From NCBI GenBank assembly GCA_007131295.1, contig SLQW01000040.1, positions 1-64,000 of the forward strand: a stretch of DNA of 64,000 nt, in the 5' to 3' direction. The notes beneath the pieces were generated by a model. That model searched no databases and was not told where the DNA came from. It worked only from the letters and a program-made list of their open reading frames with translations. Shown piece after piece: positions 1 through 64,000 of this stretch (positions are counted from its first letter, which is position 1; each line of letters begins with the position of its first letter). A program made the position numbers and the translations under genes. Source of the DNA: Pseudomonadales bacterium. GTDB lineage: Bacteria > Pseudomonadota > Gammaproteobacteria > Pseudomonadales > Azotimanducaceae.

Positions 1-30
1 GGGTCGGGCAAGAGTTGCCTGTTCTGCCAT
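1..30 (-). CDS. atpH: ATP synthase F1 delta subunit, N-terminal 10 codons (partial)
   Basis: Only the first ten codons are present; the gene continues off the left edge. The peptide MAEQATLARP matches the usual start of the gammaproteobacterial F1 delta subunit, the stalk protein joining F1 to the b subunits. It begins 18 bases after the atpF stop on the same strand, the expected order atpI-B-E-F-H-A-G-D-C. Too short to judge anything else. Confidence 0.75.
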   Translation of the reverse strand, partial: MAEQATLARP

Positions 31-48
31 GCCAGATTCCTCGTCGCT

Positions 49-519
49 CTAAAGATCGGCGGCAAGCCGCTCGAGCATCTCGGCGTGTGCGGCAGCGTCG
101 ACGTCGCGCTCGAGGATGCGCCCTGCACCCAGCATCGCCAGCGTCGCCACTTCCTTGCGCAGGGACTCTTTAGCCCGCTGCACTTCCTGCTGCACATCGG
201 TGGTGGCGGCCGCCTTCAGGCGCTCTCCCTCTGCGCGGGCGTCGCGTTTGGCCTCCTCGATCATCTGCGCCGAGCGCTTGCGCGCTTGCTCCATGATCTC
301 CGCCGCTTCTGCCCGCGCCTTCCGGATCTCATCTGTAGCCCGCTTCTGGGCCAGGTTGAGATCCGTTTTCGCACGCTCGGCCGTCTCGAGCCCCTCCGCA
401 ATCTGCTCCTGCCGGGCCGTCATGGCCGCAACGATCGGCGGCCACACCAGGCGCATGCAGAACCAGACGAAGAAGAAAAACGCGAGCATCTGGCCGAACA
501 GCGTCAGATTGATGTTCAT
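49..519 (-). CDS. atpF: F0F1 ATP synthase subunit b
   Basis: Peripheral-stalk subunit b of the proton-driven ATP synthase; it anchors F1 (through delta) to the membrane. 156 residues, the length usual in enterobacteria and pseudomonads. Residues about 5-27 form one hydrophobic membrane helix (FGQMLAFFFFVWFCMRLVWP), followed by a long charged, Ala/Glu/Lys/Arg-rich stretch expected to form the dimeric right-handed coiled coil. Lies between atpE and atpH in the canonical operon order, all on the minus strand. The start is the ATG giving MNINLTLFGQ, typical of the family. Confidence 0.97.
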   Translation of the reverse strand: MNINLTLFGQMLAFFFFVWFCMRLVWPPIVAAMTARQEQIAEGLETAERAKTDLNLAQKRATDEIRKARAEAAEIMEQARKRSAQMIEEAKRDARAEGERLKAAATTDVQQEVQRAKESLRKEVATLAMLGAGRILERDVDAAAHAEMLERLAADL

Positions 520-583
520 GCGTCAAGCCTCTCGTCCGTCTCGACTTTACGTTCAGTGGTCACCGGGGTGACCCGTGCCGACG

Positions 584-805
584 TCAGATCACGACGAACA
601 GGATGTACAGCGAGATACCCACACCGATCATCGGGATGGCGTCGAGCAGGCCGAGAATGATGAACAGCTGGGTACGCAGCGTGGGCAGCTGCTCCGGCTG
701 GCGCGCGACGCTCTCGATGAACTTGCTGCCCAGGATGCTCACACTGAAGGCACCGGAGACAGCCGCGATACCGAGGAGAAAAACGACTGCAAAAATGGGG
801 TCCAT
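584..805 (-). CDS. atpE: F0F1 ATP synthase subunit c
   Basis: Proteolipid c, the rotor ring subunit. 73 residues forming a two-helix hairpin with the polar loop SVARQPEQLPTLR at about 32-44. The proton-binding carboxylate is Asp55 in GLLDAIPMIGVG. The Glu and adjacent Ser/Thr pattern of sodium-coupled rings is absent, so proton coupling is inferred. Helix 1 is unusual: the glycine ladder seen in many c subunits is partly replaced by serine and phenylalanine (residues about 17-27, SGAFSVSILGS). A GGGAG Shine-Dalgarno precedes the ATG. Located between atpB and atpF. Confidence 0.97.
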   Translation of the reverse strand: MDPIFAVVFLLGIAAVSGAFSVSILGSKFIESVARQPEQLPTLRTQLFIILGLLDAIPMIGVGISLYILFVVI

Positions 806-855
806 GGATACTCCCGCTCAAAAGCTCTGCTGTGGATGAATCGCTCGGTTCGTGG

Positions 856-1743
<888 letters not shown>

Positions 1744-2139
1744 TCAGACCTCTCGTCCATCCCTCGTTCCGAACACGAGGGCCGCGTGATGTGTCGCCAG
1801 GGCGACAATGAAACCGGCGAAAAAAGCCGGAGCGTTCAGGTCGTTCAGACGCAGCAACATGAATGCCAGCAGCCCGATCGTCAGGGCCAGTTTCTCGAAC
1901 GCGCCGAAGAGCATCCGAAGGGCATCCCGATCAGGATCCTGCCCCGCCCGCCGTCGCACCCTCCACGCCATCCAGGCATTAGGAACGAGAGCGCAAATAC
2001 CCCCGGCGAGATAAGACTGATGCGGACCGGCCAACACAAGGAGCCCGAGCGTGACGAGCACCAGTACTGCGGCCTGCAAGCCGACCAATCGGTATTCCAG
2101 AGGCAGAGGCCCTGTGGCCCTGCGCGGCGCTTCGCTCAT
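1744..2139 (-). CDS. atpI: ATP synthase accessory protein I
   Basis: Small membrane protein encoded first in atp operons; known in other bacteria to help c-ring assembly and/or magnesium uptake. From the chosen start it has 131 residues and four hydrophobic segments, with the family-like motif LAGGICALVPNAWMAWR. The ATG giving MSEAPRRATG at 2139 is preserved by a GGGAG Shine-Dalgarno about 7 bases upstream; an in-frame GTG at 2175 would add 12 residues but has a poorer site. A TATAAT promoter lies about 60 bases upstream, making this the first gene of the operon. Confidence 0.88.
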   Translation of the reverse strand: MSEAPRRATGPLPLEYRLVGLQAAVLVLVTLGLLVLAGPHQSYLAGGICALVPNAWMAWRVRRRAGQDPDRDALRMLFGAFEKLALTIGLLAFMLLRLNDLNAPAFFAGFIVALATHHAALVFGTRDGREV

Positions 2140-2196
2140 GCTCGCGCTCCCGCTGGGTTCCAGATGCGAAGCCACCGCCCCGTCAAAAGCGCGCGG

Positions 2197-2225
2197 ATTA
2201 TAGGCAAGCCATTCCCGAGCCGCAA
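2197..2225 (-). promoter_or_regulatory. Probable sigma-70 promoter of the atp operon
   Basis: Reading the minus strand, a TTGCGG -35 element (2220-2225) is followed after 17 bases by a perfect TATAAT -10 element (2197-2202), about 55 bases upstream of the atpI start. The only good promoter-like pair in the parB-atpI gap. Transcription start is inferred near 2190. Confidence 0.65.
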
Positions 2226-2297
2226 GGAAACGCGAGTTTCATTCGTCAATCGTGGCCCGGCCATTCATAACCCGACCTGGCGAGGACCGACAGGCAA

Positions 2298-3209
2298 TCA
2301 CTTGATGTGCGCGAGAATACCGTCGAGTTCGTCAAGGCTCGAGTAACGGATCACCAGCTGACCGCTGCCCCGAGCGCTGTGGCGAATCGAGACGGGCGCC
2401 CCCACCTGATCCGACAAGCGTCTTTCCAGCGCTGCCGTATCCGGGTCGGGCTCAGCGCGATCCTTCCCCGCTTTACTGGCGCGGCCACCATCCGCAGCCT
2501 TGCGCGCCAGCGCCTCCGTCTGCCTCACCGAGAGACCCTTGTCCACCACTTCTCGAGCAATCGCAAGCTGGACTGCGGGCTCCAGGGTCAGCAGCGCTCG
2601 GGCATGGCCCATTTCGATGTCGCCCCGGTCGAGCATTTCGCGCACTTCCCCGCCGAGCTTCAACAGGCGCAGCATATTGGTGACGGTGGTCCGCGACTTG
2701 CCGATGGACTCCGCGAGCGCCTGCTGGGTAAGGCCGAACTCGTCGACGAGACGCTGCAACGCGACGGCCTCCTCTATCGGCGTGAGCTCCTCGCGCTGGA
2801 TGTTCTCGATGAGCCCGAGGGCCATGGCGGCTTCGTCGGAGAGGTCGCGGACGATGACCGGAATACGCTCGAGCCCGGCAAGTTGGGCAGCACGCCAGCG
2901 GCGCTCACCGGCTATGATTTCGTAACCTTCGCTGCCCTGAAGCGGGCGCGCGACGATGGGCTGCATTACGCCCTGGGCACGTATGGAAGCAGCAAGCTCC
3001 TCGAGGCGCTCCGGATCCATCTCGCGCCGTGGCTGATAACGTCCCCGTCGCAGCTGCTCCAGCGGCAGCCGTTCGAGCCGCTCTCCGGAGGCCTCACGGG
3101 CGGCGTCGGCAGCATCGGGGGTGATCGCCGCCGGTGTTTCCGTTTCCGGCCGGCTGCCACCGAGCAGGGCATCGAGCCCACGTCCCAATCCTCGCTTACG
3201 CACCACCAT
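2298..3209 (-). CDS. parB: Chromosome partitioning protein ParB
   Basis: CTP-dependent clamp that loads on parS sites near oriC and spreads to form the partition complex moved by ParA. 303 residues from the ATG at 3209 (MVVRKRGLGRGLDALLG), which follows a GGGGA Shine-Dalgarno; an upstream in-frame ATG at 3245 would overlap parA and looks spurious. Visible parts: the N-terminal nuclease-like CTPase domain with GERRWRA and ENIQRE motifs, a helix-turn-helix around LTQQALAESIGKSRTTVTN, and a C-terminal dimerisation region. Two candidate parS targets lie in recF (19777 and 20413). Confidence 0.96.
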   Translation of the reverse strand: MVVRKRGLGRGLDALLGGSRPETETPAAITPDAADAAREASGERLERLPLEQLRRGRYQPRREMDPERLEELAASIRAQGVMQPIVARPLQGSEGYEIIAGERRWRAAQLAGLERIPVIVRDLSDEAAMALGLIENIQREELTPIEEAVALQRLVDEFGLTQQALAESIGKSRTTVTNMLRLLKLGGEVREMLDRGDIEMGHARALLTLEPAVQLAIAREVVDKGLSVRQTEALARKAADGGRASKAGKDRAEPDPDTAALERRLSDQVGAPVSIRHSARGSGQLVIRYSSLDELDGILAHIK

Positions 3210-3235
3210 GCTTTCGTCCCCGTCTGCAGTCCCGT

Positions 3236-4006
3236 TCACGCACAATGGCGCCGGATCAGTTCGCCTGCGAGCGCCTGATAGGCGACGGCACCCCGGGAGA
3301 AGCGATCGTAAATGAGCACCGGTACGCCATGGCTGGGCGCCTCGGCAAGCCGGACATTGCGCGGTATCACGGTCCGATAGACCCGGTCACCGAAATGCTG
3401 CAAGAGCTGCCTCGATACGTCCCGAGTCAGGCTGTTGCGCGGATCGTACATGGTCCGCAGAAGACCCTCGATCTCGAGACCGGCATTGGTCCGCTCCCGC
3501 ACCGCCTCGATGGTGTCGAGCAGGGCGCTCAAGCCTTCGAGCGCATAGTACTCGCACTGCATGGGAATGATGACCCCGTGAGCGGCGGTCAGGGCGTTGA
3601 CCGTGAGGATCGACAGACTCGGTGGGCAATCGATGATGACCCATTCGTAGACCTCCAGTAGCGGCGCGAGCACATCGCGCAGCCGGTGCTCGCGGCCTTC
3701 CAGCGCCAGGAGCTCCACCTCGGCAGCGGTCAGATCCGCATTGGCGGGGAGGACGTCGAAGCCAGGTTCGGGGCAGCGCTGCCTGACTTCGGAAAAGCTA
3801 ACTGCGGGGTCGACCAGCAGATCGCAGACCGTCGCCCGCAGCGCACGCTTGTCGATGCCACACCCCATTGTTGCGTTGCCCTGTGGATCGAGGTCCACGA
3901 GCAAGACCCGTCGCCCCTGAGCAGCCAGTGATGCTGCCAGGTTGACGCTACTGGTGGTCTTGCCCACGCCACCTTTCTGGTTGGTGATGGCCAGGATCCG
4001 GCCCAT
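3236..4006 (-). CDS. parA: Chromosome partitioning ATPase ParA (Soj)
   Basis: Deviant-Walker ATPase that drives segregation of ParB-parS complexes over the nucleoid. 256 residues; KGGVGKTT at residues 11-18 is the deviant Walker A motif with the signature lysine, and VLLVDLDPQGNAT is the following switch region. No N-terminal helix-turn-helix is present, so it is of the chromosomal (Soj) rather than the P1-plasmid type. Overlaps the rsmG stop by one base (4006) and is followed by parB: the rsmG-parA-parB arrangement conserved near many origins. Confidence 0.97.
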   Translation of the reverse strand: MGRILAITNQKGGVGKTTSSVNLAASLAAQGRRVLLVDLDPQGNATMGCGIDKRALRATVCDLLVDPAVSFSEVRQRCPEPGFDVLPANADLTAAEVELLALEGREHRLRDVLAPLLEVYEWVIIDCPPSLSILTVNALTAAHGVIIPMQCEYYALEGLSALLDTIEAVRERTNAGLEIEGLLRTMYDPRNSLTRDVSRQLLQHFGDRVYRTVIPRNVRLAEAPSHGVPVLIYDRFSRGAVAYQALAGELIRRHCA

Positions 4007-4638
4007 CAGGCCACCTCCTCTGCTTCGATGCTCAAGACCACGTGCTCGTGGTCCCGCCCGGGCAGCCGGTAGCGCCCCAGTTCGACAACGCGGACGCCTG
4101 CAACGAGCGCCCCGACCTCCTCGCGCCAGCCCGGACCCTTCATCGCCAGCAGCGGCACGCCCCGATTCAGCAGCGGTGCACAGAGCTCAACCAACCGAGC
4201 CAGCGGCGCCACTGCCCGGGCCAGGACGCCGGCAAGCGCCGTCGGTGGCTGCCAGCTCTCGCACCTCTCGGTCACTACCTGCACCGCTTCCAGACCGAGT
4301 TTCAGCGCAGCCTGGCGCAGAAAGGCGGCGCGCCGCTCCAGAGGTTCTAGCAGATACATGGGCCGCTCGGGTTCCAGGCTCGCCACCACCAGCCCCGGAA
4401 GGCCTGCGCCACTGCCGACGTCCGCCAGGGCACCAGCCGGCAGCAGCGGCACGATAGCAGCACAGTCCACAAGATGACGTTCGATGAGCTCAACCGGGTC
4501 CTGCGTACCAGTGAGGTTCATCTTCCGCGACCACTGGGCATGCAGCGCCAACCACGCTTCGAGCCGTCCGAGCGCTGTCTCCGTTGCCGCGACGCCCACC
4601 GTCGCGAGACCCTCCTCGAGGCGCTGCCGCGGCGTCAC
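4006..4638 (-). CDS. rsmG: 16S rRNA (guanine527-N7)-methyltransferase RsmG
   Basis: SAM-dependent methyltransferase that makes m7G527 in 16S rRNA; loss gives low-level streptomycin resistance in other bacteria. 210 residues, normal length. The SAM-binding loop is [13 protein letters not shown] (about residues 69-81), preceded by the RNA-facing segment [19 protein letters not shown]. The ATG overlaps the mnmG stop by four bases, and the stop overlaps the parA start, indicating one translationally coupled mnmG-rsmG-parA unit. Confidence 0.96.
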
Positions 4639-6518
4639 GCGCTGCGCGCCAGCGCGCCCCGTTTCTTGAGATGGATCAGGAGCTGTGAAATCGCGGCCGG
4701 CGTCACACCTGGAATGCGGCCGGCGCGCGCCAGATTCTCAGGCCGCGCCGCAGCGAGCTTCTGCCGGACTTCGGTGGACAGGCCATCGACGCTTGCATAG
4801 TCGAGGTCGGCCGGGAGCGGCGTATCCTCATGCCTGCGCAGCCGCTCCACCTCAGTCTGCTGGCGGCTGATGTATCCGAGGTACTTGACCTGAACCTCCA
4901 CCTGCTCGATCACGTCAGAACTCATGGGCGGAAGCGCTATCAGCTCCGCAAGTCCGGCCAGCGTAACCGCAGGACGGCGCAGGAGGCTCTCCAAGGTCTG
5001 GTCGCGCTCGAGCGTCTCGCCGAAACGGTCCGCGATCTGCGCCGCTGCCTCACTTCCGGGCGCGACACGCGTGCCCTTGAGCGCTTCCAGTGCTGTCGTT
5101 ACCGCCTCTCGACGGGCGGCATGAGCCTGCCAGCGGACATCGTCCACGAGGCCCAGTTCGCGACCTGCAGGCGTCAGGCGAAGGTCAGCGTTGTCCTGCC
5201 GCAGAAGCAGCCGGAACTCGGCCCGGCTGGTGAACATGCGATAGGGCTCGCTGGTGCCGAGCCGGATCAGATCGTCGATGAGCACGCCGATATAGGCCTC
5301 ATCACGCCGTGGCGTCCAGCCGGGCAGGCCCGCCACCCGCCGGGCAGCATTGAGACCAGCGACGAGCCCCTGGACGGCAGCTTCCTCGTAGCCCGTGGTG
5401 CCGTTGATCTGTCCGGCGAAGAACAGTCCCTCGATCACCCGCGTCTCCAAGGTCGGGGACAGATCCCGAGGATCGAAGAAATCGTATTCGATGGCGTAAC
5501 CAGGGCGGGTGATGTGAGCGCGCTCGAAACCTCGTATGGAGCGCACCAGCGCGAGCTGGACATCGAAGGGCAAGCTGGTGGAGATACCGTTCGGATACAG
5601 CTCGTGGGTATCGAGACCCTCGGGTTCGACGAAGATCTGGTGCGAATCCTTGTCAGCGAAGCGCACCACCTTGTCTTCTACAGAGGGGCAATAGCGTGGA
5701 CCGACCCCCTCGATCACCCCGGAGTACATGGGCGAGCGGTCCAGCCCGGCACGAATGATCGCGTGAGTCGTGGCATTTGTCCGGGTGATCCAGCAGGGCA
5801 CCTGGCGCGGGTGCTCGGCCACGGATCCGAGGTAGGACATCACCGGTTCCGGGGTGTCGCCGGGCTGCGGCTCCATGGCGTCGAAGTCGACGCTGCGGCC
5901 GTCTATCCGCGGCGGAGTGCCGGTCTTGAGCCGGCCGACCCGGAACGGCAACGCCCGCAAGCGCTCGGCCAGCGCATTGGACGGAGCATCGCCCGCGCGG
6001 CCGCCCGAGTGTTGTTCGAGACCGATATGGATACGACCACCGAGAAAGGTACCCGTCGTCAATACCACGGCGCGCGCCGCAAAGGTCAGGCCCATCTGGG
6101 TGACCACCCCGGTGACGCGATCACCTTCGACGCGCAGATCCGTGACCGACTGCTGGAAAACATCGAGGCCTGTCTGGCCCTCGACCATGGCCCGGATTGC
6201 ATTGCGATACAGCACCCGATCCGCCTGGGCCCGGGTGGCACGCACCGCCGGACCCTTGCGCGCGTTGAGGACGCGAAACTGAATCCCAGCTCGGTCAGTG
6301 GCCCGCGCCATGGCGCCACCAAGCGCATCGATTTCCTTGACCAGATGGGTCTTACCGATACCGCCGATGGCGGGATTGCAGGACATCTGGCCGATGGTTT
6401 CGACACTTTGGGTCAGCAGCAGGGTCCGGGCACCGGTGCGTGCGGCTGCCAGGGCCGCTTCCGTACCGGCGTGGCCACCGCCGATGACGATGACGTCATA
6501 GCTGTCGGGATGTTCCAT
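4635..6518 (-). CDS. mnmG: tRNA uridine-34 5-carboxymethylaminomethyl enzyme MnmG (GidA)
   Basis: FAD-dependent partner of MnmE in forming cmnm5U/mnm5U at wobble position 34 of several tRNAs. 627 residues, typical. The FAD-binding Rossmann motif [14 protein letters not shown] lies at about residues 9-22, the conserved cysteine segment [16 protein letters not shown] follows, and the C-terminal GidA-associated domain that contacts MnmE and tRNA is intact. In most relatives mnmE is immediately upstream; here the two genes are 5.7 kb apart, separated by five unrelated genes. Confidence 0.97.
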
Positions 6519-6567
6519 GTCCGAGACTGTGCAGGTGGCTGAGCGAACCGCGCATCATACAGGCCGA

Positions 6568-7587
6568 TCAAGGCTCGATGCGATAGACCCGCTCCGCAGT
6601 ACACCTGAACAGCGCTGCCTTCTCCGCGGTACTGAAGCCGGCCGCAAGGCGCTTGAAGCTGTTCCAGAGTACGGGATAGGAGACGCTGGCCTTGTCGACC
6701 GGGAAGTTGCTTTCGAACATGCAGCGTTCGGGCCCAAAGCAGTCGATGGCATGGTCGTACCAGTCTCGCGTTGCCGCCGCCAGCGTGACCGAATCAGGCG
6801 GAGCAGGCTGCTTGTGGAACCCGAAGCCGTTGATGGGCATGACCAAACCTCCGAGCTTGGCCACCACGTTGGGACAACGGGCAAGTTCCCGGAGATCGCT
6901 GCGCCAGCGCTCGAAGATTGCTTCGCGCTGGCCCTCATAGGGTCCAATTCCGAGCGGCCCGCTGAAGTGATTGAGAATGATGGTCGTTTCCGGAAACGCG
7001 CGCGCCAGATCGGTGATCTGGGGCAGCTGGTGGTGGTATTGCCAGGCCTCGAATGAGAGTCCTAGCGGCGCGAGGCGCGCAAAGCCTTCTCGGAACTCGT
7101 CCCGGTCGTACAGCCGCTCCGGCGGCTGCGTATGCGAATTACGCACATCCGGACTCGGATCGAACCCGGCGGCGTGGCGGATACCGCGGAAGCGGCTGCT
7201 AGCCGCTTGATGTGCCTCGAGTACCTCCTGCACCCCCGCACCCAGCAGGAGATCCGCGAATCCGACGATGCCGGCGCAGGCCCGGGTAGCCCCGTAACCG
7301 CCACTTGCGCTCATCGCAGCGATGCCATTGACGAACTCGGTCTCGCCGACCGGCCGGAGTGCTTCCGGACCGTCCGCCCGATACATCGCGGCACACTCTA
7401 CGAACACGGTCGAAACGATGCGGTGACCGCTGTTCAGATCATCCAGCAGTTCGTGCAGCAGGTACCGGGAACCGTCCCGGTCCCAGAGGTGATGGTGCGG
7501 ATCGCAGATCGGCAGCTCAGGATCGAGAATCGCTTCCTGAACCTGATCGAGCCAGGCCAGATGTTCCGGATCAGTGACTGCAGCCAT
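6568..7587 (-). CDS. Amidohydrolase-2 family metal-dependent hydrolase
   Basis: 339-residue TIM-barrel hydrolase of the amidohydrolase_2 type (the group that includes L-fuconolactonase and L-rhamnono-lactonase-like enzymes and related decarboxylases). The N-terminal metal-binding motif PICDPHHHLWDRDG and the C-terminal signature RCMFESNFPVDKASVSYPVL are present. The ATG at 7587 shares a base with the stop of the upstream SDR gene (TGATG), so the two are translationally coupled; an in-frame ATG at 7680 would run far into the SDR gene and is unlikely. Substrate unknown; coupling to an SDR suggests a lactone- or ester-type metabolite, which is inference. Confidence 0.88.
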   Translation of the reverse strand: MAAVTDPEHLAWLDQVQEAILDPELPICDPHHHLWDRDGSRYLLHELLDDLNSGHRIVSTVFVECAAMYRADGPEALRPVGETEFVNGIAAMSASGGYGATRACAGIVGFADLLLGAGVQEVLEAHQAASSRFRGIRHAAGFDPSPDVRNSHTQPPERLYDRDEFREGFARLAPLGLSFEAWQYHHQLPQITDLARAFPETTIILNHFSGPLGIGPYEGQREAIFERWRSDLRELARCPNVVAKLGGLVMPINGFGFHKQPAPPDSVTLAAATRDWYDHAIDCFGPERCMFESNFPVDKASVSYPVLWNSFKRLAAGFSTAEKAALFRCTAERVYRIEP

Positions 7588-8393
7588 CAGGGTCCCTCTA
7601 CGAAGCCAGGAAAGAACAGCACTTCGTCTTCGAGCATGGCTGCGAAAATGTCCGCTGCTGCGATCTCCGGCGGCTCCCAATCGTCAGCGCGATCGCGACG
7701 GCCTTCTGCCAGCGGCCCTACCGAATTGCGGGCGATATTGGTTCGCATGCCGGCAGGAGACGCCAGAAATACCCTGATGCCGTAAGGCTCGAGCTCCTGG
7801 GCAGCGGCCTGGAAGATGCCGACCAGCGCGGCCTTGCTGGCGGCATAGTGGCCGGTCCCAGGCGGCGCGGATCGATGGGCGAGGATCGAGACTACGTTGA
7901 GAATGCTGCCGCTGCCCTGCTCCTTCATGATCGGGATCACCTGCTGAGCCAGATCGACATAGGCCCAATAATTCACCTCGAAAAGGTGCTGGGCCATGTC
8001 CACGTCCATCTGTTCAAGCGTCGCCAGATAGGAATAGCCGGCATTGTTGAACAGGTAATCCACAGTGCCGAAATGCTCGAGCGCCGTTTCGACTACCCGA
8101 CCACGCTGCGATCGATCGGCCAGATCCACTTCCAGGGCAACAGCCTCGCCGCCTTCTGCAAGCACTCGGGTAGCGAACTCCGCCGAGGGCTGCAGATTGA
8201 TGTCTGCCAGCACCAGCCTCATATCCTTCGCGGCCGCGATTTTAGCGAGCTCATAGCCGAGACCGCTGGACGAGCCCGTGATGATGGCGACCTTGCCGCG
8301 CCACGGATCATCCGCACGGCTGGCATTGGGCAGCAGCAGGAGCAGAACCAGGAGCAAGCCCACGAGCGGAAAGATCGCAGATTCGTTACGCAT
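7587..8393 (-). CDS. Short-chain dehydrogenase/reductase with N-terminal signal-like segment
   Basis: NAD(P)-dependent oxidoreductase of the classical SDR family: cofactor loop TGSSSGLG, structural NNAG, catalytic serine in VVSIL and the YAASK Tyr/Lys pair. From the ATG at 8393 (GGGAG Shine-Dalgarno 8 bases upstream) the 268-residue product begins MRNESAIFPLVGLLLVLL and reaches a signal-peptidase-like NASRADD, so the enzyme looks exported or membrane-tethered, which is odd for a cofactor-dependent SDR. An earlier in-frame ATG at 8456 is possible but adds an unlikely extension. Coupled to the amidohydrolase downstream. Substrate unknown. Confidence 0.87.
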   Translation of the reverse strand: MRNESAIFPLVGLLLVLLLLLPNASRADDPWRGKVAIITGSSSGLGYELAKIAAAKDMRLVLADINLQPSAEFATRVLAEGGEAVALEVDLADRSQRGRVVETALEHFGTVDYLFNNAGYSYLATLEQMDVDMAQHLFEVNYWAYVDLAQQVIPIMKEQGSGSILNVVSILAHRSAPPGTGHYAASKAALVGIFQAAAQELEPYGIRVFLASPAGMRTNIARNSVGPLAEGRRDRADDWEPPEIAAADIFAAMLEDEVLFFPGFVEGP

Positions 8394-8463
8394 CGCCACA
8401 CTCCCAGGATGGCTGAAAAGCATCACGGGCCGCTCAAAGCGCCTTGCCAACATCACGCGATGC

Positions 8464-10365
8464 TCACAAGGGCCAGACTATCAAGAGAAGCGGCATGCTG
8501 ACGACGACCACCAGGATTTCCATCGGCAGGCCGAGGCGCCAATAGTCAGAGAAGCGGAAGCCTCCCGGTCCGAGAATCAGGGTGTTGTTCTGATGGCCGA
8601 TAGGCGTGAGAAAGGCGCAAGACGCGCCAATGGCCACTGCCATGAGGAAAGAATCCGGGTTGACGTCAAGAGTGGCCGCCGTACTGATGGCGATCGGACA
8701 CATGACCGCGGCTGTCGCCGCATTGTTCATGAAATCCGAAAGCGTCATCGTCACGACCAGTACGATCAGCAGTGTAAGGATGGCGTTGCCTGCCGCGACA
8801 TTCTCTACCAGCGCCTGCGCGAGCAGATCCGCCGCGCCCGTAGTGGCCATCGCGCCAGCCACAGGAATCAGTGCGCCGAGCAGCACGATCACAGGCCAGT
8901 CGATCGCATCGTAAAGGCTCCGGGGTGGCACCACCCGAAGCAGCATGTAAGCCAGGACACCGGCAACGAAGGACATGGCAGCCGGCACCAGCCCAAGTGC
9001 GGCGCCGCCAACCGCAGCCGCCATAACGATTGCTGCAACTGTGGTCACGCGTTTGTCGGCTATGCCCAGCGAACGTTCTGCAAGCGGCACGCAGGCGTAG
9101 TCGCGCGCAAAGGAAGCGATCGCTTCCGGTGAGCCCTGAACGAGCAGCACGTCACCTGCCTCGATGGCCGTCGAGCGCAGACGCCGGATGCTCCGACGGC
9201 CCTGTCGGGTCAGCGCCAGTAGATTGAGGCCATAACGCGTCCGCAGTTCGATGTCTGTGGCGGAGCGCCTTATCAGCGCCGACTCCGGCCGCGCGACGAG
9301 CTCTCGCAGCACAACCTCTTCCGACTCGCGGACTTCGAGATCCTTGTCCTCGTCGGTGGGGGCATCGCCGTCTGCATCGCCGTGCCTAGTGCTGCCTTCG
9401 TCATGTGACCCTTCCCGCTCGGCGTCACTGCCGCTCTCGACCTGATCCTCCTCTTCGTCCTCATCTGACTGTGTCGGGACATCCTCTTCCAGCCGCAGCC
9501 CCAGATTCGCCAGCACCGCCGCCAACGCCTCAGGTTCCGCCTCAATGACCAGGATGTCGCCACGCCCCAAAACTCGGCCCTGCCGCGGTGCCACGACCCG
9601 ATACTCGTTCTGGATCAGACCGATGATCTGGGCATCCGCATCATCGAGCAGGGCTTCCGCTTCCTTGACGGTCTTGCCACGGACCTTACTGACTTCCGTG
9701 ACCCGGGCCTCAGTGACGTATTTGCCGGTCTCGAAGCTTTCCGCATCAGAGGCCTGGCGTTGCGGGACCAATCGCCAGCCCAACAAGGCGACGAAGGCGA
9801 TGCCAATGACTGCTACGCCGACGCCTACCGGCGAGTAGTCGAACATGCCGAAGCCGCTTCCATCGAGTTCCGCGCGGAATCCCGAAACAATCAGATTGGG
9901 CGGTGTGCCGATCAGGGTCGTCATGCCGCCGAGAATCGTCCCGAAAGCGAGCGGCATGAGCACCTGACCGGGCGCGAGATCGTGCCTCTTGGCCACGTGA
10001 ATCGCCACGGGCATCAGCAACGCCATCGCGCCTACGTTGTTCATGAAGGCGGAGAGAAAAGCGCCGAGTCCCATCAGCGCCGAGATCGTGATCATGCGCC
10101 CCGAAGTCTTGGGAATGAGGCGCGCCGCCATCAGGTCTACAACGCCTGCATTCTGCAGACCGCGACTCAAGACCAGGACAGCGGCCACCGTCACCACGGC
10201 GGGATGGCCGAAGCCTGCAAACGCATCGCCGCTCGGAACGAGCCCTGCAATCACACAAGCCAGCAGTGAGGCGATGGCTACCGAGTCGTGACGCCAGCGA
10301 CCCCAGAGGAACAGCACCACCGTAGTAAACAGGATGGCGAAGATCACCAGCTGATCGTTGGTCAC
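8464..10365 (-). CDS. SLC13/DASS-type anion permease with TrkA-C domains
   Basis: 633-residue inner-membrane permease of the SLC13 (sodium:sulfate / dicarboxylate) and ArsB/NhaD superfamily. Two hydrophobic halves contain the repeated hairpin motifs around FMNNVGAMALLMPVAI and FMNNAATAAVMCPIAI, with GTPPNLIVSG in the first half. Between them are two TrkA-C-like regulatory domains (about residues 205-290 and 350-430), as in many bacterial members. Between these domains is an insert of about 55 residues very rich in Asp and Glu (about 292-347). Followed on the same strand by the SDR gene. Sulfate or another anion is the likely substrate, not proven. Confidence 0.88.
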   Translation of the reverse strand: MTNDQLVIFAILFTTVVLFLWGRWRHDSVAIASLLACVIAGLVPSGDAFAGFGHPAVVTVAAVLVLSRGLQNAGVVDLMAARLIPKTSGRMITISALMGLGAFLSAFMNNVGAMALLMPVAIHVAKRHDLAPGQVLMPLAFGTILGGMTTLIGTPPNLIVSGFRAELDGSGFGMFDYSPVGVGVAVIGIAFVALLGWRLVPQRQASDAESFETGKYVTEARVTEVSKVRGKTVKEAEALLDDADAQIIGLIQNEYRVVAPRQGRVLGRGDILVIEAEPEALAAVLANLGLRLEEDVPTQSDEDEEEDQVESGSDAEREGSHDEGSTRHGDADGDAPTDEDKDLEVRESEEVVLRELVARPESALIRRSATDIELRTRYGLNLLALTRQGRRSIRRLRSTAIEAGDVLLVQGSPEAIASFARDYACVPLAERSLGIADKRVTTVAAIVMAAAVGGAALGLVPAAMSFVAGVLAYMLLRVVPPRSLYDAIDWPVIVLLGALIPVAGAMATTGAADLLAQALVENVAAGNAILTLLIVLVVTMTLSDFMNNAATAAVMCPIAISTAATLDVNPDSFLMAVAIGASCAFLTPIGHQNNTLILGPGGFRFSDYWRLGLPMEILVVVVSMPLLLIVWPL

Positions 10366-10399
10366 CGGTCGTCTGCTCGCTCAAGTTGTACGGAACGCA

Positions 10400-11278
10400 T
10401 CACTGCACCACCAGAACGTCGCAACGGGATTCGTCCAGGACGCGCAGCGTGACGCTGCCGAGCAGGAACTGTTCGGTAGGCGGTCGCGCATGCTTACCGA
10501 TCACGAGCAGGTCAGCCTCGAGCTCTGCCGCCTGTTCGAGCAGGACCGTTGCAGGATCCCCGGCAACGACCCTGCCCACCAATGGCTGCGTCGATGCAAG
10601 CTCTGTGACCAAATCCTCCATGCGCTGCTCTGCCTTGGCCAGCAGCCGGCGGCGAAACTTGGCGAGACCTTCGTGGCTCACACGTATGTAGGAAGCGCCC
10701 CGCGGTGAAGGGTTGTCGAAGGCATGGACCAGCGTGAGCGCCGCGCCAGGCGCGAGACTTCGGGCCCAGTCCAGGGCCCGGGTCGCATAGTCCGAAAAGT
10801 CCATGGCGATGAGCACGCGGCAGTACCTGTTTTCCGGGGCTGATCGCACCAGCAGCACCGGATCCGGATGCGCGCGCAGAAGTGCGCGGCTGGTTGTGCC
10901 AAGAGCAAGCTTGTGTTTGCTTTGCTGCCCGCGTGCGCCCAGCACCAGGAGGTCGAAGTCCTCCGCAGCCTCGAGGACCGCTTCCAGCGGCCGACCGCTT
11001 CGCACCTGCGGCTCGACCTTGATTCCGGTCGCTGACTGAACCTCGTTCAGCAGTCGTTCGAGGGTTTGCCCGGCACCCGCTTCGAATGGTTCGGGCAGGT
11101 CACTGGCACCACCGAACAGGCGCTTGAGGTTGTTCAGAAGATTTCGCTCCACCACATGCAGTGCGCTCACCCTGCCGAGCGCAAGTTCATCGGCCAGGAG
11201 AGCGCTACGCATCACGGCGTGCCTGGCGCCGGTTGAGAAATCGGTTACGGCGAGAACGGACTCGAGGCGGGGCATCAA
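10400..11278 (-). CDS. Tandem universal stress protein (two Usp domains)
   Basis: 292 residues made of two Usp folds in tandem (about 1-145 and 150-292). Each ends in a nucleotide-loop-like segment: LVLGARGQQSKHKLALGTTS in the first and LVIGKHARPPTEQFLLGS in the second. The first resembles the G-X2-G-X9-G(S/T) loop of ATP-binding members more closely than the second. It sits 34 bases upstream of the SLC13-type permease on the same strand, a common pairing of Usp proteins with transporters, so it may modulate that permease (inference). An AAGGGAG Shine-Dalgarno precedes the start. Confidence 0.9.
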   Translation of the reverse strand: MMPRLESVLAVTDFSTGARHAVMRSALLADELALGRVSALHVVERNLLNNLKRLFGGASDLPEPFEAGAGQTLERLLNEVQSATGIKVEPQVRSGRPLEAVLEAAEDFDLLVLGARGQQSKHKLALGTTSRALLRAHPDPVLLVRSAPENRYCRVLIAMDFSDYATRALDWARSLAPGAALTLVHAFDNPSPRGASYIRVSHEGLAKFRRRLLAKAEQRMEDLVTELASTQPLVGRVVAGDPATVLLEQAAELEADLLVIGKHARPPTEQFLLGSVTLRVLDESRCDVLVVQ

Positions 11279-11372
11279 CCGGATCTCCCTTACCCTGGAT
11301 GCCGATCAGAATGCGAAAAGGTATCCGACCACCGAGGACTTTGCAGTGATTTCCTGCGCCTGCCTGCCAGCC

Positions 11373-11942
11373 TCAATCGAACAGCCCGGCAGCTTCCGCA
11401 AGGATCCACAATCCCAGGGACAGTGCGAGAAGCGCGCAAATCCAGCGAATCATGCGCATCGGCAACCGCGCTGCATACTTGTGCCCCAACCAGATCGCCG
11501 GCGCGTTGACGAGCACTACCCCCAGCACCGCGCCAGCTAGAACTGGCAGAAAAGCATCGAAGCGCGCAGCAAGCGCCAGCGTAGCGAGCTGCGTCTTGTC
11601 CGCCATTTCGAGCATGAAGTAACTCACGGCGGCAGTCAGCAGGAGGCTACTGCCCGACATCGGTTCCACGAGCCCATCCTGCTCCGGAATCAACGACCAT
11701 ACGGCCATGGCGACGAAGGCACCGCCCACGACCCATGCCAGAAGGCGAGCGTCCAACCAGTCGGCCAGCAGGCTCCCCGCTGCGGCCGCCAGGGCGAGGT
11801 TCGCCAAGATACCCAGCACGAGGCCGCCGACGATCGGCAACGGACGACGGTGACGAAGCATCAGCAGAATGGTGAGGAAGAGACTCTTGTCGCCGATCTC
11901 AGCGATCGCGACCAGCACGAGAGCTACCAGAAAAGCTTCCAT
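11373..11942 (-). CDS. GDT1/TMEM165 (UPF0016) family cation exporter, probable manganese efflux
   Basis: 189-residue membrane protein of the UPF0016/GDT1 family, made of two homologous halves of three helices each. The hallmark acidic motifs are EIGDKS (about residues 15-20) and EMADKT (about 111-116), matching the family pattern E-x-G-D-(K/R)-(S/T), with Ala for Gly in the second. Family members export manganese or exchange calcium/manganese for protons. The assignment to manganese is strongly supported by the yybP-ykoY riboswitch directly upstream (about 12045-12165) on the same strand. Confidence 0.93.
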   Translation of the reverse strand: MEAFLVALVLVAIAEIGDKSLFLTILLMLRHRRPLPIVGGLVLGILANLALAAAAGSLLADWLDARLLAWVVGGAFVAMAVWSLIPEQDGLVEPMSGSSLLLTAAVSYFMLEMADKTQLATLALAARFDAFLPVLAGAVLGVVLVNAPAIWLGHKYAARLPMRMIRWICALLALSLGLWILAEAAGLFD

Positions 11943-12044
11943 GGACGTATGCCGGGCCGGGCGGTACGAGCACCATTTGGCAGCGGCACCCCCGCCCGGC
12001 CATGGGCGCGCCCACCACTCGCGAGTGGGTCGGATGCACGCGTG

Positions 12045-12165
12045 CCAAAGGTCTCGCCAGGCCTTGCGGCTGCACGCGCCATGGCCTGAGTACGACCCTG
12101 GCCAAGTATGTTGACGCGTGCCTCTCTACGGGAACCGAGAGCGGCTACTCCCCTGAGGACGCCTA
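12045..12165 (-). ncRNA. yybP-ykoY manganese riboswitch in the leader of the GDT1-family gene
   Basis: Read on the minus strand, the leader contains the conserved 5-prime element CAGGGGAGTAGCC (12143-12155), a middle arm with GTCAACATACTTGGCC (about 12100-12115), and the 3-prime element GCGAGACCTTTGG (12045-12057), in the order and spacing of the yybP-ykoY class. This class binds Mn2+ and turns on Mn exporters. Downstream is the palindrome CCACTCGCGAGTGG (about 12015-12028), which may belong to the expression platform. A weak TAGGAT -10-like element lies at about 12168. Identified by eye; boundaries approximate. Confidence 0.85.
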
Positions 12166-12206
12166 TATCCTAACAGTAGACGTAGCGCATGGCATCATGC
12201 GCTCGA

Positions 12207-13601
12207 TCACTTACCGATGCAGAAGCTCGAGAAAATTCGGCCGAGCAGCTCATCTGGCGTCACCGCGCCAACGATCTCACCGAGCCTCTCGTGCACGAGA
12301 CGGAGATCCTCGGCGAGGATATCACCCGCGCCCGTGGTCGCCAGGGTCTCACGCGCAGCGAGAAGTCCTATCTCGGCTTGCTCCAACGCCCTCAGATGGC
12401 GCGCGCGGGCCGTAAACGTCGTCTCGAGATCACCACTGAATCCGACTTCGGCGCGTATGCGTTCCCGCAGGGACGACAGGCCCTCACCGCTGACGACACT
12501 GATGGTGACTTCAGGCAGAAGCGCACTCCGGGCCTGTGCAGGCGCTTTGCATCTGGACGCTGACGTCTTGCCACCGACCAGATCACACTTGGAGTGAACG
12601 ATAACAACGCTCCGCGGGATCGCCGCACCCACCTGCGCAGCCACCTCTTCACGATCAGCGGGTACCTGTTCCGGCGAGGTGGAATCCACCAGAAAAAGGA
12701 GGCAGTCGGAACGCTCGATCTCCATGCGTGCCCGTCGCACCCCTTCCTGCTCGACGGGATCGTCACTGTCGCGCAGACCTGCCGTGTCCAGGAGCTGTGC
12801 CGGAATCCCGTCGAGATCGATGCGCTCTCTAAGCACATCGCGCGTGGTACCGGGGATTGCCGTGACGATGGCCGTCTCGCGCCGAGCAAGAGCATTCATC
12901 AGACTCGACTTGCCTGCGTTCGGTGCACCCGCAAGGACCAGCGTGATGCCGCCGGTAAGCAGGGCACCCTGACCGGCCTGCCTGCGAAGCGCAGCGAGTG
13001 TTGCGAGGAGCGACTCGATCCGAGCGGCAACCTCACCGTCAGCGAGAAAATCCACGTCCTCGTCCGGGAAGTCCATGGCGGCTTCTACGAACACTCGCAG
13101 GCCGGTCACCGCTTCCATGAGGTCATGCACCTGACTGGAAAATGCGCCCTGAAGGCTGCGCAATGCACCACGCGCTGCTGCTTCCGTACCCGCATCGATG
13201 AGATCGGCAATGGCCTCGGCTTGAGTTAGATCGATGCGATCGTTGAGAAAGGCGCGCTCTGAAAACTCGCCTGGCCGAGCGGCACGGGCGCCAAGGGTCA
13301 TGGTTGCGCGCAGGATGCGCTCGAGTGCCACCGGGCTGCCGTGCCCCTGCAGTTCCACAACATCCTCACCGGTGAACGATGCGGGTGCGCGATATCCGAT
13401 CACGATACCGTCATCGAGCATCTCGCCGGCGTTGTCGGCGATGAGACAGTGCTGGGCCCGTCGGGGAACGAGCTTTCGCCGAGTCAGCGCCTCACCAATG
13501 GCGAACGCATCGGGACCTGAGAGTCGCACGATACCGATACCACCTCGCCCTTCCGGCGTGGCGATGGCAACGATGGTATCGATGTCGACTGCCCCCGACA
13601 T
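12207..13601 (-). CDS. mnmE: tRNA modification GTPase MnmE (TrmE)
   Basis: GTPase partner of MnmG in U34 modification. 464 residues with an N-terminal tetrahydrofolate-binding domain, a helical domain, and an inserted G domain with G1 AGAPNAGKSS (about 225-234), G2 TTRDVL and G3 DTAGLRD. The C-terminal FCIGK supplies the catalytic-family cysteine motif. The G4 position reads SKCD (codons 12582-12593) instead of the usual NKxD. Located between yidC and the riboswitch-controlled exporter; in most relatives mnmG would follow. Confidence 0.96.
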   Translation of the reverse strand: MSGAVDIDTIVAIATPEGRGGIGIVRLSGPDAFAIGEALTRRKLVPRRAQHCLIADNAGEMLDDGIVIGYRAPASFTGEDVVELQGHGSPVALERILRATMTLGARAARPGEFSERAFLNDRIDLTQAEAIADLIDAGTEAAARGALRSLQGAFSSQVHDLMEAVTGLRVFVEAAMDFPDEDVDFLADGEVAARIESLLATLAALRRQAGQGALLTGGITLVLAGAPNAGKSSLMNALARRETAIVTAIPGTTRDVLRERIDLDGIPAQLLDTAGLRDSDDPVEQEGVRRARMEIERSDCLLFLVDSTSPEQVPADREEVAAQVGAAIPRSVVIVHSKCDLVGGKTSASRCKAPAQARSALLPEVTISVVSGEGLSSLRERIRAEVGFSGDLETTFTARARHLRALEQAEIGLLAARETLATTGAGDILAEDLRLVHERLGEIVGAVTPDELLGRIFSSFCIGK

Positions 13602-13638
13602 GCACGGCGCTCCCGGGACACGCGCCCTCGCTCGGCCG

Positions 13639-15372
13639 CTACTTCGACGCTTTGGCCGCGGCCTGTTGCTCGATCTGGCGCATCACGAACCACTGCTGGG
13701 CGATGGAAAGAACGTTGTTCGTGAGCCAGTACAGCACGAGGCCCGCCGGGAAGAACAGGAACAGCACGGTGAACATCACCGGCATCAGCTTCATGATCTT
13801 CGCCTGCATAGGATCCGGCGGGGGCGGATTGAGCTGCATCTGGATGAACATCGTGGCGCCCATCAACAGTGGCAGCACGAAGAAGGGGTCGATAGCCGAT
13901 AGGTCATCAATCCAAAGCACGAAAGGAGCGTGCCTGAGCTCCACCGACTCGTAGAGGACCCAGTAAAGCGCCAGGAATACCGGCATCTGCAACAGTAATG
14001 GCAGACAGCCACCCAAAGGATTGATCTTCTCCTTACGGTAGAGATTCATCATTTCCTGGGAGAGCTTCTGGCGGTCCTCGCTGTAGCGCTCCTGCAGGCG
14101 CTTCATCTCTGGCGCCACGCGCCGCATGTTAGCCATCGACCGGTAGGCCGCCGCCGAAAGCGGATACAGGGCGAGCTTGACCAGAAGCGTCAACAGGATG
14201 ATCGCGACGCCCCAGTTGCCTGCGATGCCGTGGAGGAAATCCAGGACCCGAAAAAGCGGAACGGATATCCACCAGAGGAACCCATAGTCCACGGTGAGGT
14301 TGAGGTTGTCGGAGATTTCTGCCAGCCGGCTCTGGATTTTCGGGCCCGCATAGAACGTTGCAGCGATCACCTCTGTTCCAGAAGCTGGAACCTGCACCAC
14401 CGGACCGATGAATTCGATCAGATAGGTCCCGTCCGGACGCTGCCGGCCACGATAAATGTGCTCCGCGTCACTTTCGGGTATCCACGCCGCAAGGAAATAG
14501 TGCTGCAGCATGGCCAGCCAGCCACCACGGACCCGCGACTCCCAGCCGCTGGCCAAGTCGGAAAAGCTGACCTTCTTGTATCGAGTATCCTCGGTAGTGA
14601 ACGCGGCGCCGATGTAGGGACGCATCCCCATACCCGGTGGTGAGTAGTCAGGGGGCTGGCCACCGGAGCGACGGATCTGCCCATAGAGCGCCATTCGTAG
14701 CGGACGGGGGTGCGGATTGGTGATGTGGTACTCGAGCCGGACCGCGTAATCACCGCGGATGAAGATGAAGCGCTTCTCCACGCGCTTGCCATCCTCGTCC
14801 TCGTACACCAGTGGGACGATTAGCTCGTCTTCCCCGGGAGCCATCTCGAAGAGATCGCGCTCAGCGCGGAAGGTCGGCCGGCCCTGCGGGCGCGCATCCA
14901 CACCATCGGGACCCGCCAGGCCGCTCTGGGCGACATAGATGAAATTCGGTGTCCGATCGAGCAGTGTCAGCGGAACGTCCGGTGCATCGAGACTGACGGG
15001 GTGACCTGGCAGGGTCACCTTCACCAGATCACCGCGCCGGTCCAGCCAGACATTCAACGTATCCGTGCGAACCCTTATCAGGCCTTCCTGCGCCGGTCCG
15101 GGCGTCTCCGGCGCGAGCGTCGGCACTTCCCCTGCAACGATATCCGGGACCTCGTCGTCGGCCGGATCGGTGCGCTCTGCTGCGAGCCGTTCAGGGTCCG
15201 GTACTCCTGGGGCGGGGCTGTCGAGGTCGAAAAGAGGGTCAGCGGTGGCGGCATCCACGTCCGCAGGACGCGCGCCGCTGCCAAAGTCCTGATTCCAGGC
15301 GAGAACCAGCAGGTAAGCCGTGATCAAGAGCCCAGCGAGGAGCGCATAGCGGATGATCTCGGTCTGCTGCAT
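13639..15372 (-). CDS. yidC: Membrane protein insertase YidC
   Basis: 577-residue Oxa1/YidC-family insertase that places proteins such as subunits a and c of ATP synthase into the inner membrane, alone or with SecYEG. One N-terminal helix (residues about 7-25), a large periplasmic P1 domain (about 60-350), then five core helices including the segment NWGVAIILLTLLVKLALYPL with a conserved Arg in the following cytoplasmic loop. The ATG shares a base with the yidD stop, giving a coupled rpmH-rnpA-yidD-yidC cluster, as in most Gammaproteobacteria. Confidence 0.97.
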   Translation of the reverse strand: MQQTEIIRYALLAGLLITAYLLVLAWNQDFGSGARPADVDAATADPLFDLDSPAPGVPDPERLAAERTDPADDEVPDIVAGEVPTLAPETPGPAQEGLIRVRTDTLNVWLDRRGDLVKVTLPGHPVSLDAPDVPLTLLDRTPNFIYVAQSGLAGPDGVDARPQGRPTFRAERDLFEMAPGEDELIVPLVYEDEDGKRVEKRFIFIRGDYAVRLEYHITNPHPRPLRMALYGQIRRSGGQPPDYSPPGMGMRPYIGAAFTTEDTRYKKVSFSDLASGWESRVRGGWLAMLQHYFLAAWIPESDAEHIYRGRQRPDGTYLIEFIGPVVQVPASGTEVIAATFYAGPKIQSRLAEISDNLNLTVDYGFLWWISVPLFRVLDFLHGIAGNWGVAIILLTLLVKLALYPLSAAAYRSMANMRRVAPEMKRLQERYSEDRQKLSQEMMNLYRKEKINPLGGCLPLLLQMPVFLALYWVLYESVELRHAPFVLWIDDLSAIDPFFVLPLLMGATMFIQMQLNPPPPDPMQAKIMKLMPVMFTVLFLFFPAGLVLYWLTNNVLSIAQQWFVMRQIEQQAAAKASK

Positions 15373-15602
15373 CAGTGCCTGGCCTCGTTCGATTCGGGAA
15401 CCGGATCATGCCCCCCAGGGTGAAAGGGATGGCAACGCCCGACGCGACGCAACGCCAACCAAGTCCCCTTGAAGACGCCATGCTTCTCGATCGCTTCCAT
15501 CGCATAGCTGGAGCAGGTTGGATGAAAACGGCAGTGTGGCCCGAGCAGCGGACTTATAAGGTATTGATATAAGCGAATGATCGCGATCAGCAACTTCCTC
15601 AC
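15372..15602 (-). CDS. yidD: Membrane protein insertion efficiency factor YidD
   Basis: Small (76-residue) amphipathic-helix protein that assists YidC-dependent insertion. The family core is [20 protein letters not shown] followed by [12 protein letters not shown] and [10 protein letters not shown]. Overlaps the end of rnpA by four bases (ATGA) and the start of yidC by one base, the compact arrangement usual for this locus. No anomalies. Confidence 0.96.
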
Positions 15603-16006
15603 GATCCACTCCCGATGCCGTTATCACTGTCGCCGTCGCCGGTGGCGCTCTCGAGGCGTCGCTCGAGCCGAGCCCACAGGCCGCTGATGCTAGAGGCCAG
15701 CATTGCCGTTGAGCAATCGCCTGCCCCGGGTCGGGCGAGAATCACCAGGTCGAGCGCTGGCTCGATGCTGCGCTGACGGAAAGATTCCCGTACTTGGCGG
15801 CGGATCCTGTTGCGGTCGACAGCGCGACGCGCATGACGTTTCCCGATCACCATGCCAAGCCGGCTGCAGCCTGCGGTGCCGGGTACGGCCAGGAGCAAAA
15901 AGGGATGCTGGCTCAAGCGCAGCGTTGCGCCACTGAAGACTCGATCGAAGGCAGCCTTATCAGGCAATCTCCGGTCGCGACCGAACCCCTGTGGACCTCT
16001 CCCCAT
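15599..16006 (-). CDS. rnpA: Ribonuclease P protein component
   Basis: Protein subunit of RNase P, which with M1 RNA matures tRNA 5-prime ends. 135 residues; the signature [18 protein letters not shown] (about 59-76) contains the RNR motif that contacts the RNA. The C-terminal ~18 residues are a Gly/Asp/Ser-rich tail beyond the usual fold. Encoded 46 bases downstream of rpmH and overlapping yidD. The M1 RNA gene (rnpB) was not seen in the window. Confidence 0.95.
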
Positions 16007-16052
16007 GCCCTCGCCGAGGCCGGACGTTCCCGGCCGTCTGAAGAAAGACGGA

Positions 16053-16187
16053 TCAGGCGCTAAGACGTTTCCGGCCCTTGGCGCGACGCCGAGCGAGCAC
16101 GGCTCGACCGTGCCGCGTGGCCATTCGCGCCCGGAAACCGTGAGTCCGCTTGCGCTTGAGATTGCTGGGCTGAAAGGTCCGTTTCAT
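16053..16187 (-). CDS. rpmH: 50S ribosomal protein L34
   Basis: 44-residue basic ribosomal protein beginning [20 protein letters not shown] and ending AKGRKRLSA, essentially the universal L34 sequence. Positioned at the head of the rpmH-rnpA-yidD-yidC cluster, transcribed away from dnaA. A consensus sigma-70 promoter lies about 90 bases upstream (16277-16305). Confidence 0.97.
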
Positions 16188-16276
16188 CGACTCGACTCAC
16201 ACTCTGGCGGCTGCCAACCGGCAGCCTGCCGGGACCCTAGCGAGAGGCTTCGCAGTGGCCCGAAAAAAGAGCCGCG

Positions 16277-16305
16277 ATTCTAATGACGCCCCTTGGGGGT
16301 GTCAA
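16277..16305 (-). promoter_or_regulatory. Sigma-70 promoter of rpmH
   Basis: On the minus strand a perfect TTGACA (16300-16305) is separated by 17 bases from TAGAAT (16277-16282), a near-consensus -10. It points toward rpmH, with transcription predicted to start near 16270. Strongest promoter-like element in the rpmH-dnaA gap. Confidence 0.8.
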
Positions 16306-16564
16306 TTTGGCCAAAGCGCATTGGAGCAGGACCGTAGCGCGGCCCAGTTTGGTGTCAATACATGAAAGTAAAGATATGAAAACTGGTTGTGGTTGTTTGT
16401 TGGTGCTGCCCGAGCCTGTGGACAGCCGGCTCCAGTGCCCGTGGTCTGTGGCTACCGGGATCAGGGCTGCTTGTGGGCGATTAACCCTGAACGCTGTAGG
16501 TGAAGGCGGGGAGTGTTGTGAGTAATTGCCGTGATGCACCACGATAAGGCAAGACGAGCAAAGT

Positions 16565-16573
16565 TATCCACAG
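16565..16573 (+). promoter_or_regulatory. Consensus DnaA box
   Basis: TTATCCACA, a perfect 9-mer match to the high-affinity DnaA box, about 230 bases upstream of the dnaA start. Numbering may be off by one base. Confidence 0.8.
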
Positions 16574-16640
16574 GACGTCCACTGTTGCTGCACAGCCTCT
16601 GCGCTGAGCTTGACAGACCAGCGATCGTCCGGGATCTCCT

Positions 16641-16688
16641 GGTTTGTTGTTTAAGTGTATGTTTTTAATTGTTTTTTAATTCTTTAGA
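16641..16688. other. AT-rich tract, candidate DNA-unwinding element
   Basis: About 48 bases dominated by T and A, including runs such as GTTTTTAATTGTTTTTTAAT, in a region that is otherwise well above 55 percent GC. Lies between the consensus DnaA box and dnaA, as expected for a DUE. Inferred from composition only. Confidence 0.55.
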
Positions 16689-16802
16689 GAAGCTTGGAAG
16701 CTGGCGAGAGAGCATGGCGTCGGGAACCGCGCTGTAGGTAGAATGGCGTGCCCTGGGGGGGAAGCGAACATCTGAAAGAATCTGAAGGAGGGTCGGCTCG
16801 GC

Positions 16803-18140
16803 ATGGACTCAGCCGTTTGGCGTAAGTGTCTCGATCATCTCCAGGATGAACTGAGCACACAGCAGTTCAATACCTGGATTCGTCCGCTGCAGGCGGTGGA
16901 ACGGGATAGCGAGATCAGACTTCTGGCGCCGAACGTCTACGTTCGTGATCAGGTTTCGAACCGTTTCATGGACAGGATCAGTGAACTCGTGGGCTCTCTG
17001 GCGCCTCGCAATGGGGCAACGCGTGTCGAGTTGACGGTCGGGAGCTCGGACACGCCCGCGACGCCTGCCGCGACTGGGGCGGAGCCGCATCGAGGCGCAG
17101 TGCAGGCGGCGCCGACGTTCAAGTCGGAGCTCAATCCTGAGTTCACGTTCGCGAGTTTCGTGGAAGGCAAATCCAACGAGCTGGCCAAGGCGGCTGCAAT
17201 TCAGGTGGCAGAGAACGCAGGTCGATCGTACAACCCGCTGCTCCTCTACGGCGGAGTCGGCCTCGGCAAGACTCATTTGATGCAGGCTGTAGGCAACCTC
17301 GTGCTGGCACGGGACCGCTCGGCGCGAGTCGTCTACCTGCATTCGCAGCGCTTCGTTCAGGATATGGTCAAAGCACTGCAGCAGGGGACCATGCAGGATT
17401 TCATGAGCTATTACCGGTCAGTGAGCGCGCTACTGATCGACGATATTCAGTTCTTTGCCAATAAGCTTCGCTCTCAAGAAGAATTCTTCCATGTTTTCAA
17501 TAGCTTACTTGAGGGTGGGCGGCAGATGGTGCTCACCTGCGATCGTTATCCCAGGGAGATCGACGGCTTAGAAGAGCGTCTGAAGTCGCGCTTCGTATGG
17601 GGGCTGACGGTCGCTGTAGAACCGCCCGAGCTCGAGCATCGGGTGGCCATTCTCATGAAAAAAGCAGAGCAGGAAGGTGTCGATCTACAGCAGGAAGTGG
17701 CTTTCTTCATCGCTGAGCGCATCCGATCCAATGTCCGCGAACTCGAAGGCGCCCTGAAGCGGGTAATTGCCAATGCTCAGTTCACGGGTCGGAAGATCAA
17801 CATCGAGCAGGTTCGGCTGGCGCTCAGAGATCTGCTTGCGATTCAGGAGCGCCAGGTCGGGATTGACAACATCCAGCGTAGGGTAGCGGAGTACTACAAG
17901 ATCAAGATTGCGGATCTGCTTTCGAAACGGCGCAATCGGGCGGTCGCGCGGCCTCGTCAGGTGGCAATGTGCCTGGCCAAGGAGCTGACGAGTCACAGTT
18001 TGCCGGAGATAGGCGATGCTTTTGGCGGTCGCGATCATACGACGGTACTGCATGCCTGTCGCAAGGTTGCGGAACTGCGGTCCACCAGCACCGATCTGGC
18101 CGAGGATTACAAGAACCTGGTGCGCCTGTTGACCACCTGA
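16803..18140 (+). CDS. dnaA: Chromosomal replication initiator DnaA
   Basis: AAA+ initiator that binds DnaA boxes and opens oriC. 445 residues: domain I (about 1-80), a short linker, AAA+ domain with Walker [10 protein letters not shown] (about 149-157) and Walker B LLIDDIQF, and the C-terminal DNA-binding domain with the signature [15 protein letters not shown]. An AAGGAGGG Shine-Dalgarno at about 16785 precedes the ATG by 10 bases. First gene of dnaA-dnaN-recF-gyrB. Confidence 0.98.
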
Positions 18141-18222
18141 GGCCGCGGCCACCGGAGCCGATTCGTCCATGCTGGTTTGAGCCAAAGGCTCGGGCCGGCG
18201 TTGCCATGGAAGAGAAACCAAG

Positions 18223-19326
18223 ATGAAGTTCTCCGTTTCCCGAGATCTGCTCCTGCGGCCGCTACAGCTCGTTACCGGTGTCGTAGAACGGCGTCAAACG
18301 CTACCGGTGCTATCGAATCTGCTGGTGTCCGTGGATGGCAGAGAGTTGACCCTGACCGGAACGGACCTGGAAGTTCAGCTCGTGGCGCGTGTGGAGTTGC
18401 CGGAGCCTGCGGAAGCCGGGGGTGAGATTACCTTACCGGCGCGCAAGCTGGTGGACATCTGGAGAGCGCTGCCCGATAACGCGAAGGTAAACATCGGGCT
18501 GGATGATCAGCGTGCGATCCTGAAGTCGGGCGCCAGCCGATTCCAACTCGCGACGCTGCCTGCTGCCGAGTTTCCCGGTATTGACGAAGGGGCAGGGGAA
18601 CTGGAGATCACGCTAGGTCAGAATCAGCTGCGACATCTTATCGATCGAACAGCTTTTTCGATGGCGCAGCAAGACGTTCGCTACTTTCTCAACGGAATGC
18701 TGCTGGAGGTGACCCCTGAGCATCTCCGGTCGGTGGCTACGGATGGTCACAGGTTGGCGATGTGCACCCTGACACCGGGAACAGGCGCTGAGAAGAAGCA
18801 GGTGATCGTACCGCGTAAGGGCGTGACAGAGCTGTCGCGCTTGCTGTCGGAGGGCGATGAGCAGGTGACTCTGAGTCTGGGCAGCAATCACCTGAAAGCG
18901 GAAGTTGGAGGCTACAGTTTCGTCACCAAGCTCGTGGATGGTCGTTTTCCGGATTACGAGAAGGTGATTCCTCGTGGTGGCACTCGTGAGAGTGTGGGTG
19001 ATCGGCAGCAGCTTCGGGAAGCCTTTTCCCGAGCCGCGATTCTCTCGAATGAGAAGTACCGGGGGGTACGGATCATCCTTTCGGAAGGCTTGCTTACTGT
19101 TCAGGCGAATAATCCGGAGCAGGAGGAGGCTGAGGAAGCCGTCCCGGTGGCGTTTGCCGGCGAGACGCTGGAAATGGGCTTCAACGTCTCTTACCTGCAG
19201 GACGTGCTCGGGGTGTTGGAATCTGAGCAGGTCAGGATCACGGTTTCGGATGCTAACAGTTCGGCGCTCATCGAAGAGCCGGGCGGAGGCGATGCACTGT
19301 ACGTGGTCATGCCGATGCGCCTTTAG
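18223..19326 (+). CDS. dnaN: DNA polymerase III beta subunit (sliding clamp)
   Basis: Processivity clamp, 367 residues, the standard length for the three-domain protomer. Starts MKFSVSRDLLLRPLQLVTGV and ends with the canonical YVVMPMRL, the C-terminal segment next to the partner-binding cleft. 82 bases downstream of dnaA and 29 bases upstream of recF, as in most Gammaproteobacteria. Confidence 0.98.
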   Translation: MKFSVSRDLLLRPLQLVTGVVERRQTLPVLSNLLVSVDGRELTLTGTDLEVQLVARVELPEPAEAGGEITLPARKLVDIWRALPDNAKVNIGLDDQRAILKSGASRFQLATLPAAEFPGIDEGAGELEITLGQNQLRHLIDRTAFSMAQQDVRYFLNGMLLEVTPEHLRSVATDGHRLAMCTLTPGTGAEKKQVIVPRKGVTELSRLLSEGDEQVTLSLGSNHLKAEVGGYSFVTKLVDGRFPDYEKVIPRGGTRESVGDRQQLREAFSRAAILSNEKYRGVRIILSEGLLTVQANNPEQEEAEEAVPVAFAGETLEMGFNVSYLQDVLGVLESEQVRITVSDANSSALIEEPGGGDALYVVMPMRL

Positions 19327-19355
19327 CGAGGCAGAGCCGTGACTTTTGCTGGCTG

Positions 19356-22890
<3,535 letters not shown>

Positions 22891-22927
22891 GCAGCCAGGC
22901 AACACAAGGGCTGCAGTCAGCGCTGGC

Positions 22928-23206
22928 CTAGGCATGTTGGTGCTCGCTGACGACTTGGTCGATGATCAGCTGCAGGATGCGCTCGGCCAGATCGGGTGAT
23001 ACGCCCTCTTTGTCTGCGCGTTCCCGCATACTCTGGATCTGCTGCGCCTCGCGCCCGGGATCACGGACTGGCAGGTCCAGCATGCGCTTGAGTGAACCGA
23101 TCTGGCGGGACACCTGGAAGCGAGCGGCAATCAGCTCGAGCAGCTGGCGGTCCAGGGTATCAATCTCCACTCGTAGCCTGCCAAGCTCGTTATCATCATA
23201 ACTCAT
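22928..23206 (-). CDS. Monofunctional AroQ-type chorismate mutase
   Basis: 92-residue all-helical protein of the AroQ class, which converts chorismate to prephenate for Phe/Tyr synthesis. Features LRVEIDTLDRQLLELIAARF, then the SLKR segment (catalytic-pocket Lys/Arg region) and the terminal helix with ERILQLIIDQVV. Not fused to prephenate dehydratase or dehydrogenase, and with no signal peptide. Convergent with gyrB. It could also be an isochorismate-pyruvate lyase (PchB-like), which shares the fold; no salicylate or siderophore genes are nearby to favour that. Confidence 0.85.
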   Translation of the reverse strand: MSYDDNELGRLRVEIDTLDRQLLELIAARFQVSRQIGSLKRMLDLPVRDPGREAQQIQSMRERADKEGVSPDLAERILQLIIDQVVSEHQHA

Positions 23207-23223
23207 TGTATATATAGCCTATT

Positions 23224-23994
23224 TTAAGGCTCCTCCGGCGCTAGGAGCTTTCCATCCGAGTCGCCGGCACGCTCGGGATAAAGACGTGCCATTGCGTCCC
23301 GGAGCCAGCTTTCCGCCTCTGCGTTCACCTCACCGGTGCTGCGGTCGATGGTGGTGATCGGTGGCGAAATCTCCACCTGAATGACGCCGGGCGTCTTGAT
23401 CCAGTGCCGCGCCGGCCAGCGGCGCCCGGCGTCGTGCGCAATCACGACGACTGGACATCCCGCAGCGTTCGCGAGCGCCGCGCCGCCGCGCTGGAAGCGT
23501 CCCACTTCGCCCGGCGCCATCCGGGTACCCTCAGGGAACAGCAGCACCCAGGCACCGTCGTCGAGACGTTCCTTGCCGACCCGGATGAGGCTGCGCAACG
23601 CGCCGCGCGCATCGCTGCGATCGATGGCAATCGGACGCAACATGCTGTACGCCCAGCCGAAGAAAGGGATCCGTAGCAGTTCGCGCTTGATCACAGTGGC
23701 CTGAGGTGCGAACAGCACCTGTAGAAACAGCGTCTCCCATGTGCTCTCGTGGCGTACGAGCACCACACAGGGTTGCGCGGGCAGGTGCTCGAGGCCATGG
23801 ATCTCATGGCGGACGCCACAGGTGAGCCGCAGCCAGGCGAGCACCATCCGGGTCCAGATGACAATGATGTAGACGAACCGCGCGCGATAGGGGAGCAACC
23901 AGCCCGTGAGCAGGCCCAGTGTGCCCCAGACCACCGTAGTGACCACGTAACCCGCAGTGAACAGCAGGCTTCGCAATATGGCCAGAAGCTTCAT
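23224..23994 (-). CDS. plsC: 1-acyl-sn-glycerol-3-phosphate acyltransferase (PlsC family)
   Basis: Membrane acyltransferase of phosphatidate synthesis or a related lyso-lipid. 256 residues from the ATG at 23994 (MKLLAILRSLLFTAGYVV), which opens with a membrane helix; a longer in-frame reading to 24138 has no membrane-protein character and is rejected. Motif I is VRHESTWETLF, i.e. H-X4-E rather than the usual H-X4-D. Motif III is FPEGTRM. It occupies the position of the plsC-family gene that follows gyrB in pseudomonads; 17 bases separate it from the chorismate mutase start, so the two form one minus-strand unit with plsC downstream. Confidence 0.9.
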   Translation of the reverse strand: MKLLAILRSLLFTAGYVVTTVVWGTLGLLTGWLLPYRARFVYIIVIWTRMVLAWLRLTCGVRHEIHGLEHLPAQPCVVLVRHESTWETLFLQVLFAPQATVIKRELLRIPFFGWAYSMLRPIAIDRSDARGALRSLIRVGKERLDDGAWVLLFPEGTRMAPGEVGRFQRGGAALANAAGCPVVVIAHDAGRRWPARHWIKTPGVIQVEISPPITTIDRSTGEVNAEAESWLRDAMARLYPERAGDSDGKLLAPEEP

Positions 23995-24260
23995 CGAGCG
24001 TACATACCTGCGAGTTGCCGGTCGGCGTTGCCCCGGACACAGGCAGCCATTGCAGCGTTGAAAGCGCCTCCGCAATCTAGAGTGTCTGTTGTCCTCGCCC
24101 GTGCCACGCGCTCTGCCCCCGCCCTGTGCGGCGGGCATTCTGCGCGATTCGGCCGGCGCGGAAAAGCACTCCTACCTGCACCGCGCGTTGCCGGGCACTC
24201 GAACCCGCACCCGGTGCCGGCGCTACAATGACCTCTTTCGTCTCGTTGTGGACACGGCCC

Positions 24261-24836
24261 ATGCCCGTCGATCGTTGCGCTTGGTGCGGCTCCGACCCTC
24301 TCTATGTGGCCTATCACGATGAGGAGTGGGGTGTACCCTGCCGCGACGAACAGACGCTATTCGAATTGCTGATTCTCGAAGGCATGCAAGCGGGTCTCTC
24401 TTGGCTCACGATCCTGCGCAAGCGCGAGAACTTCCGCAGGGCGTTCTCCTCGTTTAGGCCTGAAGTTATTGCTCACTATCGAGAAAGCGATCGGACCCGC
24501 CTGCTTTCGAATCCCGGCATCGTCAGAAATCGCGCCAAAATCGACGCCGCGATCGGCAATGCTCGGGCATTGCTCGAACTCTGGCAGCGGGGCGATAGTC
24601 TCACCGCCTACCTCTGGCAGGAGGGCGCTGCGCCGATCCAGAACCGCTGGTGCACGCTCGCAGAGGTCCCGGCAGAGACGCCTGAGTCCAGGGATCTGGC
24701 TAAGCGGCTGAAATCCGCAGGTTTTCGCTTTGTGGGACCGACCATATGCTACGCCTGGATGCAGGCCGCCGGGCGGGTCAACGACCATCTTGTGCATTGT
24801 CACAGACATGAGGCCTGCGCCAGGCTCGCAGCCTGA
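24261..24836 (+). CDS. tag: DNA-3-methyladenine glycosylase I
   Basis: Base-excision glycosylase removing 3-methyladenine. 191 residues from the ATG at 24261 (MPVDRCAWCGSDPLYVAYHD), matching the normal start of the family; an upstream in-frame ATG adds 45 unlikely residues. The zinc site is formed by the N-terminal Cys, His of AYHDEEWG and the C-terminal HCHRHEAC. The segment EGMQAGLSWLTILRKRENFR is the family signature. Its stop overlaps the ATG of the following lpxL remnant (ATGA). Confidence 0.96.
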   Translation: MPVDRCAWCGSDPLYVAYHDEEWGVPCRDEQTLFELLILEGMQAGLSWLTILRKRENFRRAFSSFRPEVIAHYRESDRTRLLSNPGIVRNRAKIDAAIGNARALLELWQRGDSLTAYLWQEGAAPIQNRWCTLAEVPAETPESRDLAKRLKSAGFRFVGPTICYAWMQAAGRVNDHLVHCHRHEACARLAA

Positions 24837-25186
24837 TGAGTTTAAAGCTCCACCCCAAGCTTGAGCCGGGCGTATTGGTCGCCGTGCGCGCCGGACTGAC
24901 ATCACTGGGCTCGCTACCCTTGGGCTGGTCACGCAGCATCGGTCGCGGGTGCGGCCGCGGCGCTGCAGCCGCTGGTGTGCATGTGCCGTTCTTTGGCGTG
25001 CCGGAGGGATTCGAACTGCGCTTCAGTACTGCATGCGGCCTCGACGTCGCTGAACCGAAACATGCGGCGCGTGCACTCAATGCCGGTATCGAGGACCTGC
25101 TGCGTCCGGTCCTGGATCAGTACCTGTGGGCGTACAAGCGTTACAAACGGCCGCCCCTGGGAATTTCTGACCCATATCGGGAGTGA
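24836..25186 (+). pseudogene. Internally deleted lipid A acyltransferase (LpxL/HtrB family) remnant
   Basis: 116-residue open frame that joins the N-terminus of an LpxL-type lauroyltransferase (MSLKLHPKLEPGVLVAVRAG, then the amphipathic GWSRSIGRGCGRGA segment) directly to its C-terminus (GFELRFSTACG, RALNAGIEDLLRPVLDQYLW, AYKRYKRPPLGISDPY). The central ~180 residues, including the H-X4-D catalytic motif, are missing, and the junction lies near 24980. The reading frame is preserved. It overlaps tag by an ATGA, exactly where pseudomonads carry an lpxL-type gene after tag. Without the core it cannot act as an acyltransferase. It may be a real deletion remnant or an assembly or strain-specific deletion. 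Confidence 0.75.
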
Positions 25187-25268
25187 AGGCTTACTTCAGG
25201 CCGTGCTGGCATGTCCCAGAGGTAGCCCTGCGTAAGTTGGCGCCTTGCTGCCGTCCTGGCGGCCGACC

Positions 25269-26717
25269 TCAGCCACGCCAAAACGCGGGCGTTACCAGGA
25301 CCAGAAGCGTGAAGACCTCGAGTCGTCCCAGAAGCATCGCTACGCAGAGCAGCCATTTGGCCGCATCTGGAATCGAGCCGTAGTGAGCCGCCACCTCGCC
25401 GAGGCCTGGCCCAAGGTTCGTCAAGCAGGCTCCAACGGCGGAGAAAGCGGTGAGGAAGTCCAGTCCTGTTGCCAGAAGCCCCATCAGAATCAGCATGAAT
25501 GCGACCACCCAGGCCGAGAAAAAACCCCAGATGGCGTCAACGACGCGATCGGGTACCACGGCCGAACCGAGCTTGACCGGAATGATCGAGTGGGGGTGGA
25601 TCAGGCGCCGGACCTCGCGCAGACCTTGGAGGATGATGAGCAGGACCCGCACAACCTTCAGACCCCCGCCGGTAGAACCAGCGCAGGCCCCGGTAAACGC
25701 GGCGAAGAAAAGCAGATAGGGCAGCATGCCCGGCCACGCAGCGAACTCCGTGGTCGTGAATCCGGCCGTGGTCGCGATGGACACAGTTTGGAACGCACCT
25801 TCCCGCAGAGACAACACCCAGCCCGACTCGGTGGTTCCGAGCAACATGATGACCGCCACCAGGGCCAAGCCAGACAGCAGGGCGAAGTAGGCACTCGCTT
25901 CCATGTCCCGCAGATAGAGCCATGGCGCCCTTCGGTTCCAGACCAGGAAGTGAAGGCCGAAGTTGAGGCCGCAGAGGACCATGAAGACGATGGCGACAGT
26001 CTCCACCGCGCCCGAGTCGAAGTAGCCCATGGAAGCATCGTAGGTAGAGAAGCCCCCGATGCTAACGGTCGAGAAGCTGTGTGCGAGGGCATCGAATGGC
26101 GTCATGCCTGCGGCCCAGTAGCCGACGGCGCAAGCAATGGTGAGGCTCAAATAGATGTACCACAGTGCCTTGGCCGTTTCGGCGATCCGTGGCGTGAGCT
26201 TGGTGTCCTTGACCGGACCCGGCATCTCGGTCCGGTACAGCTGCATGCCGCCGACGCCAAGCATGGGCAGGATGGCAATGGCCAGGATGATGATGCCCAT
26301 GCCCCCCAGCCACTGCAGCTGCTGGCGATAGATGAGGATGGACCGCGGCAGATCGTCGAGGCCGGTGGCGACCGTGGCGCCCGTTGTGGTCAACCCGGAG
26401 AACGACTCGAAAGCCGCGTCCGTGAAGGTGGCCCATGCACCGGCTTCCAGCCAGAGCGGTAAGGCCCCGAACAGTCCCAGCGAGATGTAAAAGACCGCGG
26501 TCACCAAGAAGCCTTCCCTGATCCGCAGTTCCTTCGCGTCCCGCATGACGCTGGCCCAGGCCACCAAACCTGCCAGGAACGTCAGCGCGAAGGCGCTCAG
26601 GAAGGCATGCCAGGTGGGCTCACCGTAAAACCATGCGAACGGCAGCGGCGTCAGCATGGTGAAGCTGAACAGCATCAGGAGCAGGCCGGCGATCCGCAGG
26701 ACGGCGCTGAAGTGCAT
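25269..26717 (-). CDS. trkH: Trk system potassium uptake protein TrkH
   Basis: K+-conducting membrane subunit of the Trk uptake system. 482 residues with eight TM-type helices in four M1-P-M2 repeats; filter-like segments such as FSGLTTTGATV and FSTVSIGGFST are visible. Lies 24 bases downstream of trkA on the same strand. It works with the cytoplasmic nucleotide-binding TrkA. Convergent with the lpxL remnant. Confidence 0.96.
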   Translation of the reverse strand: MHFSAVLRIAGLLLMLFSFTMLTPLPFAWFYGEPTWHAFLSAFALTFLAGLVAWASVMRDAKELRIREGFLVTAVFYISLGLFGALPLWLEAGAWATFTDAAFESFSGLTTTGATVATGLDDLPRSILIYRQQLQWLGGMGIIILAIAILPMLGVGGMQLYRTEMPGPVKDTKLTPRIAETAKALWYIYLSLTIACAVGYWAAGMTPFDALAHSFSTVSIGGFSTYDASMGYFDSGAVETVAIVFMVLCGLNFGLHFLVWNRRAPWLYLRDMEASAYFALLSGLALVAVIMLLGTTESGWVLSLREGAFQTVSIATTAGFTTTEFAAWPGMLPYLLFFAAFTGACAGSTGGGLKVVRVLLIILQGLREVRRLIHPHSIIPVKLGSAVVPDRVVDAIWGFFSAWVVAFMLILMGLLATGLDFLTAFSAVGACLTNLGPGLGEVAAHYGSIPDAAKWLLCVAMLLGRLEVFTLLVLVTPAFWRG

Positions 26718-26741
26718 GGCTAGCGGTCGCCTCGCGCCACG

Positions 26742-28115
26742 TCAGAAAAAATGCACGCTGACCTGGAACAGGCGCTCGATTTCTGGAATCCGGCGCTTGT
26801 CGGTCACGAACATGATCAGGTGATCGTCGGGCTCGACCACCAGGTGATCGTGGGCGATCAGCACTTCCTCACCGCGGACGATGCCACCGACGGTCGTGCC
26901 CATCGGCAGGGTGATCTCGTCCAGCGTCCGGCCGACCATCTTCGATGAGCGTGAGTCGCCGTGCGCCACCGCCTCAATGGCCTCCGCGGCGCCGCGGCGC
27001 AGCGAGTGGATACGGGCGATGTCAGCCTTGCGCACGTGGACCAGCAGCTCGGAAATGGTCGCCTGCTGCGGCGAGATGGCCACGTCGATCTGCCCTCCCT
27101 GCACCAGATCGACGTAAGCCGGCTTGTTGATCAGCGTCAGCACCTTGCGCGCACCGAGCTGCTTCGCAAGCATCGACGACATGATGTTCGCCTCGTCGTC
27201 GTTGGTCAGCGCGCAGAAGATGTCCGTGTTTTCGATGTTTTCTTCAAGCAGGAGCTCGCTGTCGGTGGCATCACCGTTCAGAACGACGGTCCGATCGAGG
27301 CTGCCGGACAGCACCTGACAGCGCGCTGGATCGAACTCGATCAGCTTGACGTGGAGCCGCCGCTCGAGCGTCCCGGCCAGTCGTTCACCGATGTTGCCGC
27401 CACCGGCGATCATGATGCGCTTATAGGGCTTCTCACGGCCGCGCATTTCGCTCATCACCGGCCCGATGTCGCGCCGCGCGGCCAGGAAGAACACTTCGTC
27501 GTCCACTTCGAGTACCGTGTTGCCCTGGGGCATGATCGGCCGGTCGCGCCGGAAGATCGCCGCCACCCGCGTGTCCACCTTCGGCAGCTGCTGCCGCAAA
27601 GCGCTGATCGCCTTGCCGGCGAGTGGCCCGTGCGGGTAAACCTTCACTGCTACCAGCTGCATGCGTCCCTGGGCGAAATCGAGCACTTGCAGTGCTCCCG
27701 GGTGCTGCAGCAGACGGTCGATGTGCTCGGTCACCACCTGCTCCGGGTGGATCAGGACGTCGATGGGCATGTGCTCGCGCGAGAAGAAGCCGGAGCGCGT
27801 GGAGTAGGCGTTGGCACGGATGCGGGCGATCTTTGTGGGTGTGCGGAACATCGAGAAGCTGACCTGGCAGGCCACCATGTTCACTTCGTCGGAACTGGTT
27901 ACCGCCACGAGAATGTCCGCATCCTCGGCACCGGCGCGCCGCAATACGTCCGGGTGAGAGGCGTGCCCCTCCACGGTCTGGATGTCGAGCCGCTCCCGCA
28001 ACTGGTGTAGCTGGACCGGGTCCGAGTCGACGAGCGTAATGTCGAATTTCTCGCTGGAGAGGTTCTCAGCCAGGGTGCCGCCGACCTTGCCGCCACCAAG
28101 AATGATGATCTTCAT
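26742..28115 (-). CDS. trkA: Trk potassium transporter regulatory subunit TrkA
   Basis: Peripheral NAD(H)-binding regulator of TrkH. 457 residues arranged as two tandem RCK units: N-terminal Rossmann loops [13 protein letters not shown] (about 7-19) and [14 protein letters not shown] (about 236-249), each followed by a TrkA-C domain. The start overlaps the rsmB stop by four bases, so trkA is coupled to rsmB. The order def-fmt-rsmB-trkA matches the pseudomonad origin region. Confidence 0.97.
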
Positions 28116-29485
28116 GATTCATCCTGCCTGCGTTCGAGCAGGACGAAGTAAAACCCGTCGTGCTCCGTCGCCGTCGGCAGCAACTGCGTTCCGAAGCGTC
28201 GCGGATGCCCTCGCTCCTGAAGAATGCCGCTGTCCAAAGACAGGCAGGCAGCATCCGCGTGTTGCTCGAGGAAGGTCCCGATCACGTCCTCGTTCTCCTC
28301 CCCCAGCACGGAACAGGTGCAGTACAGCAGCCTGCCACCATTGCGCAGGAGCGGCCAGAGTCTGTGCAGCAACTCTCCCTGCAGGCGCGCGAGTTCAGAC
28401 GGATCCGAAGCATCCCGCAGCAGGCGAATGTCCGGTTGCCGGCGCAGAATACCCGTGGCGCTGCAGGGTGCGTCGAGGAGGATACGATCGAAAGCTCTGC
28501 CGTCCCACCAGTCGCCGGGCCGGCGCCCGTCGCCGACCCGCACCTCCGCGGTGGCGCCGCCCCTGACCAGGTTTTCACGAACCCGCTCGCAGCGTCTCGG
28601 GTCTACGTCCAGAGCGAGGATCGAGGCCGCGGGCTCCATCTGCGCCAGGTGCAGGGTCTTGCCGCCGGGTGCCGCGCAGGCGTCGAGAATGCGCTCGCCC
28701 GGAGCGGCGCCCAGCAGGGGGGCGGCGAGCTGCGCGCCCTCATCCTGGACGCTGAGGTCGCCGTCCGCGAAACCGGGCAGCTCGGCCACCGGGCGTGGTG
28801 CTTCGAGGTAAATCGCGCTCGCGCTCAGCGTACCGGCGTGGGCGGCGATGCCTGCGTCGGCTAGCGCGGTCAGAGCCAGGCTGCGTTTGCGCCGGCTGCG
28901 CAGGGTCATTGGGGGGCGCGCGTTACCGGCCGCCACCACCGCTGGCCAGTCATCCGGCCAGTCGTGTTGCAGACGTTTCAGCAACCAGTCCGGATGGTTC
29001 CAGCGCGCGGCCGGAGGCAGCTCCGCGTCATCCGCTGTCAGGTTGGTTGCGGTGAGCTTGCGCAGGACGGCGTTCAGCAATCCGCGCGCCCAGCCTTTGC
29101 CGAGCGCGGCGGACGCGGCGACGGTTGCATGCACCGCGGCATGGTTCGGTACTTCGGTATGTCCCAGCTGATAGGCACCAAGGAGCAGCAGTGCGTGCAC
29201 GTCGAGATCGCGCTTGCGAGGCGGTTGACGGAGGTGGCGGCGAACCTCGTGATCAAGCCGCAGGGCGTGACGCGCGGTGCCGAAACAGAGTTCCCGGACG
29301 AAGGCCTCATCCATAGGTGCCCCTGCAGGCGCCCCTGCAGGCGCCCCTGCATGGCGTGCCAGAGCTTCGGGCAGGGTCGATCGGCGTGCCAGGACTTCTG
29401 CGAGGATGCGCGCGGCGCGCGCTCGCGCTGCGACCCCTGGTTCGCCCCCCGAGTCGCCAGGATTGCCGGGATTACGCGGGCTCAA
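28112..29485 (-). CDS. rsmB: 16S rRNA (cytosine967-C5)-methyltransferase RsmB
   Basis: SAM-dependent m5C967 methyltransferase with an N-terminal NusB-like RNA-binding domain. 457 residues from a TTG at 29485 (MSPRNPGN) with a GGGAG Shine-Dalgarno; an ATG at 29539 is also in frame and would lengthen the overlap with fmt. The SAM site is [15 protein letters not shown], and the two catalytic-pair cysteines are in DAPCSATG and YCTCSVL. A 12-base sequence is repeated three times at 29316-29351, encoding AGAP repeats near residues 47-60, at the start of the NusB-like domain. Start choice uncertain. Confidence 0.93.
29316..29351. repeat. Three-copy 12-bp tandem repeat inside rsmB
   Basis: Units GGTGCCCCTGCA, GGCGCCCCTGCA and GGCGCCCCTGCA (plus strand) follow each other without gaps. 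As the period is 12 it keeps the frame and encodes an Ala/Gly/Pro-rich repeat in RsmB. Likely slippage-prone minisatellite. Confidence 0.9.
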
Positions 29486-30428
29486 GGAGAGCTCCCGGAT
29501 ACAACAAATCGTGCTGCGTCCGCATGAGCGTAGCCGCATCCATCACGCTGCTCTTGCCGCGCAATACGCGCGCTTCGAGAATCCGCAGCACACCTTTGCG
29601 GCAGGCGATGGCAACGCCGTCGGCGTCCGTGCTCAGGATCGTTCCCGGCGCAGCCGCGGTCACGCTGTTTACGGCGTTCGCTCTGAGCAGCTGCAGGCGC
29701 GTGCCGGCGACGGTGGCAGCGATCGGCTTGCTCGGGTTCATGGCGCGAATGCGTCGCGCCTGCGTTTCGGCGTCGCTGCCCAGATCGAGACGTGCATCTT
29801 CTGCACCGAGCTTACGGGCGTAGGTGACGCCCGCCTCGGGCTGGGGCTCGGGTGGGTGGCCGGGCAGATCCGCCAGCACTTCGATCAGGGCCGCGGCACC
29901 GAGTTCGGCCAGTTTCGCCGTGAGCTCGCCGCCCGTCTCGTGCGCGCCGATGGTGCAGCGCCGGCGCAGGCGCACGGGACCCGTGTCGAGCCCGGCATCC
30001 ATCTGCATGATGCACACACCCGTTTCCTGATCCCCCGCCATGATGGCCCGTTCGACCGGGGCCGCACCGCGCCAGCGGGGCAGCAGCGAGGCATGGACGT
30101 TGAGGCAGCCGTACGCGGGCAGATCAAGCACGGCCTGGGGGAGGATCAGACCGTAGGCAGCCACCACCAGCAGGTCCGGTGCGAGGGCGGCGAGTTCCGC
30201 TCGATCTTCGGTACGCTTCAGCGACGAGGGCTGGTGCACGGTGAGGGAGGCCTCGCGGGCGAGTTGCTTGACGGGCGAGGCGGTGAGCCGCCGGCCGCGG
30301 CCGGCAGGTCGGTCGGGTTGCGTGAGCACTGCGTGGATGGGTAAGCCGGCCTCGAGCATGCGCCGGAGGATGCTGGCGGCGAACGCTGGTGTGCCGGCAA
30401 AGACTAACCGCTGTGGGGGGCTGATCAC
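29472..30428 (-). CDS. fmt: Methionyl-tRNA formyltransferase
   Basis: Formylates initiator Met-tRNA using 10-formyl-tetrahydrofolate. 318 residues from GTG at 30428 ([17 protein letters not shown]), which overlaps the def stop as GTGA; a longer frame to 30527 runs antisense-like through def and is rejected. The formyl-THF loop and catalytic motif [15 protein letters not shown] are present, with the C-terminal tRNA-binding domain. Overlaps rsmB by 14 bases. Confidence 0.95.
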
Positions 30429-30928
30429 GCGCTCTGGCGGTGCCGCTTTTCCAGCTTCTTGCGAATGCGCTGCCGCTTCAGGCCGGAGAGATAATCGACG
30501 AACAGCTTGCCGAGCAGGTGGTCGCACTCATGCTGGATGCACACGGCAAGAAGGCCTTCAGCTTCAAGCTCGTAGGATTCGCCCTCGCGGTCGAGTGCCG
30601 TGAGTCGGATGCGATCGCTGCGGGTCACACTTTCATAGTAACCCGGTACTGACAGGCATCCTTCCTGGCTCTCGACGACCTCGCCTAGCAGCTCGATTTC
30701 AGGATTGATCAGCACCCGAGGCTCATTGCGGGTCTCGGAGATGTCCATAACGACGACGCGCTTGTGGACGTTGACCTGGGTGGCAGCGAGTCCGATACCG
30801 TCCGCGTCGTACATGGTCTCGAGCATGTCATCGACGAGCTGCTGAATCGACGCATCAACCGCGGCGACGGGAGCGGCTCGGGTACGCAACCGGGGGTCTG
30901 GAAATTCGAGAATCTCGAGGCGGGCCAT
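30425..30928 (-). CDS. def: Peptide deformylase
   Basis: Removes the formyl group from nascent N-terminal methionine, the counterpart of fmt. 167 residues from the ATG at 30928 ([18 protein letters not shown]). All three motifs are intact: [13 protein letters not shown] and HECDH, the last two supplying the metal-binding Cys and His residues. Upstream in-frame extension to 31324 lacks family similarity and would cross the divergent LysM gene. Divergent from the LysM gene with a 138-base intergenic region. Confidence 0.97.
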
Positions 30929-31066
30929 AGGATCGTGAGCTATCTTTGGTTCAGGTGGAATTTCTGTTGCTAATATGGTGTCAGCAAAGGGTTTTACAAC
31001 TTCCGGCAAAGACCTCGGCTGGTGCTGGTGCCGCGTCTCGGATGCGATGATACGGGGATCGGGGAC

Positions 31067-32173
31067 ATGAGGAAAATGCTGTGCCGCGCGCCGGCACCTG
31101 GCCTGGGACGGTTGGTCCGTGCCTTCAACGGTGTCGTCGCGTTGCTCATGGTTGCGGTACTCGCCGCGCCGGTGGCCGTCGACGCTCAGGTGCGTGAGGA
31201 CCAGCCCGGGGTCTATATCGTCCAGCGCGGTGACACGCTCTGGGACATTTCCGGCCGTTTCCTGACGGAGCCTTGGCGCTGGCCGGAAATCTGGCGGGTC
31301 AATCCGGAGATCGAGAATCCCCACCTCATCTATCCAGGTGACGTGATTCGACTCGAGTGGATCGACGGCGAGCCGGCTCTCGTGCTGGATCGGGGCGATG
31401 ATGCGCGCACGGTGCGGATGATCCCCGACGACACCGTGCGGCTGGAGCCGCGGGTCCGCTACGAGCCCATTGTCACCGCCATTCCGACCATCGATCTCGA
31501 CGCAGTGGGTCCGTTTCTGTCAGCGAATCGCGTGGTTAGGCCGCGGGAGCTCGAGAACGCGCCCTACGTGGTGCAGGGTGATTCCGGCCGGCTACTCACG
31601 GGGGCAGGCGACCGGATGTACGTGCGCGGCGAGGAACTCGGCCGCGCGGGCGACAGCTTTGCGGTAGTCCGTCGGGCCACGAACCTGATCGACCCGGACA
31701 CGGGCGAGCTGCTCGGCCTGGAGGCCGAAGAAATCGGCGCGGCGCAGGTCACCAGCGTCGAACGGGACATCGGTACGCTTCTGGTCACGAGCTCCCGCGA
31801 GGACATTCGCATCGGTGATCGCATTCTGCCGATGGAAACGCGGCCTCTGGAGCCCCGATTCTTTCCCAGTGCACCGGACGGCGACGTCAGCGGCCGCATC
31901 ATCAAGGTACTCGGCGGCGTCACCCAGGTAGGCAACCTGTCCGTTGTGGTCCTGAACGTGGGCGATCGCGAGGGCCTCGTGCCGGGCAACGTACTGTCGA
32001 TCTGGCAGCAGGGTGCCGTGGTACGGGATCGTGAGCGCAACGAGCAGATCCGCTTGCCCAGCGAGGAGGCCGGGCTGTTGATGGTGTTCCGCGTGTTCGA
32101 TCGGGTTTCCTATGGCGTGGTGCTGGAATCCCGGCGCCCGCTGGCCGTGCTCGATCAGGTGCTCAATCCCTGA
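31067..32173 (+). CDS. LysM domain-containing periplasmic protein
   Basis: 368-residue exported protein: signal peptide from [20 protein letters not shown] through a hydrophobic stretch to AVDAQV, then a LysM domain ([17 protein letters not shown], about residues 49-96), then a long C-terminal region with repeated beta-rich patterns of no recognised family. The orthologous LysM gene lies beside def and dprA in pseudomonads. Here its 3-prime end overlaps the convergent carotenoid-oxygenase gene by 11 bases, and dprA is 11 kb further on. Role probably in cell-wall binding; exact function unknown. Confidence 0.9.
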
Positions 32174-33629
32174 TCGCTTCGCCCGGGGCCCAGGCGGCGT
32201 GGGTGCCGCTGGAGATCCGGTGCGGCAGCAGGATGCGACACACCGGACCCGCCTCGATGTCACGTGCATCGATGAGTATGCACTCGGAACGATCGGCGAC
32301 CAGGTCGGTGACGAACGTCACCAGATAGCCGTCGTCTTCAGAGTTGGCTCCAACTCGAGGGGCGAACGGTGCCTCGCTGCCAAAGCGCCCCTCGCCAAAA
32401 TCCAGCGACCAGGAGCGACCGGTCTCCAGGTCGTGCTTCACCACGCCATCGAACAGGAACCAGCCCGGTTTCGTCGTCGTTGAATAAAGGTAGCGACCCT
32501 TCTCACCGGCGATGGTCTGGTTGAAGCTGCCGAATTCCAGAATCCGATCGTCGAGATGGGTCTCCTTGACCTGACCGGTTTTCAGGTTGAAGCGCCAGCG
32601 GTGCAGCTTCGGGCGGAACGAGTGTTCGTCGATGTAGGCCATCAGCTTGCCCATACGCGGATCGGGATGCTCCACGGGCAGCGCCGCCGGAGAAGGGTTC
32701 TCCTGGAAGTAGCCATCCAGCACGATTTCGTCGCCTTCCTCGTAGGCATTCATCCAATGCAGCACGAACGTGGGTTCCGCCTCGAACCAGCGGATCGACG
32801 CCGTGTCGCCGTAGCGCGGCAGGATGGCGAAACGCGTCGGCAGGTCGGCATGGAAGCGGTTGACGTGGAGCCCCTTCTTCAACAATTCCGGGTCCCAGAA
32901 CAGCGGCAGGTCGGCGAGGATGCTGTAGTTGCGGGTAAAGGCCATGTCGTGGGGCAGGCGCGGCCCCGGCAGGGGAATCGGCACGTAGTGCGCGAGCCGG
33001 TTGTCCGGTCCGACCACGCCGTAGTGCATGTACGGTGCGTGCGTCGAGTAGTTGAAGAAAAGCAGTTCTCCGGTGGCCTCGTCCACCTTCGGATGGGCCG
33101 AGATCCCATCCAGTGGCGTCCACGCTTCAGTACCTAGGGTCTCGAGCGTGTGCGGGTCGAGGCGATAGCCCTCGCCGCATTGATAGAACGTGCTCAGCAC
33201 GTTGCCGGCATGCACGACCACGTCAGTTGACGAGGCGTCTTTGACGGACCCGTGGGCACCCCAGCCCGGGCGCAGTGAGCGTCGCGGATCCTCTGCGATG
33301 CCCGCCCACAGTGACCTCCCGGCTTCCTGCTCGGCGAGAAATGCTCGGGTCCGCACGAAACGGTTGCAGTAACGCACACGGCCGTCGCGGAAAGCCATCG
33401 CGTGAATCATGCCGTCGCCGTCGAAGGGGTGGTAGAGCCCGATGGGCTCGTGCACGGGATTCTCCGTATTGCGGAAGTAGCTGCCGTCGATGTCCTTGGG
33501 AACGGTCCCGATCACTTCCAGGTCGTCGGCGTCGTACTCGTCGAACACCGGCGTCCAGGCGCCGGAGAGATAAGGGTGGTCGCTTGCGTGCAAGGTGTGC
33601 GGGACGATGTTCACGCGTCGATTCGGCAT
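32163..33629 (-). CDS. Carotenoid cleavage oxygenase family protein
   Basis: 488-residue Fe(II) oxygenase of the CCD/lignostilbene dioxygenase/RPE65 family. The four iron-ligand histidines are in ISAHPKVD, LPHDMAFT, VLHWMNAYEE and SGTHAAW at family-typical spacing. The start at 33629 (MPNRRVNIVPHTLH) follows a GGAG Shine-Dalgarno. No signal peptide. Substrates of the family include carotenoids, apocarotenals and stilbenoids; nothing here selects one. Neighbours are a thiolase and an acyl-CoA ligase. Tail-to-tail overlap with the LysM gene by 11 bases and divergent from the thiolase suggests insertion into an older neighbourhood. Confidence 0.88.
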   Translation of the reverse strand: MPNRRVNIVPHTLHASDHPYLSGAWTPVFDEYDADDLEVIGTVPKDIDGSYFRNTENPVHEPIGLYHPFDGDGMIHAMAFRDGRVRYCNRFVRTRAFLAEQEAGRSLWAGIAEDPRRSLRPGWGAHGSVKDASSTDVVVHAGNVLSTFYQCGEGYRLDPHTLETLGTEAWTPLDGISAHPKVDEATGELLFFNYSTHAPYMHYGVVGPDNRLAHYVPIPLPGPRLPHDMAFTRNYSILADLPLFWDPELLKKGLHVNRFHADLPTRFAILPRYGDTASIRWFEAEPTFVLHWMNAYEEGDEIVLDGYFQENPSPAALPVEHPDPRMGKLMAYIDEHSFRPKLHRWRFNLKTGQVKETHLDDRILEFGSFNQTIAGEKGRYLYSTTTKPGWFLFDGVVKHDLETGRSWSLDFGEGRFGSEAPFAPRVGANSEDDGYLVTFVTDLVADRSECILIDARDIEAGPVCRILLPHRISSGTHAAWAPGEAIRD

Positions 33630-33770
33630 CGATTCGGCTCCACATGGCCGCCACAGGCCATTCACTTGGTGATCGCTTGCATAAACGAACTCTTTCGCGC
33701 AAGACTAGCGGAGAGCGCGGCGTGGCGGAAGGGCATGCGCCGTGAGGCAGGGATCATGGAGGGCGAAGGC

Positions 33771-35006
33771 ATGGCGGAACCGGTCTACATCCTGGGCGGC
33801 GCGCAAAGCGATTTTGCTGCCAACTGGACGCGCAACAACAAGGCGCTGTTCGATCTCATCGATGAAACCACCCGCGCCGCCCTGGAGGAAACCCGGCTCG
33901 AGGCGGCCGAGGTTGATGCACTCCACGTTGGCAACTTTGCCGCCGAGCTGTTCTGCGGTCAGGGTCTGCTCGGCGGGATGATGGGTCACGTGGATGCGGG
34001 TTTCGAAGGCAAACCTAGCAGCCGCCACGAAGCGGCCTGCGCCTCCGGCTCCATGGCGGTGCTCGCCGCCATGACCGATCTGCTCGCGGGGCACTACGAG
34101 GTGGTCGGTGTGGTGGGCGTCGAGTTGATGCGCAACGTGCCAGGACAGACTGCGGCGGAGCATCTCGGAGCCGCAGCCTGGGCCGGTCGTGAGGCCCAGG
34201 GCGCCCGCTACCTGTGGCCGGCGATGTTTTCGGATCTGGCGGAAGAATATGATCGCCGCTACGGACTCGACCCGGCCCATCTGGCGGCGATTTCTCGCAT
34301 CAACTTCGCCAATGCCAAGCGCAATCCGCTCGCCCAGACCCGGAACTGGACGCTCACGGACGCTAGCTTCTCCAGGGAAGACGACGAGGCCAATCCGGTT
34401 ATCGAGGGTTGGATGCGCAAGAGTGATTGCGGTCAGGTCACAGACGGAGCGGCGGTCCTGTTCCTGGCTTCCAGATCAGCAGCCGAGGCTTACGCAAAGG
34501 CGCGCGGCCTAGATCTGGCCGCCATCCCGCGCATCAAGGGTTGGGGCCACACGACCGCGCCGCTGCTCATGGCTAGCAAGCTCGAGCGCAGCGCCCGCGA
34601 AGGCGGCTATCTCTTCCCCTGGGTGCGCAAGGCCATTACCGACGCCTACGCTCGCGCCGGCATTCCCGGACCCGAAGCCCTCGATGCGATAGAGACCCAC
34701 GACTGTTTCTCAGTGACCGAGTACATGGCCATCGAACACTTCGGCCTCACCGGCCCTGGAGAGGCCTATCAGGCGGTGGAAGACGGCCGTATCGACTTCG
34801 GCGGCAGCCTGCCGGTCAACCCTTCCGGTGGACTGATCGGCCTCGGCCATCCGGTGGGTGCTACCGGCGTGCGCATGGTCCTCGACGCATACCGGCAGAC
34901 CAGCGGGCAGGCGGGGGAGACGCAGGTCGAGGGCGCTGAGACGGTTGCGACCTACAACGTAGGCGGGTCGGGAACGGCTAACGCCTGTTTCATCGTGGGG
35001 GTCTGA
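33771..35006 (+). CDS. Thiolase family acyltransferase (SCP-x-like acetyl-CoA acetyltransferase)
   Basis: 411-residue thiolase. Nucleophilic cysteine in EAACASGSMA, histidine loops THDCFSV and GLGHPVGATG, and the glycine-rich C-terminal GGSGTANACF. Closer to the SCP-x/lipid-transfer-type thiolases than to FadA. The ATG at 33771 has a GGAGG at 8 bases; an ATG at 33756 is also possible. Tail-to-tail with the acyl-CoA ligase (9-base gap). Likely performs CoA-dependent cleavage or condensation in degradation of a hydrophobic compound; substrate unknown. Confidence 0.87.
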   Translation: MAEPVYILGGAQSDFAANWTRNNKALFDLIDETTRAALEETRLEAAEVDALHVGNFAAELFCGQGLLGGMMGHVDAGFEGKPSSRHEAACASGSMAVLAAMTDLLAGHYEVVGVVGVELMRNVPGQTAAEHLGAAAWAGREAQGARYLWPAMFSDLAEEYDRRYGLDPAHLAAISRINFANAKRNPLAQTRNWTLTDASFSREDDEANPVIEGWMRKSDCGQVTDGAAVLFLASRSAAEAYAKARGLDLAAIPRIKGWGHTTAPLLMASKLERSAREGGYLFPWVRKAITDAYARAGIPGPEALDAIETHDCFSVTEYMAIEHFGLTGPGEAYQAVEDGRIDFGGSLPVNPSGGLIGLGHPVGATGVRMVLDAYRQTSGQAGETQVEGAETVATYNVGGSGTANACFIVGV

Positions 35007-35014
35007 CCCGACGC

Positions 35015-36697
35015 TCAGAGTCGCTGTCGGAGTTCGCCACGAACCACCTTGCCCAGGGCGTTTCGGGGAAGGTGAGCGGTCACTTCGAGCCGTTCCGGCA
35101 GCTTGAACCGCGCGAGGCCTTGCTGCTCCAGAAACTGCGTCACGTCAGCGAGCGTGACTTCGGCGTCGGCCTTAGGTACCGCAAACACGCAGACTTTCTC
35201 GCCGAGAATCTCGTCCGGAAAGCCGACGCAGGCCGCCTCGGCGAGCTGTGGGTGCGACGCGAGCAGCGCATCGAGTTCGTCAGGTGAGATGTTGTAACCG
35301 CCGCGGACGATGATGTCCTTGCAGCGGCCGACAAAGCGGTAGAACGCCGGCGGGTCTCCCTCGCCTGCGATCTCGAACAGGTCGCCGGTTCGGAACCAGC
35401 CGTGCTCGGCGAACGTGTCCCCGGGCTCTTCCCCGGCCTCGGCAAGGTAACCGTCGAACACGGTGGCGCCCCTGATCTGCAGCTCGCCCGGGGCGTCCTT
35501 GTCCCTGATCTCGGCGCCTGTTTCCAAGTCCACCAGACGCGTCTCGATCATCGTCGCCACTCGGTTGGACCACTCGAGCCCAGACACACCGAAGCGGGGA
35601 AATAATACGGCGCGTTGCTCTGGATCCGAGATTTCGCGAGGACCGGCAGCCAGGCTGATACCTTCGTTGGAGCCGAACAGGTTGACGATGTCGATCCCAT
35701 GTTGCTCGGCGAAGCCCTTCACCATCCAGGGCGACAGAGGCGCCGAACCGGAACCGATGGCACGCAGGCGGCTAAGGTCCACGTTCTCGAGCAGCCCCTC
35801 CTGCTTCAGGAGCATATTCAGCAGCGCGGGCGGCGCGATCGTGAAGGTGGTGCCCTCAGACGCGATCTGTCCGAGGAAGACCGGCAGATCCAGGGGGTGA
35901 TGCAGGACCAGCGTCGCAGTACAGCGCAGCCAGTTGAACAGGAAGCCGCCGATGCTCGCCATGTTGACGAAGGGAAACGGATTCAGCAGAACATCGCCAT
36001 CGCGCAGCCCCGCCGCATCGTACGTCGCCCAGGAGATCGCCGCCCATTGGTTGTATGTCCTCGGCACCCCTTTCGGGGTCCCGGTGGTTCCTGACGTCCA
36101 GCAAATCGTGTAAACGTCATTGGCATCCGCTGTGCTACCTGCTTGCGGCTTCGAGTCGGATAGAGCGTTAGCGAAAGCCTCATCGAGCGGCACCGCGCCT
36201 TCCGGCGTCTCTTCGCCGAGAAACAGGTGCTGCGGAAATGCCACGCCGTCGGCGAAAGCCTGCATGCCAAAGGGCTGGCCGTTCAGGCGCGTGACCCCCA
36301 CATAGGCTTTCGCTGGCAGCGCCTGACTCACCATGCGCAGCTCATGGGCACCGTACTGGACCGGCAGCGGGCTGATCACGGCGCCGATCCGCGCGACGGC
36401 CAGATAGATCAGAACGAACTCGCTGATGTTAGGCATCTGAGCGACGACGATGTCGCCCGCTGTCACTCCCTGCTGCCGCAGCACTTGCGCCCAGGCATCG
36501 ACGTGGCGACCGAGGTCCCGGTAGGACAGACGCTGCGCCTTGCCGCCGCAAAGGTCGGGCCGATTCGGGGGATCGACCAGCGCAGTACGCTCCGGATGAG
36601 CTGCGACTGCCTGGCGCAGCAGATCGTCAAGCGTCTCGTCGGTCCACCAACCGCGCTCAGTGAAACTGCGAATGCGCTCCTCTCGACTCGTCCCCAT
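35015..36697 (-). CDS. AMP-forming acyl-CoA ligase (ANL superfamily)
   Basis: 560-residue adenylate-forming enzyme activating a carboxylic acid to its CoA thioester. The P-loop TSGTTGTPKGVPRTYNQ and the C-terminal hinge with the NISPDELDALL segment are present, and the catalytic lysine region near LPRNALGKVVR is intact. Most similar in look to cyclohexanecarboxylate/aromatic-acid CoA ligases; not typed further. Convergent with the thiolase and divergent from the HxlR regulator gene, so probably under its control (inference). Confidence 0.87.
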   Translation of the reverse strand: MGTSREERIRSFTERGWWTDETLDDLLRQAVAAHPERTALVDPPNRPDLCGGKAQRLSYRDLGRHVDAWAQVLRQQGVTAGDIVVAQMPNISEFVLIYLAVARIGAVISPLPVQYGAHELRMVSQALPAKAYVGVTRLNGQPFGMQAFADGVAFPQHLFLGEETPEGAVPLDEAFANALSDSKPQAGSTADANDVYTICWTSGTTGTPKGVPRTYNQWAAISWATYDAAGLRDGDVLLNPFPFVNMASIGGFLFNWLRCTATLVLHHPLDLPVFLGQIASEGTTFTIAPPALLNMLLKQEGLLENVDLSRLRAIGSGSAPLSPWMVKGFAEQHGIDIVNLFGSNEGISLAAGPREISDPEQRAVLFPRFGVSGLEWSNRVATMIETRLVDLETGAEIRDKDAPGELQIRGATVFDGYLAEAGEEPGDTFAEHGWFRTGDLFEIAGEGDPPAFYRFVGRCKDIIVRGGYNISPDELDALLASHPQLAEAACVGFPDEILGEKVCVFAVPKADAEVTLADVTQFLEQQGLARFKLPERLEVTAHLPRNALGKVVRGELRQRL

Positions 36698-36808
36698 GCC
36701 CTCGACCCTCCCAGGTCACTTGTCTAACGAGACGCTTCTGGCGGCAAGCTAGCAACAGGTCCTGGGGTTTGCAAGGCAGGGAGAAGCGGCCCGATAATCC
36801 CGGCGGTC

Positions 36809-37759
36809 ATGATGAAGCCGGCTTACATTCGTGCCAATTCGGTCACCCATGCCCTTGAGATCATCGGTGATCGCTGGGTTCTGATGCTGCTGCAGCAGGC
36901 ATTCTTCGGCGTGCGTCGCTTCGACGATTTTCAGCGCCGTCTCGGTCTGGCCCGCAGCACGCTCACCCAGCGCCTCAAACACTTGGTCGAGCATGGATTG
37001 TTCGAGCGGCGCCCGTTGGATGCCCGGCAGTGGCGCCATGAGTATCGGCTCACCGTAAAGGGCCTCGATCTTTTCAGCGCTGCGCTGATGTGCGAAGCGT
37101 GGCAGCGGAACTGGGCGGCCGACGATCGGCAACTCGCGTTGCGCCTCATCCATCGGGACTGCGGTCACGCGATGGAACCCATCCTCACCTGTTCGACGTG
37201 TAACGATCCGGTAGAGGCACGGGACGTGGCTTACTGCGATGGCCCCGGTGCCAGCTGGACGGTGCGCGGGCTGCCCCGGCGGCGGCGCAGCTCGAGTGAC
37301 AGCTCCATGCCGCGATCGGTGCCCGTTTCCGCGGAGCTGCTGGAGCTACTGGGAGACCGCTGGACGCCTCAGGTAGCCGCCGTGGCCTTTTTTGGTGTGC
37401 GGCGCTTCGACGCCATGCGCGAGAGCCTGAAACTCGCCACCAACATCCTCTCCGACCGCCTCAAGCGCCTGGTCGATCTCGGGATTTTCGAGACGCGTAT
37501 CTACCAGGATCGACCCCTCAGGCTGGAGTATGTGCTCACTCCCAAGGGGCTTGCGCTTTACCCCATTCTGCTCACGCTCATGGACTGGGGTGATCGCTGG
37601 ATCGAACACGAGGCGGGACCGCCGCTCCTGCTCACCCATCGACCCTGCGCCTCGCGGCTGGTCACCAGCGTGGTCTGCGACCAATGCGGTGGTCCTCTGC
37701 TGCGGGACAACGTGCTGCCCCAGTTTCAGCCCTCCCGACGCCGCGCTACCGGTTCCTGA
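36809..37759 (+). CDS. Tandem HxlR-family transcriptional regulator (two HTH domains)
   Basis: 316 residues carrying two complete HxlR winged-helix domains: about residues 10-100 (ALEIIGDRWVLMLLQQAFFG, then FDDFQRRLGLARSTLTQRLK) and about 175-260 (LLELLGDRWTPQVAAVAFFG, then FDAMRESLKLATNILSDRLK). Each is followed by an identical-spacing Cys/His cluster: His115-Cys118-Cys128-Cys131 and His277-Cys280-Cys290-Cys293. Most family members are single-domain proteins of 100-150 residues that act as dimers. Encoded between the acyl-CoA ligase (divergent) and the TonB receptor. Ligand unknown; metal or redox sensing is possible. Confidence 0.85.
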   Translation: MMKPAYIRANSVTHALEIIGDRWVLMLLQQAFFGVRRFDDFQRRLGLARSTLTQRLKHLVEHGLFERRPLDARQWRHEYRLTVKGLDLFSAALMCEAWQRNWAADDRQLALRLIHRDCGHAMEPILTCSTCNDPVEARDVAYCDGPGASWTVRGLPRRRRSSSDSSMPRSVPVSAELLELLGDRWTPQVAAVAFFGVRRFDAMRESLKLATNILSDRLKRLVDLGIFETRIYQDRPLRLEYVLTPKGLALYPILLTLMDWGDRWIEHEAGPPLLLTHRPCASRLVTSVVCDQCGGPLLRDNVLPQFQPSRRRATGS

Positions 37760-37866
37760 AAGTGAGCGCCTTGACACGGTCTGAGGGCGGTAACAGACTC
37801 TTCGAGCGCATTGCATAACGAGACTTAGCGTGGCCCATGAAGGGCCCAACACGGGGAGACGCACGC

Positions 37867-40074
37867 ATGATCCGGCAAGCCACTCCAGTGGCCGGCGTCC
37901 TGCTGGCTACATTCGCATGCTCGGCCTTCGCCCAGGAAGTAAGGGCTCTCGAGGAAATCATCGTCACCGCCCAGAAGCGGGCTGAGAGCCTGCAGGACGT
38001 GCCCATTGCGGTCTCGGCCTTCGATGCCGAGACGCTACGGTTGTCGGGTATCAGCTCGCTCGATGACATCAGTCAGCGCACGCCTGGCCTGACCATGGGT
38101 CGCTTCAATGCGGTCCAGCCCCAGATCTTCATCCGCGGCATCGGCTCTACCGACCAGTCCGCCTCCGGTGACCAGTCGGTGGGTATCTTCATCGACGGTG
38201 TCTACATGGGCCGCACGGGTTTCGTCGATCTCGACTTCTTCGATCTTGAGCGCGTCGAGGTACTGCGCGGGCCTCAGGGCACGCTGTACGGCAAGAACGT
38301 AGTCGGTGGGGCGATCAACCTTGTCACCGAACGGCCCTCCGATACCTTCGATGCGCGCCTCGAGGCGACCGTCGGCAACCTCGACCGGCGCTCGCTGCGC
38401 GGCGTCGTGCATGGGCCGCTCGCCGATACCCTGGCGGGCAAACTGACTGTTTCGTGGACGGAGCGCGACGGCTACGCGAGGAGCGCGACCACCGGCCGCA
38501 AGCTCAGCGACGAGGACAATCTGACGCTGCGCGGATCCCTCCTGTTCACGCCTGCCGACGACCTCGACGTGCTGGTGACGGCGGATTACGCTCGGGACCG
38601 TCTTGCCGGTAACAACCGCCATTGCCTCGGCGAGCAGTTCATCTTCTTCCCCTGGTTCGCACCAGGTTCGCCGTTCGCCCCCTCGCCCTGCAGCCCCGAT
38701 CCGTTCACTAACGAGAAGACAGTGGACGGGTTCCAGAATCGCGATGTCGGCGGCATGTCCGCTACGGTCACCTGGGATGCTCCCTTCGGCGAATTGACCT
38801 CGATCACCGCCTGGCGCAAAGGCGATTACGACATCCAGGAGGACTTCAGCGGCTCCGACGCGCCGCTCGTGGTCCGTAACGCCATCGATGAGATCGAACA
38901 GTTCTCCCAGGAATTCCGAATCGCCGACCAGACAGCAGACGGTCGCTTCAACTGGCTTGCGGGCGTGTACGGCTACTGGGCCGACATCGAGCGCGTGGAG
39001 AACAACGACTTTTCAGGCAACGATGTCCCCATCGCGCTGCTGCTGCTCCAGGTTCCGCCCGGTACGGTACCTAGCTTCAACACGTTCTATTTCCAGGAGA
39101 ACGAGACCACGAGCTACGCCATTTTCGGTCAGGGCACCTGGGCGCTCAGCGATGAGGTGAACCTCACCGTGGGTGCGCGCTACACTTACGAAAAGAAGAA
39201 GGCGGACATTCGCGGCGCAGGCTTCGATCCCACCGAAAGCTTTCTCGTGGCGCCCTATGACATCAGCGCGTCAAAAAGCTGGAACGCCTTCACGCCCAAG
39301 GTGACCCTGGACTGGCGGCCCGTCGAGGAGCTCATGCTCTATTTCAGTGTCGCCGACGGATTCAAGAGCGGCGGCTTCAACGGCACCGCGCCGGACAGTG
39401 TCGCCGCCCAGACGCCGTTCGATCAGGAGGAGGCCCGGCAATTCGAGATCGGCTTGAAGTCCGAGTTGCTCGACCGGCGCCTGCGCGCGAATCTGACCGC
39501 GTTCCACATCGACTACGACGACCTGCAGGTCTTCCAGCTGGTGGACGGTGCACGCCTGATCGTGGACAACGCCGCCGATGCCCGCAGTCGGGGCATGGAG
39601 CTCGAAGTGCTGGCACAGGTCACGGACGCGCTCACTTTGTCCGGCCACTACGCGTACTTGGACACCAAGTACAAGGACTTCATCAACGAGGCGGGTGAGG
39701 ACTTCAGCGGCAATCGGCTGACGCGTGCGCCCAAGCACAGCTACAACCTCGGCGCGACATACCGGACAGACATCGATCGACGCTTCGGTCTGACGCTGCA
39801 CGCGGAGTATTCCTACCGCAGCCGCGTCTTCTACGACCCGGACAACTTCCCGCTCGTGGGTGACGGCGGTCGCGGTCTGCTCGATGCCCGTGCGGTATTG
39901 TCCCTGCGTGATCACAATGTCGACATCAGTCTCTGGGGACGCAACCTTACCGATAAGGTACACGTTACCCAGGCCATCGACGGGCGCGGCCCGTTCAATC
40001 TGAGTCAGAACGCCGCGGGCGTGATCGGCGAACCACGCATGTACGGCCTGACCGTGACTTGGCACGGCAACTGA
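37867..40074 (+). CDS. TonB-dependent outer membrane receptor
   Basis: 735-residue receptor with a signal peptide (MIRQATPVAGVLLATFACSAFA) cleaved before QEVRALEEIIVTAQKR, whose EEIIVTAQ resembles a TonB box. Plug domain (about 40-160; segments SLQDVPIAVSAFDAETL and FIRGIGSTDQSA), then a 22-strand barrel ending in a C-terminal aromatic-rich strand (GLTVTWHGN). The ATG at 37867 has a GGGGAG Shine-Dalgarno; an upstream ATG at 37837 does not. Similar to receptors for iron chelates and hydrophobic organics; substrate not evident. Located beside the HxlR regulator. Ends at a strong hairpin. Confidence 0.92.
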   Translation: MIRQATPVAGVLLATFACSAFAQEVRALEEIIVTAQKRAESLQDVPIAVSAFDAETLRLSGISSLDDISQRTPGLTMGRFNAVQPQIFIRGIGSTDQSASGDQSVGIFIDGVYMGRTGFVDLDFFDLERVEVLRGPQGTLYGKNVVGGAINLVTERPSDTFDARLEATVGNLDRRSLRGVVHGPLADTLAGKLTVSWTERDGYARSATTGRKLSDEDNLTLRGSLLFTPADDLDVLVTADYARDRLAGNNRHCLGEQFIFFPWFAPGSPFAPSPCSPDPFTNEKTVDGFQNRDVGGMSATVTWDAPFGELTSITAWRKGDYDIQEDFSGSDAPLVVRNAIDEIEQFSQEFRIADQTADGRFNWLAGVYGYWADIERVENNDFSGNDVPIALLLLQVPPGTVPSFNTFYFQENETTSYAIFGQGTWALSDEVNLTVGARYTYEKKKADIRGAGFDPTESFLVAPYDISASKSWNAFTPKVTLDWRPVEELMLYFSVADGFKSGGFNGTAPDSVAAQTPFDQEEARQFEIGLKSELLDRRLRANLTAFHIDYDDLQVFQLVDGARLIVDNAADARSRGMELEVLAQVTDALTLSGHYAYLDTKYKDFINEAGEDFSGNRLTRAPKHSYNLGATYRTDIDRRFGLTLHAEYSYRSRVFYDPDNFPLVGDGGRGLLDARAVLSLRDHNVDISLWGRNLTDKVHVTQAIDGRGPFNLSQNAAGVIGEPRMYGLTVTWHGN

Positions 40075-40078
40075 TCAG

Positions 40079-40120
40079 ACCAGCCCGCGCGGCCGGCATG
40101 TTCGGCCGTGCGGGCCTGGT
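40079..40120. terminator. Long bidirectional hairpin between TonB receptor and phnE
   Basis: The inverted repeat ACCAG-CCCGCGCGGCCG, loop GCATGTT, CGGCCGTGCGGG-C-CTGGT forms a stem of about 17 pairs with one G-U pair and a bulge, between the stop of the receptor gene and the stop of the convergent transporter gene. It likely works for both. No clear T-tract on either side, so the mechanism is uncertain. Confidence 0.6.
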
Positions 40121-40129
40121 TCAGGACGA

Positions 40130-40915
40130 CTACCTCAGAAGTCGGCGCCTGATCGCACCGGACGCCACGTCGATGATCAGGACGACGAGAATTGTCAGCA
40201 GCAGCACCGCGGCCGCCTTCTCGAAGTGGCGATAGCGCAGCGTGTTGAGGAGCACGCCACCGACGCCGCCGGCGCCGACTACGCCGAGCACGGCGGAAGC
40301 GCGGATATTCAATTCGAAGCGGAACAGCCAGTGGGCGACGATCTCGGGCAGGACCTGCGGCACCACCGCATAGCGCAGGGCCAGCAGGCGTGACCCGCCG
40401 GCGGCCTGCACCGCTTCGACCGGTCCCATGTCGATGGATTCCACCACTTCCGCACCGAGCTTGGTGAGCATGCCCACCGAGGAGATCCCAATGGCCAGGG
40501 CGCCGGCAAAGGGGCCGAGCCCCACGATGGGGACGAAGTAGATCGCGAGCAGAATCTCAGGAAAGGCCCGTGCCGTGGCTGAGATCAGCTTCACCAGACG
40601 GGCGATGCGCGGAAACAGCGTGCGGGCGCCGAGCAGCGCCAGCGGCAGCGACAGCAGTGCGGCGATGATCGTGCCGATCCAGGCGATCTGGATGGACTCG
40701 ATGAGCGCGGGCAGTACCCGAGAGGCCCCGTAGCTCATGTCGGCGGGATAAAAGAAGCCGAGTACCGTGACCATCTGCTGCGGCAGATTCGCCAGCGCTC
40801 CCGGCGTCAGATCGATCGCCCAGGCGCAGAGCAGGAAGACGATCGCAACGCCGAGCGTCACCTGGGTCGCCCAACCGACCCCGGGCGGTGGCCGCAAGGC
40901 AGCCTTCGTGCTCAT
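40130..40915 (-). CDS. phnE: Phosphonate-type ABC transporter permease (second PhnE)
   Basis: 261-residue inner-membrane permease of the PhnE type (substrates phosphonate, phosphite or related oxyanions). The ABC-interaction EAA loop region is SIDMGPVEAVQAAGGSRLLA, followed by the FELNIRASAVLGVVGAGGVG segment diagnostic of PhnE. Start ATG overlaps the stop of the first PhnE gene (ATGA). Last of the phnD-phnC-phnE-phnE unit. Confidence 0.9.
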   Translation of the reverse strand: MSTKAALRPPPGVGWATQVTLGVAIVFLLCAWAIDLTPGALANLPQQMVTVLGFFYPADMSYGASRVLPALIESIQIAWIGTIIAALLSLPLALLGARTLFPRIARLVKLISATARAFPEILLAIYFVPIVGLGPFAGALAIGISSVGMLTKLGAEVVESIDMGPVEAVQAAGGSRLLALRYAVVPQVLPEIVAHWLFRFELNIRASAVLGVVGAGGVGGVLLNTLRYRHFEKAAAVLLLTILVVLIIDVASGAIRRRLLR

Positions 40916-41703
40916 GCCAGCCGCCTGCGGATCGCCTCGGAGATCTGCTCGATGACGAGCACGATCACGAGGACCGAGAGCACGATCAGCGTGACCCGGG
41001 GGTACTCGAAGGTGCTGCGCTGGGTCTCGAGCACCATGCCGATGCCGCCGGCACCCACCAGACCCAGGATCATCGAAGCGCGCACGTTCAGCTCGAACGC
41101 GTACAGCGCATAGGACACGTAGTGCGGCAGTGCCTGTGGTATGGCGCCGAACTGAAGCATGGCGAGCCAGCTGCCGCCAGCGGCGCGCACCGCCTCGGGC
41201 ACGCCCATGTCGATGGCCTCGAGGGACTCGGACCATAGTTTGGAGATGACGGCGATGGTGAAGACGGTCAGCGCCAGTGCGCCGGCGACGGGACCGAAGC
41301 CGACCGCGGCCGCGAACAGCATGGCCCAGAACAGGTCCGGGAGCGTGCGCAGCACGTTCATGACGTTCCGGTCCAGGAACCATACGAGCACACCGGGCGT
41401 CAGATTGCGGGCCGCGAGCACCGCCACCGGCACCGCCAGGATGCCGCCGATCACAGTCCCGACCACGGCGATCTGCAGGGTTTCCAGCAGCGGTGCGAGC
41501 AGGCGTGGGAAGTAGCTGAACTCCGGCGGCCAGGACTCGACGAGGAGCCGACTGCCGCCCGGCAGGTTGCAGGCGAGCTCCGTCAGAGAGAAGCCGATGC
41601 CGCGTGCCGACCACACTGTCATCATGGTGACGCCGAGCAGCGTGCCCAGGATCAAAGCCCAGTTCCGGGCGGGGCGCAGCGGCCGCATGGCGCTGTCGTT
41701 CAC
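40912..41703 (-). CDS. phnE: Phosphonate-type ABC transporter permease (first PhnE)
   Basis: 263 residues, about six membrane helices, with the same diagnostic segments as its neighbour: AIDMGVPEAVRAAGGSWLAM and FELNVRASMILGLVGAGGIG. The two permeases probably form a heterodimer in place of the PhnE homodimer. Its ATG overlaps the phnC stop by four bases. Substrate not determined by sequence. Confidence 0.9.
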   Translation of the reverse strand: MNDSAMRPLRPARNWALILGTLLGVTMMTVWSARGIGFSLTELACNLPGGSRLLVESWPPEFSYFPRLLAPLLETLQIAVVGTVIGGILAVPVAVLAARNLTPGVLVWFLDRNVMNVLRTLPDLFWAMLFAAAVGFGPVAGALALTVFTIAVISKLWSESLEAIDMGVPEAVRAAGGSWLAMLQFGAIPQALPHYVSYALYAFELNVRASMILGLVGAGGIGMVLETQRSTFEYPRVTLIVLSVLVIVLVIEQISEAIRRRLA

Positions 41704-42491
41704 GGCGCTGCATCCTCATCGAGAAGATCGCCCGCATCCGGATCGCGCCCGTAGATGTGCCGGAAATCGGCCTGGGTCACGGAATCGGCGCTGCCGTCAT
41801 AGACCAGCTCGCCGGCGCGCAGGCCGACGATGCGCCGGCCGTAGCGACGCGCGAGGTCAAGAAAGTGCAGGTTCACCAGCGTGGTGATACCGAGTTCCTG
41901 ATTGATGCGCACAAGATCCCGCATGATCTGATGCGTCGTGACGGGATCCAGGGAGGCCACCGGCTCGTCGGCGAGGATGATTGCCGGCTCCTGCGCCAGC
42001 GCGCGGGCGATGCCCACCCGCTGCTGCTGGCCTCCGGAGAGGTCGCCCGCCCGCACCCAGGCCTTTTCGGTCATGCCGACCCGCTCCAGCGCGCGGAAAG
42101 CAACCTCCCGGTCCGCTTCCGGCCACAGATTGAACATGGCGCGCCAGCCCGGGACGTGCGCCACCCGGCCCACCAGAACATTGGTCATCACACTCAGCCG
42201 GCGCGTGATGCGGAAGTCCTGAAAGATCATGCCCACCTGGGCTCGCAGTCGACGAAGCTCGCTGCCTTCCTTGCGTGGTACCACCTGGCCCTGCACCTCG
42301 ACGCTGCCGGAGGTCAGTGGCGTCAGGCCGTTCACGGCGCGCAGCAGGGTCGACTTGCCGGCCCCGGACGACCCGACGACCACCACGAACTCCCCGGGCT
42401 CGATGCTGAGATCGATGCCGGCGAGACCGACTGCACCGTTGGGGTAGACGACGCGGGCGTCCTGAAAACGGATGGCGGGTCGGCTGGTCAT
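41700..42491 (-). CDS. phnC: Phosphonate-type ABC transporter ATPase
   Basis: 263-residue ABC ATPase: Walker A GSSGAGKSTLLRAVNG, signature LSGGQQQRVGIARAL, Walker B IILADEPVASLD. Start chosen at the ATG 42491 (MTSRPAIRFQDARVVYPNG); a longer frame to 42596 has no family-like residues. Lies 25 bases downstream of phnD and overlaps the first phnE. Confidence 0.92.
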   Translation of the reverse strand: MTSRPAIRFQDARVVYPNGAVGLAGIDLSIEPGEFVVVVGSSGAGKSTLLRAVNGLTPLTSGSVEVQGQVVPRKEGSELRRLRAQVGMIFQDFRITRRLSVMTNVLVGRVAHVPGWRAMFNLWPEADREVAFRALERVGMTEKAWVRAGDLSGGQQQRVGIARALAQEPAIILADEPVASLDPVTTHQIMRDLVRINQELGITTLVNLHFLDLARRYGRRIVGLRAGELVYDGSADSVTQADFRHIYGRDPDAGDLLDEDAAP

Positions 42492-42516
42492 GCGCTCGCG
42501 GCTCCTTCTCGGTCGG

Positions 42517-43455
42517 TCAGCGACGGAGACGATCGTAGCTGGCCGCGACCGGATCGTAGGCCCCCGCCGCAATGGGCTCGAACCCATCGATGTCATAGAG
42601 GATCCGCAGGACGCGCTGTTCCTGGGGCAGGTGCTGCTGTGCGGCCTCTAGGGAGATGAAGGCGGCGATCAGTGCCGTGCGCAGGTCTTCCGGCAGGCCT
42701 GGCCGCAGCGTCACGCCATCGTTGGGGATCATCGGTGCGTGATTGAAGCGGATCACCCGCTGGCCGACGTCGGGGTATTGCGCGCGCACCATTCTGCGAG
42801 CGTCTTCATAGGACACGCCGAAGCGGACGTCTCCGGCGCGCACCGCAAGCACGGCCGCATCGTGGCCACCGACGTAGAGTCCGCGCACGTCCGCCTCAGG
42901 GTCGATGCCTGAATCAAGCAATTGAAGCGCCGGGAACAGGTAACCCGACGTGGAGTTGGGGTCGGTGAACGCCACGGTCGCCCCCCGCACCTGGGCGATG
43001 TCTCCCTGGCAGAACAGCATGCCGTTCTCGTCCGGCTCGGGAGGCGCGTCACACACGTTTGGATCGTTGGTCAGCCACTGGGTGCGATAGCCGATTTCGC
43101 CGTCGCGAACGGCGATCAGTATGGGCTCGAGATCGTAGCGACGCATGCCTAGCATGGCGGCGAACGGTGGCAGCATGCCGATATCCGCTCTGCCGGCACC
43201 CATGGCTTCCACCAGTCCGGTGTAATCCATGGGCACGAAGCTACGCACGGGTATACCGAGTTCCCGCTCCAGGTGGTCGGTCAAGGGGTCGAGATTGTCC
43301 ACGAGCATCTCGGCTTCGAGCATCGGGACCTGCCCCAGCACCAGCGTATTCGGCCAGCCGCGCTCGTCCACCTGCTCACCCGGACAGCAGCCCCCGAGCC
43401 AGATGGCCAGGAGCAGGGTGGCGAGGCTGCGGGATCGGATACGCATAAGTCGCAT
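42517..43455 (-). CDS. phnD: Phosphonate/phosphite-type ABC transporter binding lipoprotein
   Basis: 312-residue substrate-binding protein of the PhnD/PtxB family. The N-terminus LATLLLAIWLGGCCPGEQ contains a lipobox (LGGC), so a lipoprotein. Diagnostic parts: DNLDPLTDHLERELGIPVRS, PMDYTGLVEAMGAGRADIGM and FTDPNSTSGYLFPALQLLDS. First gene of a phnD-phnC-phnE-phnE unit. Family members bind phosphonates, phosphite, hypophosphite or other oxyanions. No C-P lyase, phosphonatase or phosphite dehydrogenase gene lies in the window. Two start codons are possible (43455 or 43446). Confidence 0.9.
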   Translation of the reverse strand: MRLMRIRSRSLATLLLAIWLGGCCPGEQVDERGWPNTLVLGQVPMLEAEMLVDNLDPLTDHLERELGIPVRSFVPMDYTGLVEAMGAGRADIGMLPPFAAMLGMRRYDLEPILIAVRDGEIGYRTQWLTNDPNVCDAPPEPDENGMLFCQGDIAQVRGATVAFTDPNSTSGYLFPALQLLDSGIDPEADVRGLYVGGHDAAVLAVRAGDVRFGVSYEDARRMVRAQYPDVGQRVIRFNHAPMIPNDGVTLRPGLPEDLRTALIAAFISLEAAQQHLPQEQRVLRILYDIDGFEPIAAGAYDPVAASYDRLRR

Positions 43456-43617
43456 GCTAGCTCAGCTCGAACACCTGCGGATCACGAAGTCATCAGTCCG
43501 TGCGCGGGTGCGACCTCCGTTTGGCGTCACCGACGCACACCTGCTCCGGACGATCGCCCACGCCGAGTCGCAGCCGAGCGACGCATACTCGGCTTGGGAC
43601 GAGGGCTGGAGGCGGCA

Positions 43618-44664
43618 ATGGAGATCGCGACCGAGGACTGGCTGCGGCTGGCTGCTGCTGAAGGCATCGGGCCTATGCGCTGGGGGGCCCTGATGCGCGA
43701 GGAGGCAGCGGAGGCCGTGGCAGAAAGCTGGCTTCGCTGCGCCCGAGCCGAGGTTCCGCCGGTGCGCATCGAGGCGCTGCTAGCGCGCTGCGCCGAATGC
43801 GATATAGAGGTCGTCACGCCGGCTCACCGTCACTATCCCGCGCCGCTGGTCATGATCCCGGATCCACCGGCAGTGCTTTACGTACGTGGTGACGTGGGTG
43901 TGCTCGGAGCGTTGCAGATCGCTGTCGTCGGCGCGCGCAGTGCCTCGCGGCGTGGGCTCGCCGACGCGGCCTGGATTGCGGCAGAGCTGGCTGCTCACAG
44001 CCTGGTCGTCACCAGCGGTCTCGCGCTCGGCATCGATGCTGCCGCACACGCCGCAGCCCTGGATGCCGGCGGATCCACCATTGCGGTGCTCGGCAGCGGC
44101 CTCGACCAGGTCCATCCGCGCCGGCATCTCGCCCTGGCGCGCCGGGTTGCCCAGCAGGGTGCCCTGGTCAGTGAGTTCGCCCCCGGAACGCCGCCTGCGC
44201 CGCATCACTTTCCCCGCCGTAACCGCATCATCAGCGGGTTGTGTCTGGGGGTCGTGGTGGTGGAAGCAAGCGAGCGTTCCGGGTCGCTGATCACCGCCCG
44301 ACTCGCGGCGGCGCAGGGCCGCGAAGTCTTCGCCATGCCTACCACCGCACGGGACCCTGGCGGTGCCGGCTGCCATCGTCTTATCCGAGACGGTGCTCGC
44401 CTGCTGACCTCATTGGACGACCTGCTGGAGGAACTGCCGCCGGAGCTCGTCGAGGATCTGCAGATACCCGCGCTGCGAGAGGCGATGGACAGCAGCGGTG
44501 ATGACGACTCACTCTTGCGCCACTTCGATGCCGACGGCACCGCCTTCGACGTGTTGCTTGCGCGTTCGGGCCTCGCCGCCTCAGAACTCAATGCGCGCCT
44601 GTTCCACCTCGAACTCGAAGGCCGCGTCGTGCGCGAGCGGCAGCGCTGGGTCCGCCTCCATTAG
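43618..44664 (+). CDS. dprA: DNA processing protein DprA (Smf)
   Basis: Transformation protein that binds incoming single-stranded DNA and loads RecA. 348 residues from the ATG at 43618 (GGAGG 5 bases upstream). Rossmann-fold segments VVGARSASRRGLADAAW and TSGLALGIDAAAHAAALDAG, plus FPRRNRIISGL, followed by a C-terminal winged-helix domain (about 290-348; TAFDVLLARSGLAASELNARL). Adjacent to tsaC and aroE in the usual order but separated from def and the LysM gene by the accessory block. Divergent from phnD. Confidence 0.95.
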   Translation: MEIATEDWLRLAAAEGIGPMRWGALMREEAAEAVAESWLRCARAEVPPVRIEALLARCAECDIEVVTPAHRHYPAPLVMIPDPPAVLYVRGDVGVLGALQIAVVGARSASRRGLADAAWIAAELAAHSLVVTSGLALGIDAAAHAAALDAGGSTIAVLGSGLDQVHPRRHLALARRVAQQGALVSEFAPGTPPAPHHFPRRNRIISGLCLGVVVVEASERSGSLITARLAAAQGREVFAMPTTARDPGGAGCHRLIRDGARLLTSLDDLLEELPPELVEDLQIPALREAMDSSGDDDSLLRHFDADGTAFDVLLARSGLAASELNARLFHLELEGRVVRERQRWVRLH

Positions 44665-44722
44665 CTGGCACAGCGATGCTATGCTCGCCGCCCCCGGAGT
44701 TGCCGGCAGAAAAGGGGCGCGG

Positions 44723-45295
44723 ATGACCTTGCGTAGAGACCATCAGCATCTCGAACTCGCGGTAGCGACGCTGCGGGCGGGTGGCGTGGTGGCCCATGCG
44801 ACCGAGGGCGTCTGGGGACTGGCCTGCGATCCCTTCGCCCCGACGGCCGTCCGCGAGCTTCTGACTCTGAAGTCACGACCGATGCACAAGGGACTCATCC
44901 TCATCTGTGCCGAACTCGCCCAGGTGCTGCCGCTGCTGCAACCCCTGACCGACGCCGATCGCCGGCGCATCGAGGCGCCTTCTGAACGCCCCGTCACCTG
45001 GCTTCTCCCATGCCGAAAAGATGTGCCGGAACTCCTGCGCGGCCGCCATGCGACCCTGGCCATTCGTGTGACCCGGCACGAGCAGGCGCGAGAAGTCTGT
45101 CGGCGCTTCGGTTTGCCTGTCGTGTCCACGTCCGCCAATCCGGAGGGCCGCTCGCCCGCGCTGACGGCGCTGCGGGTCAGGCAGTACTTCGGCTCCGCGG
45201 TCGACTTTGTTTTGCCTGGACAGCTGGGTGGGGCTGCGGGTCCATCCGAGATCCGGGGCCTCGACGGCAGCGTTCTGCGGTGCTCCGGGCCATGA
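44723..45295 (+). CDS. tsaC: Threonylcarbamoyl-AMP synthase TsaC
   Basis: YrdC/Sua5-type enzyme that makes threonylcarbamoyl-AMP for t6A37 in ANN-decoding tRNAs. 190 residues from the ATG at 44723 (AAGGGG Shine-Dalgarno). Family segments GGVVAHATEGVWGLACDPF and STSANPEGRSP (substrate loop). Stop overlaps aroE by ATGA. Lacks the C-terminal Sua5 extension, as expected for TsaC. Confidence 0.95.
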   Translation: MTLRRDHQHLELAVATLRAGGVVAHATEGVWGLACDPFAPTAVRELLTLKSRPMHKGLILICAELAQVLPLLQPLTDADRRRIEAPSERPVTWLLPCRKDVPELLRGRHATLAIRVTRHEQAREVCRRFGLPVVSTSANPEGRSPALTALRVRQYFGSAVDFVLPGQLGGAAGPSEIRGLDGSVLRCSGP

Positions 45296-46119
45296 GCCTG
45301 GATCGCTATGCGGTCTTCGGCCATCCGGTTGCGCATAGCCTCTCTCCGCGCATTCATAGCTGGTTCGCCGAGCAGACCGGAGAGCGCATCGATTACCGCG
45401 CGTTCGAGGCGCCGCTCGATGATTTTGCCGGCACGCTGCGCGACTTCTTCGCCTCGGGAGGACGGGGCGCCAACGTCACCGTGCCTTTCAAGGGTGAAGC
45501 GAGCATGTTGGCCGATGAGCGCGATGCTCGGGTCGAACGCTCCGGCGCGGCTAATACTCTGCGCCGCGATGCAGATGGACGCATCCGCGCATTCAATACG
45601 GATGGCATCGGCCTGCTGAGGGATCTGGTACACAACCTCGGTGTGGATCTTGCGGGTCGCAGCGTCGTCCTGCTCGGAGCAGGGGGGGCAGCAGCAGGAG
45701 TGATCGAGCCTCTGCTCGAAGCTGGCCCTGCCTGCCTCATTATCGGCAACCGCACGCCGCGGCGTGCGCAGGAACTCGCACGTCGGTTCGCTGATCTCGG
45801 TCCGGTAGCGGCGGAGGCGCTGGCCGACCTGCCCGCCGCCGACGTCATCATCAATGCCACGGCGGCGAGTCTCGACGGGGGCCTGCCGGAGTTGGCGCCA
45901 GGGGTCGTGAAGTCGCAGACCTTCGCCTACGACATGGTGTACGCTGCGCGCCCGACACCGTTCCTCGCGCGCTGCCGGGAGCTCGGCGCGGCGCGCACTG
46001 CCGACGGACTCGGCATGCTCGTCGAGCAAGCCGCCGAGGCGTTCCTCATCTGGCGCGGTGTGCGGCCGGACACGGGCGGTGTCCTGACGCGACTGCGTGC
46101 ATCCGTCGCGGAGGTTTGA
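45292..46119 (+). CDS. aroE: Shikimate dehydrogenase
   Basis: NADP-dependent reduction of 3-dehydroshikimate in aromatic amino acid synthesis. 275 residues. Shikimate-site segment GHPVAHSLSPRIHSWF, catalytic Lys in NVTVPFKG, catalytic Asp in NTDGIGLL, and NADP loop GAGGAAAGV. Coupled to tsaC (start overlap) and to prlC (stop overlap). Fits the yrdC-aroE neighbourhood of other Gammaproteobacteria. Confidence 0.96.
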   Translation: MSLDRYAVFGHPVAHSLSPRIHSWFAEQTGERIDYRAFEAPLDDFAGTLRDFFASGGRGANVTVPFKGEASMLADERDARVERSGAANTLRRDADGRIRAFNTDGIGLLRDLVHNLGVDLAGRSVVLLGAGGAAAGVIEPLLEAGPACLIIGNRTPRRAQELARRFADLGPVAAEALADLPAADVIINATAASLDGGLPELAPGVVKSQTFAYDMVYAARPTPFLARCRELGAARTADGLGMLVEQAAEAFLIWRGVRPDTGGVLTRLRASVAEV

Positions 46120-48176
46120 TGCCCATGAGCAACCCACTTCTCGAACCCTTGCGCCTTCCCGCTTTCGACCGCATTCGGCCCGAGCATCTGGCTCCGGCAC
46201 TTGATCGGGTGCTTGCGGAGAACGAGCGGGTCATCGAAGCGGCGGCCTCCGCGCCCCCTGCCTGGGATCTGCTGGTCGAGCCGTTGGAAGCCGCCGGCGA
46301 TCGTCTGGCTCGCGTGTGGAGTCCGATTGCGCACCTGCACAGCGTGCGCGACAGCGCGGAGTTGCGTTCGGCGTATGAAGCGGCGCTGCCGCGACTGTCC
46401 GAGTATCACTCGCGTTTCGGTCAGCACCAGGGTCTGTTCGAGGCATATCGGCGGCTCGCCGACAGTCCGGCCTTCGCCGGCTTCGAGCCGGCCCGCCGCG
46501 CCGCTGTGGAGCACGCCCTGCGCGATTTCAGGCTGTCGGGCATCGAACTTCCGGAGGCGGAACGCGAGCGTTTTCGCGCCATCAATCTGCGCCTTTCGGA
46601 ACTGAGCAACCGCTTCTCCCAGCACGTGCTCGATGCTACCGACGCTTTCGAGTTGCCGATCGCAGAGGGGCGACTGGCCGGACTGCCGGAGGTAGACCGG
46701 CAGAAGGCTGTTCGCAATGGCGAAGAACGGGGCAAGGGCCAGCCCGTGATCACCCTCGACGGGCCGACCTACCAGGCGGTCATGATGCACGCGGAAGATC
46801 GGGAGCTGCGCCGGGAGGTCTACGGGGCCTGGACCACCCGTGCCTCGGATCAGGGCCCGAATGCCGGCCGCTTCGACAACGCGCCGCTGATGGAGGAGAT
46901 CCTTGCCCTGCGCAAGGAGCAGGCGGAGCTGCTCGGCTACGGCAACTGGGCTGAGCGACAGCTCGCGGACCGCATGGCCGGGTCCGTTGCGGACGTGCTC
47001 GCGTTCCTGCGCGATCTCGCGGCCCGCGCCCGGCCTCAGGCACAGCGCGAGTACGCTGAGCTGGAGGCCTTTGCGCGCGAAGAGCTCGCCCTCGAGCGGC
47101 TCGAGCCCTGGGACGTCGGCTTCGCGTCGGAGCGCTTGCGCCAGGCGCGGTATGCGATCTCTCAGGAGGCTCTGCGCCCCTATTTCCCTGTTGACCGGGT
47201 GGTATCCGGGCTGTTCGACATCGTCGGGCGGCTGTTCGGCATCCGTGTCACCGAAGTCTCGGGCTGGGCGACCTGGAATCCGAACGTGCGGACCTTCGAG
47301 ATTCGCAGCGACGGCTCGGATGGCACACTGATCGGGCGCTTCTACCTTGATCTCTACGCTCGCCGTCACAAGCAGGGCGGAGCCTGGATGGACAGTTTCG
47401 TCGGTCGTCGGCGGACCCCCGGTGGCAGCCAGGTGCCGGTGGCGTACCTCACCTGCAATTTCGGCGGCCCGGGTCCCGAACGGCCCGCTCTCCTCACCCA
47501 CGATGAGGTCACCACCCTGTTCCATGAATTCGGCCATGGGCTGCACCACATGCTGACCGGGGTCGAGGTGGCCTCGGTAGCCGGCATCAACGGCGTGCCT
47601 TGGGATGCGGTGGAGCTGCCGAGCCAGTTCCTGGAAAACTGGTGCTGGCATCCGGAATCCCTGGCGCTGATCTCCGGCCACTATGAGACCGGGGAAGCCC
47701 TGCCGCAGGCGATGCTCGAGCGCCTGCTCGCCGCCCGCAACTTTCAGTCCGCCATGGCCATGGTCCGGCAGATCGAGTTCGGGCTGTTCGATTTCCGCCT
47801 CCATCACGAGTACCAGCCCGGGGATGCAAGCCAGGTGCGCCGCATCATCGAGGAAGTCCGCGACGAGGTGGCGGTAGTCCGGCCGCCGGCGAGCAACCGC
47901 TTCGAGAACAGCTTCGGCCACATCTTCTCCGGTGGCTATGCGGCCGGTTACTACAGCTACCTTTGGGCCGAAGTCCTGTCCGCGGATGCCTTTTCCCGGT
48001 TCGAGGAGGAAGGCATCTTCGCCGCCGAAGCCGGCGCCGACTTTCTTCATGAAGTACTTCAGCGGGGTGGCAGTGAGCCGCCAGCGACCCTGTTTCGTCG
48101 CTTCCGGGGTCGGGATCCGGACGTCGCGGCGCTGTTGCGCCACAGCGGCATCAATGGCGAGGCGGCCGAGCAGTGA
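46119..48176 (+). CDS. prlC: Oligopeptidase A (M3 family zinc metallopeptidase)
   Basis: Cytoplasmic thimet-type oligopeptidase that degrades signal peptides and short peptides. 685 residues, typical. Zinc motif HEFGH in TLFHEFGHGLHHMLT (about residues 468-482) with the third-ligand Glu about 28 residues later. Signature PIAHLHSVRDSAELR in the N-terminal helical half. Start 46119 (ATGA with aroE) or 46125. Its stop overlaps the following zinc-ribbon gene. Confidence 0.95.
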   Translation: MPMSNPLLEPLRLPAFDRIRPEHLAPALDRVLAENERVIEAAASAPPAWDLLVEPLEAAGDRLARVWSPIAHLHSVRDSAELRSAYEAALPRLSEYHSRFGQHQGLFEAYRRLADSPAFAGFEPARRAAVEHALRDFRLSGIELPEAERERFRAINLRLSELSNRFSQHVLDATDAFELPIAEGRLAGLPEVDRQKAVRNGEERGKGQPVITLDGPTYQAVMMHAEDRELRREVYGAWTTRASDQGPNAGRFDNAPLMEEILALRKEQAELLGYGNWAERQLADRMAGSVADVLAFLRDLAARARPQAQREYAELEAFAREELALERLEPWDVGFASERLRQARYAISQEALRPYFPVDRVVSGLFDIVGRLFGIRVTEVSGWATWNPNVRTFEIRSDGSDGTLIGRFYLDLYARRHKQGGAWMDSFVGRRRTPGGSQVPVAYLTCNFGGPGPERPALLTHDEVTTLFHEFGHGLHHMLTGVEVASVAGINGVPWDAVELPSQFLENWCWHPESLALISGHYETGEALPQAMLERLLAARNFQSAMAMVRQIEFGLFDFRLHHEYQPGDASQVRRIIEEVRDEVAVVRPPASNRFENSFGHIFSGGYAAGYYSYLWAEVLSADAFSRFEEEGIFAAEAGADFLHEVLQRGGSEPPATLFRRFRGRDPDVAALLRHSGINGEAAEQ

Positions 48177-48436
48177 GCGTCCCGACGCAAAAGCGTTTCA
48201 TTGCCGGCGCGGTCTGCCCCCGCTGTGGCGCGCAGGATCGGATTCGTGTGTTCATGGAAGGTGAGCGTACCTTGCGCGAGTGCATCGTCTGCGACTTTGA
48301 GGACGAGCTTTCGGATGCGGGCAGTGACGTACTGCCGAAGGGTCGCCTCGACGGCCCCCGCCGGCCACCGGCTGCATCTGCTGCGAAACCCATGACGTTT
48401 CACCCTCCGAAGCGCAGAAAGTCATCTGACGCCTGA
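48173..48436 (+). CDS. YheV-family zinc-ribbon protein (DUF2387)
   Basis: 87-residue small protein. CPRCG near residue 15 and CIVCDFED near residue 38 form a C-x2-C/C-x2-C zinc-ribbon pair, the hallmark of DUF2387/YheV. The GTG start overlaps the prlC stop (GTGA), the usual context for this gene. Function unknown; a small regulatory or RNA/protein-binding role is possible. Confidence 0.85.
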   Translation: MSVPTQKRFIAGAVCPRCGAQDRIRVFMEGERTLRECIVCDFEDELSDAGSDVLPKGRLDGPRRPPAASAAKPMTFHPPKRRKSSDA

Positions 48437-48880
48437 GCGATTCGGCCGACAGTCACATCGCAGGCGTTCCGGTGCCTGCATTCTGCGCTTCGAGCTGTCA
48501 GATCAATTGAGTTCTCCGCGCTGGTTGCTATAATCTTGATCGCACCGGAAAACCGGGATTTCCCTCCTCGACGGGCTCAGGCTCGCGAAGGAATATCCAG
48601 GTCAGCGCGGGATAACTGGCAGTACCCGGGCGGCACTTCCAGTCGGTTCGTGACGTTTCAGACGAGCACGAATCCCACGGCTCCCTGCAATCGCGGTCCG
48701 TTGCCCATCTTGATTTGCTAGCTCAGGTCGCACGGGCGACCGCCGCCGAGGGCGGCAACAATGTGCGCACGCCTAGCACGCGGGTGAGGCGCACAATGCG
48801 GTTTGTTGTCCAGACCCGAGGTCCCGTTCGGTGCGCATGGCACGACTCGGAGGCTCGGGCCAGAACGGAGTCGTCCAGCC
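48437..48880. other. Gene-free 444-base leader region of the cytochrome oxidase cluster
   Basis: No convincing gene. Holds a small GC-rich hairpin just after yheV (48460-48479; GCAGGC/GCCTGC, no T tract), the probable coxB promoter (48507-48534), and then about 340 bases of predicted untranslated leader. Within the leader are a CCGCC/GGCGG hairpin near 48740 and an inverted repeat TGTGCGC...GCGCACA at about 48761-48796. No known riboswitch class was recognised. Confidence 0.6.
48507..48534 (+). promoter_or_regulatory. Probable sigma-70 promoter of the coxBA cluster
   Basis: TTGAGT (48507-48512), 16-base spacer, perfect TATAAT (48529-48534). Predicted start near 48541, leaving a leader of about 340 bases before the coxB ATG. 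Confidence 0.6.
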
Positions 48881-50041
48881 ATGACTTTCCCTTTCCGGCA
48901 CTCGCTGATCGGGTCCGCACTCGCCGGCGCAGCGCTGTTTGCAATGCCCGCAGCAGCATCCACGGTACGCTGGAACATGACGCCGGGCGTCACCGAGATC
49001 AGCCGCGCCGTCTACGACCTGCACATGCTGATCTTCTGGATCTGCGTCGCGATCGGCGTAGTCGTGTTCGGCGCTATGCTGATATCCATCGTCCTCCACC
49101 GTAAGTCCCGGGGCGTAACGCCGGCGACCTTCCACGAAAGCACGAAGTTGGAAATCGTCTGGACCCTGATTCCTCTCGGCATCCTCATCGGCATGGCGGT
49201 CCCGGCCACTAACGTTCTCGTGCAGATGTACGACACCGGCGGTGAGGACATGGTGGTCGAGGTGCGGGGTTATCAGTGGCGCTGGGAATACAAGTACCTC
49301 GACGACGATCTCAACGAGCGCTTGAGCTTCTTCTCGAATCTCTCCACGCCTCGTGATCAGATCCTCGGACAGGCGGAGAAAGGCGAGCACTATCTGCTCG
49401 AAGTGGACAATCCGCTGGTTATTCCCATCAACCGTAAAGTCCGCTTCCTGCTCACATCCAACGACGTGATCCACGCTTGGTGGGTCCCGGATTTTGCTCT
49501 GAAGCGCGATGCCATTCCCGGATTCATCAACGACATTTGGACCATCGTCGATGAGCCGGGCATCTACCGTGGTCAGTGTGCGGAGCTCTGTGGCATCGAC
49601 CATGGCTTCATGCCGATCGTCGTGCATGCGCTGCCTGAGGATGAATTCGATGCCTGGTACGCGGAGCAGCTCGAGCTGGCTCGCGCCGACGGCGAGAGGT
49701 TGGAGGAGGAAATCGCCCACGAATGGTCGGGCGAGGAGCTGTTTGCGCGCGGTGAGGGCGTCTATGCCACCCACTGTGTCGGCTGTCATCAGGCCGACGG
49801 CCAGGGCGTGCCCCCTGCCTTTCCGGCGCTCGCCGGAAGTGCTCTGGTGACGGGAGATCTAGAGGCTCACATGGACGTGGTTTATCACGGGCGGCCCGGT
49901 ACGGCCATGCAGGCATTCGGACCGGTACTCGATCCGGTCGACATGGCGTCGGTAATTCACTTCCAGCGCAAGGCCTTTGGCCATGCAAACGGAGAGTTGG
50001 TCGAGCCGATCGACGTCATCCGCTTTGCCGAGACCCAGTGA
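48881..50041 (+). CDS. coxB: Cytochrome c oxidase subunit II with C-terminal cytochrome c domain
   Basis: Electron-entry subunit of aa3 oxidase. 386 residues: signal peptide, two TM helices (around residues 45-65 and 85-105), the binuclear CuA domain with CAELCGIDHGFMP, and a fused class-I cytochrome c domain at the C-terminus with CVGCH and a distal Met in the GTAMQAFG segment. Of the caa3-like type. Start ATG 48881 has CGGAG upstream. First gene of the cluster. Confidence 0.95.
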   Translation: MTFPFRHSLIGSALAGAALFAMPAAASTVRWNMTPGVTEISRAVYDLHMLIFWICVAIGVVVFGAMLISIVLHRKSRGVTPATFHESTKLEIVWTLIPLGILIGMAVPATNVLVQMYDTGGEDMVVEVRGYQWRWEYKYLDDDLNERLSFFSNLSTPRDQILGQAEKGEHYLLEVDNPLVIPINRKVRFLLTSNDVIHAWWVPDFALKRDAIPGFINDIWTIVDEPGIYRGQCAELCGIDHGFMPIVVHALPEDEFDAWYAEQLELARADGERLEEEIAHEWSGEELFARGEGVYATHCVGCHQADGQGVPPAFPALAGSALVTGDLEAHMDVVYHGRPGTAMQAFGPVLDPVDMASVIHFQRKAFGHANGELVEPIDVIRFAETQ

Positions 50042-50066
50042 TCCGCCAGCCCAGGAGTAGCAGCAG

Positions 50067-51650
50067 ATGAGTGCCGTCATCGACGCCCACCACGACGACC
50101 ACGACCACGGGCCGGCCAAAGGCATAACCCGCTGGCTTTACACCACGAACCACAAGGACATCGGTTCGATGTATCTGTGGTTCAGTTTCATCATGTTCCT
50201 GGCCGGGGGCGTCATGGCGCTGGTGATCCGCGCCGAACTGTTCCAGCCGGGGCAGTCCTTCGTGGATCCGCATTTCTTCAACCAGATGACCACGATGCAC
50301 GGCCTGGTCATGGTGTTCGGCGCCATCATGCCGGCCTTCGTCGGTCTCGCGAACTGGATGTTGCCGATGATGGTCGGTGCGCCGGACATGGCGTTGCCGC
50401 GCATGAATAACCTGTCGTTCTGGATCCTGCCGTTCGCATCGGCACTGCTCATCTCGACCCTGTTCATGGAGGGCGGCGGCCCCGACTTCGGCTGGACGCT
50501 TTATGCGCCCTTGTCGACCACCTACGGGCCGCCATCGACCACCTTTGTGATCTTCGCGATTCACCTGCTCGGCGCGTCGTCCATCATGGGTGCGATCAAC
50601 ATCATCGCCACCATCCTCAATATGCGCGCTCCCGGCATGACGCTGATGAAAATGCCGATGTTCGTCTGGACCTGGCTGATCACGGCCTACCTGCTGATCG
50701 CCGTCATGCCGGTGCTCGCGGGTGCGGTCACGATGATGCTGTTCGACATCCATTTCGGCACCAGCTTCTTCGATGCGGCCGGCGGCGGGGACCCGGTGCT
50801 GTTCCAGCACATCTTCTGGTTCTTCGGTCATCCCGAGGTCTACATCATGATCCTGCCGGCGTTCGGCATCGTGTCGCACGTGATACCGGCGTTTTCGCGC
50901 AAGAAGCTGTTCGGCTACGACTCCATGGTCTACGCCACTTCTTCGATTGCTTTCCTGTCCTTCATCGTCTGGGCGCACCACATGTTCACGGTGGGTATGC
51001 CGCTGGCCGGCCAGCTGTTCTTCATGTACGCCACGATGCTGATCGCAGTCCCGACCGGCGTGAAAGTATTCAACTGGATCAGCACCATGTGGCAGGGCGC
51101 CATGACGTTTGAGACGCCGATGCTGTTCGCTCTTGCGTTCGTGTTCCTTTTTACGGTTGGTGGCTTCTCCGGCGTCATGCTGGCCATTGCGCCGGCTGAC
51201 TATCAGTACCACGACACCTATTTCGTGGTGGCCCACTTCCATTACGTCTTGGTATCCGGCGCGCTGTTCTCGATCTTCTGTGCCGTCTACTTCTGGCTGC
51301 CGAAGTGGACCGGACACATGTATTCGGAAGCGCTCGGAAAGGTGCACTTCTGGCTGTCGTTCATCGGCGTGAACATCGCGTTTTTCCCGATGCACTTTTC
51401 CGGTCTCGCCGGCATGCCGCGACGCATCCCTGATTACGCACTGCAGTTCGCCAACTTCAACGCTTGGTCAACGGTGGGGGCGTTCATTTTCGGTCTGTCC
51501 CAGCTCCTGTTCCTCTATGTGGTCATCCAGAGCATTCGCGGTGGCCAGAAGGCGACGGCGCAGGTTTGGGACGGCGCGGAAGGGCTCGAGTGGACCGTGC
51601 CCTCGCCGGCGCCTTATCACACCTTCAGCACCCCGCCGCAGCTGAAGTGA
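50067..51650 (+). CDS. coxA: Cytochrome c oxidase subunit I
   Basis: Catalytic heme a/a3-CuB subunit, 527 residues with twelve TM helices. The segment FFGHPEVYIMILPAFGIVSH carries the Glu of the D-channel and the Tyr-His cross-link region (family type A1). HHMFTVGMP and HFHYVLVSG hold the remaining CuB and heme ligands. N-terminus is His/Asp-rich (AHHDDHDHG). Follows coxB with 25 bases between. Confidence 0.97.
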   Translation: MSAVIDAHHDDHDHGPAKGITRWLYTTNHKDIGSMYLWFSFIMFLAGGVMALVIRAELFQPGQSFVDPHFFNQMTTMHGLVMVFGAIMPAFVGLANWMLPMMVGAPDMALPRMNNLSFWILPFASALLISTLFMEGGGPDFGWTLYAPLSTTYGPPSTTFVIFAIHLLGASSIMGAINIIATILNMRAPGMTLMKMPMFVWTWLITAYLLIAVMPVLAGAVTMMLFDIHFGTSFFDAAGGGDPVLFQHIFWFFGHPEVYIMILPAFGIVSHVIPAFSRKKLFGYDSMVYATSSIAFLSFIVWAHHMFTVGMPLAGQLFFMYATMLIAVPTGVKVFNWISTMWQGAMTFETPMLFALAFVFLFTVGGFSGVMLAIAPADYQYHDTYFVVAHFHYVLVSGALFSIFCAVYFWLPKWTGHMYSEALGKVHFWLSFIGVNIAFFPMHFSGLAGMPRRIPDYALQFANFNAWSTVGAFIFGLSQLLFLYVVIQSIRGGQKATAQVWDGAEGLEWTVPSPAPYHTFSTPPQLK

Positions 51651-51681
51651 GTCCAGTCACGCGCAACGAGGAGGTCGCGCC

Positions 51682-52284
51682 ATGAGCGAGTCCGAGATCA
51701 GCAGCCGGCAGGCGGAAGCCGCCGCTAAAACCCGCCGTACCGTGGCCAAGCTCGGCCTCGGAATTGTTGGGATGTTCGCATTCGCGTTCGCCCTCGTTCC
51801 GATCTATGAAGTGATTTGTGAGGTCACGGGGCTGAACGGCAAGACGGCGGGCCAGTATCAGTATGTCGAAGGAGATCTCGTCGCGGACGAATCGCGCGAG
51901 ATTCACGTGCGCTTCATCACTAACGTCAACGCCGGCATGTCTTGGGATTTTGGCGCGGACATCGGTGGTATACGGGTCACGCCAGGCGGCATGCACGAGG
52001 CCGTCTTCCGTGCCCACAATCCCACCGATAAGGTCATGGTGGCGCAGACCATACCTTCGGTGGCGCCCGGCCGCGCGGCGACTTTCTTCCATAAGACGCA
52101 ATGCTTCTGCTTCGAGCAGCAGGTACTCATGCCCGGTGAATCGGTCGAGATGCCGATGCGTTTCATCGTCGACCGGGACATTCCGGAGTCGGTCACGACG
52201 ATCTCGCTTTCCTACACGATGTTCGACATCACAGAGCAGGTGCGCAGCGTCCACGGAAGTCTGGTCAGCGCCGCCGGCATCTGA
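51682..52284 (+). CDS. ctaG: Cytochrome c oxidase assembly protein CtaG (Cox11)
   Basis: Copper chaperone that delivers Cu to the CuB site. 200 residues with one N-terminal TM anchor and a periplasmic immunoglobulin-like domain. The copper-binding motif is CFCF (in KTQCFCFEQQ). Located between coxA and coxC in the standard order. Confidence 0.95.
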   Translation: MSESEISSRQAEAAAKTRRTVAKLGLGIVGMFAFAFALVPIYEVICEVTGLNGKTAGQYQYVEGDLVADESREIHVRFITNVNAGMSWDFGADIGGIRVTPGGMHEAVFRAHNPTDKVMVAQTIPSVAPGRAATFFHKTQCFCFEQQVLMPGESVEMPMRFIVDRDIPESVTTISLSYTMFDITEQVRSVHGSLVSAAGI

Positions 52285-52325
52285 TGTAGACCGCCGCGTG
52301 CCGGCAGCAACGGAGAACGACGGGG

Positions 52326-53246
52326 ATGGCACAGCAACAAGTAGACGGGCACGAAATCTATTACGTGCCGAGCCAGAGCAAGGTGCCCGTATGGCTGGCG
52401 TTCGGTCTTGGCGTCATGCTCTACGGTGTGGCGAGCTGGATGAACTCGCTGCAAACGGGCCAGCACGGCCACGAAATCATGATGCTCGTTGGCTTCCTCA
52501 TTGTGGCAATCGCACTCTACAAGTGGTTTGCCGCAGTGATCGTCGAAAACCATGCGGGACTGAACAGTAGCCAAGTCAAGCGTTCCTACGTTTGGGGCAT
52601 GGGCTGGTTCATCTTCTCGGAAGTGATGTTCTTTGCCGCGTTCTTCGGGGCCCTGTTCTATATTCGTTTTTTCGCGTTGACTTGGCTCGGTGGCGGTGGC
52701 GAAAAGGCCATAACCGGTGAGTACCTGTGGCCGGACTTCTCACCTGACTGGGCGACAGGCGCCGTCAATCCGCATCCGCAGTTCGCCGGGCCGGACGGTA
52801 CTTTCGCCGCCCCCTCGCTGACCAACTGGGGTGCCTACCTGCCCTTTTACAATACGGTGATTCTGCTGTCGTCGAGCGTGACGATTCACGTTGCCCACAC
52901 AGCGCTCAAGGAAGGCAATCGCAGAAAGCTGATCTTGTGGCTCGGCATCACCATTGCGCTGGCCTTCCTCTTCATGGGGCTGCAGATCGAGGAGTACGTC
53001 CAGGCGTACCGCGATCTGGGTCTGACGATGGATTCCGGTATCTACGGTTCTACCTTCTTCCTGCTCACCGGCTTCCACGGTTTCCACGTTGCTCTCGGCA
53101 CGTTCATGCTGATCATCATGCTGGCGCGCTGCCTGAAGGGTCACTTCACCAAAGAGGACCATTTCGGCTTCGAAGCGACGGCCTGGTACTGGCACTTCGT
53201 GGATGTCGTCTGGCTCGCTTTATTCCTGTTCGTTTACGTCTTCTGA
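52326..53246 (+). CDS. coxC: Cytochrome c oxidase subunit III
   Basis: 306-residue membrane subunit with about seven TM helices; GFHVALGTFMLIIMLARC and ATAWYWHFVDVVWLALF are conserved family segments, with HGFH near the lipid site. Contains a ~40-residue loop (about 119-160, GGGEKAITGEYLWPDF) often found in proteobacterial members. Last structural gene of the coxBA-ctaG-coxC group. Ends 12 bases from the convergent DUF2909 gene. Confidence 0.96.
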   Translation: MAQQQVDGHEIYYVPSQSKVPVWLAFGLGVMLYGVASWMNSLQTGQHGHEIMMLVGFLIVAIALYKWFAAVIVENHAGLNSSQVKRSYVWGMGWFIFSEVMFFAAFFGALFYIRFFALTWLGGGGEKAITGEYLWPDFSPDWATGAVNPHPQFAGPDGTFAAPSLTNWGAYLPFYNTVILLSSSVTIHVAHTALKEGNRRKLILWLGITIALAFLFMGLQIEEYVQAYRDLGLTMDSGIYGSTFFLLTGFHGFHVALGTFMLIIMLARCLKGHFTKEDHFGFEATAWYWHFVDVVWLALFLFVYVF

Positions 53247-53258
53247 CTTCAGGTCATC

Positions 53259-53477
53259 TCAGCGCGCGTGCCAGGGCGCATCCAGGCCGAGATCGCCGGT
53301 GGAGAGCCCGTAGAACACCAGGCCGAGGAGAGTCGCAGCAAGGCAGACCCGGGTGCCGAGCGCGTAAAGCACGCGCTTGCGATCGCTGTCCTGATCCTTG
53401 AACAGAAACACGAGCCCGCTGGAGAGAGAGAACAGCACTGCGACAAAAAGGATGACGATCAGCGTTTTGAGAAGCAT
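53259..53477 (-). CDS. DUF2909 family small membrane protein
   Basis: 72 residues, two hydrophobic helices (about 3-26 and 42-62) with a basic loop between. Matches the pattern of DUF2909, a small twin-TM protein encoded next to cytochrome oxidase genes in pseudomonads (unknown function). On the minus strand, opposite to its neighbours, between coxC and SURF1, as in those relatives. Confidence 0.8.
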   Translation of the reverse strand: MLLKTLIVILFVAVLFSLSSGLVFLFKDQDSDRKRVLYALGTRVCLAATLLGLVFYGLSTGDLGLDAPWHAR

Positions 53478-53563
53478 TCAGGAGGTCCTGTCTCGGCGCC
53501 CGCGACGGACGCTGTGAGTATAACCCATCGTGGCCTCCTGCCTGGACGGGCGTGGAGATCAGC

Positions 53564-54298
53564 ATGACGATCGCCAATCGCTTCGGTGCGCGTTTCCGCC
53601 CGTCGTGGCGCCTCAGTGCCTTCGTCCTCGTGTTTCTGCCCCTGGTGGGGGCGCTTGGAACCTGGCAGTGGCGCAAGGCAGACGAAGCCCTCAGATTCGA
53701 GGCTCACGTCGAAGAGATGGGGGCCTCGCAACCGCAACCATTGGCGGAATTGGTGCGCCAAGGGACAGACGGCGATCTGCGGCCGGTGACCGTGCAAGGC
53801 CGTTTCCTGGCGGATGCGCCGGTATGGCGTGACAATCGCACGCACCAGGGCCGAGTCGGTTACGAGCTACTCGTCCCCTTTGTCGATGAAGCCATAAACG
53901 AAGGTCAGGTGTTGGTCAATCTGGGCTGGGTACAGGCTGGGTTCGACCGCAGCATGCTGCCGGAGGTCTTGCTGCCGGCTTCGCGCGTCGAGATCACGGG
54001 TCGCCTCGCGCCTTCGCGGCCACCGCCGGCTGTCTTCGGTGAGGTGGTGGAGCGCCTCGACGACGGCATTCGCGTGCAGCGGGTCGAGATTGAAGAGATC
54101 GAACGCGCGTTGGGGCTGCGGCTGTATGCTCGGATCCTGGTGGCGGACCCGGGCGAGCCCGGCGTCCAGACCTGGAATTTCCGCCCGGCTCGACTCAGTT
54201 CGGATCGGCACCGAGGCTACGCGATTCAGTGGTTCGGGCTCGCGTTGGTACTGGTTATAGGCTGGTGCGCAGCCTCGCTGCGGCGCCGGCGGGCATGA
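53564..54298 (+). CDS. SURF1-family cytochrome oxidase biogenesis protein
   Basis: 244-residue inner-membrane protein with two TM helices (about 18-36 and 218-238), enclosing a periplasmic domain; GTWQWRKADEALR follows helix 1. SURF1 proteins help heme a insertion or oxidase assembly. ATG at 53564 with GGAG Shine-Dalgarno; a GTG at 53552 is less likely. Overlaps the next gene by ATGA. Confidence 0.92.
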   Translation: MTIANRFGARFRPSWRLSAFVLVFLPLVGALGTWQWRKADEALRFEAHVEEMGASQPQPLAELVRQGTDGDLRPVTVQGRFLADAPVWRDNRTHQGRVGYELLVPFVDEAINEGQVLVNLGWVQAGFDRSMLPEVLLPASRVEITGRLAPSRPPPAVFGEVVERLDDGIRVQRVEIEEIERALGLRLYARILVADPGEPGVQTWNFRPARLSSDRHRGYAIQWFGLALVLVIGWCAASLRRRRA

Positions 54299-54978
54299 CG
54301 GAGACCGGGACGATGGCGATTGCAGGCGAAGATCAAAAAGAGAAGAAGTCACTGCCGGCGTCGCTGGTTCGGCGCAACCGGATCTTTCTGGTCGTCCTGG
54401 TGGCGTTGTCGCTGTTGCCCCTGGCTGCCGCCGTCGTGCTCTATTATGGAACCCCGGGCATGATAGCCGGCGCCCAGACCAATCGGGGCTGGTTGCTCGA
54501 TCCACCTGTGGATCTCGAGACTCTGGCCTTGCGGCAGGCGGATGGTGAGATACTGGTGCCGGGTGAACGTCGGCGCTGGCGACTGTTGGTGTTTCCCGGA
54601 GCAGGTTGCGACGACGCCTGTCTCGATACCATCGAACTCGCGCGGCAGGTCCATATTCTGCTTGGTCGCGACGAGGACCGCGTCCTGCGACTGGCTGTGC
54701 TGGAGCCAGGCGCCCCGGCATCTCTGCGTGGCGCGCTGCAGCGGCGCCTGCCGGAGATGGAGCTCGTGCGGGCCGAGTCGCCGGTACTCGCGGATACCCT
54801 GGCGGGTCGGGCACTGCGGGGACGCGAGCTGCCTGCCGGCTTCGCCGACAACGTCGAGACGGGTGTGCTGACGGTGGATCCGCTCGGCAATGTCATTCTC
54901 TACCACGGGCTTGATCAGATCGGCTCGGATCTGCTCGCCGACCTCAAGCAGCTGCTGCGGCTGTCCAACATCGGCTGA
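54295..54978 (+). CDS. Membrane-anchored thioredoxin-fold-like protein with CX3C motif, oxidase cluster
   Basis: 227 residues: charged N-terminus, one TM helix (about 33-54), then a periplasmic domain with FPGAGCDDACLDTIELARQV. The CDDAC (C-x3-C) motif recalls the copper site of SCO proteins and thioredoxin-like folds. The expected later histidine of SCO was not identified. Gene lies between SURF1 and ctaA, both coupled or close, so a copper-delivery or disulfide role in oxidase assembly is likely (inference). Orthologous position is an uncharacterised gene in pseudomonads. Confidence 0.7.
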   Translation: MTETGTMAIAGEDQKEKKSLPASLVRRNRIFLVVLVALSLLPLAAAVVLYYGTPGMIAGAQTNRGWLLDPPVDLETLALRQADGEILVPGERRRWRLLVFPGAGCDDACLDTIELARQVHILLGRDEDRVLRLAVLEPGAPASLRGALQRRLPEMELVRAESPVLADTLAGRALRGRELPAGFADNVETGVLTVDPLGNVILYHGLDQIGSDLLADLKQLLRLSNIG

Positions 54979-54999
54979 GTCCGGGAGAAGGAGAACATC

Positions 55000-56028
55000 G
55001 TGATACGCGATCGTAGACCGGGCTACCGCTTTGCTGTGGGGGCGCTTGCGCTCTGTTTCGTGGTGGTGATCCTCGGTGCCTGGACTCGCCTCGTTGACGC
55101 CGGCCTGGGCTGTCCGGACTGGCCGGGTTGTTACGGTTTCGCCGGCATCCCGATGAGCAGCGAGCGCATCGAGATCGCCGAGATGCGCTTTCCGGATGCG
55201 CCTGTCGAAGTGGACAAAGCGTGGCCGGAAATGGTCCACCGCTACTTTGCGGGTACCCTTGGCCTGGTCATTCTCGGCCTCGCCATCTTCGCGTGGCGTC
55301 GGCGCAACGATCCCGAGCAGCCGGTGAAGCTGCCCTTCGTTCTGCTCGCGGTGGTCATCGTGCAGGCCGCGTTCGGGGCCTGGACGGTGACCCTGAAGCT
55401 CTGGCCGCAGGTGGTCGTCGCCCACCTTCTAGGCGGCTTTCTGACCCTGTCCCTGTTGTGGCTGCTCTGTCTCCGCCTCGGTTGGCGCCGTGAGCCTGCC
55501 GTGGGCGAAATCCGGAACTTCATGCTCCGCCTGCGGCCCTGGGCCATTGCCGGCATCGTCCTGTTGGTGGTGCAGATTGCCCTCGGTGGCTGGGTGAGTG
55601 CCAACTACGCCGCCCTGGCTTGTCCTGACTTTCCTACCTGCCAGGGTAGATGGTGGCCGGATGCGGACTTCGCCCATGGCTTCAATCTATTCCAGGAGGT
55701 GGGTCCGAATTATCTGGGCGGTCTCATGTACAGCGAGGGCCGGATCGCCATTCATCTGGTGCATCGCATTGGCGCGATCGTCGTCGCTCTGATCCTCGGC
55801 GTACTGGCCTACCGCCTATGGCGAGCGCCTGCGGCTTGGCAGCTCAGTGGCCTGGGCATTACCCTGGCTGCGGTTTTGGTATTGCAGCTCCTGCTCGGCG
55901 TCGCAAATGTGGTGTTCAGTCTGCCCCTGCTGGTGGCAACGGCACACAATGCGGTGGCTGCAGTGTTGCTGCTGGTGATGGTGTCCGTAAACTATCGCCT
56001 CCGCGCGATCACCGGGAAGGTTGCATGA
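55000..56028 (+). CDS. ctaA: Heme A synthase CtaA (Cox15)
   Basis: Oxidises heme O to heme A. 342 residues, eight TM helices, with the family segments GAWTRLVDAGLGCPDWPGCYG and MVHRYFAGTLGL. The GTG start has a strong GGGAGAAGGAG Shine-Dalgarno. Overlaps ctaB by ATGA. Confidence 0.95.
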   Translation: MIRDRRPGYRFAVGALALCFVVVILGAWTRLVDAGLGCPDWPGCYGFAGIPMSSERIEIAEMRFPDAPVEVDKAWPEMVHRYFAGTLGLVILGLAIFAWRRRNDPEQPVKLPFVLLAVVIVQAAFGAWTVTLKLWPQVVVAHLLGGFLTLSLLWLLCLRLGWRREPAVGEIRNFMLRLRPWAIAGIVLLVVQIALGGWVSANYAALACPDFPTCQGRWWPDADFAHGFNLFQEVGPNYLGGLMYSEGRIAIHLVHRIGAIVVALILGVLAYRLWRAPAAWQLSGLGITLAAVLVLQLLLGVANVVFSLPLLVATAHNAVAAVLLLVMVSVNYRLRAITGKVA

Positions 56029-56966
56029 GTCAGACCACGTTGTCGGAAGCCCCGCCCGTCGGAGCCACCTGGCGCGACTATTACCAGATGTGCAAGCCGC
56101 GGGTGGTGATGCTGATGCTGCTGTGTGCAGTGGTCGGCGCCTTCCTTGCCACTCCGGGCCTGCCGCCGTTGGCGCCGGTGCTGTTCGGCATTCTCGGCAT
56201 TGCGTTGGTGGCCGGCTCTGCAGCGGCTGTCAATCACATCGCCGATGCCACCATTGATGCGCGCATGGCCCGCACGCGCAATCGACCGGTTGCGACCGGG
56301 CGGGTCAGTCAGGGCCGCGGCATCCTCTTCGCCGCGGTCACCGGGATTCTCGGCATGGCGATCCTCGTGGTTTTCGTGAATCCGCTCACTGCCTGGCTCA
56401 ACCTGGCTTCCTGGGTGGGTTATGGCCTCGTCTACACACTGTGGCTGAAACGCGCTACGCCCCAGAACATCGTCATCGGTGGCCTGTTCGGTGCGGCGCC
56501 GCCGTTGTTCGGTTGGACCGCAGTGACGGGAACCATCGAGCCCGGTGCCTTATTGCTCGTGCTCATCATCTTCGCCTGGACACCGCCTCACTTCTGGGCA
56601 TTGGCCATCGAGCGCAAAGACGAGTACGCCACTATAGACATGCCCATGCTGCCAGTGACCCACGGTGAGCAGTACACGAAGTGGCACATCCTGTTCTACA
56701 CCCTGATTCTGGTGGCCATCACTCTGATGCCGTTCGCGATCGGCATGAGCGGCCTTCTTTACCTGGCGGCGGCGATCGCCCTCGGTGCCGGATTCCTCTA
56801 TTGGGCAGTAGTGCTGCTGCGGGGTCGCAATCCACGCGCCCCGATGGAGACCTTCCGCTACTCGATTCTCTATCTCATGCTGCTGTTCGTATTCCTCCTC
56901 ATCGACCACTTCCTGTATCCGGAACTGGTCGGGGCGAGCTGGCCGGCCGCAGCCGGAGCTGGCTGA
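56025..56966 (+). CDS. ctaB: Heme O synthase (protoheme IX farnesyltransferase) CtaB/CyoE
   Basis: UbiA-type prenyltransferase adding farnesyl to heme B. 313 residues, nine hydrophobic helices; Asp-rich motif region NHIADATIDARMARTRNRP. Start ATG overlaps ctaA; stop overlaps sco1 as TGATG. With ctaA it supplies heme A to the aa3 oxidase encoded upstream. Confidence 0.96.
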   Translation: MSQTTLSEAPPVGATWRDYYQMCKPRVVMLMLLCAVVGAFLATPGLPPLAPVLFGILGIALVAGSAAAVNHIADATIDARMARTRNRPVATGRVSQGRGILFAAVTGILGMAILVVFVNPLTAWLNLASWVGYGLVYTLWLKRATPQNIVIGGLFGAAPPLFGWTAVTGTIEPGALLLVLIIFAWTPPHFWALAIERKDEYATIDMPMLPVTHGEQYTKWHILFYTLILVAITLMPFAIGMSGLLYLAAAIALGAGFLYWAVVLLRGRNPRAPMETFRYSILYLMLLFVFLLIDHFLYPELVGASWPAAAGAG

Positions 56967-57610
56967 TGTCCATTGGCGTCCGCAACACCCTGATCGGCTG
57001 CGCGCTGTTCATGGCGCTCGTGCTCGGTCTGTTCGTCCATAGCATCGTGCGCTCACCGGGGCTCAGCGACGACCAGTTGCGTGAGGATTACGGCACCGTG
57101 GTCCTGCCGCAACCGCGCGCACCATCGGCGTTCAGCCTGATTCGTCACGATGGCGAGACGTTTACCGAAGCGGACCTCCGCGGGCGCTGGACGTTCGCCT
57201 ACTTCGGCTTCACCCACTGTCCCGACATCTGCCCGGTGACCCTGGCGGTGCTGGCGGAGGCACGCAGGCAGCTGGCTGAAGCGAATGGTCGAGAACCGTT
57301 CGACGTCGTCTTGTTCACGGTAGATCCTGAGCGGGACACGCCGGAGGTTCTCGCGAATTTCGTCCGCTATTTCGATTCGGACTTCGCGGGCGCTACTGGC
57401 GAACAGGTGCAGATTGCAAGCCTGGCGCGGGAAGTCAGCGTGGCTTTCGCCAAGGTTCCCTCCGCAGACGATCCCGATGGCTATGTGGTTGATCACACCG
57501 GCAATATCGTGATCTTCAATCCCCGCGGTCACTATCACGGCTACATCAGGCTGCCACACACTCCAGAGCGGGTCCTGACGGCCTACCGTACGTTGGCCGA
57601 CCGCTTCTGA
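56966..57610 (+). CDS. SCO1/SenC family copper chaperone
   Basis: 214 residues: N-terminal TM helix (about 5-27), then thioredoxin-like domain. Copper site is THCPDICP (C-x3-C) with the partner His in DHTGNIVIF. Delivers copper to the CuA site of CoxB. Last gene of the oxidase cluster. Confidence 0.94.
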   Translation: MSIGVRNTLIGCALFMALVLGLFVHSIVRSPGLSDDQLREDYGTVVLPQPRAPSAFSLIRHDGETFTEADLRGRWTFAYFGFTHCPDICPVTLAVLAEARRQLAEANGREPFDVVLFTVDPERDTPEVLANFVRYFDSDFAGATGEQVQIASLAREVSVAFAKVPSADDPDGYVVDHTGNIVIFNPRGHYHGYIRLPHTPERVLTAYRTLADRF

Positions 57611-57682
57611 GGCAACCGACCGCAGTTGCACCTGTTACACACGGGCGACCATACTCCAGCGCAATACGCAGGGGGATTGATC

Positions 57683-58981
57683 GTGTCGCATGCAGCCGAG
57701 TCTTCCGACGCCGAGCCTGAACAAGGACTGTTGAGTGCGTATCGGAACACGCGCCTTCGCAGCTGCGCCCTGGTGGAGCCGTTGGAAGTCGAGGATCTCG
57801 GGATCCAGCCCATGCCCGATGCCAGTCCGCCGAAGTGGCACCTGGCGCACACCACGTGGTTCTTCGAGACTTTTCTGCTGAAGCCTTTCCTTCCCGGCTA
57901 CCGTTCCATCGACGATCGTTACGAATACCTCTTCAACTCCTACTACAACAGCATCGGCGTTCAATTCCCGCGCGCCCGTCGTGGTCACCTTTCTCGGCCC
58001 ACGGCAGCGGAGGTGATGACCTATCGGCAGCACGTGGACGACGCCATGGGGCGCCTTATTGCTCATGGTGGGGATGACGAGCTGCTTCGCCGCAGCATGC
58101 TTGGCATCAATCATGAGGAGCAGCATCAGGAGCTGCTCGTTACCGATCTCAAGTACGCCTTCGGCCACAACCCGCTGCAGCCGGTACATCCTCTGGCGTC
58201 TGGGAAGAAGCGCGACCGCAAGCCCGCTGGCCCGTTGACGTTCAGCGAGCGCGTAGGCGGTCTCGTCGAGATCGGTCGCGATGCGGATCGTGGCGACACC
58301 CGCTTGCGCTTCGCTTTCGACAACGAGACGCCTCGACATCGGGTCTGGCTGCAACCCTACCGATTGGCGGACCGCTGCGTGACGAACGGCGAGTGGCTCG
58401 CCTTCATGGCGGATGGCGGTTACGAACGTCCGGAGCTCTGGCTTGCGGATGGCTGGACCTGGCTCGAAGGCAGGCGCAGCGAACGCCCCGCGGCGCCGCT
58501 TTACTGGTTTCAGCGCGACGGTCGCTGGTGGACCTACGCCCTCGCCGGTGCGATGGAGGTCGACCCCGAGCTGCCCGTGTGTCATGTCAGCGGTTACGAG
58601 GCCGATGCCTACGCCCGCTGGGCCGGGTGCCGCCTGCCTACCGAGGCCGAATGGGAGGCGGCTGCAGCTGATTCCGGAAGCGGGGGCGCGTTTCTCGAGG
58701 ACGGGACGCTGCACCCGGTGGCGCCGGCACCAGGCGCGTTGGCAGCACTCCACGGCAATCTCTGGGAGTGGACGTCGAGTGCCTACGCGCCGTACCCCGG
58801 CTATCGTCCGCCTGCTGGCGCCCTCGGAGAGTACAACGGCAAGTTCATGGCGAATCAGCTCGTGCTGCGGGGCGGTTCCTGTGCGACGCCTCGGGCCCAT
58901 CTCCGCAGCAGCTATCGCAATTTCTTCTATCCCCCGGACTGCTGGCAGTTTACCGGCGTCCGACTGGCACAGGATGTGTGA
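57683..58981 (+). CDS. egtB: Ergothioneine biosynthesis sulfoxide synthase EgtB
   Basis: Non-heme iron enzyme making the C-S bond between trimethylhistidine (hercynine) and a thiol. 432 residues from a GTG at 57683 (AGGGGG 7 bases before). N-terminal DinB-like domain with the iron-ligand motifs KWHLAHTTWFFET and NHEEQHQELL; C-terminal FGE-sulfatase domain ending YRNFFYPPDCWQFTGVR. Overlaps egtD. The thiol may be cysteine or gamma-glutamylcysteine; no egtA or egtC is adjacent. Confidence 0.93.
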   Translation: MSHAAESSDAEPEQGLLSAYRNTRLRSCALVEPLEVEDLGIQPMPDASPPKWHLAHTTWFFETFLLKPFLPGYRSIDDRYEYLFNSYYNSIGVQFPRARRGHLSRPTAAEVMTYRQHVDDAMGRLIAHGGDDELLRRSMLGINHEEQHQELLVTDLKYAFGHNPLQPVHPLASGKKRDRKPAGPLTFSERVGGLVEIGRDADRGDTRLRFAFDNETPRHRVWLQPYRLADRCVTNGEWLAFMADGGYERPELWLADGWTWLEGRRSERPAAPLYWFQRDGRWWTYALAGAMEVDPELPVCHVSGYEADAYARWAGCRLPTEAEWEAAAADSGSGGAFLEDGTLHPVAPAPGALAALHGNLWEWTSSAYAPYPGYRPPAGALGEYNGKFMANQLVLRGGSCATPRAHLRSSYRNFFYPPDCWQFTGVRLAQDV

Positions 58982-59993
58982 GCCCTTGCTAAGCGTGAAC
59001 AGATCGCCCAAAGATGAAGAGCAGGAAGGTCGGGTCTCGCTCCACGACCTGAAGCCGCAGTTGGCCGACATGCGCGAGGAGGTCCTGGCCGGATTGGCGG
59101 CACAGCCCCGTCGCATCGCGCCGAAGTACTTTTACGACAAGCGTGGCTCGGAGCTGTTCGACGCGATCACCCGACTACCGGAGTACTACCCGACGCGTAC
59201 GGAGGTCGGCATTCTCGAGAGCCGGCTCGACGCCATTGCCGGAATGCTCGGCCGCGGCAATGTCCTGCTCGAGTACGGTAGCGGCTCGAGTCGCAAGATC
59301 CGTCTGTTGCTCGAATCACTGCGGCCGTTGGCCTACCTGCCCGTGGACATATCCCGGGAGCATCTGCTCGGTGCGGCTGAGGCCTTGGCGGTCGACTACA
59401 CCTGGCTGGAGATTCACGCCATCTGCGCCGATTACGCGGATGGACTTGAATTGCCCTGGCGGCCTCCGCCGCGGGCCGGGGTCGACGTGCCCATCACCGC
59501 ATTCTTTCCCGGGTCCAGCATCGGTAATTTCGAACGCCCTGCCGCCGCTCGCTTTCTGGCCGGGGTGCGGCGGACGCTGGGCCGCAATGGTCAGCTTCTT
59601 GTCGGCGTCGACCGGCGCAAGGAGACTGCCGCGCTCGAGGCTGCGTACAACGACTCTGAAGGGGTTACCGCTGCGTTCAACCGCAATGTTCTGGTGCACC
59701 TCAACCGGGCGCTCGCGGGCGATATCGATGTCGATGCGTTTGCCCACCGCGCGCACTACGACGAGCGCGAAGGACGCATCGAGATGCACCTCGTCGCGCA
59801 GCGGGCCGTGTCCTTCACGTTGGGCGGGGAAAGTTTCGATGTCGAGGCAGGCGAAAGCATCCACACCGAAAATTCCTACAAGTACGCGCCGGAGGAGTTC
59901 CGCGAACTTGCTGCGGGTGTCGGGTTCGACTCCGTGGCGGAGTGGAGCGACCCACAAGCGCAGCTCTCCGTCTTCCTGCTGCGGGCGCAGTAG
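58974..59993 (+). CDS. egtD: L-histidine N-alpha-methyltransferase EgtD
   Basis: SAM-dependent triple methylation of histidine to hercynine, the first step of ergothioneine synthesis. 339 residues. Signature segments APKYFYDKRGSELFDAIT and LPEYYPTRTEVGILE (histidine site), EYGSGSSRKIRLLL (SAM loop), and TAFFPGSSIGNFE. Start ATG 58974 overlaps the egtB stop; a GTG at 58995 is also possible. Converges with thrB with 5 bases between. Confidence 0.94.
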   Translation: MCEPLLSVNRSPKDEEQEGRVSLHDLKPQLADMREEVLAGLAAQPRRIAPKYFYDKRGSELFDAITRLPEYYPTRTEVGILESRLDAIAGMLGRGNVLLEYGSGSSRKIRLLLESLRPLAYLPVDISREHLLGAAEALAVDYTWLEIHAICADYADGLELPWRPPPRAGVDVPITAFFPGSSIGNFERPAAARFLAGVRRTLGRNGQLLVGVDRRKETAALEAAYNDSEGVTAAFNRNVLVHLNRALAGDIDVDAFAHRAHYDEREGRIEMHLVAQRAVSFTLGGESFDVEAGESIHTENSYKYAPEEFRELAAGVGFDSVAEWSDPQAQLSVFLLRAQ

Positions 59994-59998
59994 CGCGG

Positions 59999-60952
59999 TC
60001 AGCTTCCGGCGCTGGGGTTGGCCGTCAACGCGGGGGATAAGGGCAAGCCCTCGCGCAGCCTCCAGTCCAGGATGCGCGCCATTTCCTGTGGCGGTTTGCG
60101 CGGCACGTCGAGACGGGCAAGCCAGAACCGCAGGGCGGCCAGCAGCGTCATGACCGGCCACATCCAGCATTCCTCGCGGCTCAGCGGTCGCAGGCGCGCA
60201 TAGCCACGCAGCAAGCCCTGCAGGCGGTCACCGTCGAAACGTCCGTCGACCCGGGAACACCAGTCGTTGGCGACCACCGCCAAGTCGAACAGCAGTGGCG
60301 CACGCGCGGTATGGTGGAAGTCGATGACCGCGCGCAGTCCCGTCTCGTCGAACAGGGCGTTGTCCCGAAACAGATCGCCGTGGACGAGACCGGCGGGCAG
60401 GCCTGCCCACTCCGGGCGCCTGGTTGCTGCCTCCAAAACGTTCAGCGCATCCGCCAGTCGCTGCTTGCCGAGGGCTCCGAGGCGTGGTGCGTGCAACCCG
60501 GCGCGCTCGGCGAGCCAGGCTTCATCGCGAGGGTGATCCGGACCGGAAACCCCGATCGTCACCCGGTGCATCCGCGCCAGGAAGCGGCCGATGGCCGCAC
60601 ACTGGTCGACTCGCGGTCGATGGGGGTGGCTGCCGGGAAAGCGTGGCGCGATCAGGGCCGGTGCCCCGGCGATCTGTCCGCTGCGCGCGCCGCTGCGGTG
60701 GCGCAGCGGTACCGGAACCGGAAGGCCCGCGGCGTCGAGCCGGACAAGTGTCGTCAGCATCACCGACGGGAAGTCGCCTGCGCCAAGAGTAAGCACCCAC
60801 TCTCTGCGTTCGCCCCTGCGCTCGGTACTGAGGAAGTAGTTGCTGTTCTCGATGCCTTCGGCAGTGGGCTCCACGGCCAGGAGTTTGCCAAGGTTCCAGG
60901 CCCTGCAGGCAGCGATTGCGTCCTCCTCGCGCAGCTCGATGAAGACCGCCAT
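59999..60952 (-). CDS. thrB: Homoserine kinase (ThrB, aminoglycoside phosphotransferase fold)
   Basis: 317 residues of the APH-fold (type II) homoserine kinase, not the GHMP type. The nucleotide-binding segment is GIENSNYFLST and the catalytic loop is LVHGDLFRDNALFDE, with metal-binding VIDFHH. Phosphorylates homoserine for threonine synthesis. Located beside a DUF2782 gene and polA, as in pseudomonads. Confidence 0.94.
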   Translation of the reverse strand: MAVFIELREEDAIAACRAWNLGKLLAVEPTAEGIENSNYFLSTERRGERREWVLTLGAGDFPSVMLTTLVRLDAAGLPVPVPLRHRSGARSGQIAGAPALIAPRFPGSHPHRPRVDQCAAIGRFLARMHRVTIGVSGPDHPRDEAWLAERAGLHAPRLGALGKQRLADALNVLEAATRRPEWAGLPAGLVHGDLFRDNALFDETGLRAVIDFHHTARAPLLFDLAVVANDWCSRVDGRFDGDRLQGLLRGYARLRPLSREECWMWPVMTLLAALRFWLARLDVPRKPPQEMARILDWRLREGLPLSPALTANPSAGS

Positions 60953-60965
60953 GGTCAGGCCGGCT

Positions 60966-61274
60966 TCAGAATTCGACCAGAATCCACTTGGGGATCAGCA
61001 TGTCCGCCTGTTCGAGATTGCCGTATCCTCGCGTAGGGTCCGCCGGAGCAAGGTAGTACGGACGCCCGACTGCGGGGACAACCCGGATCATTCTCAGAAT
61101 GCCGTTCTGACGGTACTCGTAAACGGTGCGTTCGCGGCCCTCGATGATGGTCACGTCCTGGCCGCGGGAGGTGATCACCGCATCCCGCGCGAATGCGCCG
61201 GGCGTGGCCTGGATCAGGGCGAAAGCGATCGCCGCGACCATGAGCGCGCGGAGGCAGTGCGGGGCGTGGGCCAA
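60966..61274 (-). CDS. DUF2782 family exported protein
   Basis: 102 residues from a TTG at 61274 that has a close AGAGAGG Shine-Dalgarno; the alternative ATG at 61241 would leave a weaker signal peptide. Signal peptide to about residue 30, then a small domain with VYEYRQNGILRMIRVVP and YYLAPAD typical of DUF2782. Unknown function. Sits between polA (divergent) and thrB (same strand), its conserved context. Confidence 0.8.
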   Translation of the reverse strand: MAHAPHCLRALMVAAIAFALIQATPGAFARDAVITSRGQDVTIIEGRERTVYEYRQNGILRMIRVVPAVGRPYYLAPADPTRGYGNLEQADMLIPKWILVEF

Positions 61275-61359
61275 GATGACCTCTCTGGGGCGCTGCGGTC
61301 GCCTTCGGACCGCGCTGCCACCGGTAGCTGACAGACAACGGGATATGGTGGCTGAATCC

Positions 61360-64000
61360 ATGGCGGACGACAAACCGCTCATCCTCGTCGACGGGTCCTC
61401 GTACCTGTTTCGTGCCTTTCACGCTCTGCCGCCGTTGACCACTTCGGACGGGCGCCCCACCGGGGCGGTGAAGGGCGTGATCGGCATGCTGCGCAAGCTC
61501 TGCGCTGATCGTCCTGACAGCACGGTTGCGGTCATCTTCGATCCGCCCGGGGATACCTTCCGCAACGAGCTGTACGCGGACTACAAGGCCAACCGGACGG
61601 AGATGCCGGAAGATCTGCGCGTCCAGATCCAGCCCATCCACGACCTCATCGAGGCCATGGGGCTGCCGCTGATCGTTGAACCTGGCGTGGAGGCCGACGA
61701 CGTCATCGGCACGCTGGCGCGGGCTGCGGAAGCGCGCGGCGAAAAGGTGCTGATCTCCACTGGCGACAAGGACATGGCGCAACTGGTGAGCGAGCGCATC
61801 ACCCTGGTCAACACCATGACCGACACCGTGCTCGACGCGCCCGCGGTCGCAGAGAAGTTCGGGGTCTCGCCGGAGCTGATCATCGATCTGCTGGCGCTTG
61901 CCGGCGATACGGTCGACAACATCCCCGGCGTCGAGAAGGTCGGACCCAAGACGGCCGCGAAGTGGCTCAATGAGCACGGCGACCTCGATGCACTCATGGC
62001 TGCCGCGGACACGGTGAAGGGCAAGCTCGGGGAGAATCTGCGTTCCGCGCTGGATCAGCTCCCACTCTACCGCGAGCTGGCCACCATTCGCTGTGACGTG
62101 GAGCTGGACTTCGAACCGGCGGATCTGGCGGTCCGCGAACCGGACCAGGAGCGCCTGCTCGGCCTGTATCGCGAGCTGGAGTTCAAGGGCTGGATCAGTG
62201 AGGCCAGCGATGCTCTCGAGGCGGACGGCATCGACGATGCGGCAGCGCCGGAGCGGGACTATGCGACCGTGCTCTCGCAGCAGGACTTCGATGCCTGGGT
62301 CGAAGCACTGCGCGCTGCCGGGCGTTTCGCCTTCGATACCGAGACGACGAGTCTCGACTACATGCGGGCAGAGCTGGTGGGCGTGTCGTTCGCGGTGTCA
62401 CCCGGCAGCGCCGCCTATGTCCCGTTCGGCCACCGGTATGTTGGCGCGCCGGAGCAGCTCGACCGCGAGCAGGTGCTCGCAGCACTGAAGCCGCTGCTCG
62501 AGGATCCGAAGGTCGAGAAGATCGGCCAGAACCTGAAATACGACATGAGCGTGCTGGCCCAGGCGGGAATCCACCTTGCCGGAGCGCGCTTCGACACCAT
62601 GCTCGAATCCTACGTCCTCGATAGCGTCGGCACGCGGCACAACATGGACGACATGGCGCTGAAGTTCCTCGGGCGTACCACCACGTCCTTCAGCGACGTG
62701 GCGGGCAAGGGTGCCAAACAGCTCACGTTCGACCAGGTCGGCCTGGACCAGGCCGGCCCCTACGCTGCGGAGGACGCGGACGTGGCGCTGCAGCTCCACG
62801 GACTGCTGTGGCCGCGTCTCGAGGCGGAGCCCTCATTGCAGCGGGTGTTCGAGGAGATCGAGATGCCGCTGGTGCCGATCCTGTCGCGGATCGAGCGCAA
62901 CGGCACGCTGGTGGATGCCGCCCTGCTGCAGCAGCAGAGCGGCGAGCTCGCCCGGCGCATGGAGGAGCTCGAGGCCCGCGCCCATGAGGAGGCCGGGCGC
63001 AAGTTCAACCTGGGTTCCACCCGTCAGCTCCAGGAGATTCTGTACGCGGAGCTGGGCCTGCCGGTGATTCGCAAGACCCCGGGCGGAGCGCCGTCCACGG
63101 CCGAACCGGTCCTTGCCGAACTCGCGCACGACTACGCGCTGCCGCGGATCATCATGGACTACCGCAGCCTGGCCAAGCTCAAGTCCACCTACACGGACAC
63201 GCTGCCGCGGCAGATCAATCCCGACACGGGGCGCATCCACACCTCATACCATCAGGCGGTGACCGCCACCGGGCGCCTCTCGTCGTCGGAGCCCAACCTT
63301 CAGAACATTCCCATCCGCAGCGCGGAGGGCCGCCGGATCCGCCAAGCCTTCGTCGCGCCTGAAGGGCGTGTGCTGCTGGCGGCGGACTACTCGCAGATCG
63401 AGCTGCGAATCATGGCTCACCTGTCCGCCGATGAGGGCCTGCTCGCCGCCTTCGAAGCGGGACTGGACGTGCACCGAGCCACGGCCGCCGAGGTGTTCGG
63501 GGTTGAGCTCGATGCAGTCAGCGACGAGCAGCGTCGCAACGCCAAAGCCATCAACTTCGGATTGATCTACGGCATGTCCGCGTTCGGGCTGGCCCGTCAG
63601 CTCGGCCTGCCGCGCGGGGAGGCGCAGGACTACATCGACCGCTACTTCGAGCGCTATCCGGGGGTGCGCGACTACATGGACCGGACCCGCAGTCAGGCCA
63701 GGGAGCAGGGCTACGTGGAGACCCTGTTCGGACGGCGTCTCTACCTGCCGGAGATCCGGGTCCAGAATCAGCAGCGTCGGCAAGCGGCCGAGCGCACTGC
63801 CATCAATGCCCCCATGCAGGGCAGCGCCGCGGACATCATCAAGCGGGCCATGATCGAGGTTGACCGCTGGCTGCAGGAAGCGGCCCCGGATGCGCTCATG
63901 ATCATGCAGGTGCACGACGAACTGGTTTTCGAGGTCGCGAAGGACGCCGCGGACAAACTCGCCGAAGCTGTGACCGAACGCATGCAGGCGGCAGCGGAGC
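61360..64000 (+). CDS. polA: DNA polymerase I (partial, 3-prime end off the window)
   Basis: Repair and Okazaki-fragment polymerase; about 880 codons present, with the stop beyond 64000. 5-prime nuclease domain (MADDKPLILVDGSSYLFRAF, then GDTVDNIPGVEKVGPKTA), 3-prime exonuclease region (AFDTETTSLD, then QNLKYDMSVL), and Klenow polymerase with motif A LAADYSQIELRI, motif B RRNAKAINFGLIYGMS and motif C MQVHDELVFEV. The ATG at 61360 is used; ATG 61345 is also in frame. Divergent from the DUF2782 gene. Confidence 0.97.
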   Translation, partial: MADDKPLILVDGSSYLFRAFHALPPLTTSDGRPTGAVKGVIGMLRKLCADRPDSTVAVIFDPPGDTFRNELYADYKANRTEMPEDLRVQIQPIHDLIEAMGLPLIVEPGVEADDVIGTLARAAEARGEKVLISTGDKDMAQLVSERITLVNTMTDTVLDAPAVAEKFGVSPELIIDLLALAGDTVDNIPGVEKVGPKTAAKWLNEHGDLDALMAAADTVKGKLGENLRSALDQLPLYRELATIRCDVELDFEPADLAVREPDQERLLGLYRELEFKGWISEASDALEADGIDDAAAPERDYATVLSQQDFDAWVEALRAAGRFAFDTETTSLDYMRAELVGVSFAVSPGSAAYVPFGHRYVGAPEQLDREQVLAALKPLLEDPKVEKIGQNLKYDMSVLAQAGIHLAGARFDTMLESYVLDSVGTRHNMDDMALKFLGRTTTSFSDVAGKGAKQLTFDQVGLDQAGPYAAEDADVALQLHGLLWPRLEAEPSLQRVFEEIEMPLVPILSRIERNGTLVDAALLQQQSGELARRMEELEARAHEEAGRKFNLGSTRQLQEILYAELGLPVIRKTPGGAPSTAEPVLAELAHDYALPRIIMDYRSLAKLKSTYTDTLPRQINPDTGRIHTSYHQAVTATGRLSSSEPNLQNIPIRSAEGRRIRQAFVAPEGRVLLAADYSQIELRIMAHLSADEGLLAAFEAGLDVHRATAAEVFGVELDAVSDEQRRNAKAINFGLIYGMSAFGLARQLGLPRGEAQDYIDRYFERYPGVRDYMDRTRSQAREQGYVETLFGRRLYLPEIRVQNQQRRQAAERTAINAPMQGSAADIIKRAMIEVDRWLQEAAPDALMIMQVHDELVFEVAKDAADKLAEAVTERMQAAAE

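Follow-up and report, generated by a model that had tools for sequence, protein, structure and literature searches.

Riboswitches of the yybP-ykoY class (RF00080), among them the leaders of Lactococcus lactis yoaB and of Escherichia coli mntP and alx, combine a common aptamer core with a downstream gene for the handling of Mn2+. Within this class, the alx leader of E. coli responds to pH. For L. lactis, one study describes P1.1 as the switch helix, in competition with a downstream strand (PMC11087558). According to a review, UPF0016 genes are under yybP-ykoY control in 328 of 333 strains, and MneA of Vibrio cholerae, a member of this family, is a Mn2+ exporter (PMC7380456). In Vibrio parahaemolyticus, mneA lies downstream of a yybP-ykoY riboswitch and is induced by Mn2+, and RNA-seq data show no drop-off at the riboswitch (PMC13274385). 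The pairing of this RNA with UPF0016 genes is already well known. What is new here is the comparison within one genus, and a limited literature search returned no published gain or loss of a yybP-ykoY riboswitch and no published link to mnmE.

Our analysis concerns a leader on the minus strand of a 64-kb window (the whole stretch of DNA that was analysed) from a draft genome of 3.87 Mb. The leader (11943-12206, 264 nt) spans precisely the interval from the mnmE stop codon to the ATG that opens a UPF0016 reading frame, and its elements are listed in Table 1. An Rfam scan across the window revealed RF00080 as the sole family above threshold (12158-12014, minus strand, 58.0 bits against a gathering score of 45, E 1e-12 for the window), and this was the one RF00080 match in the whole draft genome. 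A weak Rfam match to IRES_Bip inside the exporter gene (14 bits, cut-off 40) was rejected as chance.

Table 1. Elements of the riboswitch-exporter locus, in the direction of transcription of the minus strand.
Feature	Positions	Strand	Remarks
mnmE (tRNA modification GTPase)	12207..13601	-	Upstream neighbour, stop codon abuts leader; NCBIfam equivalog NF003661, 425 bits, cut-off 380
-10-like hexamer TAGGAT	12167..12172	-	TG before it (extended -10 form; TG-T-TAGGAT); 13 nt before GGGGAG
Mn2+ (yybP-ykoY) riboswitch aptamer	12037..12166	-	RF00080 58 bits at 12158-12014; model R1 93.6 bits
P1.1 5' strand GCGUCC	12157..12162	-	Pairs with 12046-12040 (GG-C-ACGC), bulged C at 12044; read from sequence
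Platform arm a (3' strand of P1.1 and beyond)	12031..12050	-	Predicted a-a' duplex
Extra hairpin CCACUCGCGAGUGG	12015..12028	-	Sequence
Platform arm b GGCCGGGCGG	11992..12001	-	Predicted pairing
Platform arm a' GGGGUGCCGCUGCCAAAU	11975..11992	-	Rival of P1.1 for arm a; predicted duplex
Platform arm b' CCGCCCGGCC	11955..11964	-	Ends 12 nt before start codon; no Shine-Dalgarno sequence after
GDT1/UPF0016 (MneA-type) exporter, 189 aa	11373..11942	-	PF01169; motifs EIGDKS, EMADKT

A second covariance model, R1, was built from the aptamers of 43 relatives in front of related exporter genes (43 chosen of 88 aptamers, the window left out). The window aptamer, located by R1 at 12166-12037, scored 93.6 bits (E 6e-21) and came 22nd among the 52 aptamers ordered by R1 score. 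The conserved elements GGGGAGUAG, UCAACAUACUUGG, AUGGCG and GAGACC were found in this order in the leader, and the window agrees with all 18 columns that are invariant among the 43 relatives, namely GGGGAGUA, UCAACA together with the U four positions further on, and UGG (loops L1 and L3). The alignment of 52 aptamers, which was fitted to the model, has 96.8% of its helix cells paired, with two-sided changes in 20 of 25 pairs. An aptamer match by chance is excluded. An earlier reading of the sequence alone had recognised the conserved 5' and 3' elements of the class in the right order on the minus strand and had suggested a covariance-model search with RF00080; the matches above bear out this identification. 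Three divergent but clear aptamers of the genus (L008, L011 and L012) scored 34-41 bits with RF00080, below the gathering score of 45, and 86-90 bits with the proteobacterial model R1, L008 being one of the 43 sequences behind R1; the Rfam cut-off misses members that are likely real. Matches to RF00080 were also observed before genes that look like sodium/calcium exchangers and not like UPF0016 (L007, L014 and L015), and at a further locus of genome G465 (L203, 2544-2925 and 1246-1421) a strong Mn2+ riboswitch with its UPF0016 gene follows some 1.1 kb behind a gene for tmRNA.

The open reading frame behind the leader (11942-11373) matches the GDT1 profile PF01169 with 121.2 bits (cut-off 27, E 2.3e-35), in agreement with the UPF0016 gene proposed by the sequence-only reading. 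It resembles the GDT1/UPF0016 family in its two repeats, its length of 189 aa and the motifs E-x-G-D-K-S (first) and E-x-x-D-K-T (second). The first motif, EIGDKS, fits E-x-G-D-(K/R)-(S/T), and the second, EMADKT, has Ala for Gly. Motif counts over 125 genes showed that the Gly of EMGDKTQ is kept in 123 of them and that EMADKTQ is common only to the window and genome G005; the form GDKSL of the first motif is restricted to the three genes of the window type (type A, see below). On its 3' side the exporter is followed by a gene for a Usp protein and then by one for a CitMHS/TrkA_C transporter. The earlier proposal that RNA class and protein family support each other, both being linked to Mn export, finds support in the curated models, which match, and in the association documented in PMC7380456 and PMC13274385. 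The locus is similar to the mneA leaders of V. cholerae and V. parahaemolyticus, where a yybP-ykoY RNA likewise precedes a UPF0016 exporter (PMC13274385). Unlike these, however, the window gene directly follows mnmE, is a divergent member (GDKSL, ADKTQ) and has relatives in sister species that lack the leader.

Six genomes of the genus were compared, G000 (the window's own) and G001-G005, each of which contains one intact two-domain UPF0016 gene. The gene order yidC-mnmE-UPF0016-Usp-SLC13 is common to G000, G001 and G005, and the exporters of the window type (type A) show 66-67% identity. G002 and G003 have the same order with a broken UPF0016 gene, and mnmE was not found in G004. The type A gene follows mnmE after a spacer of 29 nt in G001 and 12 nt in G005; behind mnmE of G003 only the exporter start and residues 128-186 are found (spacer 21 nt), and behind that of G002 only a start-and-end wreck (spacer 12 nt). 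Neither Rfam (E up to 1) nor R1 (E up to 10) detected an aptamer at the junctions of G001 and G005, and neither detected one at the wrecked loci of G002 and G003. The placement between mnmE and unrelated genes noted earlier was confirmed, with the addition that in sister genomes the same junction holds a gene or a wreck without riboswitch. The exporter of G005 (L151) and the wreck of G002 (L196) start with ATC, the others with ATG, and are in frame with the mnmE stop codon; judged by its sequence, the intact G005 exporter may use a non-AUG start or be coupled to mnmE. The window's mnmE has a branch of 0.4, compared to 0.05-0.15 in the genus mates, so this lineage has been changing faster.

In G002, G003 and G004 we found another exporter, type B, which is about 40% identical to type A. 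The type B unit occupies a syntenic locus behind two genes that are presumably VWA genes, and carries its own aptamer (86-90 bits by R1). The window's genome keeps the presumed VWA genes, a 228-residue open reading frame and an MgtE-like gene of this locus, but has neither riboswitch nor exporter in between; going by these flanking genes, the type B unit is deleted here. In G001 the type B locus lacks the exporter together with the genes downstream of it, and in G005 the locus was not found. With regard to the source of the window leader, no donor was found: a nucleotide search against 293 genomes from the order turned up short partial matches only (the best outside its own genome 75% over 78 query bases), and plasmids showed no match. 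When 88 leaders were ordered by similarity to the window, which itself came first, those of type B took places 27, 29 and 33, and an aptamer tree grouping the window with them was 7.4 log units worse (AU p 0.098). These comparisons give no support to a copying of the window leader from type B and do not firmly reject it.

The polarity of the change was assessed with a species tree from six genes, ((window,(G002,G005)),(G001,G003,G004)), with starred branches. Because the window nests among sisters without riboswitch at this junction, a single gain is the simplest history, with fewer steps than two losses. A tree with the window basal, that is, with all mates together against it, was rejected with six genes (AU p 0.0049) and not quite rejected with four (AU p 0.0566); if the window were basal, gain and loss would tie. 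Outside the genus, 16 loci with a whole mnmE were examined over 1.5 kb, and the exporter followed mnmE at none of them; a 17th locus had no more than a fragment of mnmE. The closest outgroup of the exporter comprises four genes of genus g11 of the same family (L176-L179), all without aptamer, and their sister placement received an SH-aLRT value of 89 with L176 and L177 as representatives in the protein tree described below. In total, 88 of 125 genes had an aptamer by pattern and R1 added 4 of the 37 misses, counts that are no measure of prevalence, as an RF00080 match was what brought many of the loci into the set. On a protein tree of 68 of these genes (thinned at 80% identity) aptamer presence changes at least 18 times. 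Going by the species tree and the gene neighborhoods, the riboswitch in front of the exporter was probably gained recently in the window's species, and we infer gain rather than repeated loss.

A riboswitch ancestral to the genus at the mnmE-linked exporter, deleted in both sister clades and kept by the window, appears unlikely to us. Riboswitch control is the rule for the UPF0016 family (the 328 of 333 strains in PMC7380456), the 18 or more changes on the 68-gene tree show that losses occur, and the four-gene test leaves room for a basal window. Yet such a history needs two losses, both of them ending in short spacers (12 nt in G005 as in G002, 29 nt in G001 and 21 nt in G003), against one gain; the basal position is rejected by six genes, and the closest outgroup genes are without aptamer.

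Downstream of the aptamer, leaders of relatives show two alternative pairings, in which arm a can pair with a' further downstream and the intervening arm b with b' just before the start region. For 81 distinct of the 88 leaders the mean z versus shuffles was -2.16 for a-a' and -2.63 for b-b'. Among 30 leaders, chosen of the 75 with platforms of 74-93 nt, the a-a' helix has 84.2% of its cells paired, with two-sided changes in 9 of 11 pairs; the covariation score of the whole structure was 0.423, compared to 0.189 for shuffles and 0.09-0.17 for slid versions. The window keeps both pairings (Table 1), with modest z versus shuffles (-1.24 for a-a', -1.96 for b-b'). Its P1.1 is by analogy assigned to the position of GGUCA/UGACC in relatives and would by the same analogy be the switch helix; the overlap of P1.1 with the alternative helix shows covariation in the 30 relatives and is in the window itself a pairing potential only. 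In this rivalry of P1.1 with a downstream strand the window resembles L. lactis (PMC11087558). However, no intrinsic terminator was found in 11000-12500, so the platform is not of the L. lactis type, and compared with the RF00080 examples it is longer, GC-rich and without Shine-Dalgarno sequence. Release of a Shine-Dalgarno sequence was rejected as the mechanism, since predicted accessibility was 0.277 in both states, with ON higher in 19 and OFF higher in 20 of 66 leaders (66 of 81 distinct leaders; the 15 left out, window included, have no recognisable Shine-Dalgarno sequence). This null result lends support neither to the ON direction nor to translational control. Switching ON with Mn2+ rests on precedent, by which the window switch would be an ON switch, and it would putatively act on translation. 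The lack of an RNA-seq drop-off at the V. parahaemolyticus riboswitch (PMC13274385) would be compatible with control after transcription passes the leader.

It is conceivable, though we think it improbable, that this species combines an intact aptamer with a weak, reversed or decaying switch, owing to a changed expression platform. The platform measures 112 nt and includes an extra hairpin, where 75 of the 81 distinct leaders have platforms of 74-93 nt; the predicted duplex energies are -45.7 kcal/mol for b-b' and -25.8 kcal/mol for a-a', and in the predicted fold the b-b' form dominates and the start codon is paired with an upstream CCAUGG, again with no Shine-Dalgarno sequence in the leader. 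Every invariant aptamer position and both platform pairings are retained, however, and predicted energies are rough for GC-rich RNAs. That the RNA responds in vivo mainly to another cue than Mn2+, such as pH or another divalent ion, as the behaviour of alx in E. coli towards pH might suggest, is very unlikely given the intact ligand-binding loops and a gene from a Mn2+ exporter family. A misjoined leader in this draft genome of 222 contigs is extremely improbable, since syntenic gene order continues on both sides within one 72-kb contig, the exporter clusters with those of G005 and G001, and the genome holds no second aptamer copy.

Indications for a promoter of its own come from a comparison of leaders. 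The -10-like hexamer with the best matrix score is located 10-17 nt before the aptamer core GGGGAG in 57 of 85 distinct leaders, against 12.6 expected for evenly spread positions; a generic sigma-70 promoter scan of 11000-12500 found no site. If the hexamer of the window is used, the RNA 5' end is predicted near 12160. A start right at P1.1 would let the leader act as a unit independent of mnmE.

All in all, we consider it likely that the leader is a yybP-ykoY Mn2+ riboswitch cassette which controls the GDT1/UPF0016 exporter and was gained in this lineage while a second regulated exporter was lost. The cassette most likely has its own promoter just before the aptamer, by which the exporter would be uncoupled from mnmE. 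By precedent, high Mn2+, the presumed ligand of the window RNA, would dock the two legs of the aptamer and lock P1.1. Locked P1.1 would withhold arm a from the a-a' helix, b could then pair with b', expression would rise on this pairing, and excess Mn2+ would be pumped out. The cassette would have been gained before an exporter that elsewhere in the genus follows mnmE without riboswitch, and the second riboswitch-controlled exporter would have been lost. We lean slightly towards the more specific scenario that a complete cassette of promoter, Mn2+ aptamer and two-state platform was inserted between neighbouring genes in an existing operon and took over a riboswitch-free exporter, in parallel with losing the other regulated one.

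The riboswitch is ordinary by itself; its use is that of a natural experiment, in which close relatives carry one exporter either with the RNA or lacking it, and an RNA-bearing second exporter where the first is broken. If the insertion scenario is true, it would represent a within-genus transplant of a riboswitch, rewiring a paralogue that assumes a lost function. Such presence and absence among relatives makes riboswitch gain, and the mutual replacement of regulated and unregulated exporters, testable with laboratory constructs.
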